Assembly: GCF_016862915.1 (NCBI RefSeq)
Contig: NZ_BONW01000010.1
Span: forward strand, 62,001-126,000
DNA: 64,000 nucleotides
Source: Plantactinospora endophytica
GTDB taxonomy: Bacteria; Actinomycetota; Actinomycetes; Mycobacteriales; Micromonosporaceae
Direction of reading: 5' to 3'
Shown here: positions 1 through 64,000 of the stretch, in pieces
Layout: every line of letters begins with the position of its first letter
How positions within the stretch are numbered: position 1 is the stretch's first letter
Program-made: the position numbers and the translations under genes
The notes under the pieces: model-generated
What the model saw: the letters and a program-made list of their open reading frames with translations, nothing else
Database searches by the model: none
What the model was told of the DNA's origin: nothing

Positions 1-382
1 CGATCGGTACTCGCTCGGACAGGTTCTCCGCCGAGAGCCGCCGGGCGGTCGCCGAGATGCTGCGGATCGGTCGCAGCGTCCGCCCGGCCACCAGCCAACC
101 CAGCACGGTGGCCAGTCCGGTGACGACCGCGAGCGCGACCGTCGACTGGGTCAGCAGTTCGGCCAGGGTCTCCGCGTGGACCTGCCCGGCCACGGCGGGA
201 GAGACGTCCACCGGTAGCCGGGTGGGCGCGGCGGACGGGTCCGTCCTGAGCAGGATCCAGCGGTCGGCCAGGCTGCGTCGTACCAGGACGTAGGTCAGCG
301 CGGTCAGCATGACCCCGGTGGCGAGCACGATAGCGGTGTGCAGCAGCGCCAGCCGGCTACGGGCGGAGAGCCGGACCGTCAT
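1..382 (-). CDS. Two-component sensor histidine kinase, N-terminal part (cut by window edge)
   Basis: About 127 residues are visible, starting MTVRLSARSRLALLHTAIV on the minus strand. There is a first membrane helix near residues 10-30, a short extracytoplasmic loop, a second helix near 72-95, and then a HAMP-like linker containing GRTLRPIRSISATARRLS. This is the sensor and HAMP part of an OmpR-partner kinase; the histidine and ATPase domains lie beyond base 1. The ATG overlaps the TGA of the upstream response regulator (ATGA), so the two are translationally coupled and form an operon. The extracytoplasmic loop is only about 40 residues, so the signal cannot be guessed. Confidence 0.88.
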   Translation of the reverse strand, partial: MTVRLSARSRLALLHTAIVLATGVMLTALTYVLVRRSLADRWILLRTDPSAAPTRLPVDVSPAVAGQVHAETLAELLTQSTVALAVVTGLATVLGWLVAGRTLRPIRSISATARRLSAENLSERVPI

Positions 383-1035
383 GGGCCGATCCGGTAACCG
401 GCGCCGGTGACGGTATGGATGACAGCCGGCTCGCCGAGCTTGCGGCGCAGCGTGCCGACCGTGATCCGGACCGCGTTGGTGAACGGGTCGGCGTGTTCGT
501 CCCACACCTTGTCCAGCAGCGTTTCCGCGCTCACCACGTCACCGTCGGCGGCGAGGAGTTGCGCGAGCACGCCGAACTCCTTCGGCGTCAGGTGCAGCGG
601 CCGGCCCCCGCGCTCCGCCACGCGCCGGGCGGGGACGAGCCGGATGTCGGCGGCGTGCAGGATCGGCGGCCGGGCCGGGGCGCTGCGGCGTACCAGCGTG
701 TGTACCCGGGCGACCAGTTCGGAGAACGCGAACGGTTTGCCCAGGTAGTCGTCGGCGCCGAGGGTGAGCCCGTCGACGCGGTCCTCGACCGCTCCCGAGG
801 CGGTGAGCATGAGGATGCGGGTGGTGCCCCGCTCCGCCACCCGTCGACAGACCGTGTCACCGTGCACCACGGGAAGGTCGCGGTCCAACACCATCACGTC
901 GTACGGGACGACCTCGCACTTGTCCAACGCGGTCCGGCCGTCGCCGGCGACGTCGACGACGAAGCCCTGCCTGCGCAGCCCGGCGGCGATGTACCCGGCC
1001 AGCGGCTGCTCGTCCTCGACCAGGAGCACTCGCAC
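379..1035 (-). CDS. OmpR/PhoB-family response regulator
   Basis: This 218-aa protein has a receiver domain (residues 1-115) followed by a winged-helix DNA-binding domain (about 125-218). The acidic pocket is E7/D8, the phosphoacceptor is D51 in VLDRDLP, and the switch and lysine positions are T78 and K100 in GKPF. The C-terminal domain has the usual LTPKEFGVLAQLL and VRITVGTLRRKLG helices and ends GAGYRIGP. I chose the GTG at 1035 (VRVLLVEDE) because the receiver fold begins there; the open frame extends 43 codons further upstream without domain content. Its stop overlaps the kinase start, making a kinase-regulator pair. The target genes are unknown; the protease gene upstream on the same strand is a candidate. 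Confidence 0.93.
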   Translation of the reverse strand: MRVLLVEDEQPLAGYIAAGLRRQGFVVDVAGDGRTALDKCEVVPYDVMVLDRDLPVVHGDTVCRRVAERGTTRILMLTASGAVEDRVDGLTLGADDYLGKPFAFSELVARVHTLVRRSAPARPPILHAADIRLVPARRVAERGGRPLHLTPKEFGVLAQLLAADGDVVSAETLLDKVWDEHADPFTNAVRITVGTLRRKLGEPAVIHTVTGAGYRIGP

Positions 1036-1165
1036 CGGACCAGTGTCCCAGCGACCGTATATGGACCACGTATGGCCCACACCGACGCCCGGCCACCGCC
1101 GTGCTGGTCGTGCCGCCCGGACCAGAACGTCGGCCCGGCCGGCACGGGCACCGCCCGGTGGCACG

Positions 1166-2461
1166 TCAGGCGGGACGCGAGAGGTAGAACCGCATGCCGG
1201 AGAAGTCGAAGGTGATCGTGTACGGCTTGAAGAAGGCGTGGGTGAAGTTGGCGACCGGATCGAAGCCCAGCCGCTCGTACGCGGCGGGACTGGTGCGGGC
1301 GACGCTGTAGGCGCCGTTGGCGACCCCCGTGCCGAGTCGCGCCTCCTCCGGATAGCAGGGATAGGCGGGGATCCGGTTGACCGCGATCGGGCGGTCGTAG
1401 TCCACCCGCACCCGCAGCCGCCTCGCGGTCGCCTCGGTCATGGCGAGGCAGTTTCCGGCCGCGCCGCCGGTGTCCATGCAGACCACCCGGGGGCCGTGGC
1501 CGTTGACCCTGCCGAGGGTGAACGGGAAGTGGTCACCCGCCAACCACAGCGGCAGGGGTGTGACACCGGCGAGGCTGGCCTCATGCCGGAAGGAGTCGAG
1601 CTGTGTCGCGGTCTTCCGGCGCAGCACCAGCGCCTGGTTCGCATAGTCCAGGGTTGTCAGGAAGTGGTAGAAGATGTGCGTCCCGATGACGCCGGCCGGC
1701 TGCGGGTCACCGAGTTGGGTGGGCTTGTCGATGTCCGCCCAGTGGACGGGGAAGTTACGCAGCTCGATGTCGCCCAGCCGGAACGAGTCCAGCACACCGA
1801 AGTACATGGTGACGGTCTGGCCACCGGCCTGTCCCCGGCCGGTCGAGACCGCACGCAGGCCGGCCTCCTCGGCTGCCTCCATCGACAGGCTCAGCGACGT
1901 TGCGCCGGTGTCGTACATGAACCGTTTCGGCGCGCCGCCGCTCACCGACGCCTCGACCAGCGGCATCGGATCCATGGCGACGAACGGCAGCCGCGTGGCG
2001 TCCGCACCGTGCACCTGGTACGGCGTTCCCGTCACCGCCTCGAGCTGCCTCGCGTACGGCTCGTTGCCCTGAGCCCGCAGCACCGGCACCGCGCGGGCGA
2101 ACTGGTCCTGCCGCACGTAGCAGTCGGCCAGCAGTTGCCTGGCGAACTGGTCGTCGGGGGCCAGCTCGACCGCCCGGCCGAGGAAGCTTTCGGACTCGCC
2201 GAAACGGTTGGACAGCAGGGCGATGTAACCGCGCCGAGCGGTCGCGTGGGCGTTGGTCGGGTCGGTGCGCAGGATTCCTGCGTAGCCCTGGTCGGCCTCG
2301 GCGAACCGACCCGCCCTGAACAACTCGTCAGGGTCGCCGCCGGCCCGCGCGGAACTGCTCGCGCCCACCGCCGGAAGCACCGCTGCGGCACCGGCGACCA
2401 GGCCGGCCCGCCGGATGAGAGTACGCCGCTTCCAGCCGCCGACTGCGCGCTGATCTGCCAT
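1166..2461 (-). CDS. Tat-exported TPR / retropepsin-like aspartic protease
   Basis: This 431-aa protein starts with a twin-arginine signal (GWKRRTLIRRAGLVAGAAA, with the Ala-rich cleavage region near residue 40). TPR-like helices follow at about 45-140 and then a two-lobed aspartic protease region. D184 lies in MYDTGATSLS and D330 in CMDTGGAAGN, matching the two DTG motifs of pepsin/retropepsin-like folds; GVIGTHIFYHFLTTLDY resembles the conserved IGxDxL strand. The ATG at 2461 is preceded by AAGGG and starts directly at the Tat signal, so the longer frame to 2524 is not used. It lies 130 bp upstream of a two-component operon on the same strand. Cell-surface proteolysis or sensing is inferred. 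The substrate is unknown. Confidence 0.75.
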   Translation of the reverse strand: MADQRAVGGWKRRTLIRRAGLVAGAAAVLPAVGASSSARAGGDPDELFRAGRFAEADQGYAGILRTDPTNAHATARRGYIALLSNRFGESESFLGRAVELAPDDQFARQLLADCYVRQDQFARAVPVLRAQGNEPYARQLEAVTGTPYQVHGADATRLPFVAMDPMPLVEASVSGGAPKRFMYDTGATSLSLSMEAAEEAGLRAVSTGRGQAGGQTVTMYFGVLDSFRLGDIELRNFPVHWADIDKPTQLGDPQPAGVIGTHIFYHFLTTLDYANQALVLRRKTATQLDSFRHEASLAGVTPLPLWLAGDHFPFTLGRVNGHGPRVVCMDTGGAAGNCLAMTEATARRLRVRVDYDRPIAVNRIPAYPCYPEEARLGTGVANGAYSVARTSPAAYERLGFDPVANFTHAFFKPYTITFDFSGMRFYLSRPA

Positions 2462-2593
2462 CACAAGCCCTTCGTGGTTCGTCGCCGAGGTGACCCTGCG
2501 GCCGGTGCGCACCTCCGCCCACACCGCCGGCCGCCGCCAGTTCTACCGATCAGGACCGATCGGCGACCGATCACGGGACCGTAGGAAACCGAT

Positions 2594-2881
2594 ATGCCGG
2601 AGCCCTCGTTCCGTCCGTCAGCGTCGAACTCGTCGATCTCTGAACGGCTGTCGGCGACGGGCTCCGTTCGTCGGCGCCGGACAGGGCACGAGTGGCTCGA
2701 CACCGCGTTGCAGGTGTTCGTCGCAAACGACGATCTCGACGTGCGGCGGTGCATCCTGCCGGGACTGAGCCTGAGGGTGGAGCGATATCCTGAGGAACTG
2801 CGCCCGATGGTCGAGGAGGCCGTCCGCATCGCCCGTACCTCCGACGACTACCTCCGGCACCGCGTCGAACACCAGGTCTGA
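2594..2881 (+). CDS. Small hypothetical protein
   Basis: A 95-aa ORF with an Arg/Ser-rich N-terminus and a well-formed C-terminal half (HEWLDTALQVFVANDDL, YPEELRPMVEEAVRIARTS) that reads like a compact helical protein. It is divergent from the protease gene and convergent with the next small gene. A long open frame exists on the opposite strand, but its composition (Arg/Pro-rich) looks like a shadow. The true start may be internal; no strong ribosome site is seen before 2594. No family recognised. Confidence 0.45.
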   Translation: MPEPSFRPSASNSSISERLSATGSVRRRRTGHEWLDTALQVFVANDDLDVRRCILPGLSLRVERYPEELRPMVEEAVRIARTSDDYLRHRVEHQV

Positions 2882-2947
2882 CCAGATCCCGACGCGGTGA
2901 CGTGGTTGCGCCACGGTTCGGTGCCGGCGGTCGGTCGGCGACGCAAC

Positions 2948-3271
2948 TCACCGCATCGCGTAGAACCAACTGCTCTCGTAGTCGCGGTCGACGGTCTCCT
3001 GCGACTGGGCGATGGTGTCGAGCCCGGTCAACTGGGCTGCCGTGAAGCCGGTGCGCCGCAGGATCTGCCGGACCTCGTCGATTGCCGGGTTCGGTGTCCC
3101 CAATGCCTCCCGTTCGGCGTCGGTCCCGGTGCACAGCCAGACGGTGAAGTAGTCGAAGTTGGGAAAGGCGGCAATGTACTCGATCCGCTCGACGCCACGA
3201 TCGGCGAAATGCGCGAGGAGTTCCACCTGGGCCAGGGTGAGCAGATGCCACCTCGGGTCTTCCGAACTCAT
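2948..3271 (-). CDS. Hypothetical protein, about 107 aa
   Basis: The 107-aa product begins MSSEDPRWHLLTLAQVELL and is rich in aromatic residues (FPNFDYFTVWLCTGTD, YESSWFYAMR). It has normal high-GC codon use and no membrane segment or signal peptide, so it should be cytoplasmic. The region GTPNPAIDEVRQILRRTGF looks helical. AGGAACG precedes the ATG at moderate spacing. It sits 83 bp downstream of the HAD-like gene on the same strand and may be co-transcribed with it. I do not recognise the family. Confidence 0.65.
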   Translation of the reverse strand: MSSEDPRWHLLTLAQVELLAHFADRGVERIEYIAAFPNFDYFTVWLCTGTDAEREALGTPNPAIDEVRQILRRTGFTAAQLTGLDTIAQSQETVDRDYESSWFYAMR

Positions 3272-3354
3272 CCGTTCCTCCGATCAGGATGGTCGAGGAC
3301 CGTGCCGGTGGGGCACCGCTGCGCTCCACCGCCCCGGGTGGCCGGTGGCCGGGG

Positions 3355-3945
3355 TCATGACCGACCGCCGGCCGGGATCGGGACCGACTCCCGGAGCAGG
3401 ACGGCGAGGTCCGGCCAGGTATCGGTGACCGTCGCCCAGTCCGGCACGTCCCCGGCCGGCGGCCGGTCGTCGATACCGCCGCCGAACAGGTAGCGGTGCG
3501 GGACCGCCTCCAGATACGCCAGTACGTCGAGCCGGTCGTCGACGAAGTGCGTGATGCCGAGCCGCTCGCACACCGGAGCCTTGTCCCGGCGTTCCCGCAC
3601 GAAGTGCAGGTTGCCGGCGGGGATGCCGGTCCGGGCGAAGAAGTCGTGGTGGGCCAGCCAGGCGCGGGTGTTCGTGGCCACCTTCGGGCCGGCCTTGGAG
3701 ACCAGGTGCACCCGGCCGGCGAACGGTTCGGCGGTGAGCGCGGTCAGGGCCTCGAAGACTCCCGGCACCGCCGGGGTGCGCAACGGCTGGCCGCCGAAGA
3801 ACGAGGTGTCCTCGTCCCGCCCGGCGAGGGTCACCAGCACACCGCCGACGTCGACCCCGAGCGTCGGCGGGCGGCTCCGACCCGGACCCCGGTACGGCCC
3901 GGGTTGCCCACCCGGTCGGCGCTGCCCGACCCGCTGCCGTGCCAC
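3355..3945 (-). CDS. HAD-superfamily-like protein
   Basis: The 196-aa product has an N-terminal DVGGVLVTLAG segment, resembling HAD motif I with its second aspartate replaced by glycine, and a C-terminal THFVDDRLDVLAYL segment resembling motif IV (paired acids). Middle residues HLVSKAGPKVATNTRAWL fit the Ser/Lys region of HAD folds. I chose the GTG at 3945 because GGAGG lies 5 nt upstream; the open frame runs on to 4074 with no domain content. Because the first motif is D-x-G rather than D-x-D, a phosphatase role is uncertain; polynucleotide-kinase-like or non-catalytic HAD proteins are alternatives. Confidence 0.6.
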   Translation of the reverse strand: MARQRVGQRRPGGQPGPYRGPGRSRPPTLGVDVGGVLVTLAGRDEDTSFFGGQPLRTPAVPGVFEALTALTAEPFAGRVHLVSKAGPKVATNTRAWLAHHDFFARTGIPAGNLHFVRERRDKAPVCERLGITHFVDDRLDVLAYLEAVPHRYLFGGGIDDRPPAGDVPDWATVTDTWPDLAVLLRESVPIPAGGRS

Positions 3946-4098
3946 GTCGACCTCCGACCCGCAGTTCCTGGAACTGTCCAGCGCCTCGCCCGTCCGGTCA
4001 GACCGCCCGGGAAACGTCGACCCGGTGCCGGGAGGCCCACAGCCCAACCCGACCGAGGTTCTCCGCGTGCCCAAGGCTAGTGCTGCGGATCAAGCCGA

Positions 4099-4305
4099 TT
4101 ACGCCGCCGGCAGGTCCATGTCCAGGTCGAGGCCGAGCCAGCCGGCCAGGTCCCTGATCTCCCGGGTCACCGCAGCCGTCGTCGACCTCGAGCAGGGTCA
4201 ACCGGCGTACGACGTCGAGCAGTGTCGCCGGCCGGTCCCGGTCCAGCAGTTGGGCCCGTACGGCGATCCCCGCGCGTCGCGTCGGGAGAGCCGGTGCACG
4301 CTCAT
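4099..4305 (-). pseudogene. Decayed remnant of a winged-helix DNA-binding (YcaQ/HTH_42-like) gene
   Basis: On the minus strand an ATG at 4305 opens MSVHRLSRRDAR. After a one-base loss near 4265 the reading continues in another frame as IAVRAQLLDRDRPATLLDVV, RRLTLLEVD. A further shift then gives TAAVTREIRDLAGWLGLDL and a stop at 4099. From memory, the first pieces match the N-terminus and the last piece the C-terminus of winged-helix proteins of the YcaQ/HTH_42 type, which are normally about 350-400 aa. The middle of about 300 codons is missing, so this is a large internal deletion with two frameshifts. The rest of the 3946-4368 gap holds nothing else I can recognise. Confidence 0.6.
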
Positions 4306-4368
4306 CCGGCCCCGGCGAGGCGAGCCCCCCGCTGCGAGTTGCCCGGCCCAGGGGTTGCCCGGCCGGCG

Positions 4369-5523
4369 CTACCGCTGGCCGAGGAAGCGCTGGCCGGCGA
4401 GTTCGATCCGTTCGATCTCGGCCCGGAAGAAGGCGGTGATCTCGGCACACCGGTCGAGGTTCGTCGGGCCGCCCTCCCGACGGGGCAGGTCCGGGTACGG
4501 ACTGCCGAGCACGAAGATGTTCTCGTCGTTGTACTGGTTGGCCGGCGCCGTGTAGTTGAACGAGCCGGCGATCACCACCGAGTCGTCGATCACCATCAGC
4601 TTGTGGTGCAGCTTGCCGAAGGCGGGGGACCGGATCGGGGCGTACAGCGCGATGTTGGCCCGGTCGAGGTCGTGGGTGGCGGCCCACTTCTGCACGCCCT
4701 GCCCGGGGTCCACCGCCCCGGTCACGGTACGCCCGGCGGCGGCCAGCGCGATCATCGCGTCGTCGATCCCGGACGAGCCGGAGAAGGTGAAGATGGCGAA
4801 GTCGACCCGCCCGGTCGCCTTCAGCATCTGCTTCATGATCTCCAGCTCCGGGGTGTGGTCCGGCGCGAACAGCACCCGCACCGGCACGCCCCCGACGTTG
4901 TACGCGTTCGGCACCCGGCCGTGTTCGCCGCGCCCGAACCGCCCCTGCCGGAGTTGGGCGAACTCGTCGGCGTACTCCTGGCAGATCCGGGTGTCGTGGA
5001 AGACGACCACGTGGTTCAGATTGCGGTGGCAGTCGGTACCGGTGAAGTTCGCCGAGCCGGAGAGCACCGCCGCCCGCCCGGCGGACCGCAGCCGGTAGTC
5101 CCGGACCACGAACTTCTGGTGGAAGATCGCCGGGTTGTAGTCGGCCTTGACGTCGACATTGCAGCGCAGCAGGGCGGCGACGATCCGCCGGTTCGGCTCC
5201 AGGCTGCGGCTGCCCGGCTCCGGGTCCCACTGGATCCGGTGTCGGGCGTCCGCCTCCGGCTCGCCGGGCCGGACGGTGACCCGGGGCAGCTTGGCGGTAC
5301 GCAGGTAGTCCTGTTCCAGCACCATCCGGACGTCGACGCCCCGGAACCGGGCGTCCAGGATCGCCTGGGCGATCGGCTCCGAGTCGAGTTCCTGGACGGC
5401 GATGTCCAGGCTCTCCCGGGCGCCGCCGATGAAGTCGACCACGACCTGTTCGAGGTCGTCGGCCGCGCCGAGTTCCCGAGGCCCGACGTACGCCTCGATC
5501 TTCTTGCCGGCGAAGGTCGCCAT
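4369..5523 (-). CDS. Phospholipase D-like (HKD) protein
   Basis: The 384-aa protein has two PLD half-domains. The first HKD motif is H135-x-K137-x4-D142 (HQKFVVRD) followed by GSANFTGTD; the second is H306-x-K308-x4-D313 (HHKLMVID) followed by AGSFNYT. Both halves therefore keep the catalytic His-Lys-Asp set. No signal peptide or membrane helix is visible, so the enzyme is probably cytoplasmic or released by a non-classical route. Family members act on phosphodiesters of lipids or nucleic acids; the substrate cannot be told here. The start at 5523 is the only ATG before the fold (MATFAGKKIEAYVG). The upstream neighbour is divergent. Confidence 0.88.
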   Translation of the reverse strand: MATFAGKKIEAYVGPRELGAADDLEQVVVDFIGGARESLDIAVQELDSEPIAQAILDARFRGVDVRMVLEQDYLRTAKLPRVTVRPGEPEADARHRIQWDPEPGSRSLEPNRRIVAALLRCNVDVKADYNPAIFHQKFVVRDYRLRSAGRAAVLSGSANFTGTDCHRNLNHVVVFHDTRICQEYADEFAQLRQGRFGRGEHGRVPNAYNVGGVPVRVLFAPDHTPELEIMKQMLKATGRVDFAIFTFSGSSGIDDAMIALAAAGRTVTGAVDPGQGVQKWAATHDLDRANIALYAPIRSPAFGKLHHKLMVIDDSVVIAGSFNYTAPANQYNDENIFVLGSPYPDLPRREGGPTNLDRCAEITAFFRAEIERIELAGQRFLGQR

Positions 5524-5625
5524 GCCGGACAGGCTCGCACCCCGGGCCCGCCGGCGGTGTCGCCTCGGCTACAGACTCGGCCCGCCCCGGGCAGCCGTGC
5601 CCGTTCGGGTGGCACGCTGGGAGCC

Positions 5626-6318
5626 GTGTATCGGGAGCGGATGTCCGAGCTGGCCGGCGCCGTCGTCTGGACGGTCACCCGGACCGCCGACGCGGGCTCG
5701 GGCCGGGTCCTGCCGGACGGCTGCATGGACCTGATCTGGTCGAGCCGGTCCGGTCTGCTGGTGGCCGGCCCGGACACGGTCGCCCAGGTCGCCGCCGGGC
5801 CGGCCGGCGAGCGGTACGTGGGTCTGCGCCTTCCGCCCGGAGTCGGGCCGGCGGTGTTCGGGCTGCCGGCGCACGAACTACGGGATCAGCGGATCCCGCT
5901 CGGCGCGCTCTGGCCGGCGCCGGAGGTGGCCGCGCTGGCCGAGCGGGTGGCGCTGCACGACCGGCCGGGCCGGCTGCTGGAGTCGACCGCCGCCGACCGG
6001 CTCGCCGCCGGAGGTGGCCCGGACCCGATCGCCGCGCCGCTGGCCGCCGGGCTCGCCGCCGGCCGGGACGTCGCCGGTGCGGCCGACGCGCTCGGGCTCG
6101 GCGCCCGGCAACTGCACCGGCGCAGCCTGGTGCTGTTCGGGTACGGCCCAAAGACGCTGGCCCGGATCCTGCGGATGCGCCGCGCGCTGGCCCTGGCCCG
6201 ATCCGGTACGCCGGCCGCCGAGGTCGCCGTCCGGACCGGGTACGCCGACCAGGCCCACCTGTCCCGCGAGGTCAGAAGCCTGGCCGGGGTACCACTGCGG
6301 CAGCTTGTCGACTCCTAG
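5626..6318 (+). CDS. AraC-family transcriptional regulator
   Basis: The 230-aa regulator has an N-terminal sensor-like domain (RVLPDGCMDLIWSSR, DTVAQVAAGPAGERYVGLRL, typical of DUF6597-type AraC proteins) and a C-terminal double HTH (about 140-228: AADALGLGARQLHRR, TGYADQAHLSREVRSLAGVP). I chose the GTG at 5626, which has GGGAG 3 nt upstream; an ATG 15 nt downstream is the alternative. It is divergent from the PLD gene and convergent with the VOC gene. The ligand is unknown. The second AraC gene in this window (47953) is only distantly similar. Confidence 0.88.
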   Translation: MYRERMSELAGAVVWTVTRTADAGSGRVLPDGCMDLIWSSRSGLLVAGPDTVAQVAAGPAGERYVGLRLPPGVGPAVFGLPAHELRDQRIPLGALWPAPEVAALAERVALHDRPGRLLESTAADRLAAGGGPDPIAAPLAAGLAAGRDVAGAADALGLGARQLHRRSLVLFGYGPKTLARILRMRRALALARSGTPAAEVAVRTGYADQAHLSREVRSLAGVPLRQLVDS

Positions 6319-6361
6319 CCGGCGACCGGAACCCCTTCCAGTCGGGCTGCCGGCGTCTTTC

Positions 6362-6763
6362 CTAGCCGGTTGCCGACTCCAGCGGGGCGTACAGGTCGAC
6401 GCCGTTGCCGTCCGGGTCGCGCAGCACCGCGTACCGCTGGCCCCAGGGCGTGTCCCACGGCTTGAGATGCCCCTGGTAGCCGGCGTCGGTCATCTCGGCG
6501 TACACGCTGTCGACCTCGGCCGGGTCGGCGCAGCGGAGGGCCAGGCTCATCTGCGAGCCGCCCGGCGGCGACCAGTCCGGCTCGAACGAGCGGACCGTCT
6601 CGACGGTGTCGAACATCAGGCGCACCCCGCCGGGCAGGGTGAACTCCACGTGCGGCTCGGTGTCGGCGCCGGCCGGGATGTCGAGTCCCACCTTCCGGTA
6701 GAACGCGAGAGATCGGGCCATGTCGGCCACGACCAGGCCGAATGCGTCTAGTCTCGGTGTCAT
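6362..6763 (-). CDS. VOC-family (glyoxalase/bleomycin-resistance fold) protein
   Basis: The 133-aa product starts MTPRLDAFGLVVADMARSLAFYRKVGL, a classic VOC beta-alpha unit, and ends with RYAVLRDPDGNGVDLYAPL, the second unit. Candidate metal ligands are H49-like in PHVEFTL and the C-terminal acidic residue, but the usual HxE set is not complete, so catalysis is not certain. Family members include dioxygenases, lyases and ligand-binding resistance proteins. The start is at the first ATG of the fold; no Shine-Dalgarno is seen, and a TACGCT -10 element sits 6 nt upstream, suggesting a leaderless message. Confidence 0.85.
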   Translation of the reverse strand: MTPRLDAFGLVVADMARSLAFYRKVGLDIPAGADTEPHVEFTLPGGVRLMFDTVETVRSFEPDWSPPGGSQMSLALRCADPAEVDSVYAEMTDAGYQGHLKPWDTPWGQRYAVLRDPDGNGVDLYAPLESATG

Positions 6764-6769
6764 TCGGCC

Positions 6770-6775
6770 AGCGTA
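6770..6775 (-). promoter_or_regulatory. Candidate leaderless -10 element for the VOC gene
   Basis: TACGCT (TANNNT) ends 6 nt before the ATG at 6763, and no ribosome-binding site is present. That geometry is typical of leaderless actinobacterial transcripts. Confidence 0.35.
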
Positions 6776-7027
6776 GGAGCCGGTTCCGCCCGCGTCTTGA
6801 ACGAATCGGACCTGCCGGCCCGGTGTTCCGGGTGCCGGTGCGGCCGGCGGATCATCGGCGTACGGTGTTCTTAACGGCATCCGACGTTTCGCTTTCCGCC
6901 ACCTTGCCGGCGGGTTGCGGTTCGTCGGCGCGTTGCGTGCGTTCGGGTCGGGTCGTCCGGGAAGGCGACCGGGCACGGCGCTCTTTTTTCGGGTACGGGG
7001 GTAGACAGAAAGGGAGGTGGCCGGGAG

Positions 7028-7195
7028 ATGAGAAGTCTGGCCTACCTGGATGCGGGATCGGGCAGCCTCATCGTGCAGGCCGTGGTCGGCGGCGTCGCCG
7101 GGGTCGCGGTGGCGGCGAAACTCTACTGGCGCAGGTTGACCAGCCGGTTCCGCAAGCAGCCCGCACAGCCCTCGCAAACGTCGAAGCAGGACTGA
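7028..7195 (+). CDS. 55-aa YLDAGSGS-type small membrane protein
   Basis: The ORF begins MRSLAYLDAGSGSLIVQ, followed by one hydrophobic stretch (VVGGVAGVAVAAKLYW) and a basic, polar tail ending SQTSKQD. AGGGAGG lies upstream at a good distance. Small proteins with a YLDxGSGS start, a glycine-rich helix and a KLYW motif recur beside envelope-biosynthesis genes in actinobacteria, from memory. It ends 16 bp before the methyltransferase start and is probably its operon partner. One N-in helix with a cytoplasmic basic tail is likely. Function unknown; an accessory subunit of the membrane enzyme two genes downstream is a guess. Confidence 0.75.
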   Translation: MRSLAYLDAGSGSLIVQAVVGGVAGVAVAAKLYWRRLTSRFRKQPAQPSQTSKQD

Positions 7196-7211
7196 GGGCG
7201 GTCCACACCCG

Positions 7212-8690
7212 ATGGTCGCACCACCTCCCGTCCCGGCAACGTCCACCACCACTCCCGCCTCCACTCCCGCCCCCCGAGTCGATCCCGGCTCCTTCCGCGA
7301 CCCGGCGAACCGGGTCTTCCACGCCGACGGGCAGGTCTTCCGCGGCCTCGGTCCGCAGGGCGCCGAGGACTGGCGGGCGCTCGCCGGTACGGACTTCTTC
7401 GGCCGGCTGCTCGCCGAGGGCAAGGTCTGCGGCACCGAATTGGCCGACCCGGAAACGCTGCCGGCGAGCGTTGCCGGGCAGTGGACCACCGTCCTCCGGC
7501 ACGAGCGCATCCCGTTCGTGTCGTACCCGTACGAGTGGTCGTTCGCGATGCTCCGGGACGCCGCCCTGCTGCACCTGGAGATCCTCCGTACCGCCGTACC
7601 GGCCGGGTTCACCACGAAGGACGGTTCGGCGTACAACCTCCAGTGGCGGGGCGCCGAGCCGGTCTTCATCGACATCGGTTCGTTCGAGCCGGCCCAGGAC
7701 GGCGAGCCGTGGGCCGGCTACCGGCAGTTCTGCCAGACCCTGCTCTATCCGCTGCTGCTCCAGGCGCATCTCGGGCTGGACTTCCAGCCCTGGCTGCGGT
7801 CCCGGATCGACGGGATCGAGGCGGCGGCGCTGCGCCGGCTCTTCGGCGGCACCCGGCGGTTCCGGGCCGGGGTGCTCAAGCACGTCCACCTGCACGACGC
7901 GATCCAGTCCCGGTACGCCGGAGCCAGCACCGGCAGCGTCCGGGAGGAGTTGAAGGACGCCGGCTTCTCCCGGGAACTGGTGCTGGCCACGCTCCGGGCG
8001 CTCGACAAGCTGGTGCGCCGGCTCGACTGGCAGCCGCCGCCCAGCCACTGGTCCGGATACCAGGAGACCTGCACCTACTCGACGGCGGACCGGGAGGCCA
8101 AGGAGCGGTTCGTCACCGAGGCGCTGGCCGAGGGTGACCGGCCCCGGCTGGTACTCGACCTGGGCGCCAACGACGGCACGTACTCGCGGCTGGCCGCCCG
8201 GCACGCCGACTACGTCGTCGCGGTGGAGAGCGACCCGGCGGTGGTCGACCAGCTCTACCGGCGGCTGCGGTCCGACGGTGAGCGCCGGGTGCTGCCGCTG
8301 GTGATGGATCTGGCCGATCCGTCGCCGGGCGGTGGCTGGCGCGGGGTGGAACGCGGTTCCTTCGCGGCCCGCGCGGACGCGGACGCGGTGCTGGCGCTCG
8401 CCGTCATCCACCACCTCGCGATCGGGCGCAACGTCCCACTGCCGGAGATCGTCGACTGGCTGGTCGGGCCGCTGACGGCGGCCGGCTCCGGTGGCCGGCT
8501 GGTGGTCGAGTTCGTGCATCCCGACGACCCGATGGCGGTCCGGCTGCTGGCCAACAAGCCGGCCGGGCTCTTCCCCGACTACCGCCGGGAGGAGTTCGAG
8601 CGACTGCTCGGGCAGCGGTGCACCGTCGTCCGCCGGCTCGAACTGCCGTCCGGCACCCGCACCCTCTACCTCGGGACCCCGCGTGGCTGA
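7212..8690 (+). CDS. Class I SAM-dependent methyltransferase (two-domain)
   Basis: The 492-aa protein has a Pro/Thr-rich N-terminus, a roughly 280-aa domain with motifs such as RIPFVSYPYEWSFAMLRDAA and WRGAEPVFIDIGSFEP, and a C-terminal Rossmann methyltransferase. The SAM motif I is LDLGANDGTY near residue 315, followed by the acidic VAVESDP and ALAVIHHLAI. The N-terminal domain is typical of large actinobacterial methyltransferases of unknown target. It is the middle gene of a three-gene operon: 16 bp after the small membrane protein and overlapping the sulfatase start by 8 bp. Envelope glycan or lipid methylation is inferred from the neighbours. Confidence 0.88.
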   Translation: MVAPPPVPATSTTTPASTPAPRVDPGSFRDPANRVFHADGQVFRGLGPQGAEDWRALAGTDFFGRLLAEGKVCGTELADPETLPASVAGQWTTVLRHERIPFVSYPYEWSFAMLRDAALLHLEILRTAVPAGFTTKDGSAYNLQWRGAEPVFIDIGSFEPAQDGEPWAGYRQFCQTLLYPLLLQAHLGLDFQPWLRSRIDGIEAAALRRLFGGTRRFRAGVLKHVHLHDAIQSRYAGASTGSVREELKDAGFSRELVLATLRALDKLVRRLDWQPPPSHWSGYQETCTYSTADREAKERFVTEALAEGDRPRLVLDLGANDGTYSRLAARHADYVVAVESDPAVVDQLYRRLRSDGERRVLPLVMDLADPSPGGGWRGVERGSFAARADADAVLALAVIHHLAIGRNVPLPEIVDWLVGPLTAAGSGGRLVVEFVHPDDPMAVRLLANKPAGLFPDYRREEFERLLGQRCTVVRRLELPSGTRTLYLGTPRG

Positions 8691-10971
8691 ACCCGGGACG
8701 TCGGGGCAGCAGCCGGCCGACCCGGACCGACCGGCGACGGCAAACCAGCCGGACGAGATGGAGCGACAAGCGGCGTCGGAGCCGTCAGGGGCGCCGGCCC
8801 GGCAGGACGAGGCGGATCGGCTGGCGGTGTTGGAGCCGTCAGTGACGCCCGACCGGCCGGACGAGGTGGATCGGCCGACGGTGTCGGAGCCGTCAGGAGC
8901 GGCGGCGGTTCGGCGGCCGGCGGGGCGGGTGGAGTTGCGGTCCCTGGTGGAGATCGTGGCGCTCTGCGGGCTCGTGATCACCCAACCGTTGCTCGACGTG
9001 ACCGGCAAGAGTCCGGACTTCTTCCTCTTCCACGGTGCCGGCAGGCGGGAGATCCTGCTGCTGGTGGCGGCGTACACGGTGCTGCCGCCGCTGGCGCTGT
9101 GGGGGGCCGGTGCACTGGTCGGGCTGCTGGCCCGCCGGATCGCCGGCCCGGTCCGGGGCCGGTTGGTCCGGACGGTCCTGCACACGGTGACCCTGGGCCT
9201 GCTGCTCGCCGCGTTCGCCGTCCAGGTGGGCAAGCACCTCACCCCGGTACGCGGGGCGCCGCTGGCCGCGATCGCGCTGGCCGTCGGCGCCGCCGGGGCG
9301 TACGCCTACCGGCGCTGGCAGGTGACCGGCCAGGTGCTCCGGGTCGCCGCCGTCGGCCCACTGGTCTTCGTGCTGCTCTTCGTCTTCGCCTCACCGGCCT
9401 CGGCCGTGGTGCTGCCGGGGGAGCGGTCCGGGGCCGGTACGGGTGCCAGCCGGGGCGCCGCCACCCATCCGCCGGTGGTGATGCTGATTCTCGACGAGTT
9501 CCCGCTGGCCTCGCTGCTGGACGAGAAGGGCGTGATCGACGCCCGGCGCTATCCGAACTTCGCCCGGCTGGCCGGCGAGTCGACCTGGTACCGGAACGCG
9601 ACCGGGGTGAGCGGCTACACCCCGTACGCGCTGCCGGCGATGTTGACCGGTCGGTATCCGGCCGAGCAGCAGGCGCCGCACCACTCGCGCTATCCCGACA
9701 ACCTGTTCACGGCCTTTGCCGGCCCGTACCAGATCCGGGCGCAGGAGAGCATCACGCAGCTCTGCCCGCCGAAACTCTGTCCGGACCGGTCCGCCGGTTC
9801 GGCCCGGGGTGGCCTGCCGACGTTGCTGCGGGAGAGCGCCACCCTGCTGGAGCAGATCGTCTCGCCGTCCGAGACGGGGCAGCGCGACCCGGAGGACTCG
9901 TACCGGGAGATCACCCGCCGCGAGGCCGGCGACGCCGACGAGCCGCCGCCGCCGACCGATCCGCAGTTTCGCTGGGGCGCGTTGGACGAGAACCAGCCGG
10001 CCCGGTTCGCCGACTTCCTCGACACGCTCCGGCCGACGGTCCGGCCGACGCTGCACTTCCTGCACCTGCTGCTGCCGCACTCGCCGTGGAACTACCTGCC
10101 GTCCGGGATCCGGTACGGGTCGCCGGACGGGATGCCCAACGACGGCGACGGCTGGGTCGAGCTGGCCTACCAGCGGCACCTGCTGCAACTGGAGTACACC
10201 GACCGGCTGCTCGGCGAGACGCTGCGCCGGCTGGACGAGACCGGACTCTACGACGACGCGCTGGTCGTGCTCACCGCCGACCACGGCGTCAGTTTCACTC
10301 CGGGGGTGCAGGGGCGTGGGCTCGGTGCCGTCGAGCGGGCGCCCGGCGAGGTGCTCTGGGTGCCGCTGTTCGTGAAACGGCCGGGGCAGCGGGCCGGCGC
10401 GGTCGACGACCGGAACTGGGAGCACGTCGACCTGTTGCCGACCGTCGCCGACCTGGCCGGGGTCGAGGTGCCGTGGCGCACCGACGGCGCCTCGGCGCTG
10501 CGTACCACCCGGGCGCCGGGGGACAAGCACTACTACGACCAGCCGGGGCAGCCGCGTACGGTGCCCGCCGGCACCTTCGCCGAGCTGGTCGCGGGGCGGG
10601 CGAGACCGGTGTTGCCGGCACAGCCCCGACCGGAACTGATCGGGCGGGCCGTCGCCGAACTTCCGCTCGGTCCACCGGCAGGTCGGGTCACCGTGCAGAA
10701 CCGGGCTGAGTTCGACCATATCGACCAGGCGGGTGGCCGACTGCCGGCACTGGTCTACGGCACCGTGCCCGACTCGGTGCGGAACGGGACCCTGCTCGCG
10801 GTGGCGGTCAACGGCCGGGTCGGTGCGGTGGCCCCGGTGGTGGCGCCGGACCCGGGCGGGCAGCGGTTCGGCGCCCTGGTGCCGGACGAGTCGCTCTTCG
10901 TGCCGGGCCGGAACACCGTCGACGTGTTCCAGGTCACCGAGGCCGGCCAACTGCGTCCGCTCGACGACTGA
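8683..10971 (+). CDS. Membrane sulfatase / phosphoglycerol-transferase-like protein
   Basis: The 762-aa product has a charged, repetitive N-terminal region (residues 1-80), then several membrane helices (about 85-255: VEIVALCGLVITQPLL, EILLLVAAYTVLPPLAL, LGLLLAAFAVQVG, GPLVFVLLFVFA). An alkaline-phosphatase-superfamily catalytic domain follows, with the metal/nucleophile region VVMLILDEFPLASL near 263 and the late metal site VVLTADHGVSF near 530. The domain order resembles LTA-synthase-like sulfatases acting on envelope polymers. I chose the GTG at 8683, which overlaps the methyltransferase stop by 8 bp. A perfect hairpin follows 18 bp after the stop. The substrate is unknown. Confidence 0.85.
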   Translation: MAEPGTSGQQPADPDRPATANQPDEMERQAASEPSGAPARQDEADRLAVLEPSVTPDRPDEVDRPTVSEPSGAAAVRRPAGRVELRSLVEIVALCGLVITQPLLDVTGKSPDFFLFHGAGRREILLLVAAYTVLPPLALWGAGALVGLLARRIAGPVRGRLVRTVLHTVTLGLLLAAFAVQVGKHLTPVRGAPLAAIALAVGAAGAYAYRRWQVTGQVLRVAAVGPLVFVLLFVFASPASAVVLPGERSGAGTGASRGAATHPPVVMLILDEFPLASLLDEKGVIDARRYPNFARLAGESTWYRNATGVSGYTPYALPAMLTGRYPAEQQAPHHSRYPDNLFTAFAGPYQIRAQESITQLCPPKLCPDRSAGSARGGLPTLLRESATLLEQIVSPSETGQRDPEDSYREITRREAGDADEPPPPTDPQFRWGALDENQPARFADFLDTLRPTVRPTLHFLHLLLPHSPWNYLPSGIRYGSPDGMPNDGDGWVELAYQRHLLQLEYTDRLLGETLRRLDETGLYDDALVVLTADHGVSFTPGVQGRGLGAVERAPGEVLWVPLFVKRPGQRAGAVDDRNWEHVDLLPTVADLAGVEVPWRTDGASALRTTRAPGDKHYYDQPGQPRTVPAGTFAELVAGRARPVLPAQPRPELIGRAVAELPLGPPAGRVTVQNRAEFDHIDQAGGRLPALVYGTVPDSVRNGTLLAVAVNGRVGAVAPVVAPDPGGQRFGALVPDESLFVPGRNTVDVFQVTEAGQLRPLDD
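8752..8913 (+). repeat. Three tandem 54-bp in-frame imperfect repeats
   Basis: Copies begin at 8752, 8806 and 8860, each opening GACGAG and sharing GGAGCCGTCAG at the same phase. They encode 18-residue acidic units (pattern DExxR...EPS) in the cytoplasmic N-terminal tail of the sulfatase-like protein. Confidence 0.8.
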
Positions 10972-10988
10972 CCCCAGATCCGGGCGAC

Positions 10989-11020
10989 CGGCGTACCGCC
11001 CAGATCCGGGCGGTACGCCG
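10989..11020 (+). terminator. Hairpin terminator after the sulfatase operon
   Basis: A perfect 13-bp stem (CGGCGTACCGCCC and its complement) encloses a 6-nt loop, AGATCC, 17 bp past the stop codon. There is no T-tract, as is common in high-GC actinobacteria. Confidence 0.7.
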
Positions 11021-11257
11021 CCGTCGTCCGGGGTAGGCCATCGGTGCAGGTCGGGCGGTCGGGCCGGGTCGACCGAGCGAACCTGCCGGTCCGGCCGGGA
11101 ATCCGGCCCGGGACGGCGTCGACGGGTACGCCGGGCTCGGTGGGACCGGGCCGGGCGGGTGTCGGCGGGTGCCACCGGACGATCGGCCGGCGCACGTTTT
11201 GCGGCCGGAAACACCGTGGCTAGCAGGTTTCGGGCCGGGCGCAAACGTGTGACCAGC

Positions 11258-11269
11258 GTGATCCATCAC
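11258..11269. promoter_or_regulatory. Inverted repeat upstream of citrate synthase; rest of gap empty
   Basis: The 396-bp gap 10972-11367 holds the hairpin listed separately and then about 350 bp without coding sequence. The only other symmetrical element I see is GTGATCCATCAC, centred about 105 bp before the gltA start. It could be a regulator site. A promoter must lie here, but I cannot place convincing -35/-10 boxes. Confidence 0.25.
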
Positions 11270-11367
11270 TCACCGCCCGACCACGCAAGGTTCTCCGCTA
11301 CCCTGCACGATTACCGTAAAAAGTGAAGGCAATTCAACGTAGATTCTGCCGGCGAAGCGAGGATCAC

Positions 11368-12651
11368 ATGACTGATGTCAAACTCGACCACCCGGGCGGC
11401 CAGCTGTCGATACCGGTCAAGCCCGCGGTCGACGGCCCAGCCGGCATCGCCACGGGCAACCTGTTGAAGGAGACGGGGTACGTCACCTACGACCCCGGTT
11501 TCGTCAACACCGCCGCCTGCTCCTCCGAGATCACCTACATCGACGGCGACGCGGGCATCCTGCGTTACCGGGGTTATCCGATCGAGCAGTTGGCCGAGAA
11601 GTCCTCCTTCCTGGAGGTGTCGTACCTGCTCATCTACGGCGAGCTGCCGACCGCGCAGCAGCTCGGCGAGTTCGACGAGTGGATCCGGCGGCACTCGCTG
11701 CTGCACGAGGAGATGCGACGCTTCTTCGACGGCTTCCCCCGGGACGCGCACCCGATGGCGGTGCTCTCCTCCGCGGTCAGCGCCATCTCCACCTTCTACC
11801 AGGACAGCCTCGACCCGTTCGACCGGGAGCACGTGGAGATCTCCACCGTGCGGCTGATGGCGAAGGTGCCGACGATCGCCTCGTACGCGTACAAGAAGTC
11901 GATCGGGCAGGCGATGCTCTACCCGGACAACTCGCTCGGGTACGTCGACAACTTCCTCCGGATGACCTTCGGGGTGCCGGCCGAGCCGTACGAGGTCGAC
12001 CCGGTCGTGGCCCGGGTGCTGGACATGCTGCTGGTGCTGCACGCCGACCACGAGCAGAACTGCTCCACCTCCACGGTCCGGCTGGTCGGTTCGAGCCAGG
12101 CGAACCTCTTCGCCTCGGTCTCCGCCGGGGTGAACGCGTTGTTCGGCCCGCTGCACGGCGGCGCCAACCAGGCGGTGCTGGAGATGCTGGACCAGATCAG
12201 GGCCAGCGGCGGGGACGTGCCGGCCTTCGTCCGGCGGGTGAAGGACAAGGAGCCGGGCGTCAAGCTGATGGGCTTCGGACACCGGGTCTACAAGAACTAC
12301 GACCCCCGGGCCGCCATCGTGAAGAAGGCCGCCCAGGACGTACTGGCCCGGATGAACAAGCCGGACCCGCTGCTGGACCTCGCGATGCAGTTGGAGGAGA
12401 TCGCCCTCGCCGACGACTACTTCGTGTCCCGCAAGCTCTACCCGAACGTCGACTTCTACACCGGCCTGATCTACAAGGCGATGGGTTTCCCGACCAAGAT
12501 GTTCACCGTGCTCTTCGCGCTCGGCCGGCTGCCCGGCTGGATCGCCCAGTGGCGCGAGATGATCTCGGACCCGGAGACCAAGATCGGCCGTCCCCGGCAG
12601 CTCTACACGGGCGCCCCCGAGCGGGACTACGTACCGGTCGAAAAGCGCTGA
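11368..12651 (+). CDS. gltA: Citrate synthase (type II)
   Basis: The 427-aa enzyme condenses acetyl-CoA with oxaloacetate at the entry of the TCA cycle. The catalytic triad is in place at standard numbering: H263 in GPLHGGANQ, H305 in GFGHRVYKNYDPRA, and D362 in YPNVDFYTG. HADHEQNCSTSTVR carries the oxaloacetate-binding histidine. Length and N-terminal beta domain (ITYIDGDAGILRYRGYPI) match hexameric type II enzymes. I chose the ATG at 11368 (MTDVKLDHPGG), which has GAGGATC upstream; the frame is open to 11323 with no conserved sequence. The gene stands alone, bounded by hairpins, and may be regulated from the 400-bp upstream region. Confidence 0.97.
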   Translation: MTDVKLDHPGGQLSIPVKPAVDGPAGIATGNLLKETGYVTYDPGFVNTAACSSEITYIDGDAGILRYRGYPIEQLAEKSSFLEVSYLLIYGELPTAQQLGEFDEWIRRHSLLHEEMRRFFDGFPRDAHPMAVLSSAVSAISTFYQDSLDPFDREHVEISTVRLMAKVPTIASYAYKKSIGQAMLYPDNSLGYVDNFLRMTFGVPAEPYEVDPVVARVLDMLLVLHADHEQNCSTSTVRLVGSSQANLFASVSAGVNALFGPLHGGANQAVLEMLDQIRASGGDVPAFVRRVKDKEPGVKLMGFGHRVYKNYDPRAAIVKKAAQDVLARMNKPDPLLDLAMQLEEIALADDYFVSRKLYPNVDFYTGLIYKAMGFPTKMFTVLFALGRLPGWIAQWREMISDPETKIGRPRQLYTGAPERDYVPVEKR

Positions 12652-12682
12652 TCCACCCCAGGCCCACCGGGCCAGGTCGTTC

Positions 12683-12719
12683 ACCGGCCGCCGACGCGTA
12701 CCGTGCGTCGGCGGCCGGT
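12683..12719 (+). terminator. Hairpin terminator after gltA
   Basis: A perfect 15-bp stem (ACCGGCCGCCGACGC and complement) with the 7-nt loop GTACCGT begins 32 bp after the gltA stop, followed by a short TTCC run. Confidence 0.75.
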
Positions 12720-12850
12720 TCCGTTGCGGCCCGCCCGGCGACGCACGAAGTCGCCCTTCCGTGTAATGGGGCTCACGTTGGGTAGTCGGCGGTGGCCACG
12801 TGCCCGACCGCGTCGAAGCGGTGCGAACCGCTGCGTAGAAGGAGCCTGTG

Positions 12851-13579
12851 ATGACCCACATGTCACGATCGGCACAACCCAGCCATGACGGCGAGTTCGA
12901 ATTCTGGCGTAACCACGCGACGATCTCCCTGCAGCCGGTGGCCGCGCCATCGATCCTGGGACTCTTCGGGTACGCGGCCGCCACCTTCGTCGTCGCCACG
13001 AACCTCGCCGGCTGGTACGGCAACGTCACCACCCAGACCTTCCTGTTCCCGTTCGCGGCCATGCTGGGCGGGCTCGCGCAGTTCCTGGCCGGGATGTGGG
13101 CGTACCGGGCCCGGGACGGGCTGGCCACCGCCATGCACGGGATCTGGGGCGCCTTCTGGCTCTCCTACGGCCTGCTCTACCTGCTGATCGCGATCGGCGT
13201 ACTGGTCCAGCCGACCCCGTTCGTGGCGCTCGGCTTCTGGTTCGCCGCGCTCGCCGCGATCACCTGGTCCGGCACGGTCGCCGCGCTGGCCGAGAACATC
13301 GGGCTGGCCCTGGTGCTGGGAACGCTGGCCGCCGGGGCCACCTGTCTGGCCGTGGGCCAGATCGCCAACATCTCTCCGTGGCGGACCGCCGGTGCCTACA
13401 TCCTGATCGCCTCGGCCGTGATCGGCTGGTACACCGCGACCGCGATGATGCTGGAGGGCACGTTCCGCCGGGTGATCCTGCCGATCGGCAAGGTTCGCGG
13501 CCCGAACGTGCCGGGTCGGGAGCCGCGCCAGGTCATCCAGTTCATGGAGGGCGAGCCCGGCATCAAGGTCGGCCAGTAG
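12851..13579 (+). CDS. GPR1/FUN34/YaaH (SatP-like) acetate transporter family protein
   Basis: The 242-aa membrane protein has six predicted helices and family landmarks: an N-terminal APSILGLFGYAAATF segment (place of the NPAPLGL motif), FPFAAMLGGLAQFLAGMW, HGIWGAFWLSYGLLYL and AENIGLALVLGTLAAGA. Relatives move acetate or succinate across the inner membrane. I chose the ATG at 12851, 6 nt after GGAG; a GTG directly before it is the alternative. It follows citrate synthase on the same strand but a strong terminator lies between them, so co-transcription is unlikely; the metabolic link (acetate to citrate) is nevertheless suggestive. The C-terminal 40 residues form a polar tail. Confidence 0.85.
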   Translation: MTHMSRSAQPSHDGEFEFWRNHATISLQPVAAPSILGLFGYAAATFVVATNLAGWYGNVTTQTFLFPFAAMLGGLAQFLAGMWAYRARDGLATAMHGIWGAFWLSYGLLYLLIAIGVLVQPTPFVALGFWFAALAAITWSGTVAALAENIGLALVLGTLAAGATCLAVGQIANISPWRTAGAYILIASAVIGWYTATAMMLEGTFRRVILPIGKVRGPNVPGREPRQVIQFMEGEPGIKVGQ

Positions 13580-13617
13580 GCCGACCGGTCGGCGTCCGGG
13601 TCGGGCCGACAGCGCTG

Positions 13618-13655
13618 GCGGACGGGCTCCGGTCGAGCGGCCGGAGCCCGTCCGC
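13618..13655. terminator. Bidirectional hairpin between convergent genes
   Basis: A perfect 15-bp stem (GCGGACGGGCTCCGG and complement) with an 8-nt loop sits in the 108-bp gap between the acetate-type transporter and the convergent lectin/Fn3 gene. It can serve both directions. Confidence 0.75.
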
Positions 13656-13687
13656 GTCGTCCCCGGCGCCGCCGATCGGGTCCGCCC

Positions 13688-16684
13688 CTAGAGCACCGAG
13701 TGGGTCACGATCGCGGTGTAGGCGCCGGCCACCACCGTGCCGGGCAGCAACACCGTGAGCGTCGGATTCCAGGACGCCGAGTTCATGCTGGCCTGGCCGC
13801 TCCAGCTCGCGGCGACCCGGAAGGTGTCCAGCGGTGCGCCGAGCTGCGGGGTGAACGTCCCGTTCCCGCTGGTCTGCACGGCCGGGCCGGACTGGTAGGC
13901 GATGTTGTCGTTGTCGATCCGCTCGCCGGTCGAACCGGCGCCGGTGGTGAGGTCGGTACTGGAGACGACCGTGGTCCAGGTCCCGGACATCGGGCCACGG
14001 TCGTCGACCACGGTGACCAGCCCGAGCTGGCCCGAGGCGGAGCTCACGTTCGACCGCACCGTACCGAGGGACGCCACCTCCGGTGCGCTGATGGTGAGCC
14101 CGCCGAGCGGTGCGATCACCAGCGTGACCGGGCGGGTGGCGGTCACCCCGGACGCGTCGGTCAGCTGCACGGTGAACGTGAAGCTGCCGGCGGTGGTCGG
14201 TGTCCCGGAGAGCAGGCCGGTGCTCGGGCCGAGGGTGAGCCCCGGCGGCAGCGTCCCGGCACTCACCGACCAGGTGTACGGCATGGTGCCGCCGGCAGCG
14301 GTCAACTGCACGCTGTACGGCACGCTCACCTTGCCGCTCGGCGGTGCCGGGAAGGTCAGGGTCGGTGGCGGGTTCGGGGTGACCGCCGCCGAGGCGGCGG
14401 AGGTCGGGCCGGTGCCGGCGGCGTTGGTCGCCGCGACCCGGAAGGTGTAGCTGGTGCCGGCGGTCAGCCCGGTCACCGTGACACTGGTCGAGCTGCCGGA
14501 GAAGACCTGGGCGGGTTGGGCCACCCCGCCGACGAACGGGGTCACCGTGTAGCTGGTGATCGCCGAACCGCCGTTGGACGGTGCGGTCCAGCTCAACTGC
14601 GCCGAGTTGGTGCCGGCGCTGACCGAGGTGATCGTCGGCGTGCCGGGCAGCGTGTAGGGGACCACCGCCGCCGAGGCCGGGCTGGGCGCCCCGGTCCCGA
14701 AGCCGTTCACCGCAGCCACCTGGAAGGTGTACGACGCCCCGGCGGTCAACCCGGTCAGCGTACGGGTGGTGGTGGAGGCGTCGAACGAGAGCGTCGGCTG
14801 GACGACGCCGTCCCGGGTAGGGGTGAGCAGGTAGCCGGTGATCGTACTGCCGTTGTTCGGCGGGGCGGTCCAGCTCACCGTGGCGCTGGTGATCCCGGCG
14901 ACGGCGGTCGGCGCCGCCGGGGTGCCCGGAACGGCCGCGTAGACGTAGCTCGCCGAGGCGGCCACGCCCCGGGTCACCACGGTGAGGTTGACGGTCCCGG
15001 TGGAGGCCCGGGCCGGCATGGAGGAGATGCTGAGGGTGCCGTTGGCGTTGACGGTGAAACATCCGGCGGCCGGGGTGGAGACGCACGGCAGCAGTACCAC
15101 CGGGTTGCCGGCCTGCTGCTCGGCGGTGGTGCCGATCTCGATCGCGGTCGCCCCGGCGATGTTGCTGCCGCCGACCGTCACGGCGGTACCGCCGGAGACC
15201 GAGCCGGTGGCCGGGCTGACGGTGATGCCGCTCGGCGCGGTCGGCAGGGTGCCGGCGGTGGTGCTCGACGAGTAGCCGGGGTTTCCGCCGCTGGACGAGG
15301 CGGTGGCCACCGTCGCGGTCTGCACCAGCGCCGGGGTCACGCTGCTGCCGGTCACGATCGCCACCACCGAGATCGGTGCCAGCGAGCTGCCGCCGACGAA
15401 CGGTCCGCTGCTGTTGGTGCAGGTGATGCTCTGCCCGACCGGCGCCGCGCAGACCCAGCCGGTGCCGAAGGCACCCTTGGGCACGACGCCGGCCGGCAGG
15501 GTCTGGGTCACCGAGATCGGGCCCGGGTCGGTGGCCCCGGCGTCCACTCCGGCGGTGACGACGTAGTTGACCGGTGCACCGGGCGACAGGGTCGTGCCGG
15601 TGTAGCTGACCTGGCTGACGTTCAGGTCGGGGACCTGGTTGAAGCTGACCGCCTTCGCCTCGTCGATCTCGTGGAAGTCGGTCACCGAACCGGTCGAGCC
15701 GACCCAGCCGAAGGCGAGCTGCCGGGGGAACCCGTTGGCGTTCAACCAGGTCGGTGACGGATAGAGCGTCGAGGACACCAGCGGCAGCGCGCCCGCCAGG
15801 GTCCGCGCCGTGCCGCCGACCGGGGTGAACCGGACCCGGTACTCGCCGGCCGGAACTGTGATCCCGGTGGTGGTGGTGACCGACGCGCTGGTGGTGTTGA
15901 TCACGACCTCGACGGGTACCACCGAGGCGGCCCGGGTCGACGCGCGCAGCGGTACCGCCGCCGACGAGGTGGTGGTGGCGGTGCTGTTGATCGCGCAGTA
16001 GCCGACGCTGCCCCGGCCGGGGCCCCGGATGACGACCTGCCCCGGCACCCGCCCCCCGGTGGTCGAGATGTACGCCGGATTCGTGCAGCCGGTGCCCTGG
16101 TAGACGCTGTTGCTGAAGTTGCCGTACACGTCGAGGCCGATCCCGAGGTAGCCGTTGGACAGCCCGGCCGAGGTGCCGCTGAACGCGGCCGAGTAGCCGA
16201 GGGCACCGCCGGGCTGGCCGATCAGGGCCGGTGACAGTGGATTGGCCGGGTCGACGGCGGCCAGCGCGAAGGCGATCCCGTCGGCACCGCCGCCGCCGTA
16301 CTGGTAGGCGTTGAAGGTGACGTGCAGCCCCTGTGACGTCGGTACGCTCACCGCGCCGAACAGCCCGCCCTCCTTGCTGACGGTGGCATCGGTCAGCCGG
16401 AGTTTGCCGGACCCCTGCGGATCGGTGCTGGTGAGGCAGCTCCGCACCACCCCGGTGGTCAGGTTGCCGGAGGCGGTCAGGCAGGCCGAGTTGGTCAGTG
16501 AGGTGACCGGTACGCCGGGCAGCGCCACCGCGCCGACGCCGTTCGCGGTGTTGTTGTGGAACGGCTGGTCGAACAGCGTCGACCCGGCCGCCACCGCGAA
16601 GGGTGCTGCCAGGATGGCTCCGGCGGCCAGCAGGACCGTCAGCGCGGTGGCGGTGAACAGACGCGCGTGGCGGACTGACGACAT
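13688..16684 (-). CDS. Large secreted lectin-like / IPT / fibronectin-III protein
   Basis: The 998-aa protein begins with a Sec signal (LFTATALTVLLAAGAILAAP, cleavage near 31-33). Approximate domains are: an L-type-lectin-like region 35-345 (GADGIAFALAAVD, GYLGIGLDVYGNF, DFHEIDEAKAV), a DUF11-like adhesin repeat 350-470, an IPT/TIG-like fold 480-583, two Fn3 modules (585-672 and 680-768, each with LTAGxSYTF), a putative Ig domain 770-858 (LPPGLTLGPSTGLLSG), and a C-terminal beta domain to 998. There is no LPXTG anchor or terminal helix, so it is probably released. The ATG at 16684 has GAGGAG upstream. A role in binding glycans or biofilm matrix is inferred from the modules. Confidence 0.82.
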   Translation of the reverse strand: MSSVRHARLFTATALTVLLAAGAILAAPFAVAAGSTLFDQPFHNNTANGVGAVALPGVPVTSLTNSACLTASGNLTTGVVRSCLTSTDPQGSGKLRLTDATVSKEGGLFGAVSVPTSQGLHVTFNAYQYGGGGADGIAFALAAVDPANPLSPALIGQPGGALGYSAAFSGTSAGLSNGYLGIGLDVYGNFSNSVYQGTGCTNPAYISTTGGRVPGQVVIRGPGRGSVGYCAINSTATTTSSAAVPLRASTRAASVVPVEVVINTTSASVTTTTGITVPAGEYRVRFTPVGGTARTLAGALPLVSSTLYPSPTWLNANGFPRQLAFGWVGSTGSVTDFHEIDEAKAVSFNQVPDLNVSQVSYTGTTLSPGAPVNYVVTAGVDAGATDPGPISVTQTLPAGVVPKGAFGTGWVCAAPVGQSITCTNSSGPFVGGSSLAPISVVAIVTGSSVTPALVQTATVATASSSGGNPGYSSSTTAGTLPTAPSGITVSPATGSVSGGTAVTVGGSNIAGATAIEIGTTAEQQAGNPVVLLPCVSTPAAGCFTVNANGTLSISSMPARASTGTVNLTVVTRGVAASASYVYAAVPGTPAAPTAVAGITSATVSWTAPPNNGSTITGYLLTPTRDGVVQPTLSFDASTTTRTLTGLTAGASYTFQVAAVNGFGTGAPSPASAAVVPYTLPGTPTITSVSAGTNSAQLSWTAPSNGGSAITSYTVTPFVGGVAQPAQVFSGSSTSVTVTGLTAGTSYTFRVAATNAAGTGPTSAASAAVTPNPPPTLTFPAPPSGKVSVPYSVQLTAAGGTMPYTWSVSAGTLPPGLTLGPSTGLLSGTPTTAGSFTFTVQLTDASGVTATRPVTLVIAPLGGLTISAPEVASLGTVRSNVSSASGQLGLVTVVDDRGPMSGTWTTVVSSTDLTTGAGSTGERIDNDNIAYQSGPAVQTSGNGTFTPQLGAPLDTFRVAASWSGQASMNSASWNPTLTVLLPGTVVAGAYTAIVTHSVL

Positions 16685-17004
16685 GCTGCTCCTCGTTCGA
16701 CCCGGAACCTTCGATGGGACGACCTGACGGAGAACGGCAGACTCCGGACAACTATCCCTTCTCGTAACGATATCGACATTTGCGCTATTCAACCTAAAAA
16801 GTGCAAACATGGATGTGACCCGCATTCACGATTGGCGATGTGGAATGCGTGCACGTGCCGGACGGGTCGGCCGGACGCCGTTCGTGCGTGCTCTGGGTAA
16901 AGTTCCTGGTTCGCCACTTTCCGGAGGTTATTCGGGTTGATACCTATATGGTGATGGTGCGTGGCGCCCACGACGGCGACCGGGCGAGGGCGAACGGGGG
17001 AACC
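16685..17004. other. 320-bp divergent intergenic region
   Basis: This gap separates the lectin/Fn3 gene from the SRPBCC gene and must hold both promoters. It is visibly less GC-rich than its surroundings (for example 16750-16800 and 16910-16950). An 8-bp palindrome CGATATCG lies at 16768-16775. I could not assign -35/-10 pairs with confidence, and no small ORF is convincing. Confidence 0.4.
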
Positions 17005-18003
17005 ATGCGCGAAGTACCGCTGGACGTGCCGGAGGGGAACCCCGTGGGCCGGCTCCTGCCCCGGGCGCTCGGCCTGCTGAGCCTCGGCCTCGGCGTCGCG
17101 GCGGTCGCCGCACCCGAGCGACTCGCCCGGATCATCGGGCTGGACGACGCGGCGCCGGCCAGATCGGCGGCGCTGCGGATGACCGGGATCGACGACGCGG
17201 TGCTGGCCCGCAGCGTGCTGCTCCGGATGATCGGTGCCCGTGAACTGCTGCCGGTACCCGGGCTGCTGGCCGCGCGCCGGCCGGCCGGCTGGGTCTGGGC
17301 CCGGGTCGCCGGGGACGTGCTGGATCTGGCGCTGCTGTTCCGGGCACTGCCGCAGCGGCGCGGCGACCGCCGCCGAAGGGTCGCCGCGACCCTGGGCGCC
17401 GTCGCCGGGATCACCGCCGTCGACGTGCTGGCCGCGCTGCGCAGCGGCCGGGCCGCCGGCTCGCGGCGCCGGGCGGTGGCGGCCAGCGGCACCGTCACCA
17501 TCAACCGGCCGACCGACGAGGTCTACCGGTTCTGGCGCGACTTCGAGAACCTGCCCCGGTTCATGTACCACCTGGAGTCCGTCCGCACCGACGGCGACGG
17601 ACGGTCGCACTGGACGGTCAGGGGTCCGGGCGGGCGCCGGATCGAGTGGGACGCCGAGCTGGTGGAGGACAACCTCAGCGAGATGATCGCCTGGCGTTCC
17701 GTGCGTGGCGCCCGGGTGCCCAACGCGGGTCGGGTCCGGTTCGCCCGCGCCGCCGGCGGCCGGGGCACCGAGGTCCGGGTGGAGTTGGCGTACGCGCCGC
17801 CGGGCGGAGCGGTCGGTCGGGCCGTCGCGCAGATCTTCGGCGAGGAACCCGGCCAGCAGATCCGGGACGACCTGCGCCGCTTCAAGCAGGTCATCGAGAC
17901 CGGCGAGGTGGTCCTGTCCGACGGCAGCCCGGCCGGGCTGGCCACCCCGCAGCAGGTGCTACAGCGGCCGGCCCGCCCGCAGGCCGCCCGCCCGTCCCGT
18001 TGA
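17005..18003 (+). CDS. Membrane-anchored SRPBCC (cyclase/dehydrase-like) protein
   Basis: The 332-aa product has a hydrophobic N-terminal half with helices ([50 protein letters not shown]) and a C-terminal SRPBCC/START-fold domain from about 160 to 300 ([30 protein letters not shown], then [15 protein letters not shown]). This arrangement matches the COG5637-type membrane proteins. SRPBCC folds bind hydrophobic ligands; none is identified here. The ATG at 17005 follows a G-rich run. It is 31 bp upstream of a zinc alcohol dehydrogenase on the same strand, and the two are likely one operon, possibly handling a lipophilic alcohol or aldehyde. Confidence 0.82.
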
Positions 18004-18034
18004 CCGACGGCCGACATCCGGAGGTGGTGGTCCG

Positions 18035-19196
<1,162 letters not shown>

Positions 19197-19207
<11 letters not shown>

Positions 19208-19553
19208 GCCGGGTCTGGCCCGGCCGGGCTCGGGCGACGATCTGGTCGAGCGCGGCGACGTGCCCGTCGAACGCGGCCAGGCCGGCGTCGGTGAGGCTCA
19301 CCCAGGTACGCCGGATGCCCCGGCCCCGGTTCTCCTTGTGCACTGCGACGTAGCCGGCCGCGACGAGCGCACCGATCTGCTTGGACAGCGCCGAGTCGCT
19401 GAGTCCGAGCTGCTCGCGCAGGTAGCTGAACTCGACCGCGTCGGCCGGTGCGAGCAGCGCGACCAGCGAGAGCCGGGCCGGTGCGTGGATCAGCTCGTCG
19501 AACCGGGGCTCGCTTCGCGGTCCCCGGTCCGGGCTGGGTTCCCTCGGTGTCAT
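19197..19553 (-). CDS. Winged-helix transcriptional regulator (MarR/ArsR-like)
   Basis: The 118-aa protein holds one winged-helix domain: [20 protein letters not shown], then the recognition region [21 protein letters not shown], then a basic wing [19 protein letters not shown]. Regulators of this type (wHTH with a TDAGLAAF helix) usually act as repressors. Its ATG overlaps the TGA of the upstream membrane-protein gene by 4 bp, so both are made from one message. Two palindromes upstream of that operon (20125-20174) are the obvious candidates for its own operators. The extreme 3' end overlaps the dehydrogenase gene by 11 bp. Confidence 0.9.
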
Positions 19554-20080
19554 CGGTCCCCGGTCCGGGGCGGGTTCCGCCGGTCCGGCTCCGTGCCGGG
19601 CGTCCCGGCCGGCCCCGGCTCGTCGGACGGGGGTCCGTAGGCGACGCCGTACAGCCAGCGGGCCATCGCCGCCATCAGCACGGCGGACGGGATCGCGCCG
19701 AGTACCGAGGTCGGCCCTTCCGGTACGACCGGCTGGAGCAGCAGCCGGGTCAGCGCGTACGTCCCGGCCAGCCCGACCACCCAGCCGGCGGTGGTCAACA
19801 GGATGCCGGGGCGCCACGCGTCCCGCCGGTACCGCACCCGTCCGCCGGCCGACCGCCCGGTCTGGGCGAGGTGCCCGGCGAGCAGCAGCGCGGCGCCGAC
19901 CGCCAGGGTGAGCAGCGGTACCGGGAACGGGAAGTCCAGCCCGGCCATGGCCAGGTAGTAGCCGCCGACCGTCAACAGGGTGGCCCGCCAGCCGGGGCGT
20001 TGCCGGGACAGCTCGGCCCGCACCTGCTGGTCACGGCTGCGAACCTCGTCGAGCGCGACGCGGGCGTCCTCGGCGTCCAT
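19550..20080 (-). CDS. Membrane protein paired with a wHTH regulator
   Basis: The 176-aa product starts MDAEDARVALDEVRSRDQQ, a charged helix, followed by four membrane segments (ATLLTVGGYYLAMAGL, PLLTLAVGAALLLAGHLA, GILLTTAGWVVGLAGTYAL, VLGAIPSAVLMAAMARWL) and a Pro-rich tail. GGAGGATCG precedes the ATG at 20080. It is the first gene of a two-gene operon with the regulator downstream (4-bp overlap). Membrane-protein/regulator pairs of this build are common in actinobacteria; the physiological role is not known. Confidence 0.85.
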   Translation of the reverse strand: MDAEDARVALDEVRSRDQQVRAELSRQRPGWRATLLTVGGYYLAMAGLDFPFPVPLLTLAVGAALLLAGHLAQTGRSAGGRVRYRRDAWRPGILLTTAGWVVGLAGTYALTRLLLQPVVPEGPTSVLGAIPSAVLMAAMARWLYGVAYGPPSDEPGPAGTPGTEPDRRNPPRTGDR

Positions 20081-20124
20081 CGATCCTCCTCGCTTACCGG
20101 GTGGGCGCCCGATCCCGGGCACAC

Positions 20125-20147
20125 CTACTTTCCAGGTAAGAAAGTAG
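20125..20147. promoter_or_regulatory. Palindromic operator candidate 1
   Basis: CTACTTTC and its complement GAAAGTAG flank a 7-nt spacer. It lies 45 bp upstream of the membrane-protein start and is followed closely by a second, related palindrome. Confidence 0.6.
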
Positions 20148-20150
20148 CCC

Positions 20151-20174
20151 CTACTTTCCATCAAGGAAAGTTAG
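20151..20174. promoter_or_regulatory. Palindromic operator candidate 2
   Basis: CTACTTTCC and GGAAAGTTAG form a near-perfect inverted repeat whose left arm equals that of the neighbouring site. Centres are about 26 bp apart, close to two and a half helical turns. Likely bound by the regulator at 19197-19553; it may also affect the divergent gene at 20310. Confidence 0.6.
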
Positions 20175-20309
20175 TGGCGGCGCGGCCGGGCACCGCCGGA
20201 CGTTCGACCACAACCGCAACGGGTACGCCCCGAACCCAGCCCCGGATCGTGGCCACCGAACCGGGGCGTGCCGGACGGCCCGGGGCGGGATGGACGGTGC
20301 GGAGGCGGA

Positions 20310-21266
20310 ATGGACGGCGTCGGCAGGCAGTGGACGGCGGCGGTCCCGGTCACGCCGCGCCGTCAGTGGCTACGGATCTTCCTGGTCGGCCTGGCGCTCT
20401 GGCTCGCCACGGTGGCGGTGATCTTCCTGACCGGGAACCCGACGCTGCTGCCCACCCTGGTGCTGCTCGGCAGTTTCCTGGTGCCGGTGACCTTCGTGGC
20501 CTGGGCGTTCCAGCGCCGGGACACCGGCGAGGTCACCGTCAGCCTGGTCTTCGGCACCTTCCTCGCCGGAGGCGTACTCGGGATCCTCGCCTCGGCCGTG
20601 CTGGAGTCGTACCTCCTCCGCCCCTCGGTGCTGCTCTTCCTCGGGGTCGGTCTGATCGAGGAGGCCGCCAAGCTGGCCGCGCTGGCGCTGCTGACCCGGC
20701 ACCTGCTGGCCAAGACCATCCGGGACGGGATGATCCTCGGTGCGGCGGTCGGCTTCGGCTTCTCCGCGCTGGAGTCCGCCGGGTACGCCTTCATCGCGCT
20801 CTTCACCGTGCAGGGACTCTCGGTGGTGCAGGTGGTGCAGACGGAGATCCTGCGCGGCCTGGTGGCCCCGGTCGGACACGGGCTGTGGACCGCCATCCTC
20901 GGCGGTGTGCTCTTCGCGCCGAGCGGCCGGGAGCACTTCGTGGTCGGGCTCCGGCTGCTCTTCACCTATCTGGGCGTGGCGATCCTGCACGCGCTCTGGG
21001 ACGCGATGCACGTCATCGCGTTCTACCTGACGCTGCTCCTCACCGGAGCGCGCGGCCTGCTCACCCTGGACGGGTCGTTGGGCCAGCCGTCCCCGGTCCA
21101 GGCGGTGTTGATGCCGGCGCTGGAAGGGCTTGGGCTGGCGCTCGTCGCCGTGGTCGGGGTCGTCTGGCTGGTGGTGCTGTGGCGGTCCGGCCGGAACGGA
21201 CCTGTGCGAGCGGCGAGCGGCTGGCGGGTACCGACCGGCTCGGGCAGGTCGGCACCGCGCCCTTGA
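20310..21266 (+). CDS. PrsW-family intramembrane metalloprotease
   Basis: The 318-aa protein has about eight membrane helices and the family signatures: GVGLIEEAAKLAAL (paired glutamates), FGFSALESAGYAF, HGLWTAILGG and HALWDAMHV, which supply Glu and His metal ligands inside the membrane. B. subtilis PrsW cleaves an anti-sigma factor; here the substrate is unknown. I chose the ATG at 20310 because GGAGGCGGA lies directly upstream; a second ATG at 20268 lacks this. The 3' 206 bp overlap the convergent DMT transporter gene, and the last 30 residues are a polar tail that may be poorly constrained. Confidence 0.88.
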   Translation: MDGVGRQWTAAVPVTPRRQWLRIFLVGLALWLATVAVIFLTGNPTLLPTLVLLGSFLVPVTFVAWAFQRRDTGEVTVSLVFGTFLAGGVLGILASAVLESYLLRPSVLLFLGVGLIEEAAKLAALALLTRHLLAKTIRDGMILGAAVGFGFSALESAGYAFIALFTVQGLSVVQVVQTEILRGLVAPVGHGLWTAILGGVLFAPSGREHFVVGLRLLFTYLGVAILHALWDAMHVIAFYLTLLLTGARGLLTLDGSLGQPSPVQAVLMPALEGLGLALVAVVGVVWLVVLWRSGRNGPVRAASGWRVPTGSGRSAPRP

Positions 21267-22164
21267 ACCGTGCCTTGCCCCGCCGACCGGGCCGGTACCG
21301 GCGCCGACGCGGCGCGGGCTGGTCGGCGGCGGCCAGTTGCAGTACGCCCCAGGCGGCGAGAACGGCGCCGAGCGCGGCGACGGCACCGCCCCAGTACCCG
21401 CCGGCGGTCCGCTCGCCGAGCAGCAGCATGGCGATCGCGGCCGAGGCGACCGGATTGGCCAGCGTGACGGTGGCCAGCGGAGCGCCCAGCCCGGCACCCC
21501 GGTAGGCGACCTGGGACAGCAGCAGCCCGGCCGCGGCCATCCCGACCACCGCCACGGTCAGGCCGACGGTGGAGAGCAGCGCGCCGCCCTCGCCGACGAG
21601 CCCGGCGACGACCTGGGTTAGTGCCGAGCCCACCGCGAAGGCGATGCCGGCGGCGGTGGCGGTGAGCAGGCTGCGCGGCAGCGGTCCCCGACTGGCCCGA
21701 CCGGCCAGCACCAGCACGGCCACCAGCGCGGTCGCCACTGCGGTCAGCGCCCAGCCCTGCCCGGGCCGGAGTTCGTGGTCGCCCGCGCCGGGCAACGTCA
21801 GCGCGAGCAGCAGGGTCAGCCCGGCCACGGTGGCGCCCGCCCCGAGCCACTGCCGGCCCGAGGCCCGCCGCCCGATCGTGGCCGCCGCGATCGGCAGCGC
21901 CAGCACCAGGGTGAGTACGCCGAGCGGCTGCACCACCGAGAGCGGCCCGTACGCCAGCGCGGCGACGTGCAGCGCGGCTCCCGTGCCGTTCCCCGCCACG
22001 GACAGCCACCAGCCGGAGCGGCGCAGCACGGTGCTGAGGTAGCCCCGTCCCGCGTCCCCCGTCGGCCCGGCCTGTGCGGCGAGCCTTTCCTGTAGTACCG
22101 CAGCGCCCGCGTAGGCCGCCGCCGAGGCCACCGACAGTACGATCGCCAACACCAGTGCGATCAC
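21061..22164 (-). CDS. DMT-superfamily (EamA-like) transporter
   Basis: The 367-aa product has about ten hydrophobic helices in two EamA halves (IALVLAIVLSVASAAAYAGAA, then PLSVVQPLGVLTLVLALP, then GAPLATVTLANPVASAAIAMLLLGE). Family members export small metabolites. The GTG at 22164 opens directly on the first helix. The frame continues for about 90 Arg/Pro-rich residues beyond the last helix and runs antisense to the PrsW gene before meeting a stop at 21061. The tail looks like read-through into non-coding sequence rather than a domain; the functional protein probably ends near residue 275. Confidence 0.8.
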   Translation of the reverse strand: MIALVLAIVLSVASAAAYAGAAVLQERLAAQAGPTGDAGRGYLSTVLRRSGWWLSVAGNGTGAALHVAALAYGPLSVVQPLGVLTLVLALPIAAATIGRRASGRQWLGAGATVAGLTLLLALTLPGAGDHELRPGQGWALTAVATALVAVLVLAGRASRGPLPRSLLTATAAGIAFAVGSALTQVVAGLVGEGGALLSTVGLTVAVVGMAAAGLLLSQVAYRGAGLGAPLATVTLANPVASAAIAMLLLGERTAGGYWGGAVAALGAVLAAWGVLQLAAADQPAPRRRRYRPGRRGKARFKGAVPTCPSRSVPASRSPLAQVRSGRTATAPPARRPRPRRRAPAQALPAPASTPPGPGTAGPTTRPG

Positions 22165-22445
22165 GGCCGGCCCCCGAAGCCATGGATCGTCATGACCTCA
22201 TGATCCTCCGTAATCGCGCTTCTGACGTCCCCCCGTGGTCGGCATCACCAGTACGCCCCTGGGTGTAGACGGGCTCCGTCCGGTTCACCCGGAAGGGTGA
22301 GATCCTCCTCCTCGGGTGCCGGTGTCGGTGCCGCCGACACCGGTCCGGCCGGTCGCCCGACCGACGTCGCCTAAGCTGTCAGCCGGACCGGAGCGGGAAC
22401 GGTCGGCCGGCGAGGTCGTCGGCGGGACCGGTGGGAGGCAAACGG

Positions 22446-22817
22446 ATGCACCGTACGGCGGTGAGGCTCTTCGTGGTGGCGGCGGTCGCCGAGGCGATCT
22501 CCTGGCTGGCGCTGCTGGCCGGGATGGCGGTCAAGTACGGCCCGCCCGGCAACGAGATCGGTGTCAAGATCTTCGGTCCGGTGCACGGTGGACTCTTCCT
22601 CGCGTACGTCGCGCTGGTGCTGCTGGTGGCCCGGCTCGGCCGGTGGGGTTGGCTGACCGTCGGCGTCGCGCTGGTCTGCGCGGTGCCGCCGTTCGCCACG
22701 CTCGGCTTCGAGCGCTGGGCCCGCCGCCGTGGGCTGCTGACCGTCGCCGGCCCGGTCGCCGGTGCGGGGGAGTCGGCCGACGGCGACCGCCCGCTGGCGG
22801 ACTCCACCCGGCGCTGA
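22446..22817 (+). CDS. DUF3817 membrane protein
   Basis: The 123-aa protein has three membrane helices (LFVVAAVAEAISWLALLAGMAVKY, HGGLFLAYVALVLLVA, LTVGVALVCAVPPFATLGFERW). The motif order A-E-A-x-S-W near the start, a central PVHGGLFLAYV, and PPFATLGFERW is that of DUF3817 proteins, which are small inner-membrane proteins of unknown role. GGGAGG lies 8 nt before the ATG at 22446. The C-terminal 25 residues are polar. It is convergent with the next gene, with 44 bp between them. Confidence 0.85.
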   Translation: MHRTAVRLFVVAAVAEAISWLALLAGMAVKYGPPGNEIGVKIFGPVHGGLFLAYVALVLLVARLGRWGWLTVGVALVCAVPPFATLGFERWARRRGLLTVAGPVAGAGESADGDRPLADSTRR

Positions 22818-22861
22818 CCCCGGCACCGCCGGCCTCGGTGGATCCGGGCCGGCGTCGGCGG

Positions 22862-23407
22862 CTAGCGTCCGACGACGATCCAGGCGAGGATTCCGCCGAT
22901 CAGCAGCAGCCCGACGGCGGCCTGGGTCAGCAGTGCCGGCCCGAGGTGTGACCAGAGGGTCGGGACCCGTGGGGTGAGCAGTTGCCCGGTGGTGAGGTTG
23001 ACGATCCGCTCCACCCGGGGAGCGAGTCCGGCGTCCTTCTGCGAGCGTACGGTCACCTGGACGTGGTCCGACGGTTCCAGGGCGCTCTGCGGCAGGTGGC
23101 CGTGGATCTCCATCTCGCACAGCACGCCGCTGCCGTCCCGCAGTCGCAGCGGCGTCACCAGGAACTCCGGCCCCTTGCGCAGGTCCTTCCACTTCCGGCT
23201 GGCGCCCGCCGCCGCACCCGCCCGGAGCACCGAGGCGAGCAGCAGGAGCACCACCTTGAAGACCCCGGCCGTGCTGAGTACGGCGACGAGGACGGGTTGC
23301 CCGATCCGGACCTCCCGGGAGTACCCCTCCATCAGCCGTACGACGTGACCGGTGATGACCGGCCCGGGACGCCAGGCGACCCGCTCGGGAAACAGTTCAC
23401 CGTCCAT
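22862..23407 (-). CDS. Hypothetical protein with two membrane segments
   Basis: The 181-aa product has a soluble N-terminus (MDGELFPERVAWRPGPVITG), a membrane helix near 50-75 (VLVAVLSTAGVFKVVLLLLASVL), a central beta-rich soluble section (GPEFLVTPLRLRDG, HVQVTVRSQKDAG) and a C-terminal helix (GPALLTQAAVGLLLIGGILAWIVV). I chose the ATG at 23407 over one 48 nt upstream because the protein fold begins here; neither has a strong ribosome site. No family recognised. The 261 bp between it and the next gene is non-coding and presumably carries two divergent promoters. Confidence 0.7.
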   Translation of the reverse strand: MDGELFPERVAWRPGPVITGHVVRLMEGYSREVRIGQPVLVAVLSTAGVFKVVLLLLASVLRAGAAAGASRKWKDLRKGPEFLVTPLRLRDGSGVLCEMEIHGHLPQSALEPSDHVQVTVRSQKDAGLAPRVERIVNLTTGQLLTPRVPTLWSHLGPALLTQAAVGLLLIGGILAWIVVGR

Positions 23408-23668
23408 ATGTTCACCACCGAGAGTCCGCTCCCGAGCACAAATGGTATCGATCATGGCGAATGAACGGGCAGTGAGTGAATATTTTTCTCGCTATGTGAC
23501 GACCCGCTCACTCCTGGCTGCTGGGCGCGGTTCTGGACGAGCCACGCGGTTCCGGGCGGACGGTTCGCGGGGTTCCGGAGCGGACAGCGGGCGGTTCCCG
23601 GTGGGCGTCTCAGGTGACAAGCCGACCGGCGTGGGTAACCCCGGCGCGAGCTTGGAGAGGGGACGACC

Positions 23669-24793
23669 ATGCAGCTGTCCTTCCTGCGGCCGATCTGTGC
23701 CAGTCCCGGCCCGTGGACGTCGGTCTACCTGGACGCCTCCCGGGACACCCACGATGCCCATCCCGCGCTCGACCTGCGCTGGCGGGCCCTCCAGGAACGG
23801 CTGGCGGAGCAGCGGGCCGACCCGCGCACCGTGGCGGCCCTCGACGACGTGGTCCGGGGACACGAGCCGATGCCCGGCGACTACGGACTCGCCGCGTTCG
23901 CCGCAGACGGCGAGGTGGTACTGACCGAGTACCTCTCCGCCCCGCCGCTGAAGGACATCGCCGCGCACGGGCCGCTCGCGCACACCATGCCGCTGGTCGC
24001 GCAGCGCGGTGAGCAGGTGCCCTGGGTCCGGGTACTGGCCAGCCGCACCGGCGCGGACGTGGACGCGGTGAGCGCCGGTGGGGTACCCCGGCACGCGCAC
24101 GTCAAGGGCGGCAACCAGTTCCCGCTGCGCCGGGTCCAGCAGGGCGGCTGGAACCAGTCCCACTTCCAGCGCAACGCGTTGACGTCCTGGCGACGCAACG
24201 CCGGAGACGCCGCCTCGGCCACCGCCGCCCTGGCCGAACGGGTCGGCGCCGAGGTGATCGTGGTCGCCGGGGAGACCCGGGCCCGGCAGTTGCTCGCCGC
24301 CCAGCTACCGGAGTTCTGGCAGGACCGGGTGGTGCAGACCGACGCCGGCTTCCCGGCCGACGGGGCCAAGCAGTTCAAGTTCGACGACGTCACGGTGCAG
24401 GCCATCGCCGAGGTCGCCGCCGCGCACACCGACGTGGCGCTGGACAAGTTCGGCATGCAGCGCGACGTCGGCAAGGGGATGGACGCGGTGGTGGCCGCGC
24501 TGCAACGCCGTCAGGTGGACACCATGCTGATCGTCGACGACCCGTCCTCGACCGAGGAACTCTGGATCGGCCCGGAACCGACCGACATCGCCACCGGCCG
24601 GGACGAACTCGTGGCGATGTCCGTGGCCCAACCGCAACGGGTACGCGCCGACGCCGCCCTGGTCCGGGCGCTGGTCGGTACCGACGCCGGGGTCACGGTG
24701 CTCGACCCCGACCAGGCGCCGGACCTCGCCGACGGGGTCGGCGCGGTGCTCCGCTACGTCGACGCCAGCACCCCGGCCGGCGGCGATGGCTGA
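23669..24793 (+). CDS. Bacterial eRF1-like (baeRF/Vms1-type) protein, Rv2629-like
   Basis: The 374-aa protein resembles the baeRF family to which mycobacterial Rv2629 belongs: an N-terminal SVYLDASRDTHDAHPALDLRWRAL, a central NQSHFQRNALTSWRRNA region where release-factor-like proteins carry the catalytic loop, and a C-terminal L7Ae/eRF1-like part (GMDAVVAALQRRQVDTMLIVDDP). Eukaryotic Vms1/ANKZF1 relatives cut peptidyl-tRNA on stalled ribosomes; the bacterial role is not settled. GGAGAGG precedes the ATG. The last 8 bp overlap the next gene, so the two proteins are translationally coupled. Confidence 0.82.
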   Translation: MQLSFLRPICASPGPWTSVYLDASRDTHDAHPALDLRWRALQERLAEQRADPRTVAALDDVVRGHEPMPGDYGLAAFAADGEVVLTEYLSAPPLKDIAAHGPLAHTMPLVAQRGEQVPWVRVLASRTGADVDAVSAGGVPRHAHVKGGNQFPLRRVQQGGWNQSHFQRNALTSWRRNAGDAASATAALAERVGAEVIVVAGETRARQLLAAQLPEFWQDRVVQTDAGFPADGAKQFKFDDVTVQAIAEVAAAHTDVALDKFGMQRDVGKGMDAVVAALQRRQVDTMLIVDDPSSTEELWIGPEPTDIATGRDELVAMSVAQPQRVRADAALVRALVGTDAGVTVLDPDQAPDLADGVGAVLRYVDASTPAGGDG

Positions 24794-26675
24794 CCCGGGG
24801 CGGGCCGCCGTGCGGGCGGGTGCGACGACCAGCGACCGGACCATCGCGGACCTGCTGGTGGAGCGGCTCCGGGCCTGGCGGGTGCCCCGGGTGTTCGGGC
24901 AACCGGGCGAGGGGGTGGCGCTGATCGTCGAGGCGCTGCGCCGGGCCGGCGGCGACCCGGCGTTCGTACCGTCCCGGCAGCCGGAGGGGGCCGGCTTCAT
25001 GGCCGCCGGGCACGCCAAGTACACCGGTGGGGTGGGGATCTGTCTGGCCACCCAGGGGCCGGGCGCGCTGCACCTGCTCGGCGGCCTGTACGACGCCAAG
25101 CTGGACGGCAAGCCGATGGTCGCGCTCGTCGGGCAGCAGACGTACAGCGCGCTGGGCAGCGCGTACCAGGAGATCGAGCTGCCCCGGCTGTTCAGCGACG
25201 TCTGCGCCCAGTTCCTGCGTACCGCCGCCGTGCCGGAACAGGTGCCGTACCTGCTGGACCAGGCGATCCGTACCGCCGTGTCGACCCGCAGCCCCACCTG
25301 CCTGGTGGTGCCGCACGATCTGCTCAATCAGGTCGTACCCGACGGGATGCCGCACCCCGACGGCGGCGGCGTGCTCGCCTCGGCGCCCGGCCTGCCACCG
25401 GCCCGGGTGATGCCGCACGAGACGGACCTGAACGCCGCCGCCCAACTGCTCGCCGCCGGGCAGCGGGTGGCGATCCTGGTCGGCCAGGGCGGTTACGGCG
25501 CCGCCGACGAGATCATGGAACTGGCCGACCGGCTCGACGCCGGGGTGGCGACGTCGCTGCTCGGCAAGCCGGTGCTGGACGAGCGGCTGCCCTACCACAC
25601 GGGCGTGCTCGGTCAGGTCGGCACGGCCGCCAGCGCGCAGTTGATGGCCGGCTGCGACACCCTGCTGATGGTCGGCACCAACGATCCGTGGACCGGCTAC
25701 TACCCGGTGCCGGGCCAGGCCACGGCCGTGCAGATCGACATCGACGGCAGTCGGCTGGCCAGCCGTTACCCGATCGACGTCCCGCTGGTCGGCGACGCCC
25801 GGGAGACGTTGCGGGCGCTGCTGTCCCGGGTGCCGCAGCGGCGCAACCGGGACTGGCGGGACATGATCGAGGGAGCCGTCGACCGGGCCCGCACCGAGTG
25901 CGACGCCCGGGCCGAGGAACGGACCGACCGGTTGAACCCCCGACTGGTACTCCGCGAGCTGTCGCCCCGGCTGCCGGCCGATGCCTCGGTGGCGGTCGAC
26001 GTCGGTTCGGTGACCTACTGGTACGCCCGGCACCTGCAACTTCCGCCGGGCACCCGGGCGCACCTCTGCGGCACCCTCGCCTCGGTCGGCTCCGCCGTGC
26101 CGTACGCGATCGCGGCCAAGTTCGCCCGACCGGACCGGCCGGTCTTCGTACTCCTCGGCGACGGCGCGATGCAGTCCGGTGGACTGGCCGAGCTGATCAC
26201 CGTGGCCCAGCACTGGCCGGAGTGGCCGGACCCCCGGCTGGTGGTGCTGGTGCTGAACAACTCCGACCAGGCCGGCCGGGGTGGCGAGCCGGAGCGGGGG
26301 CCGGACACCGCACCGGTGACGGCGCCCGGGGCGGAACTCGACCGTCCCGCCGCACCGGGGATGCCGCCACCCGACGCCGTACGCGGCGGGAACATCCCGT
26401 ACGCCGGTTGGGCCCGGTTGCTCGGCCTGCACGGGATCGGGGTCGACCGTCCGGAGCAGATCGGGCCGGCCTGGGAGGAGGCGATGGCCGCCGAGCGGCC
26501 CACCCTGATCGAGGCGGTGGTCGACCCGTCGATCCCGCTGGACGCCCCGGAGCAGCCCTTCGCCGACCTGCGCGGCCTGACCGCCGGTGGACTCGACGAG
26601 GCGGCCGGCACGGCGGTCCAGGGTCGGGCCCGCGCTCTGCGGAACCGGGCCACGAACGGCGCCGACCTGGTCTGA
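24786..26675 (+). CDS. ThDP-dependent pyruvate-oxidase/decarboxylase-like enzyme
   Basis: The 629-aa protein has the three-domain layout of thiamine-diphosphate enzymes: a PYR domain with the activating glutamate E67 (RQPEGAGFMAAGHAKYTGG), a central FAD/Rossmann-like domain (AAQLLAAGQRVAILVGQGGYGA), and a PP domain whose cofactor motif runs from G458-D459-G460 to N491-N492. It is closest in style to PoxB pyruvate oxidases and related actinobacterial 'thiamine-pyrophosphate-requiring' proteins. A Pro/Gly-rich insertion of about 35 residues follows the NN pair. The ATG overlaps the baeRF-like gene by 8 bp. Reaction inferred as oxidative or non-oxidative decarboxylation of a 2-oxoacid. Confidence 0.87.
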   Translation: MADPGRAAVRAGATTSDRTIADLLVERLRAWRVPRVFGQPGEGVALIVEALRRAGGDPAFVPSRQPEGAGFMAAGHAKYTGGVGICLATQGPGALHLLGGLYDAKLDGKPMVALVGQQTYSALGSAYQEIELPRLFSDVCAQFLRTAAVPEQVPYLLDQAIRTAVSTRSPTCLVVPHDLLNQVVPDGMPHPDGGGVLASAPGLPPARVMPHETDLNAAAQLLAAGQRVAILVGQGGYGAADEIMELADRLDAGVATSLLGKPVLDERLPYHTGVLGQVGTAASAQLMAGCDTLLMVGTNDPWTGYYPVPGQATAVQIDIDGSRLASRYPIDVPLVGDARETLRALLSRVPQRRNRDWRDMIEGAVDRARTECDARAEERTDRLNPRLVLRELSPRLPADASVAVDVGSVTYWYARHLQLPPGTRAHLCGTLASVGSAVPYAIAAKFARPDRPVFVLLGDGAMQSGGLAELITVAQHWPEWPDPRLVVLVLNNSDQAGRGGEPERGPDTAPVTAPGAELDRPAAPGMPPPDAVRGGNIPYAGWARLLGLHGIGVDRPEQIGPAWEEAMAAERPTLIEAVVDPSIPLDAPEQPFADLRGLTAGGLDEAAGTAVQGRARALRNRATNGADLV

Positions 26676-26696
26676 CTGTGAGCATGGCGGGGTCGG

Positions 26697-26764
26697 TCCA
26701 GTCGGTCTGTCCGCACCTGCGCCGGGACCGGTCGATCCAGTCGGTCTGTCCGCACCTGCGCCGG
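26697..26764 (+). repeat. Two 29-bp direct repeats, period 39 bp
   Basis: Identical copies starting TCCAGTCGGTCTGTCCGCAC lie at 26697-26725 and 26736-26764, just past the stop of the ThDP enzyme. They fall between this gene and the convergent membrane protein. Confidence 0.8.
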
Positions 26765-26798
26765 TCGGGTGGGGCGGTGCGGCTGGTGGGCCGCCGGG

Positions 26799-27254
26799 TC
26801 AGGCGGGTTCCACCGATCGGCCGGACCACTGCTCCACGAGCCGGATCGCCTCGTCGGCCGGCACGTCCGCCCGGTCCACCGAGCCGAGCCAGACCGGTGC
26901 CTTCGCCCCGGCCGGCCAGGCCGCCAGCAGGCGCTGCCCGTCGGCTCCACTGTGCAGACTGACCCGGTTCACCCGGGGCCAGGCGAGGACGTCCTGTCCG
27001 CCGGTACGGATCCCGTCCGGCCCCGCCGAGCGGCCGGCCCGGCTCCGCCGCTCGGCGAACACCAGCCCGACCGCGACCAGCAGACCGGACAGGCTGGTCA
27101 CCACGGTCGCCACCGCCAGGGCGGGCGCGATGTCGCCGGATGTCGCCTGCCAGCCGGCGACCGCCGCCACGACCAGGGCGAACGGGACGACGGCGATGGC
27201 GAAGTAGCTGGCGTACCGCGGTCCTCCGGCGGGACCGAACCTCAACTGGCTCAC
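26799..27254 (-). CDS. Hypothetical membrane protein
   Basis: The 151-aa product has two membrane helices (ASYFAIAVVPFALVVAAVAGW and LAVATVVTSLSGLLVAVGLVFAE) followed by a soluble C-terminal domain of about 80 residues (VLAWPRVNRVSLHSGADGQRLL). The start is the GTG at 27254, as no in-frame ATG precedes the first helix; the ribosome site is weak. It is convergent with the ThDP gene and divergent from the next gene. The soluble part has a WxRVxRVxLH pattern reminiscent of small PH-like or DUF domains, but I do not recognise a family. Confidence 0.65.
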   Translation of the reverse strand: MSQLRFGPAGGPRYASYFAIAVVPFALVVAAVAGWQATSGDIAPALAVATVVTSLSGLLVAVGLVFAERRSRAGRSAGPDGIRTGGQDVLAWPRVNRVSLHSGADGQRLLAAWPAGAKAPVWLGSVDRADVPADEAIRLVEQWSGRSVEPA

Positions 27255-27504
27255 AACCGCCGATCATCCGTCGCCGCCCCCGTCCGGGGCAACTCGACCG
27301 GCTCGGACACGCCGGGAGCAAACCGGATCCGTCTCGCGGCGGCTTCGAGTCGAGCGGGTCGTCCCGGACGTACCGGGTCGGCCGACCGAGAACGGATCAG
27401 GTGCGCCGGGTCCTCCGAATTCCGCCCGCCAGGTTGCTGATCGCCCGTTTGAACCTGATTGGGGCGGGAAGGCCCCGGCAGCGCGGACGAGGGAGGTGGG
27501 CCCG

Positions 27505-28917
27505 GTGCGGGAGATGCAGGAGTGGCTGGCCGCGGGCGGGTCCGGGCTCCCGGGACCGGATCGGATCGTGTCGGCGGAGAGCACCGGGCGGGTACTGCTG
27601 GCCGTGGCGTCCCGTGCCGTCCGGGGCCGGGACTGCGCGGACCTGGGGTACCACCCGCTGCTGTCCCGCTTCCGGGGCGCGCCGGAGGCGGTCCGCCGGG
27701 CCGCGCTGACCCGGGCGGCACTCCGGTCGGCGCTCCCCGCCGAGCAGGCCGGTGCCGTCGACGCCGAACGGGTGGCCCGGTGGATCGTGCAGCACTATCC
27801 GCCGCGCTGGTACCCGGGCGTGGTGGTCGGCTCACCACACGGCGCGGCCGTACACCTGGCCACCGCGATGGGCGTGCCGTGGCTGCCGGCCGGCTTCGAC
27901 GTGGCGGTGCAGTGGCCGGGCGGCCAGGTCGACAAACCGGCCGAGGCGGCGGCGTACGGCAGCCAGCTTGCGGCCCGGCTGATCCGGCACAACCCCGGGG
28001 TACGGGTGCGGCAGGTGCACGATCCGGCCGCTCGGGGCGTACTGGCCGGCTCGACGGTGTCCCTGGTGGTCCGCTGGCACCGGCTGCCGGACGCCTACCA
28101 GGAGTTCCTCGGCGGCTGTCTGGCACCGGGCGCACCGGTGCTGCTGCTGCGCGACGTGCGGACCTGGCCGGTACTCGACTCGGGCGGCGGGCACACCTTC
28201 CAGCTCGGTGCGCCGGCCAGCGGGCTGGAGCCGGCCGACTTCGGCCCGGACAGCGAGGTGCTTCCGCAGGTGCTCCGAGGTGCCGGCGGGGATGGTGCGA
28301 GCTGGGACGCCCCGGCGGGCGGCCGACCCGGGTACGCCGAGCAGGGCGTCGAACCGGGCTTCGAGAGCAGCCTGCTCGACTGGGTACGCGGGGCCGGCAG
28401 CCCGCTGCACCGGGTGCTGTTCCCGGGCCCGGACGCGCTGAGTGCGGCTGCCGCCGACGTCTACCGGAGCTGGTTGCGGGCGGCCGGCAAGAGTGGTGAC
28501 CGGTGCGTGGTGGAGTGCGGGCGGCTGATCGACCCGTGGCAGGTGGTCCGGGCCGGGCTGGTGCCGTACTGGTGCGAGAACGCCACCCAGCGCAGTGTGA
28601 CCGGCGCGGAGTGGTGGTTGGCCGGCAGCGCGCCGTTCAGTTCGCTGGACGTGCTGCCCGAGCCGCCCGGACTGCGTTCGCCGGCCCTCGCCGGGCTGCC
28701 CCAGTGGCTGGCGGTTGCCTCGTTCGGGCGCCGCCGCCGGGCGGTCGACCGGGTCGCCGCCCGGGGCTATCCGGTGACCTCGGTGGCCACCCGGCACGCC
28801 ACCGAGGTGCTCCGGGGCCAGCCCTACGACCTGCCGGCGCCCGCGCCGCTGCGCATGGTGGAGGCGCTGGCCGGGCTGCGGGCCAGCGGCACCCCGCAGG
28901 GCCTGCTGGTCTGCTGA
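27505..28917 (+). CDS. Unrecognised 470-aa protein
   Basis: The product is soluble with no signal peptide. It has a helical N-terminal region (STGRVLLAVASRAVRG, VRRAALTRAALRSALPAE), a central alpha/beta-looking part (GVVVGSPHGAAVHLATAMGV, STVSLVVRWHRLPDAYQEFL, APVLLLRDVRTWPVL) that could be a Rossmann-like or hydrolase-like fold, and a C-terminal region rich in Trp and Cys (VVECGRLIDPWQVVRAGLVPYWCEN). GGAGG lies 8 nt before the GTG at 27505; an ATG 9 nt further on is the alternative. It stands alone. The pattern is that of a real gene, but no family can be named. Confidence 0.7.
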   Translation: MREMQEWLAAGGSGLPGPDRIVSAESTGRVLLAVASRAVRGRDCADLGYHPLLSRFRGAPEAVRRAALTRAALRSALPAEQAGAVDAERVARWIVQHYPPRWYPGVVVGSPHGAAVHLATAMGVPWLPAGFDVAVQWPGGQVDKPAEAAAYGSQLAARLIRHNPGVRVRQVHDPAARGVLAGSTVSLVVRWHRLPDAYQEFLGGCLAPGAPVLLLRDVRTWPVLDSGGGHTFQLGAPASGLEPADFGPDSEVLPQVLRGAGGDGASWDAPAGGRPGYAEQGVEPGFESSLLDWVRGAGSPLHRVLFPGPDALSAAAADVYRSWLRAAGKSGDRCVVECGRLIDPWQVVRAGLVPYWCENATQRSVTGAEWWLAGSAPFSSLDVLPEPPGLRSPALAGLPQWLAVASFGRRRRAVDRVAARGYPVTSVATRHATEVLRGQPYDLPAPAPLRMVEALAGLRASGTPQGLLVC

Positions 28918-29356
28918 GTTCCCACCCGCCGACCCCTGCGCCCGCCGGCTTTCCCGCCCACCCACCCCTCCGCCCACCGACCCCTCCGTCCGCCCGTCGA
29001 CGATCGTCGGCTGGTGTCGTTCCCGGGCTGCTCGACTGCGTCGTTTCGCCTGTGCGGGCGGGGATTGCGGCCGGCTGGGCGGTCCGTCGGCGCAGCTTCG
29101 GCGGTCGGTGCGCTGCCTGCCCGTAAAACTCCTCGGAGACGTCACGTCCCGTGATTGAGTACCTACAGAGCGGGAAGAACGCTGGCTGCTACTGGTCGGC
29201 CGACTGCTACCGGTCGATCGGGCTGCGCGCATCGCAGTCGGCGTTCGCTCGCTCGGTTTCGACTACGTCTTCGCTTCCGGCAGCGGTCCGTTCCGTACGG
29301 CACCGATGACCGGATTCGCATCCCGGGCGGGGGACCTTCCTGAGGGGGAGGCGCGG
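28918..29356. other. 439-bp intergenic region before the sigma factor gene
   Basis: The first 80 bp are almost pure pyrimidine on the plus strand (C-runs), and the rest is ordinary GC-rich sequence. No ORF, hairpin terminator or convincing promoter pair is visible. A weak GTTT-N14-GGGATT at 29043-29066 is discussed among rejected items. The region must carry the promoter of the sigma-STAS gene. Confidence 0.4.
28953..28968 (-). other. Potential G-quadruplex
   Basis: The minus strand reads GGGGTGGGTGGGCGGG: four runs of at least three guanines with single-base loops, the tightest quadruplex pattern. It begins 36 bp past the stop of the unknown 470-aa gene. Confidence 0.5.
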
Positions 29357-30493
29357 ATGTTCGGACAGATCACCACCACACCACCGGCCGAACGCGGGCT
29401 GGAGGACCTGGACGCGGCGGCCCTGGCGTACGCGGCGCGGATCGCCGGCCTGCCACCGGAACGCCGGCAGGAGGCCCGGGACGACCTCGTCCGGTTCGCC
29501 CTGCCGTTCGCCGGCCGGTTGGCCCGGCGCTACCGGGGCCGGGGCGAACCGCTGGAGGACCTGGAGCAGGTGGCCCGGTTGGGGCTGGTGAACGCGGTCG
29601 ACCGGTACGACCCGGAACGGGGTTCGTTCACCGCGTACGCCGCGATCACCATCGTCGGCGAGATCAAGCGACACTTCCGGGACCGTACCTGGGGAGTGCA
29701 CGTACCCCGGCGGCTGCGTGACCTGATCCTGGAGGTCGGCCAGGCGACGGCAGCGCTGACCAGCGAGCTGTCCCGGTCGCCCAGCGTGGCCGAGTTGGCC
29801 GCCCGGCTGGAGACGCCGGAGGAGGAGATCCTCGCGGCGCTGGAGTCGGCGGCCGGCTACAGCCCGGCGTCGCTGAACGCACCGGTCGGCGGGGAGAGTT
29901 CGGCGGAGTTCGGCGACCTCGTCGGCGAGTCCGACACCGACCTGGAGTCGGTGGACGACCGGGTGACGGTGAGCGGGCTGCTCGGCCGGCTGCCCTGGCG
30001 GGAGCGGCGGATCCTCGCCATGCGCTTCTACGGCAACCAGACCCAGGCCGAGATCGCCGCCCGGTTCGGTATCTCGCAGATGCACGTCTCCCGGCTGCTC
30101 TCCCGGGCGCTGACCTGGCTGCGGCAGGCGATGCTGGCCGACTCGCCGGCACCGTGGCAGGCCGGAGGGGCCGAGGCGGCCGGCCAGCCGGCCCGGCTGT
30201 CGGTGCGCGAGGTGGGCGAGCGGGTGGTGGTCGAGGTGACCGGGGAGATCGACCTGGACACCGCCGAACAACTGCGCCTGGCGGTGGTCGAGGCGGTCGC
30301 CGGCCGGCATCCGGCGGAGGTCGCGATCGACCTGACCGACGTGGCGAAGTTGGACGGGCCGGCGCTGGCCGCGCTGGTGGCCGGCCGGGACGCCGCCCAC
30401 CGTGCCGGGGTACGGTGGCGGCTCGCTCGGGCGCAACCCGTGGTCCAGCATTCGCTCAGCGCCGCCGGCCTGGTCGCGCTGCCGGCGGACTGA
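29357..30493 (+). CDS. SigB/F-type sigma factor fused to a C-terminal STAS domain
   Basis: The 378-aa protein has sigma region 2 at about 40-125 (DDLVRFALPFAGRLARRYRG, EDLEQVARLGLVNAVDRYDP, FTAYAAITIVGEIKRHFRD), region 3 at 126-200 and region 4 at 205-260 (LPWRERRILAMRFYGNQTQ, ISQMHVSRLLSRALTWLRQ). After a short linker, residues 281-376 form a STAS fold (VVVEVTGEIDLDTAEQLRL, VAIDLTDVAKLDGPALAALV). In anti-sigma antagonists the phosphoserine site reads DSSGL; here it is D333-G-P-A-L337, so the serine is absent. The ATG at 29357 has GGGGGAGG upstream. It would control a stress or developmental regulon; no anti-sigma gene lies beside it. Confidence 0.88.
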   Translation: MFGQITTTPPAERGLEDLDAAALAYAARIAGLPPERRQEARDDLVRFALPFAGRLARRYRGRGEPLEDLEQVARLGLVNAVDRYDPERGSFTAYAAITIVGEIKRHFRDRTWGVHVPRRLRDLILEVGQATAALTSELSRSPSVAELAARLETPEEEILAALESAAGYSPASLNAPVGGESSAEFGDLVGESDTDLESVDDRVTVSGLLGRLPWRERRILAMRFYGNQTQAEIAARFGISQMHVSRLLSRALTWLRQAMLADSPAPWQAGGAEAAGQPARLSVREVGERVVVEVTGEIDLDTAEQLRLAVVEAVAGRHPAEVAIDLTDVAKLDGPALAALVAGRDAAHRAGVRWRLARAQPVVQHSLSAAGLVALPAD

Positions 30494-30535
30494 CCGCCGC
30501 CCCGGATCCTTCCGGTACGCCGTCCGGCCGCGTCC

Positions 30536-32572
30536 TCATCGCCGGTCCTCCCCGTCGTCCTGCTCGTCGTCGTCGGCAGGGGCCCGGCCGGTCCGCCACC
30601 GCGGACTCTCCGGTCCACCCCGGGCGGCGTCGTCGACGCCCTCGTCCGGCTCGCTCGGCTCGAACGCCGGCCGGCGTACCTCGTCCGGCTCCGGCACCTC
30701 GATGGGCCGGGCACCGGACCGGGCCGGTGGATGGTGCGCGACGGCCGCCTCGGCACCGTGCGCGCCCTCCGGCGCGGCGACCTCGGCCTCCGGGTGGCGA
30801 ACCTCGTGCCGCAACTCGTCGCGGATCACCTGTGGCGGTCGGGTCGACCGCTGCGGCAGGTCCCGGCCCAGGTCCGCGACGAGCGGCCCGTACTTGTCGT
30901 CGAAGGCGGGGCGTTCGGAGCGGATCCGGGGCATCCGGTCGAAGTTGCGCAGCGGGGGTGGGCAACTCGTCGACCACTCCAGGGAGTTGCCGAAACCCCA
31001 CGGGTCGTCCACGTCCACCATCCGGCCGAACCGCCACGACTTCCAGACGTTGTAGAGGAAGAACAGGGTGGAGGCGCCGAGCACGAAACTGCTGACGGTG
31101 GAGATCACGTTCAGCACGGTGAAACCGTCCGTGGGCAGGTAGTCCGCGTAGCGGCGGGGCATGCCCTCGTTGCCGAGCCAGTGGTGCACCAGGAAGGTGC
31201 CGTGGAAGCCGAAGAACATGGTCCAGAAGTGCACCCGGCCGAGCCGCTCGTCGAGGAGCCGGCCGGTCATCTTGGGGAACCAGAAGTAGACCCCGGCGAA
31301 GGCGGCGAAGACGATGGTGCCGAAGAGTACGTAGTGGAAGTGGCCGACCACGAAGTAGGTGTCGGTGGTGTGGAAGTCGACCGGCGGGCTGGCCAGCAGC
31401 ACCCCGGTCAGGCCGCCGAAGAGGAAGGTGACCAGGAACCCGATCGAGAAGAGCATCGGCGTCTCGAAGGTCAACTGGCCCTTCCACATCGTGCCGATCC
31501 AGTTGAAGAACTTGACCCCGGTCGGTACCGCGATCAGATAGCTCAGCCAACTGAAGAACGGCAGCAGCACCTGGCCGGTACCGAACATGTGGTGCGCCCA
31601 GACGGTCATCGAGAGGATCGTGATCGCGATGGTCGCGGCGACGATGCCCTTGTAGCCGAAGATCGGCTTCCGGCTGAAGACCGGGATGATCTCGGTGATG
31701 ATGCCGAAGAACGGCAGCGCCACGATGTAGACCTCGGGATGGCCGAAGAACCAGAAGAGGTGCTGCCAGAGCAGCGGCCCGCTGGTGGCGGGGTCGTAGA
31801 CGTGCGCGCCGATCCGCCGGTCGGCGTAGAGGGCCAGCAGGGCGGCGGCGAGCAGCGGGAAGACGAGTACCACCAGCAGGGCGGTGAAGAGCATGTTCCA
31901 GGTGAAGATCGGCATCCGGAACATGGTCATCCCGGGGGCCCGCAGGGTGAGGATGGTGGTGATCAGGTTGACGGCGCCGAGGATCGTGCCGAGTCCCGAC
32001 AGGACCAGCCCGATCACCCACATGTCCGGGCCGATCCCCGGCGAGTGCTGGTCGCGGCTCAGTGGCGCGTACGCCGTCCAGCCGAAGTCCGCCGAACCGT
32101 TCGGGGTGAAGAAGCCGAGCAGCACGAGCGAGCCGCCGAGCAGGTAGAGCCAGTACGCCAGCGCGTTGAGCCGGGGGAACGACACGTCCGGGGCACCGAT
32201 CTGGATCGGCACCACGTAGTTTCCGAACGCGAAGGCGAGCGGGGTGGCGAAGAGCAGCAGCATGATCGTGCCGTGCGCGGTGAAGAGCTGGTTGTACTGC
32301 TCGGTGGAGAGGAACTGTAGCCCCGGGTGGCCCAGTTCGGCCCGCATCAGCATCGCCATCACGCCGGCGACGATGAAGAAGCCGAACGCGGTGGTCAGGT
32401 AGAGCAGGCCGATCTGCTTGGCGTCGGTGGTGCCGAGCAGCTTGATCAGGTGGGCGCCGGGGACCGCCTTGCGGACCGGACCGGGATAACCGCCGGACCG
32501 GGCGGGGGCCAGGATCAGTGGCCTGCGCTCGCGCCCGGGCTCGGTGACCACCCGTTTCGGCATCTTGCTCAC
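30536..32572 (-). CDS. ctaD: Cytochrome c oxidase subunit I
   Basis: The 678-aa heme-copper oxidase subunit has twelve helices and the full ligand set: [13 protein letters not shown] (low-spin heme His), [19 protein letters not shown] (CuB His and the cross-linked Tyr), WAHHMFGTG (CuB histidines) and [11 protein letters not shown] (heme a3 and a His). It reduces oxygen and pumps protons in the aa3 branch. The C-terminal 110 residues form an acidic, Glu/Asp/Pro-rich cytoplasmic tail, longer than usual for the family. The start is the GTG at 32572 (VSKMPKRVV); the ATG 9 nt downstream is possible. Other ctaC/E genes are not nearby, so this is a solitary copy. Confidence 0.95.
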
Positions 32573-32680
32573 CCCGTACCCGATTTCCGCCAGAACGAGG
32601 GGTGGCTACCCGGTTATCCAACGGCAAAACCGGCAGGTCGCCAAATTCCGCTCTCTGTGCCCCTAACGGGTGAAACCGGG

Positions 32681-33133
32681 CTACCGGCCGCGACGCCGCC
32701 CGGTGAGCGCGCCGAGCCCGATCATGGCAATCCCGAGAACCAGGTGCAGCCAGTTGTCCGCGTCGTCCACCGGCAGGAAGTTCGCCAGGCTCTCCTTCTC
32801 GATGGTGATGCCGTACACGAACAGCACCAGGTAGACGGCGCCGCCGCCGACCAGGAAGGTCCGCGCGCCGGTGGCCGTCCGGGCCAGCGCCAGCCCGATC
32901 ACCCCGGTGACCAGGTGTACGAGGTTGTGCAGCACGGAGACCTCGAAGAGCCCGAAGAGCCGGGCGTCGGACAGGTGTCCGGCCAGCCGCATGTCGTCGT
33001 AGTTGCTGGTGATCTCCGGAATGAAGCCGAGCACCCCGAGCGCGAGGAAGACGACCGAGACCGCGATCGCCGCGTTGCTCACCGGTGACCGGCCGGTGTG
33101 TGGCCGGGAGACTGTCGAACTGGCTCTGTGCAC
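32681..33133 (-). CDS. DUF4383 membrane protein
   Basis: The 150-aa protein has four helices and DUF4383 landmarks: LGVLGFIPEITSNYDDMRLAGH, LFGLFEVSVLHNLVHLVTGVIGLALA, ARTFLVGGGAVYLVLFVYGI and NWLHLVLGIAMIGLGAL. DUF4383 proteins are small membrane proteins often beside stress or respiratory genes; no activity is known. I chose the GTG at 33133, with GGAGG 10 nt upstream; a GTG nearer the first helix (VSNAAIAVS) is the alternative. It lies 108 bp upstream of ctaD on the same strand. Confidence 0.8.
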   Translation of the reverse strand: MHRASSTVSRPHTGRSPVSNAAIAVSVVFLALGVLGFIPEITSNYDDMRLAGHLSDARLFGLFEVSVLHNLVHLVTGVIGLALARTATGARTFLVGGGAVYLVLFVYGITIEKESLANFLPVDDADNWLHLVLGIAMIGLGALTGRRRGR

Positions 33134-33255
33134 CGCGCTGGAACCTCCGTCCTCGTCTGCTCGTGCCGTCGTTTCCTCAAGTCCTCGTCTGCTCGTGGAG
33201 TCGTCTGCCTCGGGTCCTCTTCCCCGGGCTCGTGGCCGGGACCGCGCCGGGCGGC

Positions 33256-34404
33256 TCAACCCTGGCTGGCGGCGGCCGACCGGCGTACCTGGTCGTACAG
33301 CTCGACGTAGCGCTCCGCCATCATTGCGGGGGTGAACCGGAGGCTGGCCTCCTGCCGGCAGTCCCGCTCGTCCAGCCCGGCGACCTCCCGGACCAGGTCG
33401 GCGAGACCGTCCTCGTCGTCGGCGAGCAGCCCGGTCCGGCCGTGCTCGATCAGCTCCGGCAGGCAGCCCCGGCCGATCGCCAGCACCGGAGTGCCCAGCG
33501 CCAGCGACTCGATCACCGCCGTACCACCCGGCTCCTCCCAACACAGCGGGAAGAGGCTGGCTCGGGCAGCCGCCACCAGGTCGTCCCGGGCGGCACCGGC
33601 GACCATCCCGACCCAGCGCACCCGATCGCCGTCGACCAGCGGGGCGACCTCGTCGCGCCAGTACCGTACGTCCGGATTCTGTCCCGCCTCCGGGCCGGCG
33701 GTGGCCAGTTCCTCCGGTCGCCGGTACGGCCCGACCGGCCCGGCCAGCACCAGGTCGAACCCGGCCTGGTGGGCCAGCCGCGCCCCGAGGTGCTGCCCCT
33801 TGCCCGGTGTGATTCGGCCGAGGATCACCAGGTGGTCGGACTTCTCGACCGGCGCCCGACGGTTGGCGTCCACGGCCAGCGGGGTGGCCAGGTGGACGTG
33901 CCCGACCGCGTGGTCGCGCAGCGCCTGCGGCGCCCGGGCGAGCTGGGCCGCCGAGACCCCGTTCACCCGCACCCGGTCGCCGCCGTCCAGATAGCCGTAC
34001 AGGTCCGGGTGCTTGCCGAGGTCCCAGTGCAGGGTGTGCAGCGCCGGCCCGCTGCCCGGACCCATCGCGGCCAGCACCGCCAGCCCGACCGCCTCCACGT
34101 GGTCGTGCACCAGGTCGACGTCGTCGCGTTCCCGCAGCGCCCGGACCACCCCGTTCAGGTGCGCCTGCGAGATACCGCAGACCTGGTTGTACGGCCGTTG
34201 CAGCGCACCGAACTGGCCGTCGGGGAAGACCGACAGCAGTTCGTCGACCGGGAGCGTGGCGTCCGCCGTCGAGGCCAGCACCACCCGTACGCCGAGCCGG
34301 CGCAGTTCGGGTACCAGCGTGGCGACAATGTTCTCGATCCCGCCGTACCCGGGCGGCGGCACCGGCAGCCACGGCCCGGCGTTCATCAGCACGGTGAGGC
34401 TCAT
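33256..34404 (-). CDS. GT4-family glycosyltransferase
   Basis: The 382-aa protein has the two Rossmann halves of GT-B enzymes: an N-terminal GYGGIENIVATLVPELRRLGV with the donor-side glycine loop, and a C-terminal GRITPGKGQHLGARLA, followed by EEPGGTAVIESLALGTPVLA, the GT4 nucleotide-sugar signature (E-x7-E). It is the second of two glycosyltransferase genes, 97 bp downstream of the gpgS-like gene and on the same strand. Together they suggest a glucosylglycerate or envelope-glycan role. Donor and acceptor are not known. Confidence 0.9.
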   Translation of the reverse strand: MSLTVLMNAGPWLPVPPPGYGGIENIVATLVPELRRLGVRVVLASTADATLPVDELLSVFPDGQFGALQRPYNQVCGISQAHLNGVVRALRERDDVDLVHDHVEAVGLAVLAAMGPGSGPALHTLHWDLGKHPDLYGYLDGGDRVRVNGVSAAQLARAPQALRDHAVGHVHLATPLAVDANRRAPVEKSDHLVILGRITPGKGQHLGARLAHQAGFDLVLAGPVGPYRRPEELATAGPEAGQNPDVRYWRDEVAPLVDGDRVRWVGMVAGAARDDLVAAARASLFPLCWEEPGGTAVIESLALGTPVLAIGRGCLPELIEHGRTGLLADDEDGLADLVREVAGLDERDCRQEASLRFTPAMMAERYVELYDQVRRSAAASQG

Positions 34405-34501
34405 CGGCCCTCCCCGGCACGTCGCTGCTTGCCGGCACGTCGCGCCCCGCCCCCGGTCCGTCGCTTCTCGCCGGCACCGTCGGGTTGGGCGGCGGGCCCC
34501 G

Positions 34502-35509
34502 TCACACTGCGGCCCTGCGCAGGGCCGGGCGGAGCTCGGCCAGCGGCGGGCGTTCCCGGACGGAGACGTCGCTGACCACGATCTCCCGGTCCAGGTTGGG
34601 CAGCGCGGTGCTGCCGTCCCGGCGGAACTGCACGAGCAGGTTCCCCGGCGGTACGGTCTCCTCGACCAGGCCCCGCCGGCAGAGCCGCTGCCACACGGTG
34701 TGCAGGATCTGCCCGGACATCCGGCCGAGCGCCTCGGTGTCCTGGTGCCGGTGCAGGCGCTCGCCGAGGTCGACCTGGGCGAGCGCGTCCAGGCCGCACA
34801 TCTCCAGCAGGTCGATCAGCATCGCCGTCTCCACCCCGTAGCCGGAGACGAACGGCACCCGTTCGAGTACGTCCCGCCGGCCGGCGTACTCCCCGGCGAG
34901 TGGCTGGACGAAACCGGCCAGTTCCGGCCAGAAGAGGTTGAACAGCGGGCGGGCCACCAGTTCGGTCACCCGGCCGCCACCCTCGGCCTCCACGCCGCTG
35001 GTGCCGACCAGCGGGCGGTGGTAGAAGCCCTTCACGAACGCGACGGACGGATCGGTGAGCAGCGGACCGAGCAGTCCGGTGACGAAGTGCGGCTGGAACT
35101 CCCGCAGGTCGGCGTCGACGAAGACGACCAGGTCGCCGTCCGAGCCGGCCAGCCCGGCCCAGAGCGCGTCGCCCTTGCCGTCCAGCCGGGGCAGGCCCCG
35201 GGTCATCTCGTCCTGACTGATCACCCGTGCGCCGGCCGCCGCGGCGACGACAGCCGTACCGTCGCTGGACCGGGAGTCGACCACCACCAGCTCGTCGACC
35301 AGCGAGACCTGTTCCACCAGGCAGGCCCGGATCGCCGCCACGATCGCCCCGACGGTGGCCTCCTCGTCCCGGGCCGGGATGACGACGCTGACCGTACGCC
35401 CCTCCTTCAGGTACGCGAGCTGTCGTGGCGTCCACTGATCGGCCACGCCGGTGCGGTGGCTGGACCACGCCTCCAGCGCCGGTGACACGGCGGTACGCGA
35501 GCGCCGCAT
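34502..35509 (-). CDS. gpgS: Glucosyl-3-phosphoglycerate synthase-like glycosyltransferase
   Basis: The 335-aa GT-A enzyme matches mycobacterial GpgS: the nucleotide site SVVIPARDEEATVG near 41-54, VVDSRSSDGT, the KGDALWAGL segment near 112, the metal site D132-A-D134 (VFVDADLREF), and the acceptor-side GFVQPLAGEYAGRRDVLERVPFVSGYGVE. GpgS transfers glucose to 3-phosphoglycerate, the first step to glucosylglycerate and, in mycobacteria, methylglucose lipopolysaccharide. The start at 35509 gives the usual length; it is divergent from secA2. The phosphatase GpgP is not in the window. Confidence 0.9.
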   Translation of the reverse strand: MRRSRTAVSPALEAWSSHRTGVADQWTPRQLAYLKEGRTVSVVIPARDEEATVGAIVAAIRACLVEQVSLVDELVVVDSRSSDGTAVVAAAAGARVISQDEMTRGLPRLDGKGDALWAGLAGSDGDLVVFVDADLREFQPHFVTGLLGPLLTDPSVAFVKGFYHRPLVGTSGVEAEGGGRVTELVARPLFNLFWPELAGFVQPLAGEYAGRRDVLERVPFVSGYGVETAMLIDLLEMCGLDALAQVDLGERLHRHQDTEALGRMSGQILHTVWQRLCRRGLVEETVPPGNLLVQFRRDGSTALPNLDREIVVSDVSVRERPPLAELRPALRRAAV

Positions 35510-35758
35510 GGGACCGACCTCCCAACTGCCTCGCCCGGACCCCGGCCGGGGTACCGGTGCAGCCCTGCAGCCTTCCCCGCCGGTCCCGGATCAACCGTCC
35601 CGCCGCCCCGCCGAGAGTCGCCCCGGGCCGTGCTCGGGCGCCGCGCCGCATACCGCCCACCCGGGCACATTCGGGCGGTACGGACATCCCGCCACCGGCC
35701 TTCCGAGAGCGGACACCGCACCCGGCCGGGCGGGCCGCACTTTGCCGGAGAGTTCGCG

Positions 35759-35764
35759 TACCGT
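35759..35764 (+). promoter_or_regulatory. Candidate leaderless -10 element for secA2
   Basis: TACCGT (TANNNT) ends 8 nt before the ATG at 35773, and no Shine-Dalgarno is visible. The message probably starts at or next to the start codon. Confidence 0.4.
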
Positions 35765-35772
35765 TGCCCGTC

Positions 35773-38067
35773 ATGGGTGTGTCGCAACGGTTGAAGACCA
35801 GGGTCCGGCGTTTCCTCCAGCGTCCGGGCACCACAGTTGATCTGGCGCCGCTGGAGAAGCTGCTGCCCACGATCGAGGCGCGCGAGGAGGAGCTGACCGA
35901 ACTCGGCGACGAGGAACTCACCGAGGCGGCCGGCAAGGCCGAGGACTACGTCGAGATCTGTGCCGTCGGCCGGGAGGCCGCCCGGCGTGGGCTCGACCAG
36001 CGGCCGTACGACGTGCAGTTGCTCGGCGCCATGTCGCTGCTGGCCGGCAAGGTCGCCGAGATGGCCACCGGTGAGGGCAAGACGCTGACCGCGACGATCG
36101 CCGCGTACGGGCACGTCCGGCGCGGCAACGGCCCGGTGCACGTACTGACCGTCAACGACTACCTGGCCCGCCGGGACGCCGAGTGGATGGAGCCGGTGTA
36201 CCGGCTGCTCGGCCTGAGCGTCGGCTGGGTCACCGAGGCGTCCACCCGGGAGGAGCGCCAGGCGGCGTACGCCTGCGACGTCACCTACGTGTCGGTCAGC
36301 GAGGCCGGCTTCGACTTCCTCCGCGACCAGCTCGTCACCGACATCGACGACCGGGTGCAGCCGCCGCTGACCACCGCGATCGTGGACGAGGCCGACTCGA
36401 TCCTGATCGACGAGGCCCGGGTGCCGATGGTGCTGGCCGGTGCGGTACCCGGCGAGCAGGACCCGGTGCACCAGGCCGCCTCGGTGATCCGGGGACTGCG
36501 GTCCGGCCGGCACTACACGGTCGCCGACGACGGCCGCAGCGTCGCCTTCACCGATGCCGGGCTGGCCGAGGTCGAGTCCCGGCTCGGCGACGTCGACCTC
36601 TACGACGACGAGCACGTCGAGCAGCTCTCCGCCGTCAACGTCGCCCTGCACGCGCACGCCCTGCTGCACCGGGACGTCGACTACATCGTCCGCAACGACG
36701 GCGTCGAGCTGATCGACGAGATGCGCGGCCGGGTCGCCCAGCGCCGCCGCTGGCCGGACGGGCTCCAGGCGGCGGTGGAGGCGAAGGAGGGGCTGGACGC
36801 CACCGCCGAGGGCGAGGTGCTCGGCACCATCACCGTGCAGGCGTACGTCGCGCTCTACCGGACCGTCTGCGGGATGACCGCCACGGCGGTGCTGGTCGGC
36901 GACCAGTTGCGGGAGTTCTTCTCGCTCGAGGTCGCGGTGATCCCGCCGAACACCCCGTGTGTCCGGGTCGACGACCCGGACCGGATCTACGCCACCCGGG
37001 GTGAGAAGGAAGAGGCGCTGATCCAGGAGATCCAGGAGCAGCACGAGACCGGCCGTCCGGTGCTGATCGGCACCCTGGACGTGCAGGAGTCGGAGCGGCT
37101 CGCCGAGGCGCTGCGCGAGGCCGGCGTGCCGTGCACGGTGCTGAACGCGAAGAACGACGCCGAGGAGGCGGCGATCATCGCCGAGGCCGGCAAGCACGGC
37201 GCGGTGACCGTCTCCACCCAGATGGCCGGCCGGGGTGTCGACATCCGGCTCGGCGGCAGCGACCAGGCCGACCGGGACCGGGTGGCCGAACTCGGCGGCC
37301 TGTTCGTGATCGGCAGCGGCCGGCACGACAGCCGGCGGGTCGACGACCAGCTCCGGGGCCGGGCCGGCCGGCAGGGCGACCCCGGTCGCTCGGTCTTCTT
37401 CGTCAGCCTCGAGGACAACCTGGTCATCCGGCACGCCCCGGACGCGATCCCGCCGTCGCCCCGGATGAACGCCGACGGTCTGGTCACCGACGAGCAGGTC
37501 GACTTCGCCATCGAGCACGCGCAGCGGATCGCGGAGGGCGTCAACCACGAGATCCACCGCAACACCTGGCGGTACAGCGTGGTGATCGAGCAGCAGCGCA
37601 AGGCGCTCGCCGAGCGTCGGGAGCGGCTGCTCACCAGCGAGGTGGCGGCGCAGATGCTGACCGAGCGTTTCCCGGACCGGGCCAAGGAGATGGACGAGGA
37701 ACTCCTCTCCCGGGTCGGCCGGTCGATCGCGCTGTACCACCTCGACCGGCTCTGGGCACACCACCTCGCCGAGCTCTCCGAGGTACGCGAGGGCGTGCAC
37801 CTGCGGGCGCTCGGTCGGCTCGACCCGCTCGACGAGTTCCACCGCTCGGCGGTGCCGGCGTTCAACGCGCTGGTGCCGGAGATCGAGACCCGTACGGTGG
37901 AGACCTTCGAGGAGAACGAGTTCGACGAGGACTGGCAGCCGGGCGGCGACGAGCTGGTCCGGCCCAGCGCCACCTGGACCTACCTGGTCCACGACAACCC
38001 GTTCGGCTCGGAACTCGACCGGCTGATCGCCGCCGTCGGGCGTCGGCTCACCTCCGGCTCGCGCTGA
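35773..38067 (+). CDS. secA2: Accessory Sec translocase ATPase SecA2
   Basis: The 764-aa protein is clearly SecA but shorter than housekeeping SecA (about 900 or more residues), as is SecA2. Walker A is MATGEGKT (97-104), the B motif is IVDEADSILIDEA with D205, and motor motifs STQMAGRGVDIRLGG and QLRGRAGRQGDPG follow. The HWD/linker portion is trimmed and the C-terminal zinc tail is absent. SecA2 exports a small set of proteins, often lacking normal signals. The gene begins at a leaderless-looking ATG, is divergent from gpgS, and is followed by a hairpin. No SecY2 or accessory Asp genes are nearby, as in other actinobacteria. Confidence 0.92.
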   Translation: MGVSQRLKTRVRRFLQRPGTTVDLAPLEKLLPTIEAREEELTELGDEELTEAAGKAEDYVEICAVGREAARRGLDQRPYDVQLLGAMSLLAGKVAEMATGEGKTLTATIAAYGHVRRGNGPVHVLTVNDYLARRDAEWMEPVYRLLGLSVGWVTEASTREERQAAYACDVTYVSVSEAGFDFLRDQLVTDIDDRVQPPLTTAIVDEADSILIDEARVPMVLAGAVPGEQDPVHQAASVIRGLRSGRHYTVADDGRSVAFTDAGLAEVESRLGDVDLYDDEHVEQLSAVNVALHAHALLHRDVDYIVRNDGVELIDEMRGRVAQRRRWPDGLQAAVEAKEGLDATAEGEVLGTITVQAYVALYRTVCGMTATAVLVGDQLREFFSLEVAVIPPNTPCVRVDDPDRIYATRGEKEEALIQEIQEQHETGRPVLIGTLDVQESERLAEALREAGVPCTVLNAKNDAEEAAIIAEAGKHGAVTVSTQMAGRGVDIRLGGSDQADRDRVAELGGLFVIGSGRHDSRRVDDQLRGRAGRQGDPGRSVFFVSLEDNLVIRHAPDAIPPSPRMNADGLVTDEQVDFAIEHAQRIAEGVNHEIHRNTWRYSVVIEQQRKALAERRERLLTSEVAAQMLTERFPDRAKEMDEELLSRVGRSIALYHLDRLWAHHLAELSEVREGVHLRALGRLDPLDEFHRSAVPAFNALVPEIETRTVETFEENEFDEDWQPGGDELVRPSATWTYLVHDNPFGSELDRLIAAVGRRLTSGSR

Positions 38068-38088
38068 GCCGTACCGCACCGGGATCTT

Positions 38089-38124
38089 CCGGGGTGGCCG
38101 TCGGATCGCTGACGGCAACCCCGG
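38089..38124 (+). terminator. Hairpin terminator after secA2
   Basis: CCGGGGT and ACCCCGG form an outer stem and CCGTC/GACGG an inner stem, with a 2-by-2 internal mismatch and an 8-nt loop. It begins 22 bp after the secA2 stop. Confidence 0.6.
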
Positions 38125-38234
38125 ACCGGTCGGGATCGTTCTCCCACTGGAACGGGTGGTTTGTCCACCCGGCGCTCGGGTAGTAGCGCAGGTCCGTACC
38201 GGCGCGGGACCGGTATCGGCGGGGGAGAGGCGAC

Positions 38235-38309
38235 ATGGAACAGGCGACGGCACGAACCGGGCGTACCGCGGTGACCGCGGTGGTGGCGGGGGTCCCGGAA
38301 CGGTGCTGA
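38235..38309 (+). CDS. 24-codon leader ORF overlapping the GAF-ANTAR gene
   Basis: MEQATARTGRTAVTAVVAGV opens at an ATG preceded by GGGGGAGAGG, the best ribosome site in the neighbourhood. It stops at a TGA that overlaps the GTG start of the GAF-ANTAR gene (GTGCTGA). The layout implies translational coupling. It could instead mark the original N-terminus of the regulator cut off by a frameshift. Confidence 0.45.
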   Translation: MEQATARTGRTAVTAVVAGVPERC

Positions 38310-39049
38310 GGCTGAGGACGACGACGGAGCCGTCGACCGAGGCCCCGGGCGTGCTGGAGACCGCCGCCCTGCTCCGCGAAGTGACCGCCGGGCTGATCGC
38401 GAGCGACGACTTCGACGTCGCGCTGGACCGGCTGGTGCGTACCGTCCGGGACGCCATGCCCGGGGTGACCTGGTGCGGGGTGACCGTGCTGCGCGCCGGG
38501 GCGCCCGCGTCGGTGGCCGCCTCGGAACCACGACTCGGCGATCTCGACGACGTGCGGCACGGGCCGGACGGGCCGGCGATGGTGGCGATCCGGTCCCGGG
38601 AACTGGTCTGGTCGGCAGATCTGCGCACTGAGACCCGGTGGCGGCCGTGGACCGGTCGGGCGCTGGCCCTCGGCGTACGCGGCGTGCTCGCCGTACCGGT
38701 CGACGTGGACGACCACGTGGTCGGCTCGATCAACCTGTACGCCCGCGAGCCCGGTGTACTGACCGCAAGTCAACAGCTCACCGCGATGCTGCTGGCCGAA
38801 CACGCCGGGCTGCTGCTCGGCGCGGTCCGGGACCGCTCCCGGCAGGTCGGCTCGGCCGGCGAACCCGACGACACGCTCACCGCCGGACAGGTCATCGACC
38901 AGGCGGTCGGGGTTATCATGACCCAACGTGGCTGTCCGGCCACGGAGGCGCTACGGGTGTTGCGGTCCGCCTCGGCGGCCCTGGCCATCCCACTACGGGA
39001 CGTGGCCGAGCGGCTGGTCACCTCGGTGGCCCGGCGCCGGGACACCTGA
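38303..39049 (+). CDS. GAF-ANTAR RNA-binding antiterminator-type regulator
   Basis: The 248-aa protein carries a GAF sensor domain (about 25-170: VALDRLVRTVRDAMPGVTWCGVTVL, ALGVRGVLAVPVDVDDHVVGSINLYA) and a C-terminal ANTAR domain (about 185-240: AGQVIDQAVGVIMTQRGCPATEALRVLR). ANTAR proteins bind paired hairpins in nascent RNA and prevent termination; GAF domains often sense small molecules. I chose the GTG at 38303; it overlaps the stop of the leader ORF, so expression is probably coupled to it. It lies after the secA2 hairpin and before a DUF2231 gene on the same strand. Target transcripts are unknown. Confidence 0.88.
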   Translation: MLRLRTTTEPSTEAPGVLETAALLREVTAGLIASDDFDVALDRLVRTVRDAMPGVTWCGVTVLRAGAPASVAASEPRLGDLDDVRHGPDGPAMVAIRSRELVWSADLRTETRWRPWTGRALALGVRGVLAVPVDVDDHVVGSINLYAREPGVLTASQQLTAMLLAEHAGLLLGAVRDRSRQVGSAGEPDDTLTAGQVIDQAVGVIMTQRGCPATEALRVLRSASAALAIPLRDVAERLVTSVARRRDT

Positions 39050-39188
39050 CTCCTCCGCCGGCCCGTACACCGCGATCGCGATTCGCTTCGGGCCGGTGGC
39101 GGTACGGCGTCTGCGGCGTCGTTTCGGCGGAGTTGCCCGGGGGTAGCACGCTGGGGCTGGTCGAGGAGTGAGCCGGGGAGGCGCCACC

Positions 39189-39695
39189 ATGCAGAGCCGC
39201 CTGCGGGTGCACGGACATCCGATCCAGCCGATGCTGGTGACGTTTCCGTTCGGGCTGTTCGTCTGCGCCACCGTCTTCGACCTGGCCGACGTGCTCGGCG
39301 GTCCGGCGATCCTGGGGCTGGTCGGCTACTGGACGGTGGTGGCGGCGCTGGTCGCGGCCGGGCTCGCGGTGGCGGCCGGCATGGTCGACCTGTGGGACGC
39401 GCCGGGCGACGCGACCCGGCGTACGGCGGTGACCTTCAACCTGGTGAACGCGGCGGTCGCGGTGCTGTTCGTTTTCGCCTGCCTGATCAGGGCCGGCGTG
39501 CCGGAGCACGGGGCCACCGGCGGCCTGGTGGTGGTCGAACTGCTCGCCCTGCTGCTCGGCGCGGTCGGGGTACGGCTGGGTGGCAGCCTGGTCCGCCAGT
39601 TCGACCAGGGGCGCGGCGAGCCGACCAGCTTCGACGGCTTCGGGCCGCCGGCCAGCTCGGTGGCCAGCGGCTTCGGCCGGCGCCGGGGCGGCTGA
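39189..39695 (+). CDS. DUF2231 membrane protein
   Basis: The 168-aa protein begins MQSRLRVHGHPIQPMLVTFPFGLF, the HPxHPxLxxFP pattern that defines DUF2231, and has four helices (VCATVFDLADVLGG, GYWTVVAALVAAGLAVAAGMVDL, FNLVNAAVAVLFVFACLI, GGLVVVELLALLLGAVGVRLGG). The two conserved histidines suggest heme or metal binding in the membrane, which has not been shown. GGGGAGG lies 7 nt before the ATG at 39189; an upstream in-frame GTG at 39168 is less likely. It follows the ANTAR gene by 140 bp. Confidence 0.88.
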   Translation: MQSRLRVHGHPIQPMLVTFPFGLFVCATVFDLADVLGGPAILGLVGYWTVVAALVAAGLAVAAGMVDLWDAPGDATRRTAVTFNLVNAAVAVLFVFACLIRAGVPEHGATGGLVVVELLALLLGAVGVRLGGSLVRQFDQGRGEPTSFDGFGPPASSVASGFGRRRGG

Positions 39696-39755
39696 CCGAC
39701 GGACGACGCACGGAAGCCCCCTGCGCCGGACCGGCCCGCCCGGTTCACGACCGAC

Positions 39756-39796
39756 CGGCGGCGCGATCTCACGGCCGCGGCGGCGCGATCTCACGG
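39756..39796. repeat. Two 19-bp direct repeats, period 22 bp
   Basis: CGGCGGCGCGATCTCACGG occurs at 39756-39774 and 39778-39796. The second copy covers the stop codon of the DUF3500 gene (39791-39793), so the duplication arose at that gene's 3' end. Confidence 0.8.
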
Positions 39797-40744
39797 GTGG
39801 TCGGCGGCCAGGTGCTCGGCGAGCAGGTCGGCACCGAAGTCGCCGTACGGGCGGCGGAGCACGGTGTGCGCGTGGTTGCCGTCCTCGCTGGTGTTGTCGT
39901 ACTCGACGAGCAGGTCCTCGCCCTGGATCCGGTAGTAGTGCCGCCCGCCCGGCCGGGTCGGGCCCTCCCAGGCGAACCAGAGGTCGCCCCGGCCGACCCG
40001 GGCCGCCTCCTGCGCGGCCAGCTCCGGCGGAAGCCGGTCGAGGTAGAGCGCGACGAGCTGGTCGAGCAGGGCCCGGCCGGTCGGTCCGAGCGTGCCGGCC
40101 CGGAGCCCGGGCGGTTCGATCCGGCTGTCGAAGCGCGCCCGGGTGCCGCTGCGGATGTCGGCGGGTGCCTCGTCGGCCACGATCGCCGTGCCCCTGCCGT
40201 CCGGGCCGATCGCGTCGAGCAGGGCGCGGGCGAGATCCTCCTCGGGCGCGAGTGGCCGGCTGACCGGGCGTCCGGCGTAGCTCACCGTCGCCGGATTGGC
40301 GCCGAGGAAGAGCGGTGCCGGCGAGACCCTGTCCCCGGCGACGGTCATCGTCACCGACAGGTGGTGTCCCTCGAACCGCCAGCACCAGAGGTCGTCCCGG
40401 GCCGGGTCGCCGAAGACCACGATCCGGTAGTCGTCGCTGTGCCGGCCCCGCCGCCAGTCCTCCTGGCGGTCGAGGACCTCTTCCAGGGCCATGATGGTGG
40501 CCGCCTGCGCATACGCGTGTGGACTGAGCGCGGTCGCCAGCAGCCGGTGCGTCGCCTTGCGACCGGTCCGGTCGAGATCGGCGAGGCAGGCGCCCGGCCG
40601 GGGCAGCGGCCGGTACTCGATCCAGCGGCGACCGCCCTCGTCGGCGAACGGTCGGACGGCCTGCGGCCGGGCCGGCCCCGGGAGCGCGTCCAGCAGTGCG
40701 GTGGCCGCCGTCCGCATCTGCCCGGCCAGGGTGGTGTTGCGCAT
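39791..40744 (-). CDS. DUF3500 protein
   Basis: The 317-aa product matches DUF3500: RPFADEGGRRWIEYRPLPRPG near the start, then DYRIVVFGDPARDDLWCWRFEGHHLSVTMTV (GxPxxxxpWGWRxEGHHLSLNF in relatives), FLGANPATV, and HYYRIQGEDLLVEYDNTSEDGNHAHTVLR. The histidines in EGHHLS and NHAHT are conserved and may bind metal; no function is known for the family. AGGGAG precedes the ATG at 40744. No signal peptide is seen, although many relatives are exported. The upstream 413 bp contain a degenerate repeat array. Confidence 0.88.
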   Translation of the reverse strand: MRNTTLAGQMRTAATALLDALPGPARPQAVRPFADEGGRRWIEYRPLPRPGACLADLDRTGRKATHRLLATALSPHAYAQAATIMALEEVLDRQEDWRRGRHSDDYRIVVFGDPARDDLWCWRFEGHHLSVTMTVAGDRVSPAPLFLGANPATVSYAGRPVSRPLAPEEDLARALLDAIGPDGRGTAIVADEAPADIRSGTRARFDSRIEPPGLRAGTLGPTGRALLDQLVALYLDRLPPELAAQEAARVGRGDLWFAWEGPTRPGGRHYYRIQGEDLLVEYDNTSEDGNHAHTVLRRPYGDFGADLLAEHLAADHP

Positions 40745-40786
40745 TCTCCCTGTATACCGGCTGTCCCGGCGGCACCACCGGCCAGC

Positions 40787-40960
40787 CTCCCGGCGGAGCG
40801 GGGTGGGCATCTCGACGTCGCCTCCGGTGGAGCGCGGTGGGTGTCTCGACGGCGCTTCCGGCCGGATCGGGATCGGCACCCGGCGGCGCTCCCGGCGCAG
40901 CGGAGTGAGCATCCGGGCGGTGCTCCCGGTGGGGTACCCGGCGGAGCGGGGCGGGGAGTT
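40787..40960. repeat. Five degenerate tandem repeats of about 34 bp
   Basis: Units starting CTCCCGG or a variant begin near 40787, 40822, 40855, 40889 and 40923, with shared GGAGCGG and GGGTG blocks. The array fills most of the 413-bp gap 40745-41157 between the divergent DUF3500 and LVIVD genes; the remainder holds the LVIVD promoter region. No protein of ordinary composition is encoded on either strand. Confidence 0.6.
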
Positions 40961-41076
40961 TGTCCAGCTTGGAAGCCTTCGATCCGCACTTGACCGGGCT
41001 CGACACGCCCGATCGGTGCCTTGTGGACCGGGCTTGGTCGCGCGATGATCAGTACAAGTTCCTTGATCGTTAATTA

Positions 41077-41104
41077 TGTGACTGGAGTCACATCGACCTA
41101 TCCT
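41077..41104 (+). promoter_or_regulatory. Crp-like palindrome overlapping a promoter
   Basis: TGTGACTGGAGTCACA (41077-41092) is a perfect palindrome that fits both the E. coli CRP half-sites (TGTGA-N6-TCACA) and the streptomycete Crp consensus GTG-N6-GNCAC. A candidate -10, TATCCT, lies at 41099-41104, so the palindrome covers the -35 position. It is 66 bp upstream of the LVIVD gene. Confidence 0.6.
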
Positions 41105-41157
41105 GTTCGCAGGTAAGGTCTGCACAATCGTCAACCCCTTTCGAAGGGTGCCGCCAG

Positions 41158-42615
41158 ATGTTCAGACTCTCCCCACAAGGGCCGCGGCGACTCCGGATCG
41201 TCGGGCTCGCCGCTCTCTCCTTCCTGGTGGTGACCGTTGCCGTTGCTCCGGCGAGCAACGCCCAACCCGTGGCCGCAACGGGTCCGACCACAGCGGACGC
41301 AGCCACCCCGCCGGGCGTGGATGAGATCGCCAGCAGCCCCAACCTCCGCCAGATCGCCAACATCCCCAAGCAGGGCACCTTCGCCACCGAAGGCGCGCTC
41401 GGCTCCGACCTCGCCTTCCAGGGCCGGTACGCCTTCGCCGGCAACTACGAGGGCTTCGTCATCTACGACGTCAAGAACCCGTCCCGGCCGTCCATCGTGT
41501 CCCAGGTGCAGTGCTCGGGATCGCAGAACGACATATCGGTCTACGGCGACCTGCTCTTCCTCTCCACCGACTCGCCCCGCAGCGACGACTCGTGCGCCAG
41601 CACCGGCGTCCCGACGAGCGGAACGGTGTGGGAGGGCATCAAGATCTTCGACATCAAGGACAAGCGCAACCCGCGCTACATCAAGTCCGTCAAGACCGCC
41701 TGCGGCTCGCACACCCACACCCTGGTGCCGAGCAAGGACAAGAAGTCGGTCTACGTCTACGTCGCGTCGTACGGTGCCAACAGCACGTACGTCGGCTGCG
41801 CGCCGCCGCACGACTCGATCTCCATCATCAAGGTGCCGCTGAAGAAGCCGACCACGGCGTCGGTGGTGGCGGTGCCGAACCTGTTCCCGGACGGTGGCAA
41901 CCCGGGCGGCAACGGCAGCTCGAACACGACCGGCTGCCACGACATCACCGTCTACCCGAGCAAGGACCTCGCCGCCGGCGCCTGCATGGGTGACGGCATC
42001 CTGATGGACATCGCCAACCGCGAGGCTCCCCGGGTGATCAACCGGGTCCGGGACACGGTGAACTTCTCGTTCTGGCACTCGGCGACGTTCAACAACGCCG
42101 GCACCAAGGTGGTCTTCACCGACGAACTGGGTGGCGGCTCCGGCGCGACCTGCGTCGAGACGGTGGAGCCGACCCGTGGCGCCAACGCCATCTACGACAT
42201 CGCCGGTCGGGGCGACGGCCGCAACCTGGTCTTCAAGAGCTACTACAAGATCCCGCGGCTGAACACCACCCTGGAGAACTGCGTCGCGCACAACGGTTCG
42301 CTGATTCCGGTACTCGGCCGGGACATCATGGTCCAGGCGTGGTACCAGGGCGGCATCTCGGTGTTCGACTTCACCAACTCGGCCCGCCCGGTCGAGATCG
42401 CCTACTGGGAGCGGGGCCCGCTCTCGGCGGAGCGCCGGATCACCGGTGGCTCGTGGTCGGCGTACTGGTACAACGGCAACATCTACTCCAGCGACATCCA
42501 GAAGGGCCTGGACGTGCTGGAACTGCGGGACTGGCGGGTCTGGACGGCGCACCTGGTCAAGTTCAAGGAGCTGAACGTGCAGAGCCAGCCCAGCTACCTG
42601 GGCAGCAACTGGTAG
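41158..42615 (+). CDS. Secreted LVIVD-repeat beta-propeller protein
   Basis: The 485-aa protein has a Sec signal (IVGLAALSFLVVTVAVAPASNA, cleavage near 35) and a mature part made of LVIVD-type propeller blades: FAGNYEGFVIYDVKNPSRPSI, GIKIFDIKDKRNPRYI, DGILMDIANREAPRVI and GGISVFDFTNSARPVEI, each ending in a D(x)xNPxxP-like turn. Conserved His and Asp residues (GSHTHTLVP, GCHDITVYP) sit between blades. Its role is unknown. AAGGG lies upstream of the ATG. A Crp-like palindrome upstream suggests cyclic-AMP control, and a hairpin follows the stop. Confidence 0.87.
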   Translation: MFRLSPQGPRRLRIVGLAALSFLVVTVAVAPASNAQPVAATGPTTADAATPPGVDEIASSPNLRQIANIPKQGTFATEGALGSDLAFQGRYAFAGNYEGFVIYDVKNPSRPSIVSQVQCSGSQNDISVYGDLLFLSTDSPRSDDSCASTGVPTSGTVWEGIKIFDIKDKRNPRYIKSVKTACGSHTHTLVPSKDKKSVYVYVASYGANSTYVGCAPPHDSISIIKVPLKKPTTASVVAVPNLFPDGGNPGGNGSSNTTGCHDITVYPSKDLAAGACMGDGILMDIANREAPRVINRVRDTVNFSFWHSATFNNAGTKVVFTDELGGGSGATCVETVEPTRGANAIYDIAGRGDGRNLVFKSYYKIPRLNTTLENCVAHNGSLIPVLGRDIMVQAWYQGGISVFDFTNSARPVEIAYWERGPLSAERRITGGSWSAYWYNGNIYSSDIQKGLDVLELRDWRVWTAHLVKFKELNVQSQPSYLGSNW

Positions 42616-42641
42616 GCCACGGCCACCAGGCACGACACCGG

Positions 42642-42673
42642 ACGGCCCGGTTCCCCGAGGGGGACCGGGCCGT
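42642..42673 (+). terminator. Hairpin terminator after the LVIVD gene
   Basis: ACGGCCCGGT and its complement form a 10-bp stem extended by C/G pairs around a short GAG apex, beginning 27 bp after the stop and followed by TTCC. Confidence 0.7.
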
Positions 42674-42748
42674 TCCACGTCGTCGGCCTGATCATCGTGG
42701 CCACCGCCGCGCGTGATAACTTGCCCGACCGGTGGAGGGGAGGGGCCG

Positions 42749-43216
42749 GTGAACGAGGTCAGCTACGCCGGGCCGGGCGAGGTCAGCCAGGTCGGGCCGG
42801 ACGAGGTCAGCTACATCGGGCCGGGCGAGATTGGCTGCGTCGAGCAGGGCGCGGGCGTCTACGTCGGGCAGGCCGGCGTCGACGGTGCGGGCAACGGCGG
42901 CTGGTTGCTCGGCCACTTCATGCCGTCCGGTGTGGACGTACGGCACAGCGCCGACGTCGAGGTCAAGTGGGGCGTGCACCCGGCCGGCGACACCCGGGCG
43001 GAGTGGGTCACCGGGGAGCGGCGTACCGCCCTGCTGGTGTTGGTCTCCGGCCGGTTCCACGTCGAGTTGCGGGACCGGACCGTCGTGTTGACCGAGCCCG
43101 GCGACTACGTGGTCTGGGGACCCGGCGTCGACCACTCGTGGCTGGCTCCGGAGCCGGCGGTGGTGCTCACCGTCCGCTGGCCCTCGGTCGCCGGCTACAA
43201 GGTCGCGGCGGACTGA
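42749..43216 (+). CDS. Cupin-domain protein with repetitive N-terminus
   Basis: The 155-aa protein has an N-terminal run of 8-residue units (EVSYAGPG, EVSQVGPD, EVSYIGPG) at 3-26 and a C-terminal single cupin barrel (about 60-150). The barrel shows DVEVKWGVHPAGD, LVLVSGRFHVELRD and EPGDYVVWGPGVDHSW, where a late His and Asp may bind metal or sugar. Related single-cupin proteins act as sensors or small isomerases. GGAGGGGAGGGG precedes the GTG at 42749. It stands between two hairpins, with its own short transcription unit. The N-terminal repeats look recently expanded and may be dispensable. Confidence 0.8.
   Translation: MNEVSYAGPGEVSQVGPDEVSYIGPGEIGCVEQGAGVYVGQAGVDGAGNGGWLLGHFMPSGVDVRHSADVEVKWGVHPAGDTRAEWVTGERRTALLVLVSGRFHVELRDRTVVLTEPGDYVVWGPGVDHSWLAPEPAVVLTVRWPSVAGYKVAAD
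42755..42826 (+). repeat. Three tandem 24-bp in-frame repeats in the cupin gene
   Basis: Copies at 42755, 42779 and 42803 each open GAGGTCAGC and close near GGGCCGG; a fourth partial copy opens GAGATT at 42827. Each encodes one 8-residue EVSxxGPx unit. Confidence 0.85.
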
Positions 43217-43247
43217 TCGGCCCGGCTCGCCGGCCGGGGACGCCCGC

Positions 43248-43312
43248 TCCCCGTGACCCGGACACCGGCCGTCCCGACGGGGGCACCCGGCGCCGGTTCC
43301 TGGTCACGGGGA
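43248..43312. terminator. Long-armed inverted repeat between convergent genes
   Basis: TCCCCGTGACC and GGTCACGGGGA are perfect 11-bp complements separated by 43 bp that are themselves able to fold (CGGACACCGGCC region). It lies between the cupin and GDSL genes and could end both transcripts, though the loop is larger than usual. Confidence 0.5.
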
Positions 43313-43329
43313 CGTGATCGCGGTGCGGG

Positions 43330-44439
43330 TCAGCCGAGCGTGCAGCTCAGTACCGGGGTCGGATTGCTGCCGGTCCAACTGCCGATGAAGCCGAAGGTGG
43401 CCGTACCGGCGGGGGCGAGCGAGCCGTTCCAGCCGACGTTCCGGGCGGTCACGGTGCTGCCGCTCTGGCTCACGGTGGCGTTCCACGCCTGACTGACCTG
43501 CTGGCCGGCGCCGAACGTCAACTGGGCCGTCCAGGACCGGCTCGCCGTGCTGCCGTTGTTGCGTACCGTCACCTCACCCTGGAAGCCGCCCTGCCACTGC
43601 CCGACGCTCCGGTACGTCGCCGCACAGCCGCCGGCCGGCGGTGCCGTGGTGGTGCCCGGCGGCGGGGTCGGGGTCCGGGTCGGCGGCGGCGTGGGCGTCC
43701 GGGTCGGTGGCGGGGTCGGGGTGACGCCGTCCAACGCCGCCGTCAGCGCCGGGTACCACCGGTCGGCCATCTTCTGGTCACCGGCCGCGTTCGGGTGCAC
43801 GCCGTCGTAGGTGTCGCTGCCGGTGCTGAAGCCGGTCCACTGGTCGACCACCACGATCGGGGAGGCCGAGGTGGTCTTCGACGCCGCCCAGCCCGGGATG
43901 GCGTCGTTGAGCGCCACCGTACGCTGGCCACACTCGGCGCAGGAACTCGGCGCCATCGGAATGATCTTCGCGACCAGCACCTTCATGTTCGGGTTGCTGG
44001 CCCGCATCTGGTCCACCAGCTTGCCGTACGCGGCGAGGATCGTCGCGGGTGCCCGGTTGCTCCAGACGTCGTTGGTGCCGAAGTGCATCAGCACGATGTC
44101 CGGGCGGGTGGCGGCGAGCCAGGGCGGCAACTGGTTCTGGTCGGCCACGGTCGTCACCAGCGCGCCGCCGTGTCCCTCGTTCTCCCCGTCGTACGGCGCC
44201 CCGCAGCCCTGCGCGGGGAGCGTGCCGACGAAGTCGACGTTGGTGTAACCGGTGTTCTGCAAGCGGTTCCAGAGCATGGCGCGCCAACAGCCGGGCGAGC
44301 CGGTGATCGAGTCGCCGAGCGCCATGATCCGGACGGGTGCCGGTGCCTCGGCGGGTGACGCGGGTCGGGCGACGACGACCGTGCCGAGCGCGACGACGAG
44401 CGCGGCCAGCACGGTACTGAGCAGGGGCCTGCGGAGCAT
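43330..44439 (-). CDS. Secreted SGNH/GDSL hydrolase with C-terminal CBM2
   Basis: The 369-aa exoenzyme has a signal peptide (LLSTVLAALVVALGTVVVA, cleavage near 30). An SGNH esterase domain (35-235) follows, with S44 in LGDSITGS, N123 in FGTNDVW and the Asp/His pair D212/H215 in DGVHPN. A Pro/Thr linker of TPTPPPTR repeats (240-268) leads to a family 2 carbohydrate-binding module (271-369: WQGGFQGEVTVRNNGS, WTAQLTFGAGQQVSQAWNA, ARNVGWNGSLAPAGTATFGF). This is the design of acetyl- or feruloyl-esterases that deacetylate plant polysaccharides, bound to cellulose or chitin. The start at 44439 opens directly on the signal. Confidence 0.93.
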   Translation of the reverse strand: MLRRPLLSTVLAALVVALGTVVVARPASPAEAPAPVRIMALGDSITGSPGCWRAMLWNRLQNTGYTNVDFVGTLPAQGCGAPYDGENEGHGGALVTTVADQNQLPPWLAATRPDIVLMHFGTNDVWSNRAPATILAAYGKLVDQMRASNPNMKVLVAKIIPMAPSSCAECGQRTVALNDAIPGWAASKTTSASPIVVVDQWTGFSTGSDTYDGVHPNAAGDQKMADRWYPALTAALDGVTPTPPPTRTPTPPPTRTPTPPPGTTTAPPAGGCAATYRSVGQWQGGFQGEVTVRNNGSTASRSWTAQLTFGAGQQVSQAWNATVSQSGSTVTARNVGWNGSLAPAGTATFGFIGSWTGSNPTPVLSCTLG

Positions 44440-44625
44440 GGTTGTCTCCTAGTCACGGTGAGATGGTGGTTCGTACCGGCCCTTTGCCCCCGAGACATTC
44501 AAGCAGGTAACTGGACCGGAACTCAACCGGTCAAGTTGGCGTACCGCTGGCCGTCGCCGCGAAACGATTACGCCGGTGGTGAACCGGTCTTTCGTCGGTG
44601 CGCCACAGGAGGTGAGGATGGGGCG

Positions 44626-45333
44626 GTGAGCGAGCGGAACGCGGCGGTACGCCGCCTCGACCTCGGCTACTTCGTCCGGCCCGCGACCGAGGCCGGCGAG
44701 CCGCATCCCCGAGTCGAACCGGCGTACGGCTATCTGGTCCGGCGGCCCGAAGGGCTGCTGCTGTTCGACACCGGCATCGGCGAGGTCGACCCGGAGACCG
44801 AGGCGCACTACCGACCGGTCCGCCGCCCGGTGCTGGCGGCACTGGCCGCCGCCGGGATCGGGGTCGACGAGATCTCGCTGGTGGTCAACTGCCACCTGCA
44901 CTTCGACCACTGCGGCGGCAACCCGGCGCTCGCCGGCCGTCCGGTCCTCGTGCAGCGGGCCGAGCTGGCCCTGGCCAGGGAACCCGGGCACACCATCGCC
45001 GAACTGGTCGACTTCCCGGCCGCCCGGTACGAGGAACTCGACGGCGAGGCGGAGATCTGGCCGGGGGTGTGGGTGCTGCCCACTCCCGGGCACACCGTCG
45101 GGCACCAGTCGTTGGTGCTGCGCCAGCCGGACGGCACGGTGATCCTGGCCGGGCAGGCCCACGACTTCGCCTTCCAGTTCGGCTCGGCCCGGCTGGCCCT
45201 GCGCGCGGCCCGGGACGGGGTGGCCGGTCCACTGCCGCCGGTGCCGGAGTGGCTGTCCCGGCTGGTCGACCTCGATCCGGCCCGGGTGCTCTTCGCGCAC
45301 GACGGCGCGGTCTGGGAACCTTCCTCCAGGTGA
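44626..45333 (+). CDS. Metallo-beta-lactamase-fold hydrolase (lactonase-like)
   Basis: The 235-aa protein has the MBL zinc site HLHFDHCGG (HxHxDH) near residue 92, a second-site histidine in PTPGHTVGHQS, and a late Asp/His region in GQAHDF and FAHDGAVW. The N-terminus AYGYLVRRPEGLLLFDTGIG matches N-acyl-homoserine-lactonase-like MBL proteins; the spectrum includes other esters and lactones. I chose the GTG at 44626, which lies after GGAGGTGAGG. It is 20 bp upstream of the DUF4440 gene on the same strand, and the two probably form an operon. Confidence 0.88.
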   Translation: MSERNAAVRRLDLGYFVRPATEAGEPHPRVEPAYGYLVRRPEGLLLFDTGIGEVDPETEAHYRPVRRPVLAALAAAGIGVDEISLVVNCHLHFDHCGGNPALAGRPVLVQRAELALAREPGHTIAELVDFPAARYEELDGEAEIWPGVWVLPTPGHTVGHQSLVLRQPDGTVILAGQAHDFAFQFGSARLALRAARDGVAGPLPPVPEWLSRLVDLDPARVLFAHDGAVWEPSSR

Positions 45334-45353
45334 CACAGCGAAGGGGTGCGTGG

Positions 45354-45731
45354 ATGTCCGACGACAACAGGGTCGAGACGCTCCGGGCGGCCGAGCGGCG
45401 ACTACAGGCCGCCCAGCTCGCCTCGGACGTCGCCGAACTGGACCGGTTGATCGACGAGCGGCTCGTCTTCACCGGTCCCGACGGCCGGCTCTACGGCAAG
45501 CAGGACGACCTGCGGGTAAACCGCACCGGGGAGCAGCGGCTGAGCCGGGTCGACCAGGAGGAGTTGACCGTCCTGGTCGACGGGGACACCGGCGTCACCT
45601 GGTTTCTGGGCACTCTGGCGGGGACACTCGCCGACACGTCGTTCACCGCGCGGGTCAGGTACACCCGGACCTGGATCCACGACGACGCGCACGGATGGCG
45701 CCTGCTGGCGGCACACGTCAGCTCCGCGTGA
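45354..45731 (+). CDS. DUF4440 / SnoaL-like NTF2-fold protein
   Basis: The 125-aa product has the NTF2-like pattern of DUF4440: an N-terminal helix ETLRAAERRLQAAQLASDVAELDRL, then ERLVFTGPDGRLYGKQDDL, a middle TVLVDGDTGVTWFLG strand set, and the last strands VRYTRTWIHDDAHGWRLLAAH. Such proteins bind or isomerise small molecules. It is the second gene of the MBL operon. AAGGGGTG lies upstream of the ATG. It is convergent with the antiporter gene. Confidence 0.88.
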   Translation: MSDDNRVETLRAAERRLQAAQLASDVAELDRLIDERLVFTGPDGRLYGKQDDLRVNRTGEQRLSRVDQEELTVLVDGDTGVTWFLGTLAGTLADTSFTARVRYTRTWIHDDAHGWRLLAAHVSSA

Positions 45732-45774
45732 CCCGGCCACCCGGAGACGTGTGACCCCGTCACCCGAGCCGCCG

Positions 45775-47094
45775 CTACGCCGGCTTGCCGGCGGCGTGCG
45801 CCAGTTCCCGTTCCCGCCCGGCCGGCGCCGGCCCGGTGTCGTCGGTCGACGACGGCCACGTCGGCTTCGGCAGCAGCGGTCCGGCCATCGCCGTGGTGAC
45901 CAGTGCCATGATCACCATCATGGTGAACATCTGACTGTCCAGCACGCCGAGGCTCACCCCGACGTTCAGCACGATCAGCTCGGTCAGCCCCCGGGTGTTC
46001 ATCAGGATGCCCAGGGTGCGTGCCTCCCGGGCGGGCAGGCCGAGCGCCAGGGCCGGCGTGGCCGCGCCGATGGTCTTGCCGGCCACCGCGACCAGGATGA
46101 TCGCGCCGAGTTCCAGGTAGTTGGCGAAGGTCAGCGAGGCGATGTCGACACTCAACCCGGTGACGATGAAGAAGACCGGCAGCAGCACCATTCCGATGTG
46201 CTCGAACGGTTCGCGGATCTGTCGCCCGAGCTGCTCGACCGGCTCCCGGGGCATGATGAGGCCGAAGATGAACGCGCCGAAGATCGCGTGGATGCCGACC
46301 CAGGTCGTCGCGTACGAGGAGAGGAACACCCCGGCCGCGATGAAGACCACCAGGAACGCCGGCCGGTTGAGTAGCGCGACCCGGCGGACGAAGGCGGCCA
46401 GCAGCGGACGTACCACTGCGATCATGACGGCGATGTAGGCGGCCGACAGCGCCGCGATCTGGACCAGGTCGACGCCGTCCCGGGCGGTGGCGATCGCCGC
46501 GACCAACGCGAGAATGCACCACGCGAGAACGTCGTCGATCGCCGCACTCGCCAGCGCGAGAGAGCCAACCTCGGTGTTCACCAGCCGGCGATCCTTGAGA
46601 ATGCGGGCCAGTACCGGAAACGCGGTAATCGACATCGCCGCGCCCAGAAAGAGAGCGAAGGCCACGAACGGTACCTTCTTGCCGGCCACCACGGCGTGGT
46701 CGTCGTAGATCAGCGCGGCGAGCCCGACACCGAGCGCGAAGGAGAGGGCAATCGAACAGAGCGAGACCGAAACGGTCATCGTCTTGCGCCGGGCCAGCAC
46801 GCGCCGGTCGAACTCCCAGCCCACCAGGAACATGAAGAGCAGGAGCCCCACCTGGGATATGGCACTGAGGTAGGGCCGGGCCTCGGCGGGGAAGATCACC
46901 GCCGTGGGATTGCCCGGCAGTAGTCCGAGCAGGCTCGGGCCGAGCGCGATACCGGCGAGGATCTCGCCGATGACCACCGGCTGCCCCAACCTGCGTAGCC
47001 ACCGCCCGAAGACGTAACCGACGACCAGGACGATGGCGACATCCGCCAGGACCGTGGCGACCGTCAGTTCCCCCGGACTAGCCAATGACTGCAT
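45775..47094 (-). CDS. CPA2-type cation:proton antiporter
   Basis: The 439-aa membrane protein has about 13 helices of the Na+/H+ exchanger CPA2 fold: VVGYVFGRWLRRLGQPVVIGEILAGIALGPS near the start, the ion-binding acidic pair in SAAIDDVLAW, and AIFGAFIFGLIMPRE then NTRGLTELIVLNVGVSLGVL late. Relatives exchange K+ or Na+ for protons or are part of KefB/GerN-like systems; a soluble TrkA-N domain is absent here. I chose the ATG at 47094, 5 nt after GGAGG. It is convergent with the DUF4440 gene. The ion is not known. Confidence 0.92.
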   Translation of the reverse strand: MQSLASPGELTVATVLADVAIVLVVGYVFGRWLRRLGQPVVIGEILAGIALGPSLLGLLPGNPTAVIFPAEARPYLSAISQVGLLLFMFLVGWEFDRRVLARRKTMTVSVSLCSIALSFALGVGLAALIYDDHAVVAGKKVPFVAFALFLGAAMSITAFPVLARILKDRRLVNTEVGSLALASAAIDDVLAWCILALVAAIATARDGVDLVQIAALSAAYIAVMIAVVRPLLAAFVRRVALLNRPAFLVVFIAAGVFLSSYATTWVGIHAIFGAFIFGLIMPREPVEQLGRQIREPFEHIGMVLLPVFFIVTGLSVDIASLTFANYLELGAIILVAVAGKTIGAATPALALGLPAREARTLGILMNTRGLTELIVLNVGVSLGVLDSQMFTMMVIMALVTTAMAGPLLPKPTWPSSTDDTGPAPAGRERELAHAAGKPA

Positions 47095-47556
47095 GTCATC
47101 CTCCACATAACCGTCCAGCGCCTACCGACCGTCGCCAATGCTCGAAAATGGGCGCACCACACCGGACGCGACTCCTCCTGTCGGGCGTCCGTCAGTCGCC
47201 CGCGAGGGGCATCGATTACCGCAACCGTAGCGGGCTTCTTGTGGCCGCGCAGTTCATGGATAACGCCGGAATAAGAGACCCCCTGATCCGCCCGTGCGCG
47301 GAGCTGATTCCCGTGCGCGCGGGTAACACATTTGCCGACTTTCCACACGCTATGGCGGAATCGTTTTGCGGTCTTCCCCCGAGATGATGAGAAGCGGGCT
47401 CATCCGCGTGGTGGGGCACCGACCCGGACGGCCGTCGCCGCCGCGCGCTGCCGCAACAGCCTCGCTGCCGAGGAGGCCCCGGGGGCAGACCTGGCAGCAG
47501 TGTCCAGATCGGACGTGGCGCACCGCCGAGCGTACGGCCGGGGCTAGTGTCGCCCG
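47095..47556. other. 462-bp intergenic region
   Basis: No convincing ORF, hairpin or repeat is seen. The region is less GC-rich than average around 47230-47360. It must hold the antiporter promoter (minus strand). At its right end, TAGTGT (47545-47550) lies 6 nt before the ATG of the broken DUF4419 gene, again the leaderless geometry. Confidence 0.4.
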
Positions 47557-47910
47557 ATGGTGACCTTTCCCGTCGACGCCGTCAGCTCGGCGGCCGAGCC
47601 GCTGCCCACCCGCCCGCTCGGGCAGCTCTTCGACGACGCGCTGGTGGTCGGCGGTGACCCGGCGCTGCCGGTGCTCGCGCCGAACGGCGTACATCCGCTG
47701 CTCGGCGCGGTCGGGCGGGCGTTCGCCGAGCACCGCCCGCTGGTGTTGTCGCCGGACGCGGTATGGCTGACCATCGCGCAGGGCGCCGCCCAGCAGGACG
47801 CCGCCCTGGACTCCGGCGGCGACCTCGGACACCTCGAAACCGGCCGGCTCGACGTGCTGGCCGAGACCGTCGTCGACTGGCGGCCGACGGTGCGGGAGGC
47901 GGAGGACTGA
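47557..47910 (+). pseudogene. Truncated DUF4419-like gene
   Basis: The 117-aa ORF starts with the signature of DUF4419 proteins: NGVHPLLGAVGRAFAEHRPLV then LSPDAVWLTIAQGAAQ. Full members are roughly 350-450 aa, as I recall. After residue 80 the sequence switches to an unrelated acidic segment (QDAALDSGGDLGHLETGR) and soon stops, so only the N-terminal part remains. A junction by deletion, rather than a functional mini-protein, is the simplest reading. The reading frame and a leaderless -10 are still intact. Confidence 0.55.
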
Positions 47911-47952
47911 CGGGGAACGGCGGTACTGCCCGGTCGGCCATGATGGTGGTTG

Positions 47953-48768
47953 ATGGCCCGGCTGACGCAGATCCATTCGATACCGGCGGAACCGCAGGAC
48001 GTGCCGTGCGAGACGATCGTCCGGCACCCACATCCACGGCTGCGGCAGCACGTGTTGGGCTACGCGGGATTCCGGGCCGGTGCCCGGCGCAGGATTCCGC
48101 ACCGGCTTCTGCCGTTGAGCTACGCCATCCTGCTGGTCGACTTCGCCGACCCGTACACCCTGGTCACCGGGGCGCGGAGCAGAGCGACGGTGGCCGGGCG
48201 CACCGACTGGGCGTACGGGGTCAGTGTCGGGTTGACCCCGGTCGGGGCGTCCGCGCTGCTCGGCGTACCGATGCCGGAGCTGGCCGGGGTCACGGCCCCG
48301 CTGCCGGACCTGGTCGGCCCGCGCGCCGACGGGTTGGCCGAGCGACTGGGCGCGGCCCCGGACTGGCCGAGCCGGTTCGGCCACCTCGACCGGGTACTCG
48401 CCGGTTGGCTGGCCGGAGCACCGGCGGATCGGCAGGACGGGCTGGTCAGCGCGGCCTGGTGGCGGCTCTCGCACAGCCCGCAGCGGCTCCGGGTCGGCGC
48501 CCTCGCCGACCGGCTCGGCGTCAGCCGCCGCTACCTCGAACTCGGTTTCCGTCGCCAGGTCGGCCTGTCCCCGGCGACCGTGGCCCGGACCGCCCGGTTC
48601 CAGCACGCGCTCGGGCTGCTGGTCGAGGGTGCGGACCTGGCCGGCGCGGCGGCCGACACCGGGTACGCCGACCAGCCGCACTTCACCCGCGAGGTGCGGG
48701 CGCTCTCCGGTCTCACCCCGACCGAGCTGTGCGCATTTCTTCAATACCCTCCGGTGCCGACCGGCTAG
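47953..48768 (+). CDS. AraC-family transcriptional regulator
   Basis: The 271-aa protein has an N-terminal ligand-like domain (HPHPRLRQHVLGYAGFRAGARRRIPHRLLPLSYAILLVDF) and a C-terminal AraC double HTH (about 175-260: VGALADRLGVSRRYLELGFRRQVG, AADTGYADQPHFTREVRALSGLTP). It is immediately followed by an SDR gene whose start lies 11 bp past its stop, so regulator and enzyme are probably linked functionally. I chose the ATG at 47953. The inducer is unknown. It is divergent in sequence from the AraC gene at 5626. Confidence 0.88.
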   Translation: MARLTQIHSIPAEPQDVPCETIVRHPHPRLRQHVLGYAGFRAGARRRIPHRLLPLSYAILLVDFADPYTLVTGARSRATVAGRTDWAYGVSVGLTPVGASALLGVPMPELAGVTAPLPDLVGPRADGLAERLGAAPDWPSRFGHLDRVLAGWLAGAPADRQDGLVSAAWWRLSHSPQRLRVGALADRLGVSRRYLELGFRRQVGLSPATVARTARFQHALGLLVEGADLAGAAADTGYADQPHFTREVRALSGLTPTELCAFLQYPPVPTG

Positions 48769-48771
48769 CGT
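48766..48771 (+). promoter_or_regulatory. Leaderless -10 element overlapping the araC stop codon
   Basis: TAGCGT (TANNNT) begins with the TAG stop of the upstream regulator and ends 8 nt before the SDR start. No ribosome-binding site precedes that start, which fits a leaderless transcript for the SDR gene in addition to read-through. Confidence 0.4.
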
Positions 48772-48779
48772 TTCGGCGC

Positions 48780-49511
48780 ATGACGCGGCTACCACAGTTG
48801 TCCGGCCGGACGGCACTCGTCACCGGCGGTTCCCGGGGCATCGGCCGGGCGATCGTGCGACGGCTGGCCGAGGCCGGCGCCCGGGTGGTCTTCACCTACC
48901 GCAGCGACGAGGCGGCGGCCGACGAACTCGCCGCCGGGTACGACGACGTGGTCGCCGTCCGCGCCGACCAGGCGGACCTGGCCAGCCTCGACCCGATGTT
49001 CGCCCCGGTACGCGACGGCCTGGACATCCTGGTCAACAACGCCGGGATCGGTCCGACGGCGCCGATCGCCGAGCTGACCGGGGAGGAGTTCGACCGGGTG
49101 ATGACGGTCAACGTGAAGTTCGCGCTGCTGGCGATCCGCGAGGCGACCACGGTGCTGCGGGACGGCGGCCGGATCGTCAACATCTCCACCCTCAACACCG
49201 TGCTGCCGGCACCCGGGCTCGCCCTCTACTGCGCCAGCAAGGCGGCCCTCGAACAGGTCACGGCGGTGGCCGCCCGGGAACTCGGTCCCCGGCGCATCAC
49301 CGTCAACACCGTGTCGCCCGGCGCCACCGACACCGACCTGCTCCGGGCGTCGAACCCGGCCGAGGCGCTGACCCGGGCCGCGACGCTCACCGCACTGGGC
49401 CGGCTCGGGCGGCCGGAGGACATCGCCGCCGTCGTGGCGCTCCTCGTCGGACCCGACGCCGGGTGGATCACCGGGCAGAACATCCGGGCGACCGGCGGCC
49501 TGCTGATCTGA
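48780..49511 (+). CDS. SDR-family oxidoreductase
   Basis: The 243-aa short-chain dehydrogenase has the cofactor site TGGSRGIG (15-22), the NNAG motif (LVNNAGIG), the catalytic Ser in NISTLNTVLPAPG, the Y-x3-K pair in YCASK, and the C-terminal GWITGQNIRATGGLLI, typical of FabG-like members. It reduces or oxidises a carbonyl with NAD(P)H; the substrate is unknown. The start lies 11 bp after the AraC gene stop and within a leaderless-like context. It is probably a target of that regulator. Confidence 0.92.
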   Translation: MTRLPQLSGRTALVTGGSRGIGRAIVRRLAEAGARVVFTYRSDEAAADELAAGYDDVVAVRADQADLASLDPMFAPVRDGLDILVNNAGIGPTAPIAELTGEEFDRVMTVNVKFALLAIREATTVLRDGGRIVNISTLNTVLPAPGLALYCASKAALEQVTAVAARELGPRRITVNTVSPGATDTDLLRASNPAEALTRAATLTALGRLGRPEDIAAVVALLVGPDAGWITGQNIRATGGLLI

Positions 49512-49725
49512 CGCATCCACGCCGACGGCCGCGTGCGCGTCTCGCGCGTACGGGGTGTCCGGCACGGCACCGAACGAGCAGCTCCGAGCAGGAACCGCCG
49601 GCGGCGGCGGTAGGGATAGCCCTCGGTCGAAGAGACGGGCTGCCTTCAGTGCGTTCGCGCCACTGGACGCGACAGACTTCGGTTGATCGACTGCCGGGGG
49701 CAGTCGCGCTTCCGCTGGAGGAACC

Positions 49726-51024
49726 ATGTCGAACGCGAACTCGGAACGCCACGTCGTCAGTCGACGCGCCGTGCTCGGTGGTGCTGCTGTCGCCCTGGCC
49801 GGGGTCGGACTCGCACCGCCGTGGGCCGCACACGCCGGCAACGGTTCGACGTCCAGGTCGTTCGACCAGGCTCTGCTGGACGCCACGGCGTCCCGGCTGG
49901 ACCGGAGCCTGGTCGAGCTGCGTCGCGACATCCACCGGCATCCCGAGATCGCGGGGCAGGAGCGGCGTACCGCCGGAGTGGTGGCGCGGCGACTTCGCGC
50001 GGCCGGCCTCGACGTCCGGACGGGCGTCGGCGGGTACGGGGTGGTGGGGATCCTCCGTGGCGCCCATCCCGGCCGGACGGTCGGCTACCGGGCCGACATG
50101 GACGCGGTACCGCCGGACGAGCAGATGGCGGGCGGCCCGGAGCCGGCCCACCTGTGTGGACACGACCTGCACACCACCGTCGGTGTGGGGGTCGCCGAGG
50201 TACTGGCGCTGCTGCGCCACCGGCTCGCCGGCACGGTGGTGTTCGTCTTCCAACCCGCCGAGGAGGCGCTCAGCGGCGCCGCCGCGATGCTCGACGACGG
50301 CGTGTTCGACCGGGCCCGCCCGACGGAGATCCACGCCCTGCACTGCGGTCCGTTCCCGGTCGGCCAGTTCCTCGTGATGCCCGGATACGGGCTGCCCGGC
50401 CTCGATCGTGGGGTCGTCACGCTCACCGGCTCCGACGCGACGGTGCGGGCTCGGCAGCTCGCCGCCGAGATCAACACGCTCGGCACGGTGGCTCCACCCC
50501 GCACTCCCGCCGACCTCGAACAGATCGTGGCGGACCTCCAGACCCCGGACGGGCCGCTGGCCGAGTTCGTCTTCATGGGGGCGCAGCCGGTGGAGACGGA
50601 CGGTGCGGCCGAGGTCCGGGTCTCCTTCCGCTGCTGGCCGGAGCACCGGTACGCCGAGATCCGCGAACGGATCCAGCGTCTCGCGACCGCATCCGGCGGG
50701 GCGTCGGTGGCCTTCCCGAACGATCCCTTCCCGGCCATGATCTGTCCCGAGCGGGAAGGGCTGGCCCTCGAACGGCACCTGCACCGGACCGTCGGCCGCG
50801 ACGGGGTGCGGAGGATGCACGCCGCTGTTCCGTTCAACGGTGAGGACTTCGCGTTGTTCCTCGACCGGATGCCCGGCACGTTCACCTTCCTCGGCGTACG
50901 CGCGCCCGGTGCCGCCATCGAAACCAGCTATCCGCACTTCGGCGCCTTCAACCCGGACGAGCGGGCCATCGGCTACGGCGTCCGTGCGATGGCCGGTTGG
51001 CTGGCCACCCGTACCCGCAGCTAG
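49726..51024 (+). CDS. Tat-exported M20-family amidohydrolase/peptidase
   Basis: The 432-aa product begins with a twin-arginine signal (SRRAVLGGAAVALAGVGLAPP, cleavage near 38) and continues as an M20D amidohydrolase: LRRDIHRHPEIAGQE, the metal cluster CGHDLHTTVGVGVAEVL, QPAEEALSGAAAMLDDG, then a late NGEDFALFLDRMPG with the last metal ligands. Relatives hydrolyse N-acyl amino acids, indole-acetyl-amino acids or peptides outside the cell. GGAGGAACC precedes the ATG. It stands alone, with its start 214 bp after the SDR gene. Confidence 0.92.
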   Translation: MSNANSERHVVSRRAVLGGAAVALAGVGLAPPWAAHAGNGSTSRSFDQALLDATASRLDRSLVELRRDIHRHPEIAGQERRTAGVVARRLRAAGLDVRTGVGGYGVVGILRGAHPGRTVGYRADMDAVPPDEQMAGGPEPAHLCGHDLHTTVGVGVAEVLALLRHRLAGTVVFVFQPAEEALSGAAAMLDDGVFDRARPTEIHALHCGPFPVGQFLVMPGYGLPGLDRGVVTLTGSDATVRARQLAAEINTLGTVAPPRTPADLEQIVADLQTPDGPLAEFVFMGAQPVETDGAAEVRVSFRCWPEHRYAEIRERIQRLATASGGASVAFPNDPFPAMICPEREGLALERHLHRTVGRDGVRRMHAAVPFNGEDFALFLDRMPGTFTFLGVRAPGAAIETSYPHFGAFNPDERAIGYGVRAMAGWLATRTRS

Positions 51025-51172
51025 CGTGGCGCTGGCCGCATATCCGTACGGGTACTCAGGTGTGCTCCGGGTCGGGGGTCGGCGGCAGCAGATTCTGCAA
51101 CCGGGGTGTCCGGCCGCGCGCCGGACCTAGACTCCATCCGCCGGCATTGACCTCGACGGATGGGCGGAGCGG

Positions 51173-52483
51173 GTGCCGACAACCGGTCGCACAGGTGGAC
51201 AGTCGTATCTCAGCAGTCGATCGTGGTGGATAACCGGAGTGGTCGGGGTCTGGATCGCCAGCCGGGCGGTGTTCGTCCTGATCTACGCGAACGTGGTCAA
51301 GGCGCCGGTCGGGAACGTCTTCGCCGACGTGGCGCTCTACCACCGCTGGACCGACGTACTGCTCGACTGGCAGGTGCCCCGGGACGATCCGATGTGGCAG
51401 TACCCGCCCGGCGCCGCCGCGTTCTTCCAGGCGCTCTGGCACCTCGCAGGGGACTCGGTCGGCGGGTACGAGATCACGTTCTTCACGCTGGCCGTCCTGG
51501 CCGACCTGCTGGTCCTGCTCACCCTGCTCCGACTCGCCCGGGGCGATGGGCTGCTCCTCGGCGCCTGGGCCTGGGCGCTGGCGGTTCCGCTGCTCAACCT
51601 GCTGACGTACGCCCGGTACGACATCTTCGTCACGGCCGTCGCGGTCGTCGGGCTCGCCGCCACGGTCCGGCGTCCGGTGGTCGCCGGTGCGGCCCTGGCC
51701 GTCGGCGCGCTGCTCAAGGTATGGCCGGCGGTGCTGCTGATCAGCGCCCGGCCGGTCGGCGGCCTCCGGCCGATCCTCACCGGTTTCGTCGTGGCGCTCG
51801 CCCTGCTCGGCAGTGCGCTCACCCTCGCCTTCGGCGGCGCCTGGTCCGGCTTCACCGGCAACCAGGCTGACCGTGGCCTCCAAATCGAGTCGATCGGCGC
51901 CACCCCGCTGGTCCTGGCCCGCCTCGGCGACCCCACCATCGACGTCCGGTTCGTCTACGGGGCGATGGAGTTCGTCGACGACCCGTTCGTGCGCCCGGCG
52001 ACGATCGTCCTTCCCGTGCTGACGATCCTCGGACTCGGCGCCCTGAGTCTCTGGTGGCTCGTCAGGGGCCGACGGATCGTCTGGACCAGCGCGATCGGCT
52101 TCGACGTGGCGCTGCTCGCGATCCTGACCACGGTGGTGACCAGTCGGGTCTTCTCCCCGCAGTACATGCTCTGGCTGATCGGGACGGCGGCGGTCTGCCT
52201 GACCCGCCGGGACACCACGCAACGCGCCGCGAGCGCCCTGGTCCTGGTCGCGACCGTGCTGACCAGCGCCCTGTTCCCGTGGTACTACGCACAGGTGTCG
52301 ACGGATCCCGCCTGGCCGGGCACGGCGCTGCTGGTCCTCCGGAACGCGCTTGTGGTGGCGGCACTCGGCATCGGCTTCCACACGCTGACCCGGAGCGCGG
52401 CCCGCGGTACGTCCGACGTTGCGGGCACCCGAGCCGGCGCGTCGTCGCCCCGACCGGATCGGGCCACGCACCCGGTGGCCTGA
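51173..52483 (+). CDS. GT87-family (DUF2029) membrane glycosyltransferase
   Basis: The 436-aa protein has about ten membrane helices and a GT-C layout: FVLIYANVVKAPVGNVFADVALYHRWTDVLL with an acidic pair in the first loop (DVALYHRW), YPPGAAAFFQAL, LLTYARYDIF, ALLKVWPAVLL, and SRVFSPQYMLWLIG near the end. GT87 enzymes use polyprenyl-phosphate mannose to add alpha-mannose to envelope lipoglycans. The GTG at 51173 has GGAGCG upstream. Which acceptor is used is not known. It is 149 bp after the amidohydrolase stop. Confidence 0.82.
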   Translation: MPTTGRTGGQSYLSSRSWWITGVVGVWIASRAVFVLIYANVVKAPVGNVFADVALYHRWTDVLLDWQVPRDDPMWQYPPGAAAFFQALWHLAGDSVGGYEITFFTLAVLADLLVLLTLLRLARGDGLLLGAWAWALAVPLLNLLTYARYDIFVTAVAVVGLAATVRRPVVAGAALAVGALLKVWPAVLLISARPVGGLRPILTGFVVALALLGSALTLAFGGAWSGFTGNQADRGLQIESIGATPLVLARLGDPTIDVRFVYGAMEFVDDPFVRPATIVLPVLTILGLGALSLWWLVRGRRIVWTSAIGFDVALLAILTTVVTSRVFSPQYMLWLIGTAAVCLTRRDTTQRAASALVLVATVLTSALFPWYYAQVSTDPAWPGTALLVLRNALVVAALGIGFHTLTRSAARGTSDVAGTRAGASSPRPDRATHPVA

Positions 52484-52644
52484 CGAGCGGTGCCGCCGTG
52501 GACTCCAAGGTTCATGGCAACCTGTCGTGCGGTGCGGACCGTGCAGTGGGGACCACAAGTCGCCGAGAATCTCGCGCGCCATCTGACGGTGTTGCCCGCG
52601 TACCCAGGTTGGTGGCGGTGCTTTGCCGCCGTTCGCCCGTTTGA

Positions 52645-52673
52645 TTGAAGTACGTCATGATCGCGGGTACGAT
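52645..52673 (+). promoter_or_regulatory. Candidate promoter of the PQQ-propeller gene
   Basis: TTGAAG (52645-52650), a 17-bp spacer, and TACGAT (52668-52673) fit a sigma-70-like promoter about 77 bp before the gene start. The surrounding 266-bp gap is otherwise empty. Confidence 0.35.
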
Positions 52674-52749
52674 GACCGCGTAGTGGTGGACTACCCGGAC
52701 CCCGCTTGCTTCGTCGCAGTTCGACGTGCGCTGGGAACGGGTGGAGAAC

Positions 52750-53919
52750 ATGAACGTTGCCGGGACCGACCATCGCCCGACGGGCCTGCGTGCCCCGCCC
52801 GGGCCGGCCCGCCGCCGCATCTCCGGCACCCTCGCGGGAGCGATGGGCGGAGCGGTGCTGGCCATGTTGCTCGGCTACCTTCCCGGAGTCCAGCTCGGGT
52901 TGCCGGGTCGGCCGACCGATCGCGCCGGGCCACAGTTGCGGTGGGTCTTCACCGCCGCCGACGAGACCGATGCCGGGCCGGTCGTCGCGGCCGGCACGGT
53001 CTACCTCGGCAGCGCCGACGGCACCCTGTACGCCCTCGACGCCGCGACCGGCACCGTCCGCTGGACGTACCCGATCCCCGAGTTGGACGCCACCCTGGCG
53101 GTCGCCGACGGAATGCTCTACCTCGTCGGTTCGGAGACGCTGTACGCGCTCGACGTCGACACCCGTCAGGTTCGCTGGAGCTTCCGGGTCGACGGGAGTC
53201 TCCGCTCGACGCTGGGCGCGGCCGACGGGCTCGTCTACGTCGCCGACCAGCACGGCCGGCTCGGCCCGACCCTGCACGCGCTGGACCGGGCCACCGGCCA
53301 CCTCCGCTGGAGCCGCGACCTGGGCCGCACCCACGGCACCGGCCCGGCGGTGGCGCACGGCGCCGTCTACGTCGGCGGCGACCACACGCTGTACGCGCTC
53401 GACGCCCGGACCGGTGCCGTCCGGTGGGACCATCCCGACCTGCCGGGGCCGGTCGGCGAGGCCCCGGTGGTCGCGGACCGGACCGTGCACCTCGCCGTCG
53501 CCGGCAGCTACCTCGGCACCTTCGACGTGCACGACGGCCGGAAACTGTGGAGCCACGAGTCCGACGTCGTGTCGACGCCGGCCGTCCGGGACGACACCGT
53601 CTACGTCCCGTTAGGGACGGGGTGCTGCTTCGACCGCTGGCGTACCAACGCCTACCGGGCGTCGACCGGCGAGCTGCTCTGGTCGGCCGAGTTCCACGCG
53701 GCCGAGCTGGTCACGGCCGGCGGAATCCTCTACTCCCGCGCGGCCGGCGACGGCACGGTGTACGCGTTCGATCCGGCGGTCGGCGAGGTGGGCTGGCGGT
53801 TCGCCGCCGGGGACCGGACCTCGGGTGCGCCGGCCGCCACCGGCGACACCGTCTTCGTGGCGGACGGCGAGCACACCCTGTACGCGGTCCGCGCACCCCC
53901 GCCGCCACCCTGGGACTGA
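52750..53919 (+). CDS. PQQ-type beta-propeller protein, membrane-anchored
   Basis: The 389-aa protein has one N-terminal helix (GTLAGAMGGAVLAMLLGYLPG) and six to seven propeller blades of the PQQ/BamB-like type, each with a GxVYLGSADGTLYALDAATG-like loop and a following VRWxY strand (for example VGSETLYALDVDTRQVRWSF, VYVGGDHTLYALDARTGAVRWD, VFVADGEHTLYAVRA). It is probably a periplasm-side scaffold or sugar sensor. The ATG at 52750 follows GGAGAAC. The PQQ cofactor itself is not implied. Confidence 0.85.
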   Translation: MNVAGTDHRPTGLRAPPGPARRRISGTLAGAMGGAVLAMLLGYLPGVQLGLPGRPTDRAGPQLRWVFTAADETDAGPVVAAGTVYLGSADGTLYALDAATGTVRWTYPIPELDATLAVADGMLYLVGSETLYALDVDTRQVRWSFRVDGSLRSTLGAADGLVYVADQHGRLGPTLHALDRATGHLRWSRDLGRTHGTGPAVAHGAVYVGGDHTLYALDARTGAVRWDHPDLPGPVGEAPVVADRTVHLAVAGSYLGTFDVHDGRKLWSHESDVVSTPAVRDDTVYVPLGTGCCFDRWRTNAYRASTGELLWSAEFHAAELVTAGGILYSRAAGDGTVYAFDPAVGEVGWRFAAGDRTSGAPAATGDTVFVADGEHTLYAVRAPPPPPWD

Positions 53920-54029
53920 GCCACCGGAGGCACCGGCACCGCCAGCGGCGCCGGGCCAGCGAAGAAGACCGAGCGGCACGAAGGGCCGGGTGGCCGGGGG
54001 AGCGGATCGGCAAAGGCAGCGGGGTCGGG

Positions 54030-55412
54030 TCAGCGGATGGTGCGGCGCAGGGTGCGGAGCCGCCGGCCGCTGGACCGGTGCGGTTCACCTGCCGCGTCGG
54101 CGAGCAGGTCGGCGAGATCGGCGAAGCCGTCCCGGACCAGTCCGACGGTCAGCCGGACGTGGTCGGTGCCGAGCGGGTCGAGCTCGAACGGGGTACCGGG
54201 GGCGACGGCGATGCCGTGCGCGGCGAGCGAGAGCATCGCGTGCTGCTGGTCGCGTACCGGAATCCACATGTTGATGCCGTCCGGGGCCGGGGCGTCGACA
54301 CCCCGCTGCGCGAGCGCGGCGGTGAGCAGGTCGCGGCGCCGGGCGTACTCGCGGCGGGCGCCGGCCAGCACCCGTGCCGTCGCCGGGTCGGTGAGCAGGT
54401 CGAGCAGCACGGCCTGGAGTACCCGGCTGGACCAGCCCGGGCCGAGCAGGCGCCGGTCGGCGACCGAGGCGACCAGGTTGGCCGGGCCACCGACGGCGGC
54501 GAGCCGCAGGTCCGGGCCGTGGCTCTTGGAGAAGCTGCGGATGTGCACCACCTGTTCGGGCAGCCACCCGCCGAGCGAGACCGGCGGCGCGGAGGCGATC
54601 TCGCCCGCATGGTCGTCCTCGACCACCACGACGGTACCGCCCAGCGGATGCGCGCCGAGCACAGCGGACAGTTCGGCGGCGCGCTCCGGCGTCATCGAGA
54701 TCCCGGTCGGGTTGTGCGCCCGGGGTTGCAGCAGCAGCGCCACCGGCGCCCGGTCCAGTCCGGCGGCGAGCGACGCCGGCTCGATGCCCGAGCCGTCCAG
54801 GGTGACCGGCACCGGCACCGCGCCGACGGTGTCGAGCAGGTCGAGCAGCGGCGGGAAGGCCGGATTCTCCACGAGTACCCGGTCGCCGAGCCGGACGGCG
54901 GCGCCGACCACCCGGTCCAGCGCGTCCAGCGCCCCGTCGACCACGGTGAGCTGCTGCGGCGGGAACGGCCAGCGTTCCCGGAGCACCACCTCCAGCCGGG
55001 GCAGCACCGGTTCCTCCAGGTAGGAGGTGGTGAGCCGGGTGTCGCCGATCCGGCGCAGCGCGGGCGCCAGGTCCGGCAGCAGGTCGTGGTCGGGTACGCC
55101 GGTGGAGAAGTCGTGCGGCAGCGTGGCCGGGCTGGCGGTGAGCCGGGCGTACCGGAGGCTCTGCCGGAGCCGGTTCGGCGGCAGTACGAAGGTGCCGGAG
55201 CGGCCCCGGGTCTGGATGGCACCGGCGCTGGCCAGTGAGCGCCACGCCTCGCTGACGGTGGTCGGGCTGATGCCGAGTTCCCGGGCGACCGAGCGGACGG
55301 TGGGCAGTCGAGTGCCGGCCGGCAGCTCGCCGGTACGGACCAGCCGGCTCACCGCCGCGGCGACGCCCCGGGCCGTACGGTCGTCGATCGCACTGGCGAT
55401 GAGCTGCAGCAT
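54030..55412 (-). CDS. MocR-type GntR/aminotransferase regulator
   Basis: The 460-aa regulator joins an N-terminal GntR winged helix (1-70: VRTGELPAGTRLPTVRSVARELGISPTTVSEAWRSLASAG) to a fold-type I aminotransferase (about 90-450). The PLP lysine is K296 in SFSKSHGPDLR, with NPTG (QPRAHNPTGISM) and acidic VVVVEDDHAG cofactor contacts in place. MocR proteins sense amino acids or PLP and usually control the divergent operon. Here that operon starts at 55608 with beta-ureidopropionase, so a sensor of beta-alanine or beta-aminoisobutyrate, the pathway end products, is a reasonable inference. Confidence 0.93.
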   Translation of the reverse strand: MLQLIASAIDDRTARGVAAAVSRLVRTGELPAGTRLPTVRSVARELGISPTTVSEAWRSLASAGAIQTRGRSGTFVLPPNRLRQSLRYARLTASPATLPHDFSTGVPDHDLLPDLAPALRRIGDTRLTTSYLEEPVLPRLEVVLRERWPFPPQQLTVVDGALDALDRVVGAAVRLGDRVLVENPAFPPLLDLLDTVGAVPVPVTLDGSGIEPASLAAGLDRAPVALLLQPRAHNPTGISMTPERAAELSAVLGAHPLGGTVVVVEDDHAGEIASAPPVSLGGWLPEQVVHIRSFSKSHGPDLRLAAVGGPANLVASVADRRLLGPGWSSRVLQAVLLDLLTDPATARVLAGARREYARRRDLLTAALAQRGVDAPAPDGINMWIPVRDQQHAMLSLAAHGIAVAPGTPFELDPLGTDHVRLTVGLVRDGFADLADLLADAAGEPHRSSGRRLRTLRRTIR

Positions 55413-55438
55413 GTTACTTCTCCGAAAAAATCAGTAAC
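55413..55438. promoter_or_regulatory. Inverted repeat beside the mocR start
   Basis: GTTACT and AGTAAC are exact complements 14 bp apart, ending directly at the mocR ATG. The spacer contains an A-run and the ribosome site. It could be an autoregulatory site of the MocR protein. Confidence 0.4.
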
Positions 55439-55448
55439 GAATTGGCCA

Positions 55449-55477
55449 TTGTCCGTCCCGACTTGTGTCACTAAAGT
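55449..55477 (+). promoter_or_regulatory. Candidate promoter of the pyrimidine-catabolism operon
   Basis: TTGTCC (55449-55454), a 17-bp spacer, and TAAAGT (55472-55477) face the operon and would give a 5' UTR of about 125 nt before 55608. It lies next to the inverted repeat by mocR. Confidence 0.35.
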
Positions 55478-55607
55478 CCTACGCCATCCGGTCGGAAATT
55501 CACAAGGTGATCACAAGGTCTCGGCAGCAGGCCAGCACTAGGTCAGCAAGCTCTCCACCGACGAGCACCGCCGCCACCAGCGGGCACGGTGCCGAGGAGG
55601 TTCGACC

Positions 55608-56447
55608 ATGGCAGAGATCGTTCGCGCGGCCCTGGTGCAGACGAACTGGACCGGCGACAAGGAATCGATGATCAAAGCGCACGAGGAGTACGCCCGACAG
55701 GCTGCCGCCCAAGGCGCCAAGGTCATCTGTTTCCAGGAGCTGTTCTACGGCCCGTACTTCTGTCAGGTGCAGGACCAGGGCTACTACGCGTACGCCGAGT
55801 CGATCCCCGGCCCGACCACCGAACGCTTCGCCGCGCTCGCCGCCGAACTCGGCATGGTCATGGTGCTGCCGATGTACGAGCAGGAGCAGCCCGGCGTGCT
55901 CTACAACACCGCCGCCGTGGTCGACGCCGACGGCAGCTATCTCGGCAAATACCGGAAGACACACATCCCGCAGGTGAAGGGGTTCTGGGAGAAGTTCTAC
56001 TTCCGGCCCGGCAACCTCGGATATCCGGTCTTCGACACCGCCGTCGGTCGGATCGGCGTCTACATCTGCTACGACCGGCACTTCCCGGAGGGCTGGCGGG
56101 CGCTCGGCCTGGCCGGCGCCACCGTCGTCTTCAACCCGTCGGCGACCAGCCGGGGGCTGTCGGCCTATCTGTGGAAGCTGGAGCAGCCGGCCTCGGCGGT
56201 GGCCAACGAGTACTTCGTCGGGGCGATCAACCGGGTCGGGGTGGAGGACCTCGGCGACAACGACTTCTACGGCACCTCCTACTTCGTCGACCCGGAGGGG
56301 CAGTTCGTCGGGGCGGTCGGCGACGACCACGCCCCGGAGTTGATCGTGCGGGACCTCGACCTGGGGCTGCTGGCGGAGGTACGCGACCGGTGGGCCTTCT
56401 ACCGGGACCGCCGCCCGGACGCCTACGACAGCCTGGTCCAGCCCTGA
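55608..56447 (+). CDS. Beta-ureidopropionase / nitrilase-superfamily amidohydrolase
   Basis: The 279-aa carbon-nitrogen hydrolase has the E-K-C triad: E44 in CFQELFYGPYF, K117 in YRKTHIPQ and C154 in VYICYDRHFPEGWR. The FYGPYFCQ and SATSRGLSAYLWKLEQPA segments are those of N-carbamoyl-beta-alanine amidohydrolases (third enzyme of reductive pyrimidine breakdown), though N-carbamoyl-D-amino-acid and putrescine-type nitrilases are close. GAGGAGG precedes the ATG. It is the first gene of an eight-gene operon, 16 bp before the dihydropyrimidinase, which argues for the N-carbamoyl-beta-alanine (or N-carbamoyl-beta-aminoisobutyrate) activity. Confidence 0.9.
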   Translation: MAEIVRAALVQTNWTGDKESMIKAHEEYARQAAAQGAKVICFQELFYGPYFCQVQDQGYYAYAESIPGPTTERFAALAAELGMVMVLPMYEQEQPGVLYNTAAVVDADGSYLGKYRKTHIPQVKGFWEKFYFRPGNLGYPVFDTAVGRIGVYICYDRHFPEGWRALGLAGATVVFNPSATSRGLSAYLWKLEQPASAVANEYFVGAINRVGVEDLGDNDFYGTSYFVDPEGQFVGAVGDDHAPELIVRDLDLGLLAEVRDRWAFYRDRRPDAYDSLVQP

Positions 56448-56463
56448 GAACCGGAGGCGCGGC

Positions 56464-57867
56464 ATGACATTGCTGGTCAGGGGTGGCACCGTCGTCGGGG
56501 CGACCGGGACGCACGCCGCCGACGTGCTCGTCGAGGGCGAGACGATCGTCGCGCTGTTCGCCCCCGGGCGGGCGCCGGACGGCGACCACCAGGTCGTCGA
56601 CGCGACCGGGAAGTACGTCATCCCGGGCGGGATCGACGCGCACACCCACATGGAGCTGCCGTTCGGCGGCACGAACGCCTCGGACACCTTCGACACCGGT
56701 ACCCGGGCGGCGGCGTACGGCGGCACCACCACGATCGTCGACTTCGCGGTGCAGCGTACCGGCGAGGTGGTGCAGGACGGGCTGGCCGCATGGCACGCCA
56801 AAGCCGACGGCAACTGCCACGTCGACTACGCGTTCCACATGATCCTCGGCGGGGTCGACGAGGATGCGCTGAAGGCGATGGACATGCTCGTCGCCGACGA
56901 GGGGATCAGCAGCTTCAAGCTCTTCATGGCGTACCCGGGAGTCTTCTACTCCGACGACGGCCAGATCCTGCGGGCGATGCAGCGGGCCCGGGAGAACGGC
57001 GCAATGATCATGATGCACGCCGAGAACGGCATCGCGATCGACGTCCTCGTGCAACAGGCGCTGGCCCGGGGCGAGACCGACCCGATCCACCACGGGCTGA
57101 CCCGGCCGGAGGCCCTCGAAGCCGAGGCGACGCACCGGGCGATCCGGCTCGCCGAGGTGGCCCGGGACTGCCCGCTCTACATCGTGCACCTGAGCGCCAG
57201 CCAGGCCCTCGAACAGGTCGCGGCGGCCCGGCACGCCGGCCGGAACGTCTTCGCCGAGACCTGCCCGCAGTACCTCTACCTGACCCTGGAGGACCAGCTC
57301 GGCGCGCCCGGCTTCGAGGGCGCCAAGTGGGTCTGCTCGACGCCGCTGCGCAGCAAGCACGAGTCGCACCACCGCGACCTCTGGCAGGGCCTGCGCACCA
57401 ACGACCTGGCGGTGGTCTCCACCGACCACTGCCCGTTCTGCTTCAAGGACCAGAAGGAGTTGGGACTCGGCGACTTCTCGAAGATCCCGAACGGGATCGG
57501 CGGCGTCGAACACCGGGTCGACCTGCTCTACCAGGGCGTGGTGGACGGAAAACTGACCCTGGAACGCTGGGTCGAGACGATCGCCACCACCCCGGCCCGG
57601 ATGTTCGGGCTCTATCCCCGCAAGGGCGTGCTGGCCCCCGGCTCCGACGCCGACATCGTCGTCTACGACCCGGCCGGACGGACCAGCATCGGCGTCGGCA
57701 CGCACCACATGAACATGGACCACTCGGCGTACGAGGGGTACGAGATCGCCGGACGGGTCGACACGGTGATCAGCCGGGGCAGCGTACTGGTCGCCGACGG
57801 GGCGTACCACGGGCGGCGCGGACACGGGCGCTACCTGCGGCGCGGCCTGTCGACGTACCTGAACTGA
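56464..57867 (+). CDS. hydA: Dihydropyrimidinase / D-hydantoinase
   Basis: The 467-aa enzyme opens dihydrouracil, dihydrothymine or 5-substituted hydantoins. It has the binuclear metal site of cyclic amidohydrolases: H60/H62 in DAHTHMELP, the carboxylated K152 in SSFKLFMAYPG, MMHAENG, IVHLSASQALEQV, and the last aspartate in STDHCPF. The substrate-loop order matches dihydropyrimidinases rather than dihydroorotases. Spacing to the upstream beta-ureidopropionase is 16 bp and to the downstream dehydrogenase 9 bp, so it is in the same message. GGAGG lies before the ATG. A preference for pyrimidine over hydantoin is inferred from neighbours only. Confidence 0.94.
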   Translation: MTLLVRGGTVVGATGTHAADVLVEGETIVALFAPGRAPDGDHQVVDATGKYVIPGGIDAHTHMELPFGGTNASDTFDTGTRAAAYGGTTTIVDFAVQRTGEVVQDGLAAWHAKADGNCHVDYAFHMILGGVDEDALKAMDMLVADEGISSFKLFMAYPGVFYSDDGQILRAMQRARENGAMIMMHAENGIAIDVLVQQALARGETDPIHHGLTRPEALEAEATHRAIRLAEVARDCPLYIVHLSASQALEQVAAARHAGRNVFAETCPQYLYLTLEDQLGAPGFEGAKWVCSTPLRSKHESHHRDLWQGLRTNDLAVVSTDHCPFCFKDQKELGLGDFSKIPNGIGGVEHRVDLLYQGVVDGKLTLERWVETIATTPARMFGLYPRKGVLAPGSDADIVVYDPAGRTSIGVGTHHMNMDHSAYEGYEIAGRVDTVISRGSVLVADGAYHGRRGHGRYLRRGLSTYLN

Positions 57868-57876
57868 GGTGTTGTG

Positions 57877-59358
57877 ATGAGGGAGATCCCGCACTGGATC
57901 GACGGGGGCGAGGTCGCCGGCAACGGGGACCGGCGGCTGCCGGTCTACGACCCGGCGACCGGCGAACGGCAGGCGGAGGTGGTCGCCGCCACCGACGCCG
58001 AGGTGCGGGCCGCGGTCCGGTCCGCCGCCGCCGCGCAACCCGGCTGGCGGGCGGCGTCGCTGTCCCGGCGGGCCGAGGTGATGTTCCGGTTCCGCGACCT
58101 GGTGGACGCCAACCGGAAGGAGATCGCCAGCCTGCTCTCCGCCGAGCACGGCAAGACGGTGGCGGACGCGGCCGGCGAGGTGGCCCGGGGCCTGGAGAAC
58201 GTCGAGTTCGCGGCCGGCGCCCCGCACCTGCTCAAGGGCGGCTACAGCGAGCAGGCCGCGACCGGGGTGGACGTCTACTCGATCCGCCAGCCGCTCGGCG
58301 TGGTCGCCGGGATCACCCCGTTCAACTTTCCGGCCATGGTGCCGATGTGGATGTTCTGCACCGCGCTGGTCGCCGGCAACACCTTCGTGCTCAAACCGAG
58401 CGAGAAGGACCCGAGCGTCTCGCTGCTCCTCGCCGACCTGCTGCGTCGGGCCGGGCTGCCGGACGGCGCGTTCAACGTCGTCCAGGGCGACCGGTCGGCG
58501 GTGCGGGCGCTGGTCGCCGACCCGGACGTCGCCGCGCTCTCCTTCGTCGGCTCGACGCCGGTGGCCAGGTCGATCTACACCGCCGGCACCGCCGCCGGCA
58601 AGCGGGTGCAGGCGCTCGGCGGGGCCAAGAACCACATGGTGGTGCTGCCGGACGCCGACGTCGGGGCCGCCGCCGACGCCGCCGTCTCGGCCGGGTTCGG
58701 TTCGGCGGGGGAGCGCTGCATGGCCGTCTCGGTGGTGGTCGCGGTCGGCGCGGTCGCGGACCCGCTGGTCGAGGCGATCTCGACGCGGATGGGCCGGATC
58801 CGGGTCGGCCCGGCCAGCGACCCGGACGCCGAGATGGGACCGCTGATCACCGGCGAGCACCGGGACCGGGTGCGGGCGTACCTGGACCGGCCCGGCGGGC
58901 AGGTGGTGGTCGACGGGCGGGCGCTGCCGGCCACCGACGGACCCGGGTTCTTCCTCGGCCCGTCGCTGGTGGACCATGTCGCGGCCGACTCCGGCTACTA
59001 CCTCGACGAGATCTTCGGGCCGGTGCTGTCGGTGGTCCGGGTGGACACCTACGCCGAGGCCGTCGCCCTGGTCAATTCCAACGAGTACGGCAACGGCACC
59101 GCGATCTTCACCCGGGACGGCGGAGCGGCCCGGCGCTTCCAGTACGACGTGGTCTGCGGCATGGTCGGGATCAACGTGCCGATTCCGGTCCCGGTCGCCT
59201 ACTACAGCTTCGGCGGCTGGAAGTCGTCGCTCTTCGGCGACCTGCACATGTACGGCCCCGAAGGGCTGGCCTTCTACACCAGGACCAAGGTGGTCACCTC
59301 GCGCTGGCCCGACCCGGCGTCGAGCGAGGTCGACCTCGGCTTTCCGAAGGTGCGGTGA
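57877..59358 (+). CDS. mmsA: CoA-acylating methylmalonate-semialdehyde dehydrogenase
   Basis: The 493-aa aldehyde dehydrogenase has the catalytic C281 in GSAGERCMAVSVVVAVG and the MMSDH hallmark LGGAKNHMVVLPDAD, in which the usual general-base glutamate is absent, as in CoA-dependent members. N-terminal GVVAGITPFNFPAMVPMWMF is also characteristic. MMSDH turns methylmalonate semialdehyde into propionyl-CoA (or malonate semialdehyde into acetyl-CoA), the exit of thymine and uracil reductive breakdown after transamination. I chose the ATG at 57877, 6 nt after GAGGT; the GTG before it is possible. Confidence 0.93.
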   Translation: MREIPHWIDGGEVAGNGDRRLPVYDPATGERQAEVVAATDAEVRAAVRSAAAAQPGWRAASLSRRAEVMFRFRDLVDANRKEIASLLSAEHGKTVADAAGEVARGLENVEFAAGAPHLLKGGYSEQAATGVDVYSIRQPLGVVAGITPFNFPAMVPMWMFCTALVAGNTFVLKPSEKDPSVSLLLADLLRRAGLPDGAFNVVQGDRSAVRALVADPDVAALSFVGSTPVARSIYTAGTAAGKRVQALGGAKNHMVVLPDADVGAAADAAVSAGFGSAGERCMAVSVVVAVGAVADPLVEAISTRMGRIRVGPASDPDAEMGPLITGEHRDRVRAYLDRPGGQVVVDGRALPATDGPGFFLGPSLVDHVAADSGYYLDEIFGPVLSVVRVDTYAEAVALVNSNEYGNGTAIFTRDGGAARRFQYDVVCGMVGINVPIPVPVAYYSFGGWKSSLFGDLHMYGPEGLAFYTRTKVVTSRWPDPASSEVDLGFPKVR

Positions 59359-59365
59359 GCGGCTG

Positions 59366-60433
59366 ATGGACATCGGGGTGGTCTTCCAGTGCGACCCGCC
59401 GGCCCGCGAGCTGGTGGCGCTGGCGAAACGGGCCGAGGCGGCCGGCTTCAGCCACGTCTGGACGTTCGACTCGCACCTGCTCTGGCAGGAGCCGTTCGTG
59501 ATCTACTCGCAGATCCTCGCCGAGACCGAGCGGGTGATCGTCGGGCCGATGGTGACCAACCCCGGCACCCGGGACTGGACCGTCACCGCCTCCCTCTTCG
59601 CCACCCTCAACGAGATGTACGGCAACCGTACGGTCTGCGGGATCGGCCGGGGCGACTCGGCACTGCGTACCCTCGGTTATCCGCCGACCACCATCGCGGA
59701 GCTGCGGGAGTGCGTGACGGTGATCCGGGAACTGGCGCACGGCCGGACGGCCGGTTACCGGGGCCGGGAGGTGCGGTTCCCGTGGGTCACCGACGGGGCA
59801 CTGGAGATGTGGATCGCCGCGTACGGACCCCGGGCGCTGACGCTGGCCGGCGCGATCGGTGACGGCTACATCCTGCAACTCGCCGACCCGGACATCGCGG
59901 CCTGGATGATCGGCACGGTCCGGCGGGCCGCCGAGAAGGCCGGCCGGGACCCGTCGGCGATAAAGTTCTGCGTCGCCGCGCCCGCGTACGTCGGCGACGA
60001 CCTGGCGCACCAGCGCGACCAGTGCCGGTGGTTCGGCGGCATGGTCGGCAACCACGTCGCCGACATCGTCGCCCGGTACGGCTCCGACTCCTCCGGCGTG
60101 GTGCCGAGAGCGTTGACCGACTACATCGCCGGCCGGCGCGGGTACGACTACGCCGAGCACGGTCGGGCCGGCAACACGCACACCGACTTCGTACCGGACG
60201 AGATCGTCGACCGGTTCTGCCTGCTCGGACCGGTCTCGGCACACCTGGAGAAGCTCGCCGCACTGCGGGAACTCGGCGTCGACCAGTTCGCCGTCTACCT
60301 CCAGCACGACGACAAGGAACACACCCTGGCCGCGTACGGCGAGTCGATCATTCCGGCGCTGGGCGGGCCGGGGCCCGGGACAGCGGCGCCGCCGCCGAGG
60401 GCCGGGCGCGACCTGCCGGCGACGGCGGTCTGA
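59366..60433 (+). CDS. LLM-class (F420-dependent type) oxidoreductase
   Basis: The 355-aa protein is a bacterial-luciferase-like TIM barrel: MDIGVVFQCDPPARELVALAKRAEAAGFSHVW, VGPMVTNPGTRDWTVTASLFATLNEMY, GIGRGDSALRTLG and WIAAYGPRALTLAGAIGDGYILQLADPD. These match the F420-linked subgroup (TIGR03842-like) that is recurrently found beside hydantoinase genes. It follows mmsA by 7 bp and is inside the pyrimidine operon. Because no flavin/NADPH dihydropyrimidine dehydrogenase is visible, it may act on the ring or on a side product; this is inference. A Pro-rich C-terminal tail of about 30 residues is unusual. Confidence 0.87.
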   Translation: MDIGVVFQCDPPARELVALAKRAEAAGFSHVWTFDSHLLWQEPFVIYSQILAETERVIVGPMVTNPGTRDWTVTASLFATLNEMYGNRTVCGIGRGDSALRTLGYPPTTIAELRECVTVIRELAHGRTAGYRGREVRFPWVTDGALEMWIAAYGPRALTLAGAIGDGYILQLADPDIAAWMIGTVRRAAEKAGRDPSAIKFCVAAPAYVGDDLAHQRDQCRWFGGMVGNHVADIVARYGSDSSGVVPRALTDYIAGRRGYDYAEHGRAGNTHTDFVPDEIVDRFCLLGPVSAHLEKLAALRELGVDQFAVYLQHDDKEHTLAAYGESIIPALGGPGPGTAAPPPRAGRDLPATAV

Positions 60434-60440
60434 GGGCGGC

Positions 60441-61325
60441 ATGCCGGGCCTGGGTCGCGGCTGGCGGAGGCGGGCCCGGGTGGCCGTCGGCACGCTCGGC
60501 GCGGTGCTGCTCGGCGGGCTGCTCTGGGAGGGCTACAAGGCGGTCGGCGACCCGGACGGCAGCACGCTGTTCGGGGTCCGGCTGCTGCCCCGGGCCGACG
60601 ACGCGGCCATGCCGCACCTCGGCGAGATCCTCGGCCGCCTCACCGAACCCGAACTGGCCGGTGGCGAGCCGGTCGGGCTGGTGGTGCTGCGTGCCGCCGG
60701 GTTCACCCTGCGCGCCGTCGCGGTCGGCTTCGCCGTCGCCGTACTGGTCGGTGGCCTGCTGGCGGTGCTGATGCAGCGGTTCCGGGTCGCCGAACGGGGA
60801 CTGCTGCCGTACGTGGTGCTGTCCCAGACCGTGCCGTTGATCGCCCTCGCCCCGGTGATCGCCGGCTGGGGCGGGCAGCTATCCATCGGCTCCCGCCCGT
60901 GGCAGCCGTGGATGTCGGTGGCGGTCATCGCGACGTACCTCGCGTTCTTCCCGATCGCGGTGGGACTGCTGCGTGGACTCCAGTCCCCGGCCCCGATCGC
61001 CGAGGAGCTGATGCGCAGCTACGCCGCCACCTGGTGGCACACGCTGCTGAAACTGCGGCTGCCGGCGGCCCGACCCTATCTGTTTCCGGCGCTCCGGCTG
61101 GCCGGCGCGGCGGCGGTGGTCGGTGCGGTGGTGGGGGAGATCTCTACCGGTACCCGGGGCGGCATCGGCCGGCTCGTCGTCGAGTACGCCCGCGAGGCGA
61201 CCACCGACCCGGCCAAGGTCTACGCGGCGCTGCTCGGTGCGGCGCTGCTCGGTCTTGTCGTGGCCGGTGCGGTCGGCCTGGCGGAACTGCTGCTCACCCC
61301 CGGACGAAGGGCGTCGACGCGGTGA
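60441..61325 (+). CDS. ABC transporter permease (NitT/TauT/ThiX-like)
   Basis: The 294-aa membrane protein has an N-terminal helix (VAVGTLGAVLLGGLLWEGYK) and the permease core (about 85-290) with five or more helices. The cytoplasmic loop that contacts the ATPase reads EELMRSYAATWWHTLLKLRLPAARPYLFPALRLAG, the EAA-type motif of BPD permeases. Substrates of such systems include nitrate, taurine and thiamine precursors. It starts 7 bp after the LLM gene and overlaps the ATPase gene by 4 bp. It is one of two permeases here, probably forming a heterodimer with the product of 62304. Confidence 0.9.
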   Translation: MPGLGRGWRRRARVAVGTLGAVLLGGLLWEGYKAVGDPDGSTLFGVRLLPRADDAAMPHLGEILGRLTEPELAGGEPVGLVVLRAAGFTLRAVAVGFAVAVLVGGLLAVLMQRFRVAERGLLPYVVLSQTVPLIALAPVIAGWGGQLSIGSRPWQPWMSVAVIATYLAFFPIAVGLLRGLQSPAPIAEELMRSYAATWWHTLLKLRLPAARPYLFPALRLAGAAAVVGAVVGEISTGTRGGIGRLVVEYAREATTDPAKVYAALLGAALLGLVVAGAVGLAELLLTPGRRASTR

Positions 61326-62272
61326 CGGAGATGGAGACCGGCGCGGTGACCGACCGGACGCCCGACGCGGTCACGGACCCGGTGCAGGTCGAAGCGGTGG
61401 TCGATCGGGCGGCCGGGGCGGTGGTCGACCGGGTGACGCCCCGGCGCGGCCGGCCGGCCCAGGTCGGTCGCCCGGGACGGCCGGTCGAGCCCGGACCGGC
61501 GGTCGAACTGACCGGGGTGACGAAGGTGTTCAACCCGGGCCGCCCGGACGAGGTGACCGCGCTGCGTGGCGTCGACCTGACCGTCGGGCGGGGCGAGTTC
61601 GTCAGCCTGATCGGGCCGTCCGGCTGCGGCAAGTCCACCCTGCTCCGGCTGGTGGCCGACCTGGTGCCGGCGACCGGCGGCACGGTCCGGGTGGCCGACC
61701 GGTCTGCCCGGCAGGCCCGCCGGGAGCTGGCCTACGGCATCGCGTTCCAGCAGGCCGGGCTGCTCGACTGGCGGACCGTGACCCGCAACGTCGAGTTGCC
61801 GCTGGAACTGCGCGGGCTGTCCCGACGGGACCGACGGACGAAGGCGCGGGAGATGCTGGACCTGGTCGGGCTGGCGGACTTCGCCGGACACTATCCGGAC
61901 CAGCTCTCCGGCGGGATGCAGCAGCGGGTGGCGATCGCCCGCGCGCTGGCGGTGGACCCGCCGCTGCTGCTGATGGACGAGCCGTTCGGGGCGCTGGACG
62001 AGATGACCCGGGAACGGTTGCAGGACGAACTGCTGCGGATCTGCGCCGGCAAGGGCACCAGTACGGTCTTCGTCACCCACTCGATCCCGGAGGCGGTCTA
62101 CCTGTCGGACCGGGTGGTGGTGATGTCCGCCCGGCCCGGCCGGATCGTCGAGATCGTCGACGTGGCGCTCGGCGAGCGGACCGAGGCGACCCGCCAGTCG
62201 AACGCCTTCTTCGCCGGCATCACCCGGGTCCGGCAGGCGCTTCGGGGCACCTCGCCGGAGGCACCGGCATGA
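61322..62272 (+). CDS. ABC transporter ATP-binding protein
   Basis: The 316-aa ATPase has an extra N-terminal segment of about 60 residues rich in Val/Asp/Thr repeats (AVTDRTPDAVTDPVQ), followed by a standard domain: Walker A GPSGCGKST near 98-106, Q-loop AFQQAGLLDW, signature LSGGMQQRVAIARAL, Walker B LLLMDEPFGALDE, and switch His in VFVTHSIPEAVYLSDRV. This is the NitT/TauT/ThiZ type. I chose the GTG at 61322, which overlaps the permease stop by 4 bp; an alternative start would have to lie inside the variable N-terminal segment. It powers the two flanking permeases. Confidence 0.92.
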   Translation: MTEMETGAVTDRTPDAVTDPVQVEAVVDRAAGAVVDRVTPRRGRPAQVGRPGRPVEPGPAVELTGVTKVFNPGRPDEVTALRGVDLTVGRGEFVSLIGPSGCGKSTLLRLVADLVPATGGTVRVADRSARQARRELAYGIAFQQAGLLDWRTVTRNVELPLELRGLSRRDRRTKAREMLDLVGLADFAGHYPDQLSGGMQQRVAIARALAVDPPLLLMDEPFGALDEMTRERLQDELLRICAGKGTSTVFVTHSIPEAVYLSDRVVVMSARPGRIVEIVDVALGERTEATRQSNAFFAGITRVRQALRGTSPEAPA

Positions 62273-62320
62273 CCGGCGACGGACGTCCTCCGGGCGCACC
62301 GGCATGAGCGGCGACGGACG
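62261..62320 (+). repeat. Tandem 35-bp duplication at the ATPase-permease junction
   Basis: The 25-bp block starting GCACCGGCATGA occurs at 62261-62285 and 62296-62320, period 35 bp, with 24 of 25 bases identical. It carries both the stop of the ATPase and the start of the permease. Confidence 0.85.
62269..62307 (+). CDS. 12-codon relay ORF between ATPase and permease
   Basis: An ATG overlapping the ATPase TGA (ATGA at 62269) opens MTGDGRPPGAPA and stops at a TGA that overlaps the ATG of the permease at 62304 (ATGA again). It arises from the 35-bp duplication and would let ribosomes terminate and restart twice. The peptide itself is probably meaningless. Confidence 0.4.
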   Translation: MTGDGRPPGAPA

Positions 62321-63170
62321 GTCCGCCGCCCCGGTCGACCCGACCCTGGCGGTGGATCCGGCCGCCCCGGTCGGAGCGCGACGGCGACGCCGGGCGCCGG
62401 GGCTGGCCGGGCTGCTCCGGTCGGGCTGGCCACCGGTGCTGTTCGGACTGCTCGGGCTGGTGGTCTGGGAGCTGTCGGTCACCCTCGGCCGGGTGGCGCC
62501 GTACCTGCTGCCGGCGCCGTCCCGGATCGGTGCCGAGTTCTGGGACAACCGGGTCACCATCTGGCAGGTCGGGTTGGCCAGTGGCGGCAACGCCGGGGTC
62601 GGGCTGCTGCTCGGGGTACTCGCCGCGCTCGCCGCCGCGATGCTGGCCAGCCGGTTCGGCTTCCTCGGCGAAGTGTCACTGCCCGTCGCGGCGGCACTGA
62701 ACGCGCTGCCGATCATCGCGTTGGCCCCGATCCTGAACAACATGTTCTCCTCGACCAGCAGCGTCCCGCGCCGGCTGGTGGTCGCGATCGTGGTCTTCTT
62801 CCCGGTCTTCCTGCACACGCTGCGCGGACTGGCCCAGGTCGATCCGGTGCACCGGGAGCTGATGACCAGTTACGCGGCGAGTGGATGGAGCTTCGCCCGG
62901 CTGGTCCGGCTGCCCGGCGCACTGCCGTTCGTCTTCACCGGGCTGCGCCAGGCCGCCTCGCTGTCCGTGATCGCCGCCGTGGTGGCGGAGTACTTCGGCG
63001 GTCGGCAGGACGGGCTCGGTTCCCGGATCACCTCGGCCGCCTCGTACACCGCGTACCCGAGGGCCTGGGCGTTCGTGCTCGGGGCCTGCGTACTCGGTCT
63101 GGTCTTCTATCTCGCCGCCCTCGGCCTGGAACGCCTCGCGATGCCCTGGCGCGCGCGGCGGCCCGGCTGA
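62304..63170 (+). CDS. ABC transporter permease, second subunit
   Basis: The 288-aa membrane protein has a polar N-terminus (about 35 residues), then helices (GWPPVLFGLLGLVVWELSVTLG, GVGLLLGVLAALAAAML, LNALPIIALAPILNNMF, LVVAIVVFFPVFLHTLRGL) and the EAA-type loop ELMTSYAASGWSFARLVRLPGALPFVFTGLRQAAS. It is the partner of the permease at 60441, with the same order of motifs. The ATG overlaps the stop of a 12-codon relay ORF; the ancestral layout was probably a direct ATGA overlap with the ATPase. Confidence 0.9.
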   Translation: MSGDGRSAAPVDPTLAVDPAAPVGARRRRRAPGLAGLLRSGWPPVLFGLLGLVVWELSVTLGRVAPYLLPAPSRIGAEFWDNRVTIWQVGLASGGNAGVGLLLGVLAALAAAMLASRFGFLGEVSLPVAAALNALPIIALAPILNNMFSSTSSVPRRLVVAIVVFFPVFLHTLRGLAQVDPVHRELMTSYAASGWSFARLVRLPGALPFVFTGLRQAASLSVIAAVVAEYFGGRQDGLGSRITSAASYTAYPRAWAFVLGACVLGLVFYLAALGLERLAMPWRARRPG

Positions 63171-63255
63171 ACCCGACCGCCTGGCCCTCGCCCGCCCGGC
63201 GCAGCCCGACGCCGGAGCCGACCGGCTCCGAACGGAGTTCACCGCTGGAGGATCG

Positions 63256-64000
63256 ATGCGAACATCGGCACGCCCGCTTCCGGGGCTCGGTGGCCAGCTC
63301 GGCCGCGCCCTCGTCGCCGGAATCCTGAGCCTCGCCCTGCTGACCGGCTGCGGTACGGCGGACCCCGCCGGCACCCCGGGCACCGGGCCGGGCGGGACGA
63401 CCACGGTCCGGTTGCAGTTGCAGTGGTTCGTCCAGGCGCAGTTCGCCGGCTTCATTGCCGCCGCCGACCAGGGCTTCTACGCCGAACAGGGCCTGGACGT
63501 GCAGATCCTGGAGGGCGGCGTCGACATCGTGCCGCAGACCGTGCTGGCGCAGGGGCAGGCCGACTTCGCGGTGGCCTGGGTGCCGAAGGCGCTGGCCTCC
63601 CGGGAGCAGGGCGCCGGAATCACCCAGATCGCGCAGATCTTCCAGCGGTCCGGCACCTACCAGGTCAGTTTCGCCGACCGGAAGATCAACTCACCGGGCG
63701 ACCTGCGCGGTAAGAAGGTCGGCAACTGGGGATTCGGCAACGAGTTCGAACTCTTCGCCGCGATGACCCGGGCCGGGCTCGACCCGGCCCGGGACGTCAC
63801 GCTGGTGCAGCAGCAGTTCGACATGCAGGCGCTGCTGCGCGGCGACATCGACGCCGCCCAGGCGATGAGCTACAACGAGTACGCCCAACTGCTGGAGGCG
63901 AAGGACCCGAAGACCGGTCAGCTCTACCGGCCGGAGGCGTTCACCGTGCTGGACTGGAACACCATCGGCACGGCGATGCTCCAGGACGCGGTGTGGGCCG
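63256..64000 (+). CDS. ABC transporter substrate-binding lipoprotein, NMT1/ThiY-like (cut by window edge)
   Basis: The visible 248 residues begin with a lipoprotein signal (LVAGILSLALLTGC, lipidated C32), then a Gly/Thr-rich spacer and an NMT1/THI5-like domain: VRLQLQWFVQAQFAGFIAAAD, QGFYAEQGLDVQILEGGVDIV, then QADFAVAWVPKALASREQG and LRGDIDAAQAMSYNEYAQLLEA. NMT1-type proteins bind pyrimidine precursors of thiamine (ThiY) or similar small rings. GGAGG lies before the ATG. It is the last visible gene of the pyrimidine operon and defines its substrate. The ligand here could be a pyrimidine, hydantoin or formyl-aminopyrimidine. Confidence 0.9.
   Translation, partial: MRTSARPLPGLGGQLGRALVAGILSLALLTGCGTADPAGTPGTGPGGTTTVRLQLQWFVQAQFAGFIAAADQGFYAEQGLDVQILEGGVDIVPQTVLAQGQADFAVAWVPKALASREQGAGITQIAQIFQRSGTYQVSFADRKINSPGDLRGKKVGNWGFGNEFELFAAMTRAGLDPARDVTLVQQQFDMQALLRGDIDAAQAMSYNEYAQLLEAKDPKTGQLYRPEAFTVLDWNTIGTAMLQDAVWA

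What the first reader, a model, noticed from the sequence alone, without database searches (positions are those of the whole stretch)
29357..30493. Sigma factor carrying its own STAS domain with the regulatory serine missing
Sequence: regions 2-4 of a SigB/F-type sigma factor are followed in the same frame by a complete STAS fold (residues 281-376), and the DSSGL phosphorylation site of anti-sigma antagonists is replaced by DGPAL (333-337). Known: in SigB/F systems the STAS antagonist and sigma are separate proteins competing for an anti-sigma kinase. Inference: the fusion may titrate the anti-sigma in cis, or act as a locked, unphosphorylatable partner-binding module, giving a sigma factor that frees itself.
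Basis: partly seen in the sequence, partly recalled or inferred. Interest (0 to 1): 0.75.

Follow-up and report, generated by a model that had tools for sequence, protein, structure and literature searches.

The report
Stress sigma factor with docking tail
This is a real gene for a stress-response transcription factor that carries a partner-docking domain on its tail, a design already described in a related soil bacterium, but here the inhibitor protein known to grip that tail is missing from its usual place.

Summary
Window 29357-30493 (+) encodes one 378-residue protein: SigB/F/G-type sigma regions 2-4, then a true STAS fold with DGPAL at the phospho-serine site. It is no sequencing join: the fused frame is intact in 7 of 7 genomes of the genus. 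The architecture is published: sigma-SsdA of Actinoplanes missouriensis, whose inhibitor SipA (STAS + RsbW-like) grips the fused STAS (PMC10733313). So "frees itself" is not supported; the tail is where the inhibitor holds on.

New here: (1) none of 90 STAS-bearing homologues has the serine; 78 have Ala. (2) The window's genus (7 of 7) lacks sipA at the locus yet keeps the STAS under purifying selection. (3) Some Micromonospora show the mirror image: STAS gone, sipA kept. (4) sigma-SsdA's published promoter motif stands before the neighbouring ctaD in 38 of 38 loci scanned and before sipA in 23 of 27, which predicts a linked target and feedback. (5) Strict motif sites in the genome mostly precede stress-type genes.

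Verdict: a SipA-less variant of a known system; what now binds the tail is unknown.

The parts
29357..30493 (+). ssdA orthologue: sigma factor with C-terminal STAS domain, 378 aa
   Evidence: synteny; tree
29465..30136 (+). sigma regions 2-4 (residues 37-260), SigB/F/G type
   Evidence: dN/dS 0.011 within the genus
30197..30484 (+). STAS domain (residues 281-376)
   Evidence: fold match to SpoIIAA/RsbV/RsbS; dN/dS 0.235 within the genus
30353..30367 (+). DGPAL at the place of the DSSGL phosphorylation motif (residues 333-337)
   Evidence: invariant in 7 of 7 genomes of the genus; no Ser or Thr at residue 334 in 90 of 90 STAS-bearing homologues
30536..32572 (-). ctaD, cytochrome c oxidase subunit I; one of four ctaD-like copies in the genome
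   Evidence: COX1 539 bits; copies
32607..32630 (-). strict match to the published sigma-SsdA promoter (GTTT-n14-CGGGTA), beginning 58 bp before the ctaD start
   Evidence: relaxed form in 38 of 38 ctaD loci scanned; absent within 300 bp of the three other ctaD copies
32573..32680 (.). ctaD/DUF4383 gap where Micromonospora relatives carry sipA; only 108 bp here, no sipA
32681..33082 (-). DUF4383 membrane protein gene
   Evidence: PF14325, 155 bits
38159..38182 (+). second strict sigma-SsdA-type promoter match in the window, before a GAF-ANTAR reading frame
   Evidence: start of that gene not settled

Best explanation
The gene is the orthologue of sigma-SsdA (sequence, synteny and tree). It most likely directs RNA polymerase to GTTT-n14-CGGGTA promoters of an oxidative/general stress regulon, including the neighbouring extra ctaD copy (inferred from the conserved motif). 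In relatives with SipA the fused STAS is a docking handle for SipA's RsbW-like domain (published for A. missouriensis). Because the phospho-serine is missing in every homologue examined, the handle cannot be released by phosphorylation at the classical site (inferred). Where sipA sits at the ctaD-type locus it carries the same promoter motif, so SipA is probably made under sigma-SsdA's control as negative feedback (inferred). In the window's genus sipA is gone from the locus while the STAS is still under purifying selection, so the handle probably keeps a job: most likely it is held by some other, unlinked RsbW-like protein, less likely it serves only folding or stability (inference).
For: Published system with the same domain borders (sigma 37-260, STAS 282-377, 379 aa; PMC10733313). 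The sigma-domain tree places the window in the 42-row group (SH-aLRT 92; inner group of 34 rows 99) that holds the ctaD-linked loci. No Ser or Thr at the phospho-site in 90 of 90 STAS-bearing homologues. No sipA between ctaD and the next gene (DUF4383 or GT1) in 7 of 7 genus genomes; the best SipA-like match in the window's genome is 34% identical and unlinked, and Pfam finds no STAS in it. STAS dN/dS 0.235 in the genus (0.228). Motif within 160 bp before ctaD in 37 of 37 loci and sipA in 23 of 27, but ssdA 0 of 45, up473 0 of 35, GT1 0 of 32, GT2 0 of 22. Genome-wide 21 strict matches against 1 for the pattern read backwards; reading frames behind them include OsmC, a ferritin/Dps-like protein, SelR (MsrB), Clp, WhiB and oxidoreductases. 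The three other long sigma matches of the genome are RpoD type, all below the SigBFG cut-off.
Against: No expression or binding data for this genus. The STAS has diverged far more than the sigma (55% against 97% identity to Micromonospora), and its dN/dS is somewhat higher in three SipA-less sets (0.235, 0.413, 0.293) than in three SipA-bearing sets (0.189, 0.188, 0.127), which also fits slow decay of an orphan domain; two g7 paralogue sets show 0.674 with and 0.605 without a SipA neighbour, so SipA state does not explain all of it. The Micromonospora value depends on the rows and residues taken (0.128, 0.189). SipA's RsbW part stays equally constrained (dN/dS 0.275 against 0.280) in Micromonospora whose sigma lacks the STAS, so SipA may also act without the handle, against a strict handle model. 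The 4 sipA loci without the motif are Actinoplanes-type or related. Sister genomes carry further SigF-like sigmas that could read the same promoters; the window genome is a 90-contig draft.
Confidence: 0.6

Rival explanations
1. After loss of SipA the STAS is a passive relic: the sigma is unrestrained, controlled only by how much is made, and the STAS is decaying slowly.
For: STAS identity to SipA-bearing Micromonospora 55% while the sigma is 97% identical; the motif is DGPAL only in this genus among the homologues aligned; the mirror group shows that a sigma without STAS survives, with sigma dN/dS 0.022.
Against: Intact frame in 7 of 7 genus genomes; dN/dS 0.235, well below 1; the fold is modelled well; STAS is also kept in other lineages without sipA at the locus (g34, g11, g36, g2).
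Confidence: 0.25
2. The STAS is part of the working sigma (folding, dimerisation or RNA polymerase contact) rather than a regulatory handle.
For: In A. missouriensis the suppressor L372P in the STAS apparently costs the sigma its function (PMC10733313).
Against: Seven distinct Micromonospora SsdA proteins lack the STAS altogether but keep sigma constraint and the motif before ctaD. L372P may simply unfold the protein.
Confidence: 0.1
3. Sequencing or assembly error that joins two genes.
For: Nothing found.
Against: Fused frame intact in 7 of 7 genus genomes and in 69 of 70 matching places among 121 family genomes; codon-level purifying selection across the domain.
Confidence: 0.01

Closest known systems
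sigma-SsdA / SipA of Actinoplanes missouriensis (AMIS_54240 / AMIS_54230; Tezuka et al. 2023, PMC10733313)
   Same: Same sigma + STAS architecture, length and domain borders; the authors name Micromonospora orthologues with ctaD between ssdA and sipA, the locus seen here without sipA.
   Different: No sipA at the locus and no close SipA elsewhere in the window's genome; STAS motif DGPAL instead of the commoner DA(A/G)G. The motif before ctaD and sipA and the missing serine are not mentioned in the main-text sections and passages that I read; the supplement was not seen.
Classical partner switch: RsbV/RsbW/sigma-B and SpoIIAA/SpoIIAB/sigma-F
   Same: STAS fold, SigB/F/G-type sigma, RsbW-like anti-sigma in relatives.
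   Different: Antagonist fused to the sigma; phospho-serine absent; in A. missouriensis the anti-sigma binds the STAS of the sigma protein, not the sigma domain.
Mycobacterial SigF-RsbW-RsfA/RsfB
   Same: Actinobacterial SigF-type stress sigma with a GTTT/GGGTA-like promoter (recalled).
   Different: Separate proteins, no fused STAS (recalled; PMC7693655 seen only as a search listing with the start of its abstract).

Membership tests
SigB/SigF/SigG sigma factors | Regions 2, 3, 4 and a score above the SigBFG model cut-off | tested here: met
   254 bits against cut-off 234.35; Pfam r2, r3, r4
sigma-SsdA orthologues | SigB/F sigma with C-terminal STAS in one frame | tested here: met
sigma-SsdA orthologues | Conserved gene neighbourhood and tree position | tested here: met
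   ssdA-ctaD-(sipA)-DUF4383-GT1-GT2; 42-row group SH-aLRT 92, inner 34-row group 99. The A. missouriensis sequence itself was not in the tree.
SipA-sigma-SsdA two-protein system | A SipA (STAS + RsbW-like) partner encoded at the locus | tested here: not met
   absent in 7 of 7 genomes of the genus; G004 has a second SsdA-like/SipA-like pair elsewhere
Phospho-switched STAS anti-sigma antagonists (RsbV/SpoIIAA) | STAS fold | tested here: met
Phospho-switched STAS anti-sigma antagonists (RsbV/SpoIIAA) | Phosphorylatable Ser/Thr at the DSSGL site | tested here: not met
   G334 in the window; no Ser/Thr in 90 of 90 homologues; 7 of 7 other STAS domains examined in the genome keep Ser/Thr
sigma-SsdA orthologues | Transcribes GnTT-n14-CGGGTA promoters | tested here: inconclusive
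   motif conserved before ctaD and enriched genome-wide; no transcription data

The most novel reading that the evidence does not exclude
Handle and inhibitor of the sigma-SsdA lock come apart in both directions. In the window's genus the unphosphorylatable STAS handle outlived SipA and is now held by a different, unlinked RsbW-like protein (a rewired partner switch without phosphorylation of the handle), while in some Micromonospora SipA outlived the handle and now grips the sigma directly. The family would be a natural series for watching anti-sigma recognition change.
Probability: 0.3. Interest if true: 0.65.

Novelty: new variant of a known kind. Interest (0 to 1): 0.45.

Why it matters
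The published system left an open question: how can an anti-sigma silence a sigma by holding an appended domain rather than the sigma itself? The lineages found here (STAS with SipA, STAS without SipA at the locus, SipA without STAS) are natural controls for it. The missing serine in every homologue examined suggests that release does not use the classical phosphorylation site, and the conserved promoter motif before sipA and ctaD predicts a negative feedback loop and a stress-specific oxidase copy, both directly testable.

Tried and rejected
Rejected: sequencing join. Rejected: plain region 4 extension (fold). Rejected: autoregulation of ssdA through the same motif (0 of 45 loci within 160 bp; 0 of 18 within 400 bp; a farther or different promoter is not excluded). 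The simple sigma-70 promoter and terminator scan around the gene found nothing.

Limits. The full-length AlphaFold model (pLDDT 74.3, pTM 0.33) does not fix the STAS relative to the sigma, so its place on the holoenzyme was not mapped; no complex could be predicted with these tools. Class-wide search (296 genomes): 5 genomes matched at E <= 1e-74, the 3 with the STAS covered all lie in the same family, the other 2 match over the sigma only; more distant or independent fusions would be missed at that cut-off. The tree is quick, without bootstrap, 44 of 87 inner branches under 80; 12 changes of the SipA label were counted, of which gain and loss cannot be told apart. There 12 identical or near-identical rows were left out, L122 bore no label, and L001, L015, L018 and L021, whose sipA reads as a remnant or broken, were labelled as SipA present. 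The adjacency count (40 of 70 places with a SipA-like gene within 10 kb) used a SipA list cut at about 1e-25, so weak neighbours may be missed; 16 of the 30 places without a neighbour were also viewed for synteny. The 38 ctaD loci hold one duplicate (37 distinct upstreams). Gene names behind the 21 motif sites rest on the nearest plausible frame; some sites may lie inside genes. Literature: searches; among the listings and abstract starts shown, only PMC10733313 describes a sigma-STAS fusion; only open-licence PMC papers are covered, and only this paper (sections) and PMC10120452 (passages) were opened.

Full report
What is there. The reading frame at 29357-30493 (+) is intact and encodes 378 residues. 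Pfam finds sigma regions 2, 3 and 4 and then STAS at 283-373, all above cut-off; NCBIfam scores it above its cut-off as SigB/F/G type. The STAS part alone gives a confident model (pLDDT 88.8, pTM 0.80) whose nearest solved structures are SpoIIAA, RsbV and RsbS and kin, several of them in complex with their anti-sigma kinases. DGPAL stands where those proteins carry DSSGL (motif recalled), at the start of the second long helix.

It is known. Tezuka and co-workers described sigma-SsdA of Actinoplanes missouriensis, 379 aa, sigma 37-260 and STAS 282-377, and its inhibitor SipA, 243 aa, STAS plus RsbW-like domain (PMC10733313; abstract and the sections on SipA, SsdA, interaction, structure prediction, regulon and discussion read). 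By two-hybrid SipA binds the STAS of sigma-SsdA, while no binding to its sigma domain was detected; the authors regard the sigma as hyperactive in a sipA deletion; the sigma uses 5'-GnTT-n14-CGGGTA promoters, two of them shown in vitro; ssdA mutant zoospores are more sensitive to peroxide. The authors call it the first sigma with such a domain and note orthologues in Micromonospora with ctaD between ssdA and sipA. In the main text 'phosphorylat' occurs four times and 'serine' not at all, and the passages shown do not concern the STAS of sigma-SsdA; the supplement was not seen. A search for SsdA, SipA and sigma together gave three papers, of which only this one is on the subject.

Is the window gene an orthologue? 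Gene order in the window is up473 (+), ssdA (+), ctaD (-), DUF4383 (-), two glycosyltransferases (-), SecA-like (+); Micromonospora noduli has the same order with sipA between ctaD and DUF4383. On a quick tree of the sigma part the window lies in a group of 34 rows (SH-aLRT 99) that holds the Micromonospora sequences. The A. missouriensis sequence itself was not available to place. The window's genome shares its family code with G108, whose contig and SsdA are those of Micromonospora zingiberis (L013), so the family is that of Micromonospora; its genus was not named.

The serine. Of 97 distinct homologues aligned, 7 have no STAS; in the other 90 the residue at the phospho-serine place is Ala 78, Gly 7 (the 7 genomes of the window's genus), Pro 2, His 1, Met 1, Val 1, never Ser or Thr; at the next residue one has Ser and one Thr. 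As a control, 7 other STAS domains of the same genome (of 9 others found; two not examined) keep Ser or Thr there. SipA's own N-terminal STAS lacks Ser and Thr at that place in 62 of 63 readable proteins (L184 has Ser; L001 is out of frame there), while the N-box E-x3-N-x3-H of its RsbW part is kept in 63 of 64 and G-R-G of the G2 box in 61 of 64. Ala at this site acts as the unphosphorylated, active form in another STAS switch, SypA S56A (PMC10120452, passages read).

SipA is missing in this genus. The genus comprises 7 held genomes; all 7 carry full-length SsdA, the other six at 92-98% identity, and none has sipA at the locus. In the window only 108 bp separate ctaD from DUF4383. The best SipA-like match in the window's genome is 34% identical and unlinked, and Pfam sees only its ATPase part; G005 has no match at 1e-8, and G004 has a separate second SsdA-like/SipA-like pair. 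Other loci viewed without sipA: G016, G053, G072 (g11), G041 (g36), G007 (g2), and G039, G082, G114 (g34), where the next gene recognised after ssdA is GT2. In G042 the sipA place holds a free-standing STAS protein with an intact DSSGV. In the family sample 40 of 70 SsdA-like places have a SipA-like gene within 10 kb.

The mirror image. Seven distinct Micromonospora SsdA proteins (L013, identical to L157; L015, L016, L017, L019, L020, L027) stop at 290-292 residues, without the STAS, while sipA remains next to ctaD except in L015, which has only a remnant. On the quick tree six of them group together and L027 stands apart, with weak support. Their sigma part is still strongly constrained (dN/dS 0.022), and SipA's RsbW part is as constrained in six of these loci as in 13 relatives with the STAS (0.275 against 0.280; its N-terminal STAS 0.559 against 0.413).

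Selection on the tail. Pairwise dN/dS of the STAS is 0.235 in the window's genus, 0.413 and 0.293 in two other sets without sipA at the locus, 0.189, 0.188 and 0.127 in three SipA-bearing sets, and 0.674/0.605 in two paralogue sets of g7 with and without a SipA neighbour; the sigma part is 0.011-0.042 in the six STAS-bearing sets outside g7. An earlier count with other rows and residues gave 0.228 for the genus and 0.128 for Micromonospora. So the tail is kept, with perhaps looser constraint where SipA is gone.

Promoters. The published motif has a strict match beginning 58 bp before the ctaD start in the window. In a relaxed form it begins 52-62 bp before the estimated ctaD start in 38 of 38 loci (37 distinct upstreams), with much of the spacer diverged. 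Counted within 160 bp, it stands before ctaD in 37 of 37 loci, sipA in 23 of 27, DUF4383 in 9 of 21 (not in the window), and before ssdA in 0 of 45, up473 0 of 35, GT1 0 of 32, GT2 0 of 22, SecA 0 of 6. The 23 sipA loci include all six STAS-less loci with intact sipA; the four misses are L022, L023, L025 and L209, where the match in L022 and L025 was a second SipA-like gene, and the copy next to ssdA in those two does have the motif. The genome has four ctaD-like genes; the three others lack the motif within 300 bp. Genome-wide, GTTT-n14-CGGGTA occurs 21 times against 1 for the pattern read backwards. Besides ctaD, 20 downstream frames were scanned: they include OsmC, a ferritin/Dps-like protein, SelR (methionine sulfoxide reductase), a Clp ATPase, WhiB, a Rieske protein, an F420-type oxidoreductase, a short-chain dehydrogenase, MOSC and GAF-ANTAR; three had no Pfam match. 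In this genome the three other long sigma matches (L102, L103, L104) are RpoD type and below the SigBFG cut-off, so SsdA is the best candidate to read these sites; sister genomes have further SigF-like sigmas.

Mechanism and verdict. Shown: the architecture, its orthology by locus and tree, the missing serine, the two opposite losses, the conserved motif. Published for a relative: SipA grips the STAS. Inferred: feedback through sipA, a stress-specific oxidase copy, and a new or no partner for the tail in this genus. It is a SipA-less variant of a known system, of moderate interest.

Noticed in passing
window 32607-32630 (-): sigma-SsdA-type promoter motif before ctaD, conserved at the same distance in relatives, while the three other ctaD copies of the genome lack it within 300 bp.
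   Followed up: yes
L013, L015, L016, L017, L019, L020, L027: Micromonospora SsdA proteins without the STAS domain; sipA still present except in L015.
   Followed up: partly
L208:2512-2928: Free-standing STAS protein with intact DSSGV at the place where sipA sits in relatives (genome G042).
   Followed up: partly
L244 (G004:C1:293000-297500): A second, diverged SsdA-like/SipA-like pair in a sister genome of the window's genus.
   Followed up: no
window 27496-28917 (+): Conserved 473-aa protein upstream of ssdA with no Pfam or NCBIfam match at the cut-offs used; it lies beside ssdA in several genera.
   Followed up: no
window 38159-38182 (+): Second strict stress-promoter match, before a GAF-ANTAR reading frame (putative RNA-binding antiterminator).
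   Followed up: partly
L001, L015, L018, L021: sipA reads as a remnant or broken in four Micromonospora records; may be real decay or assembly error.
   Followed up: no
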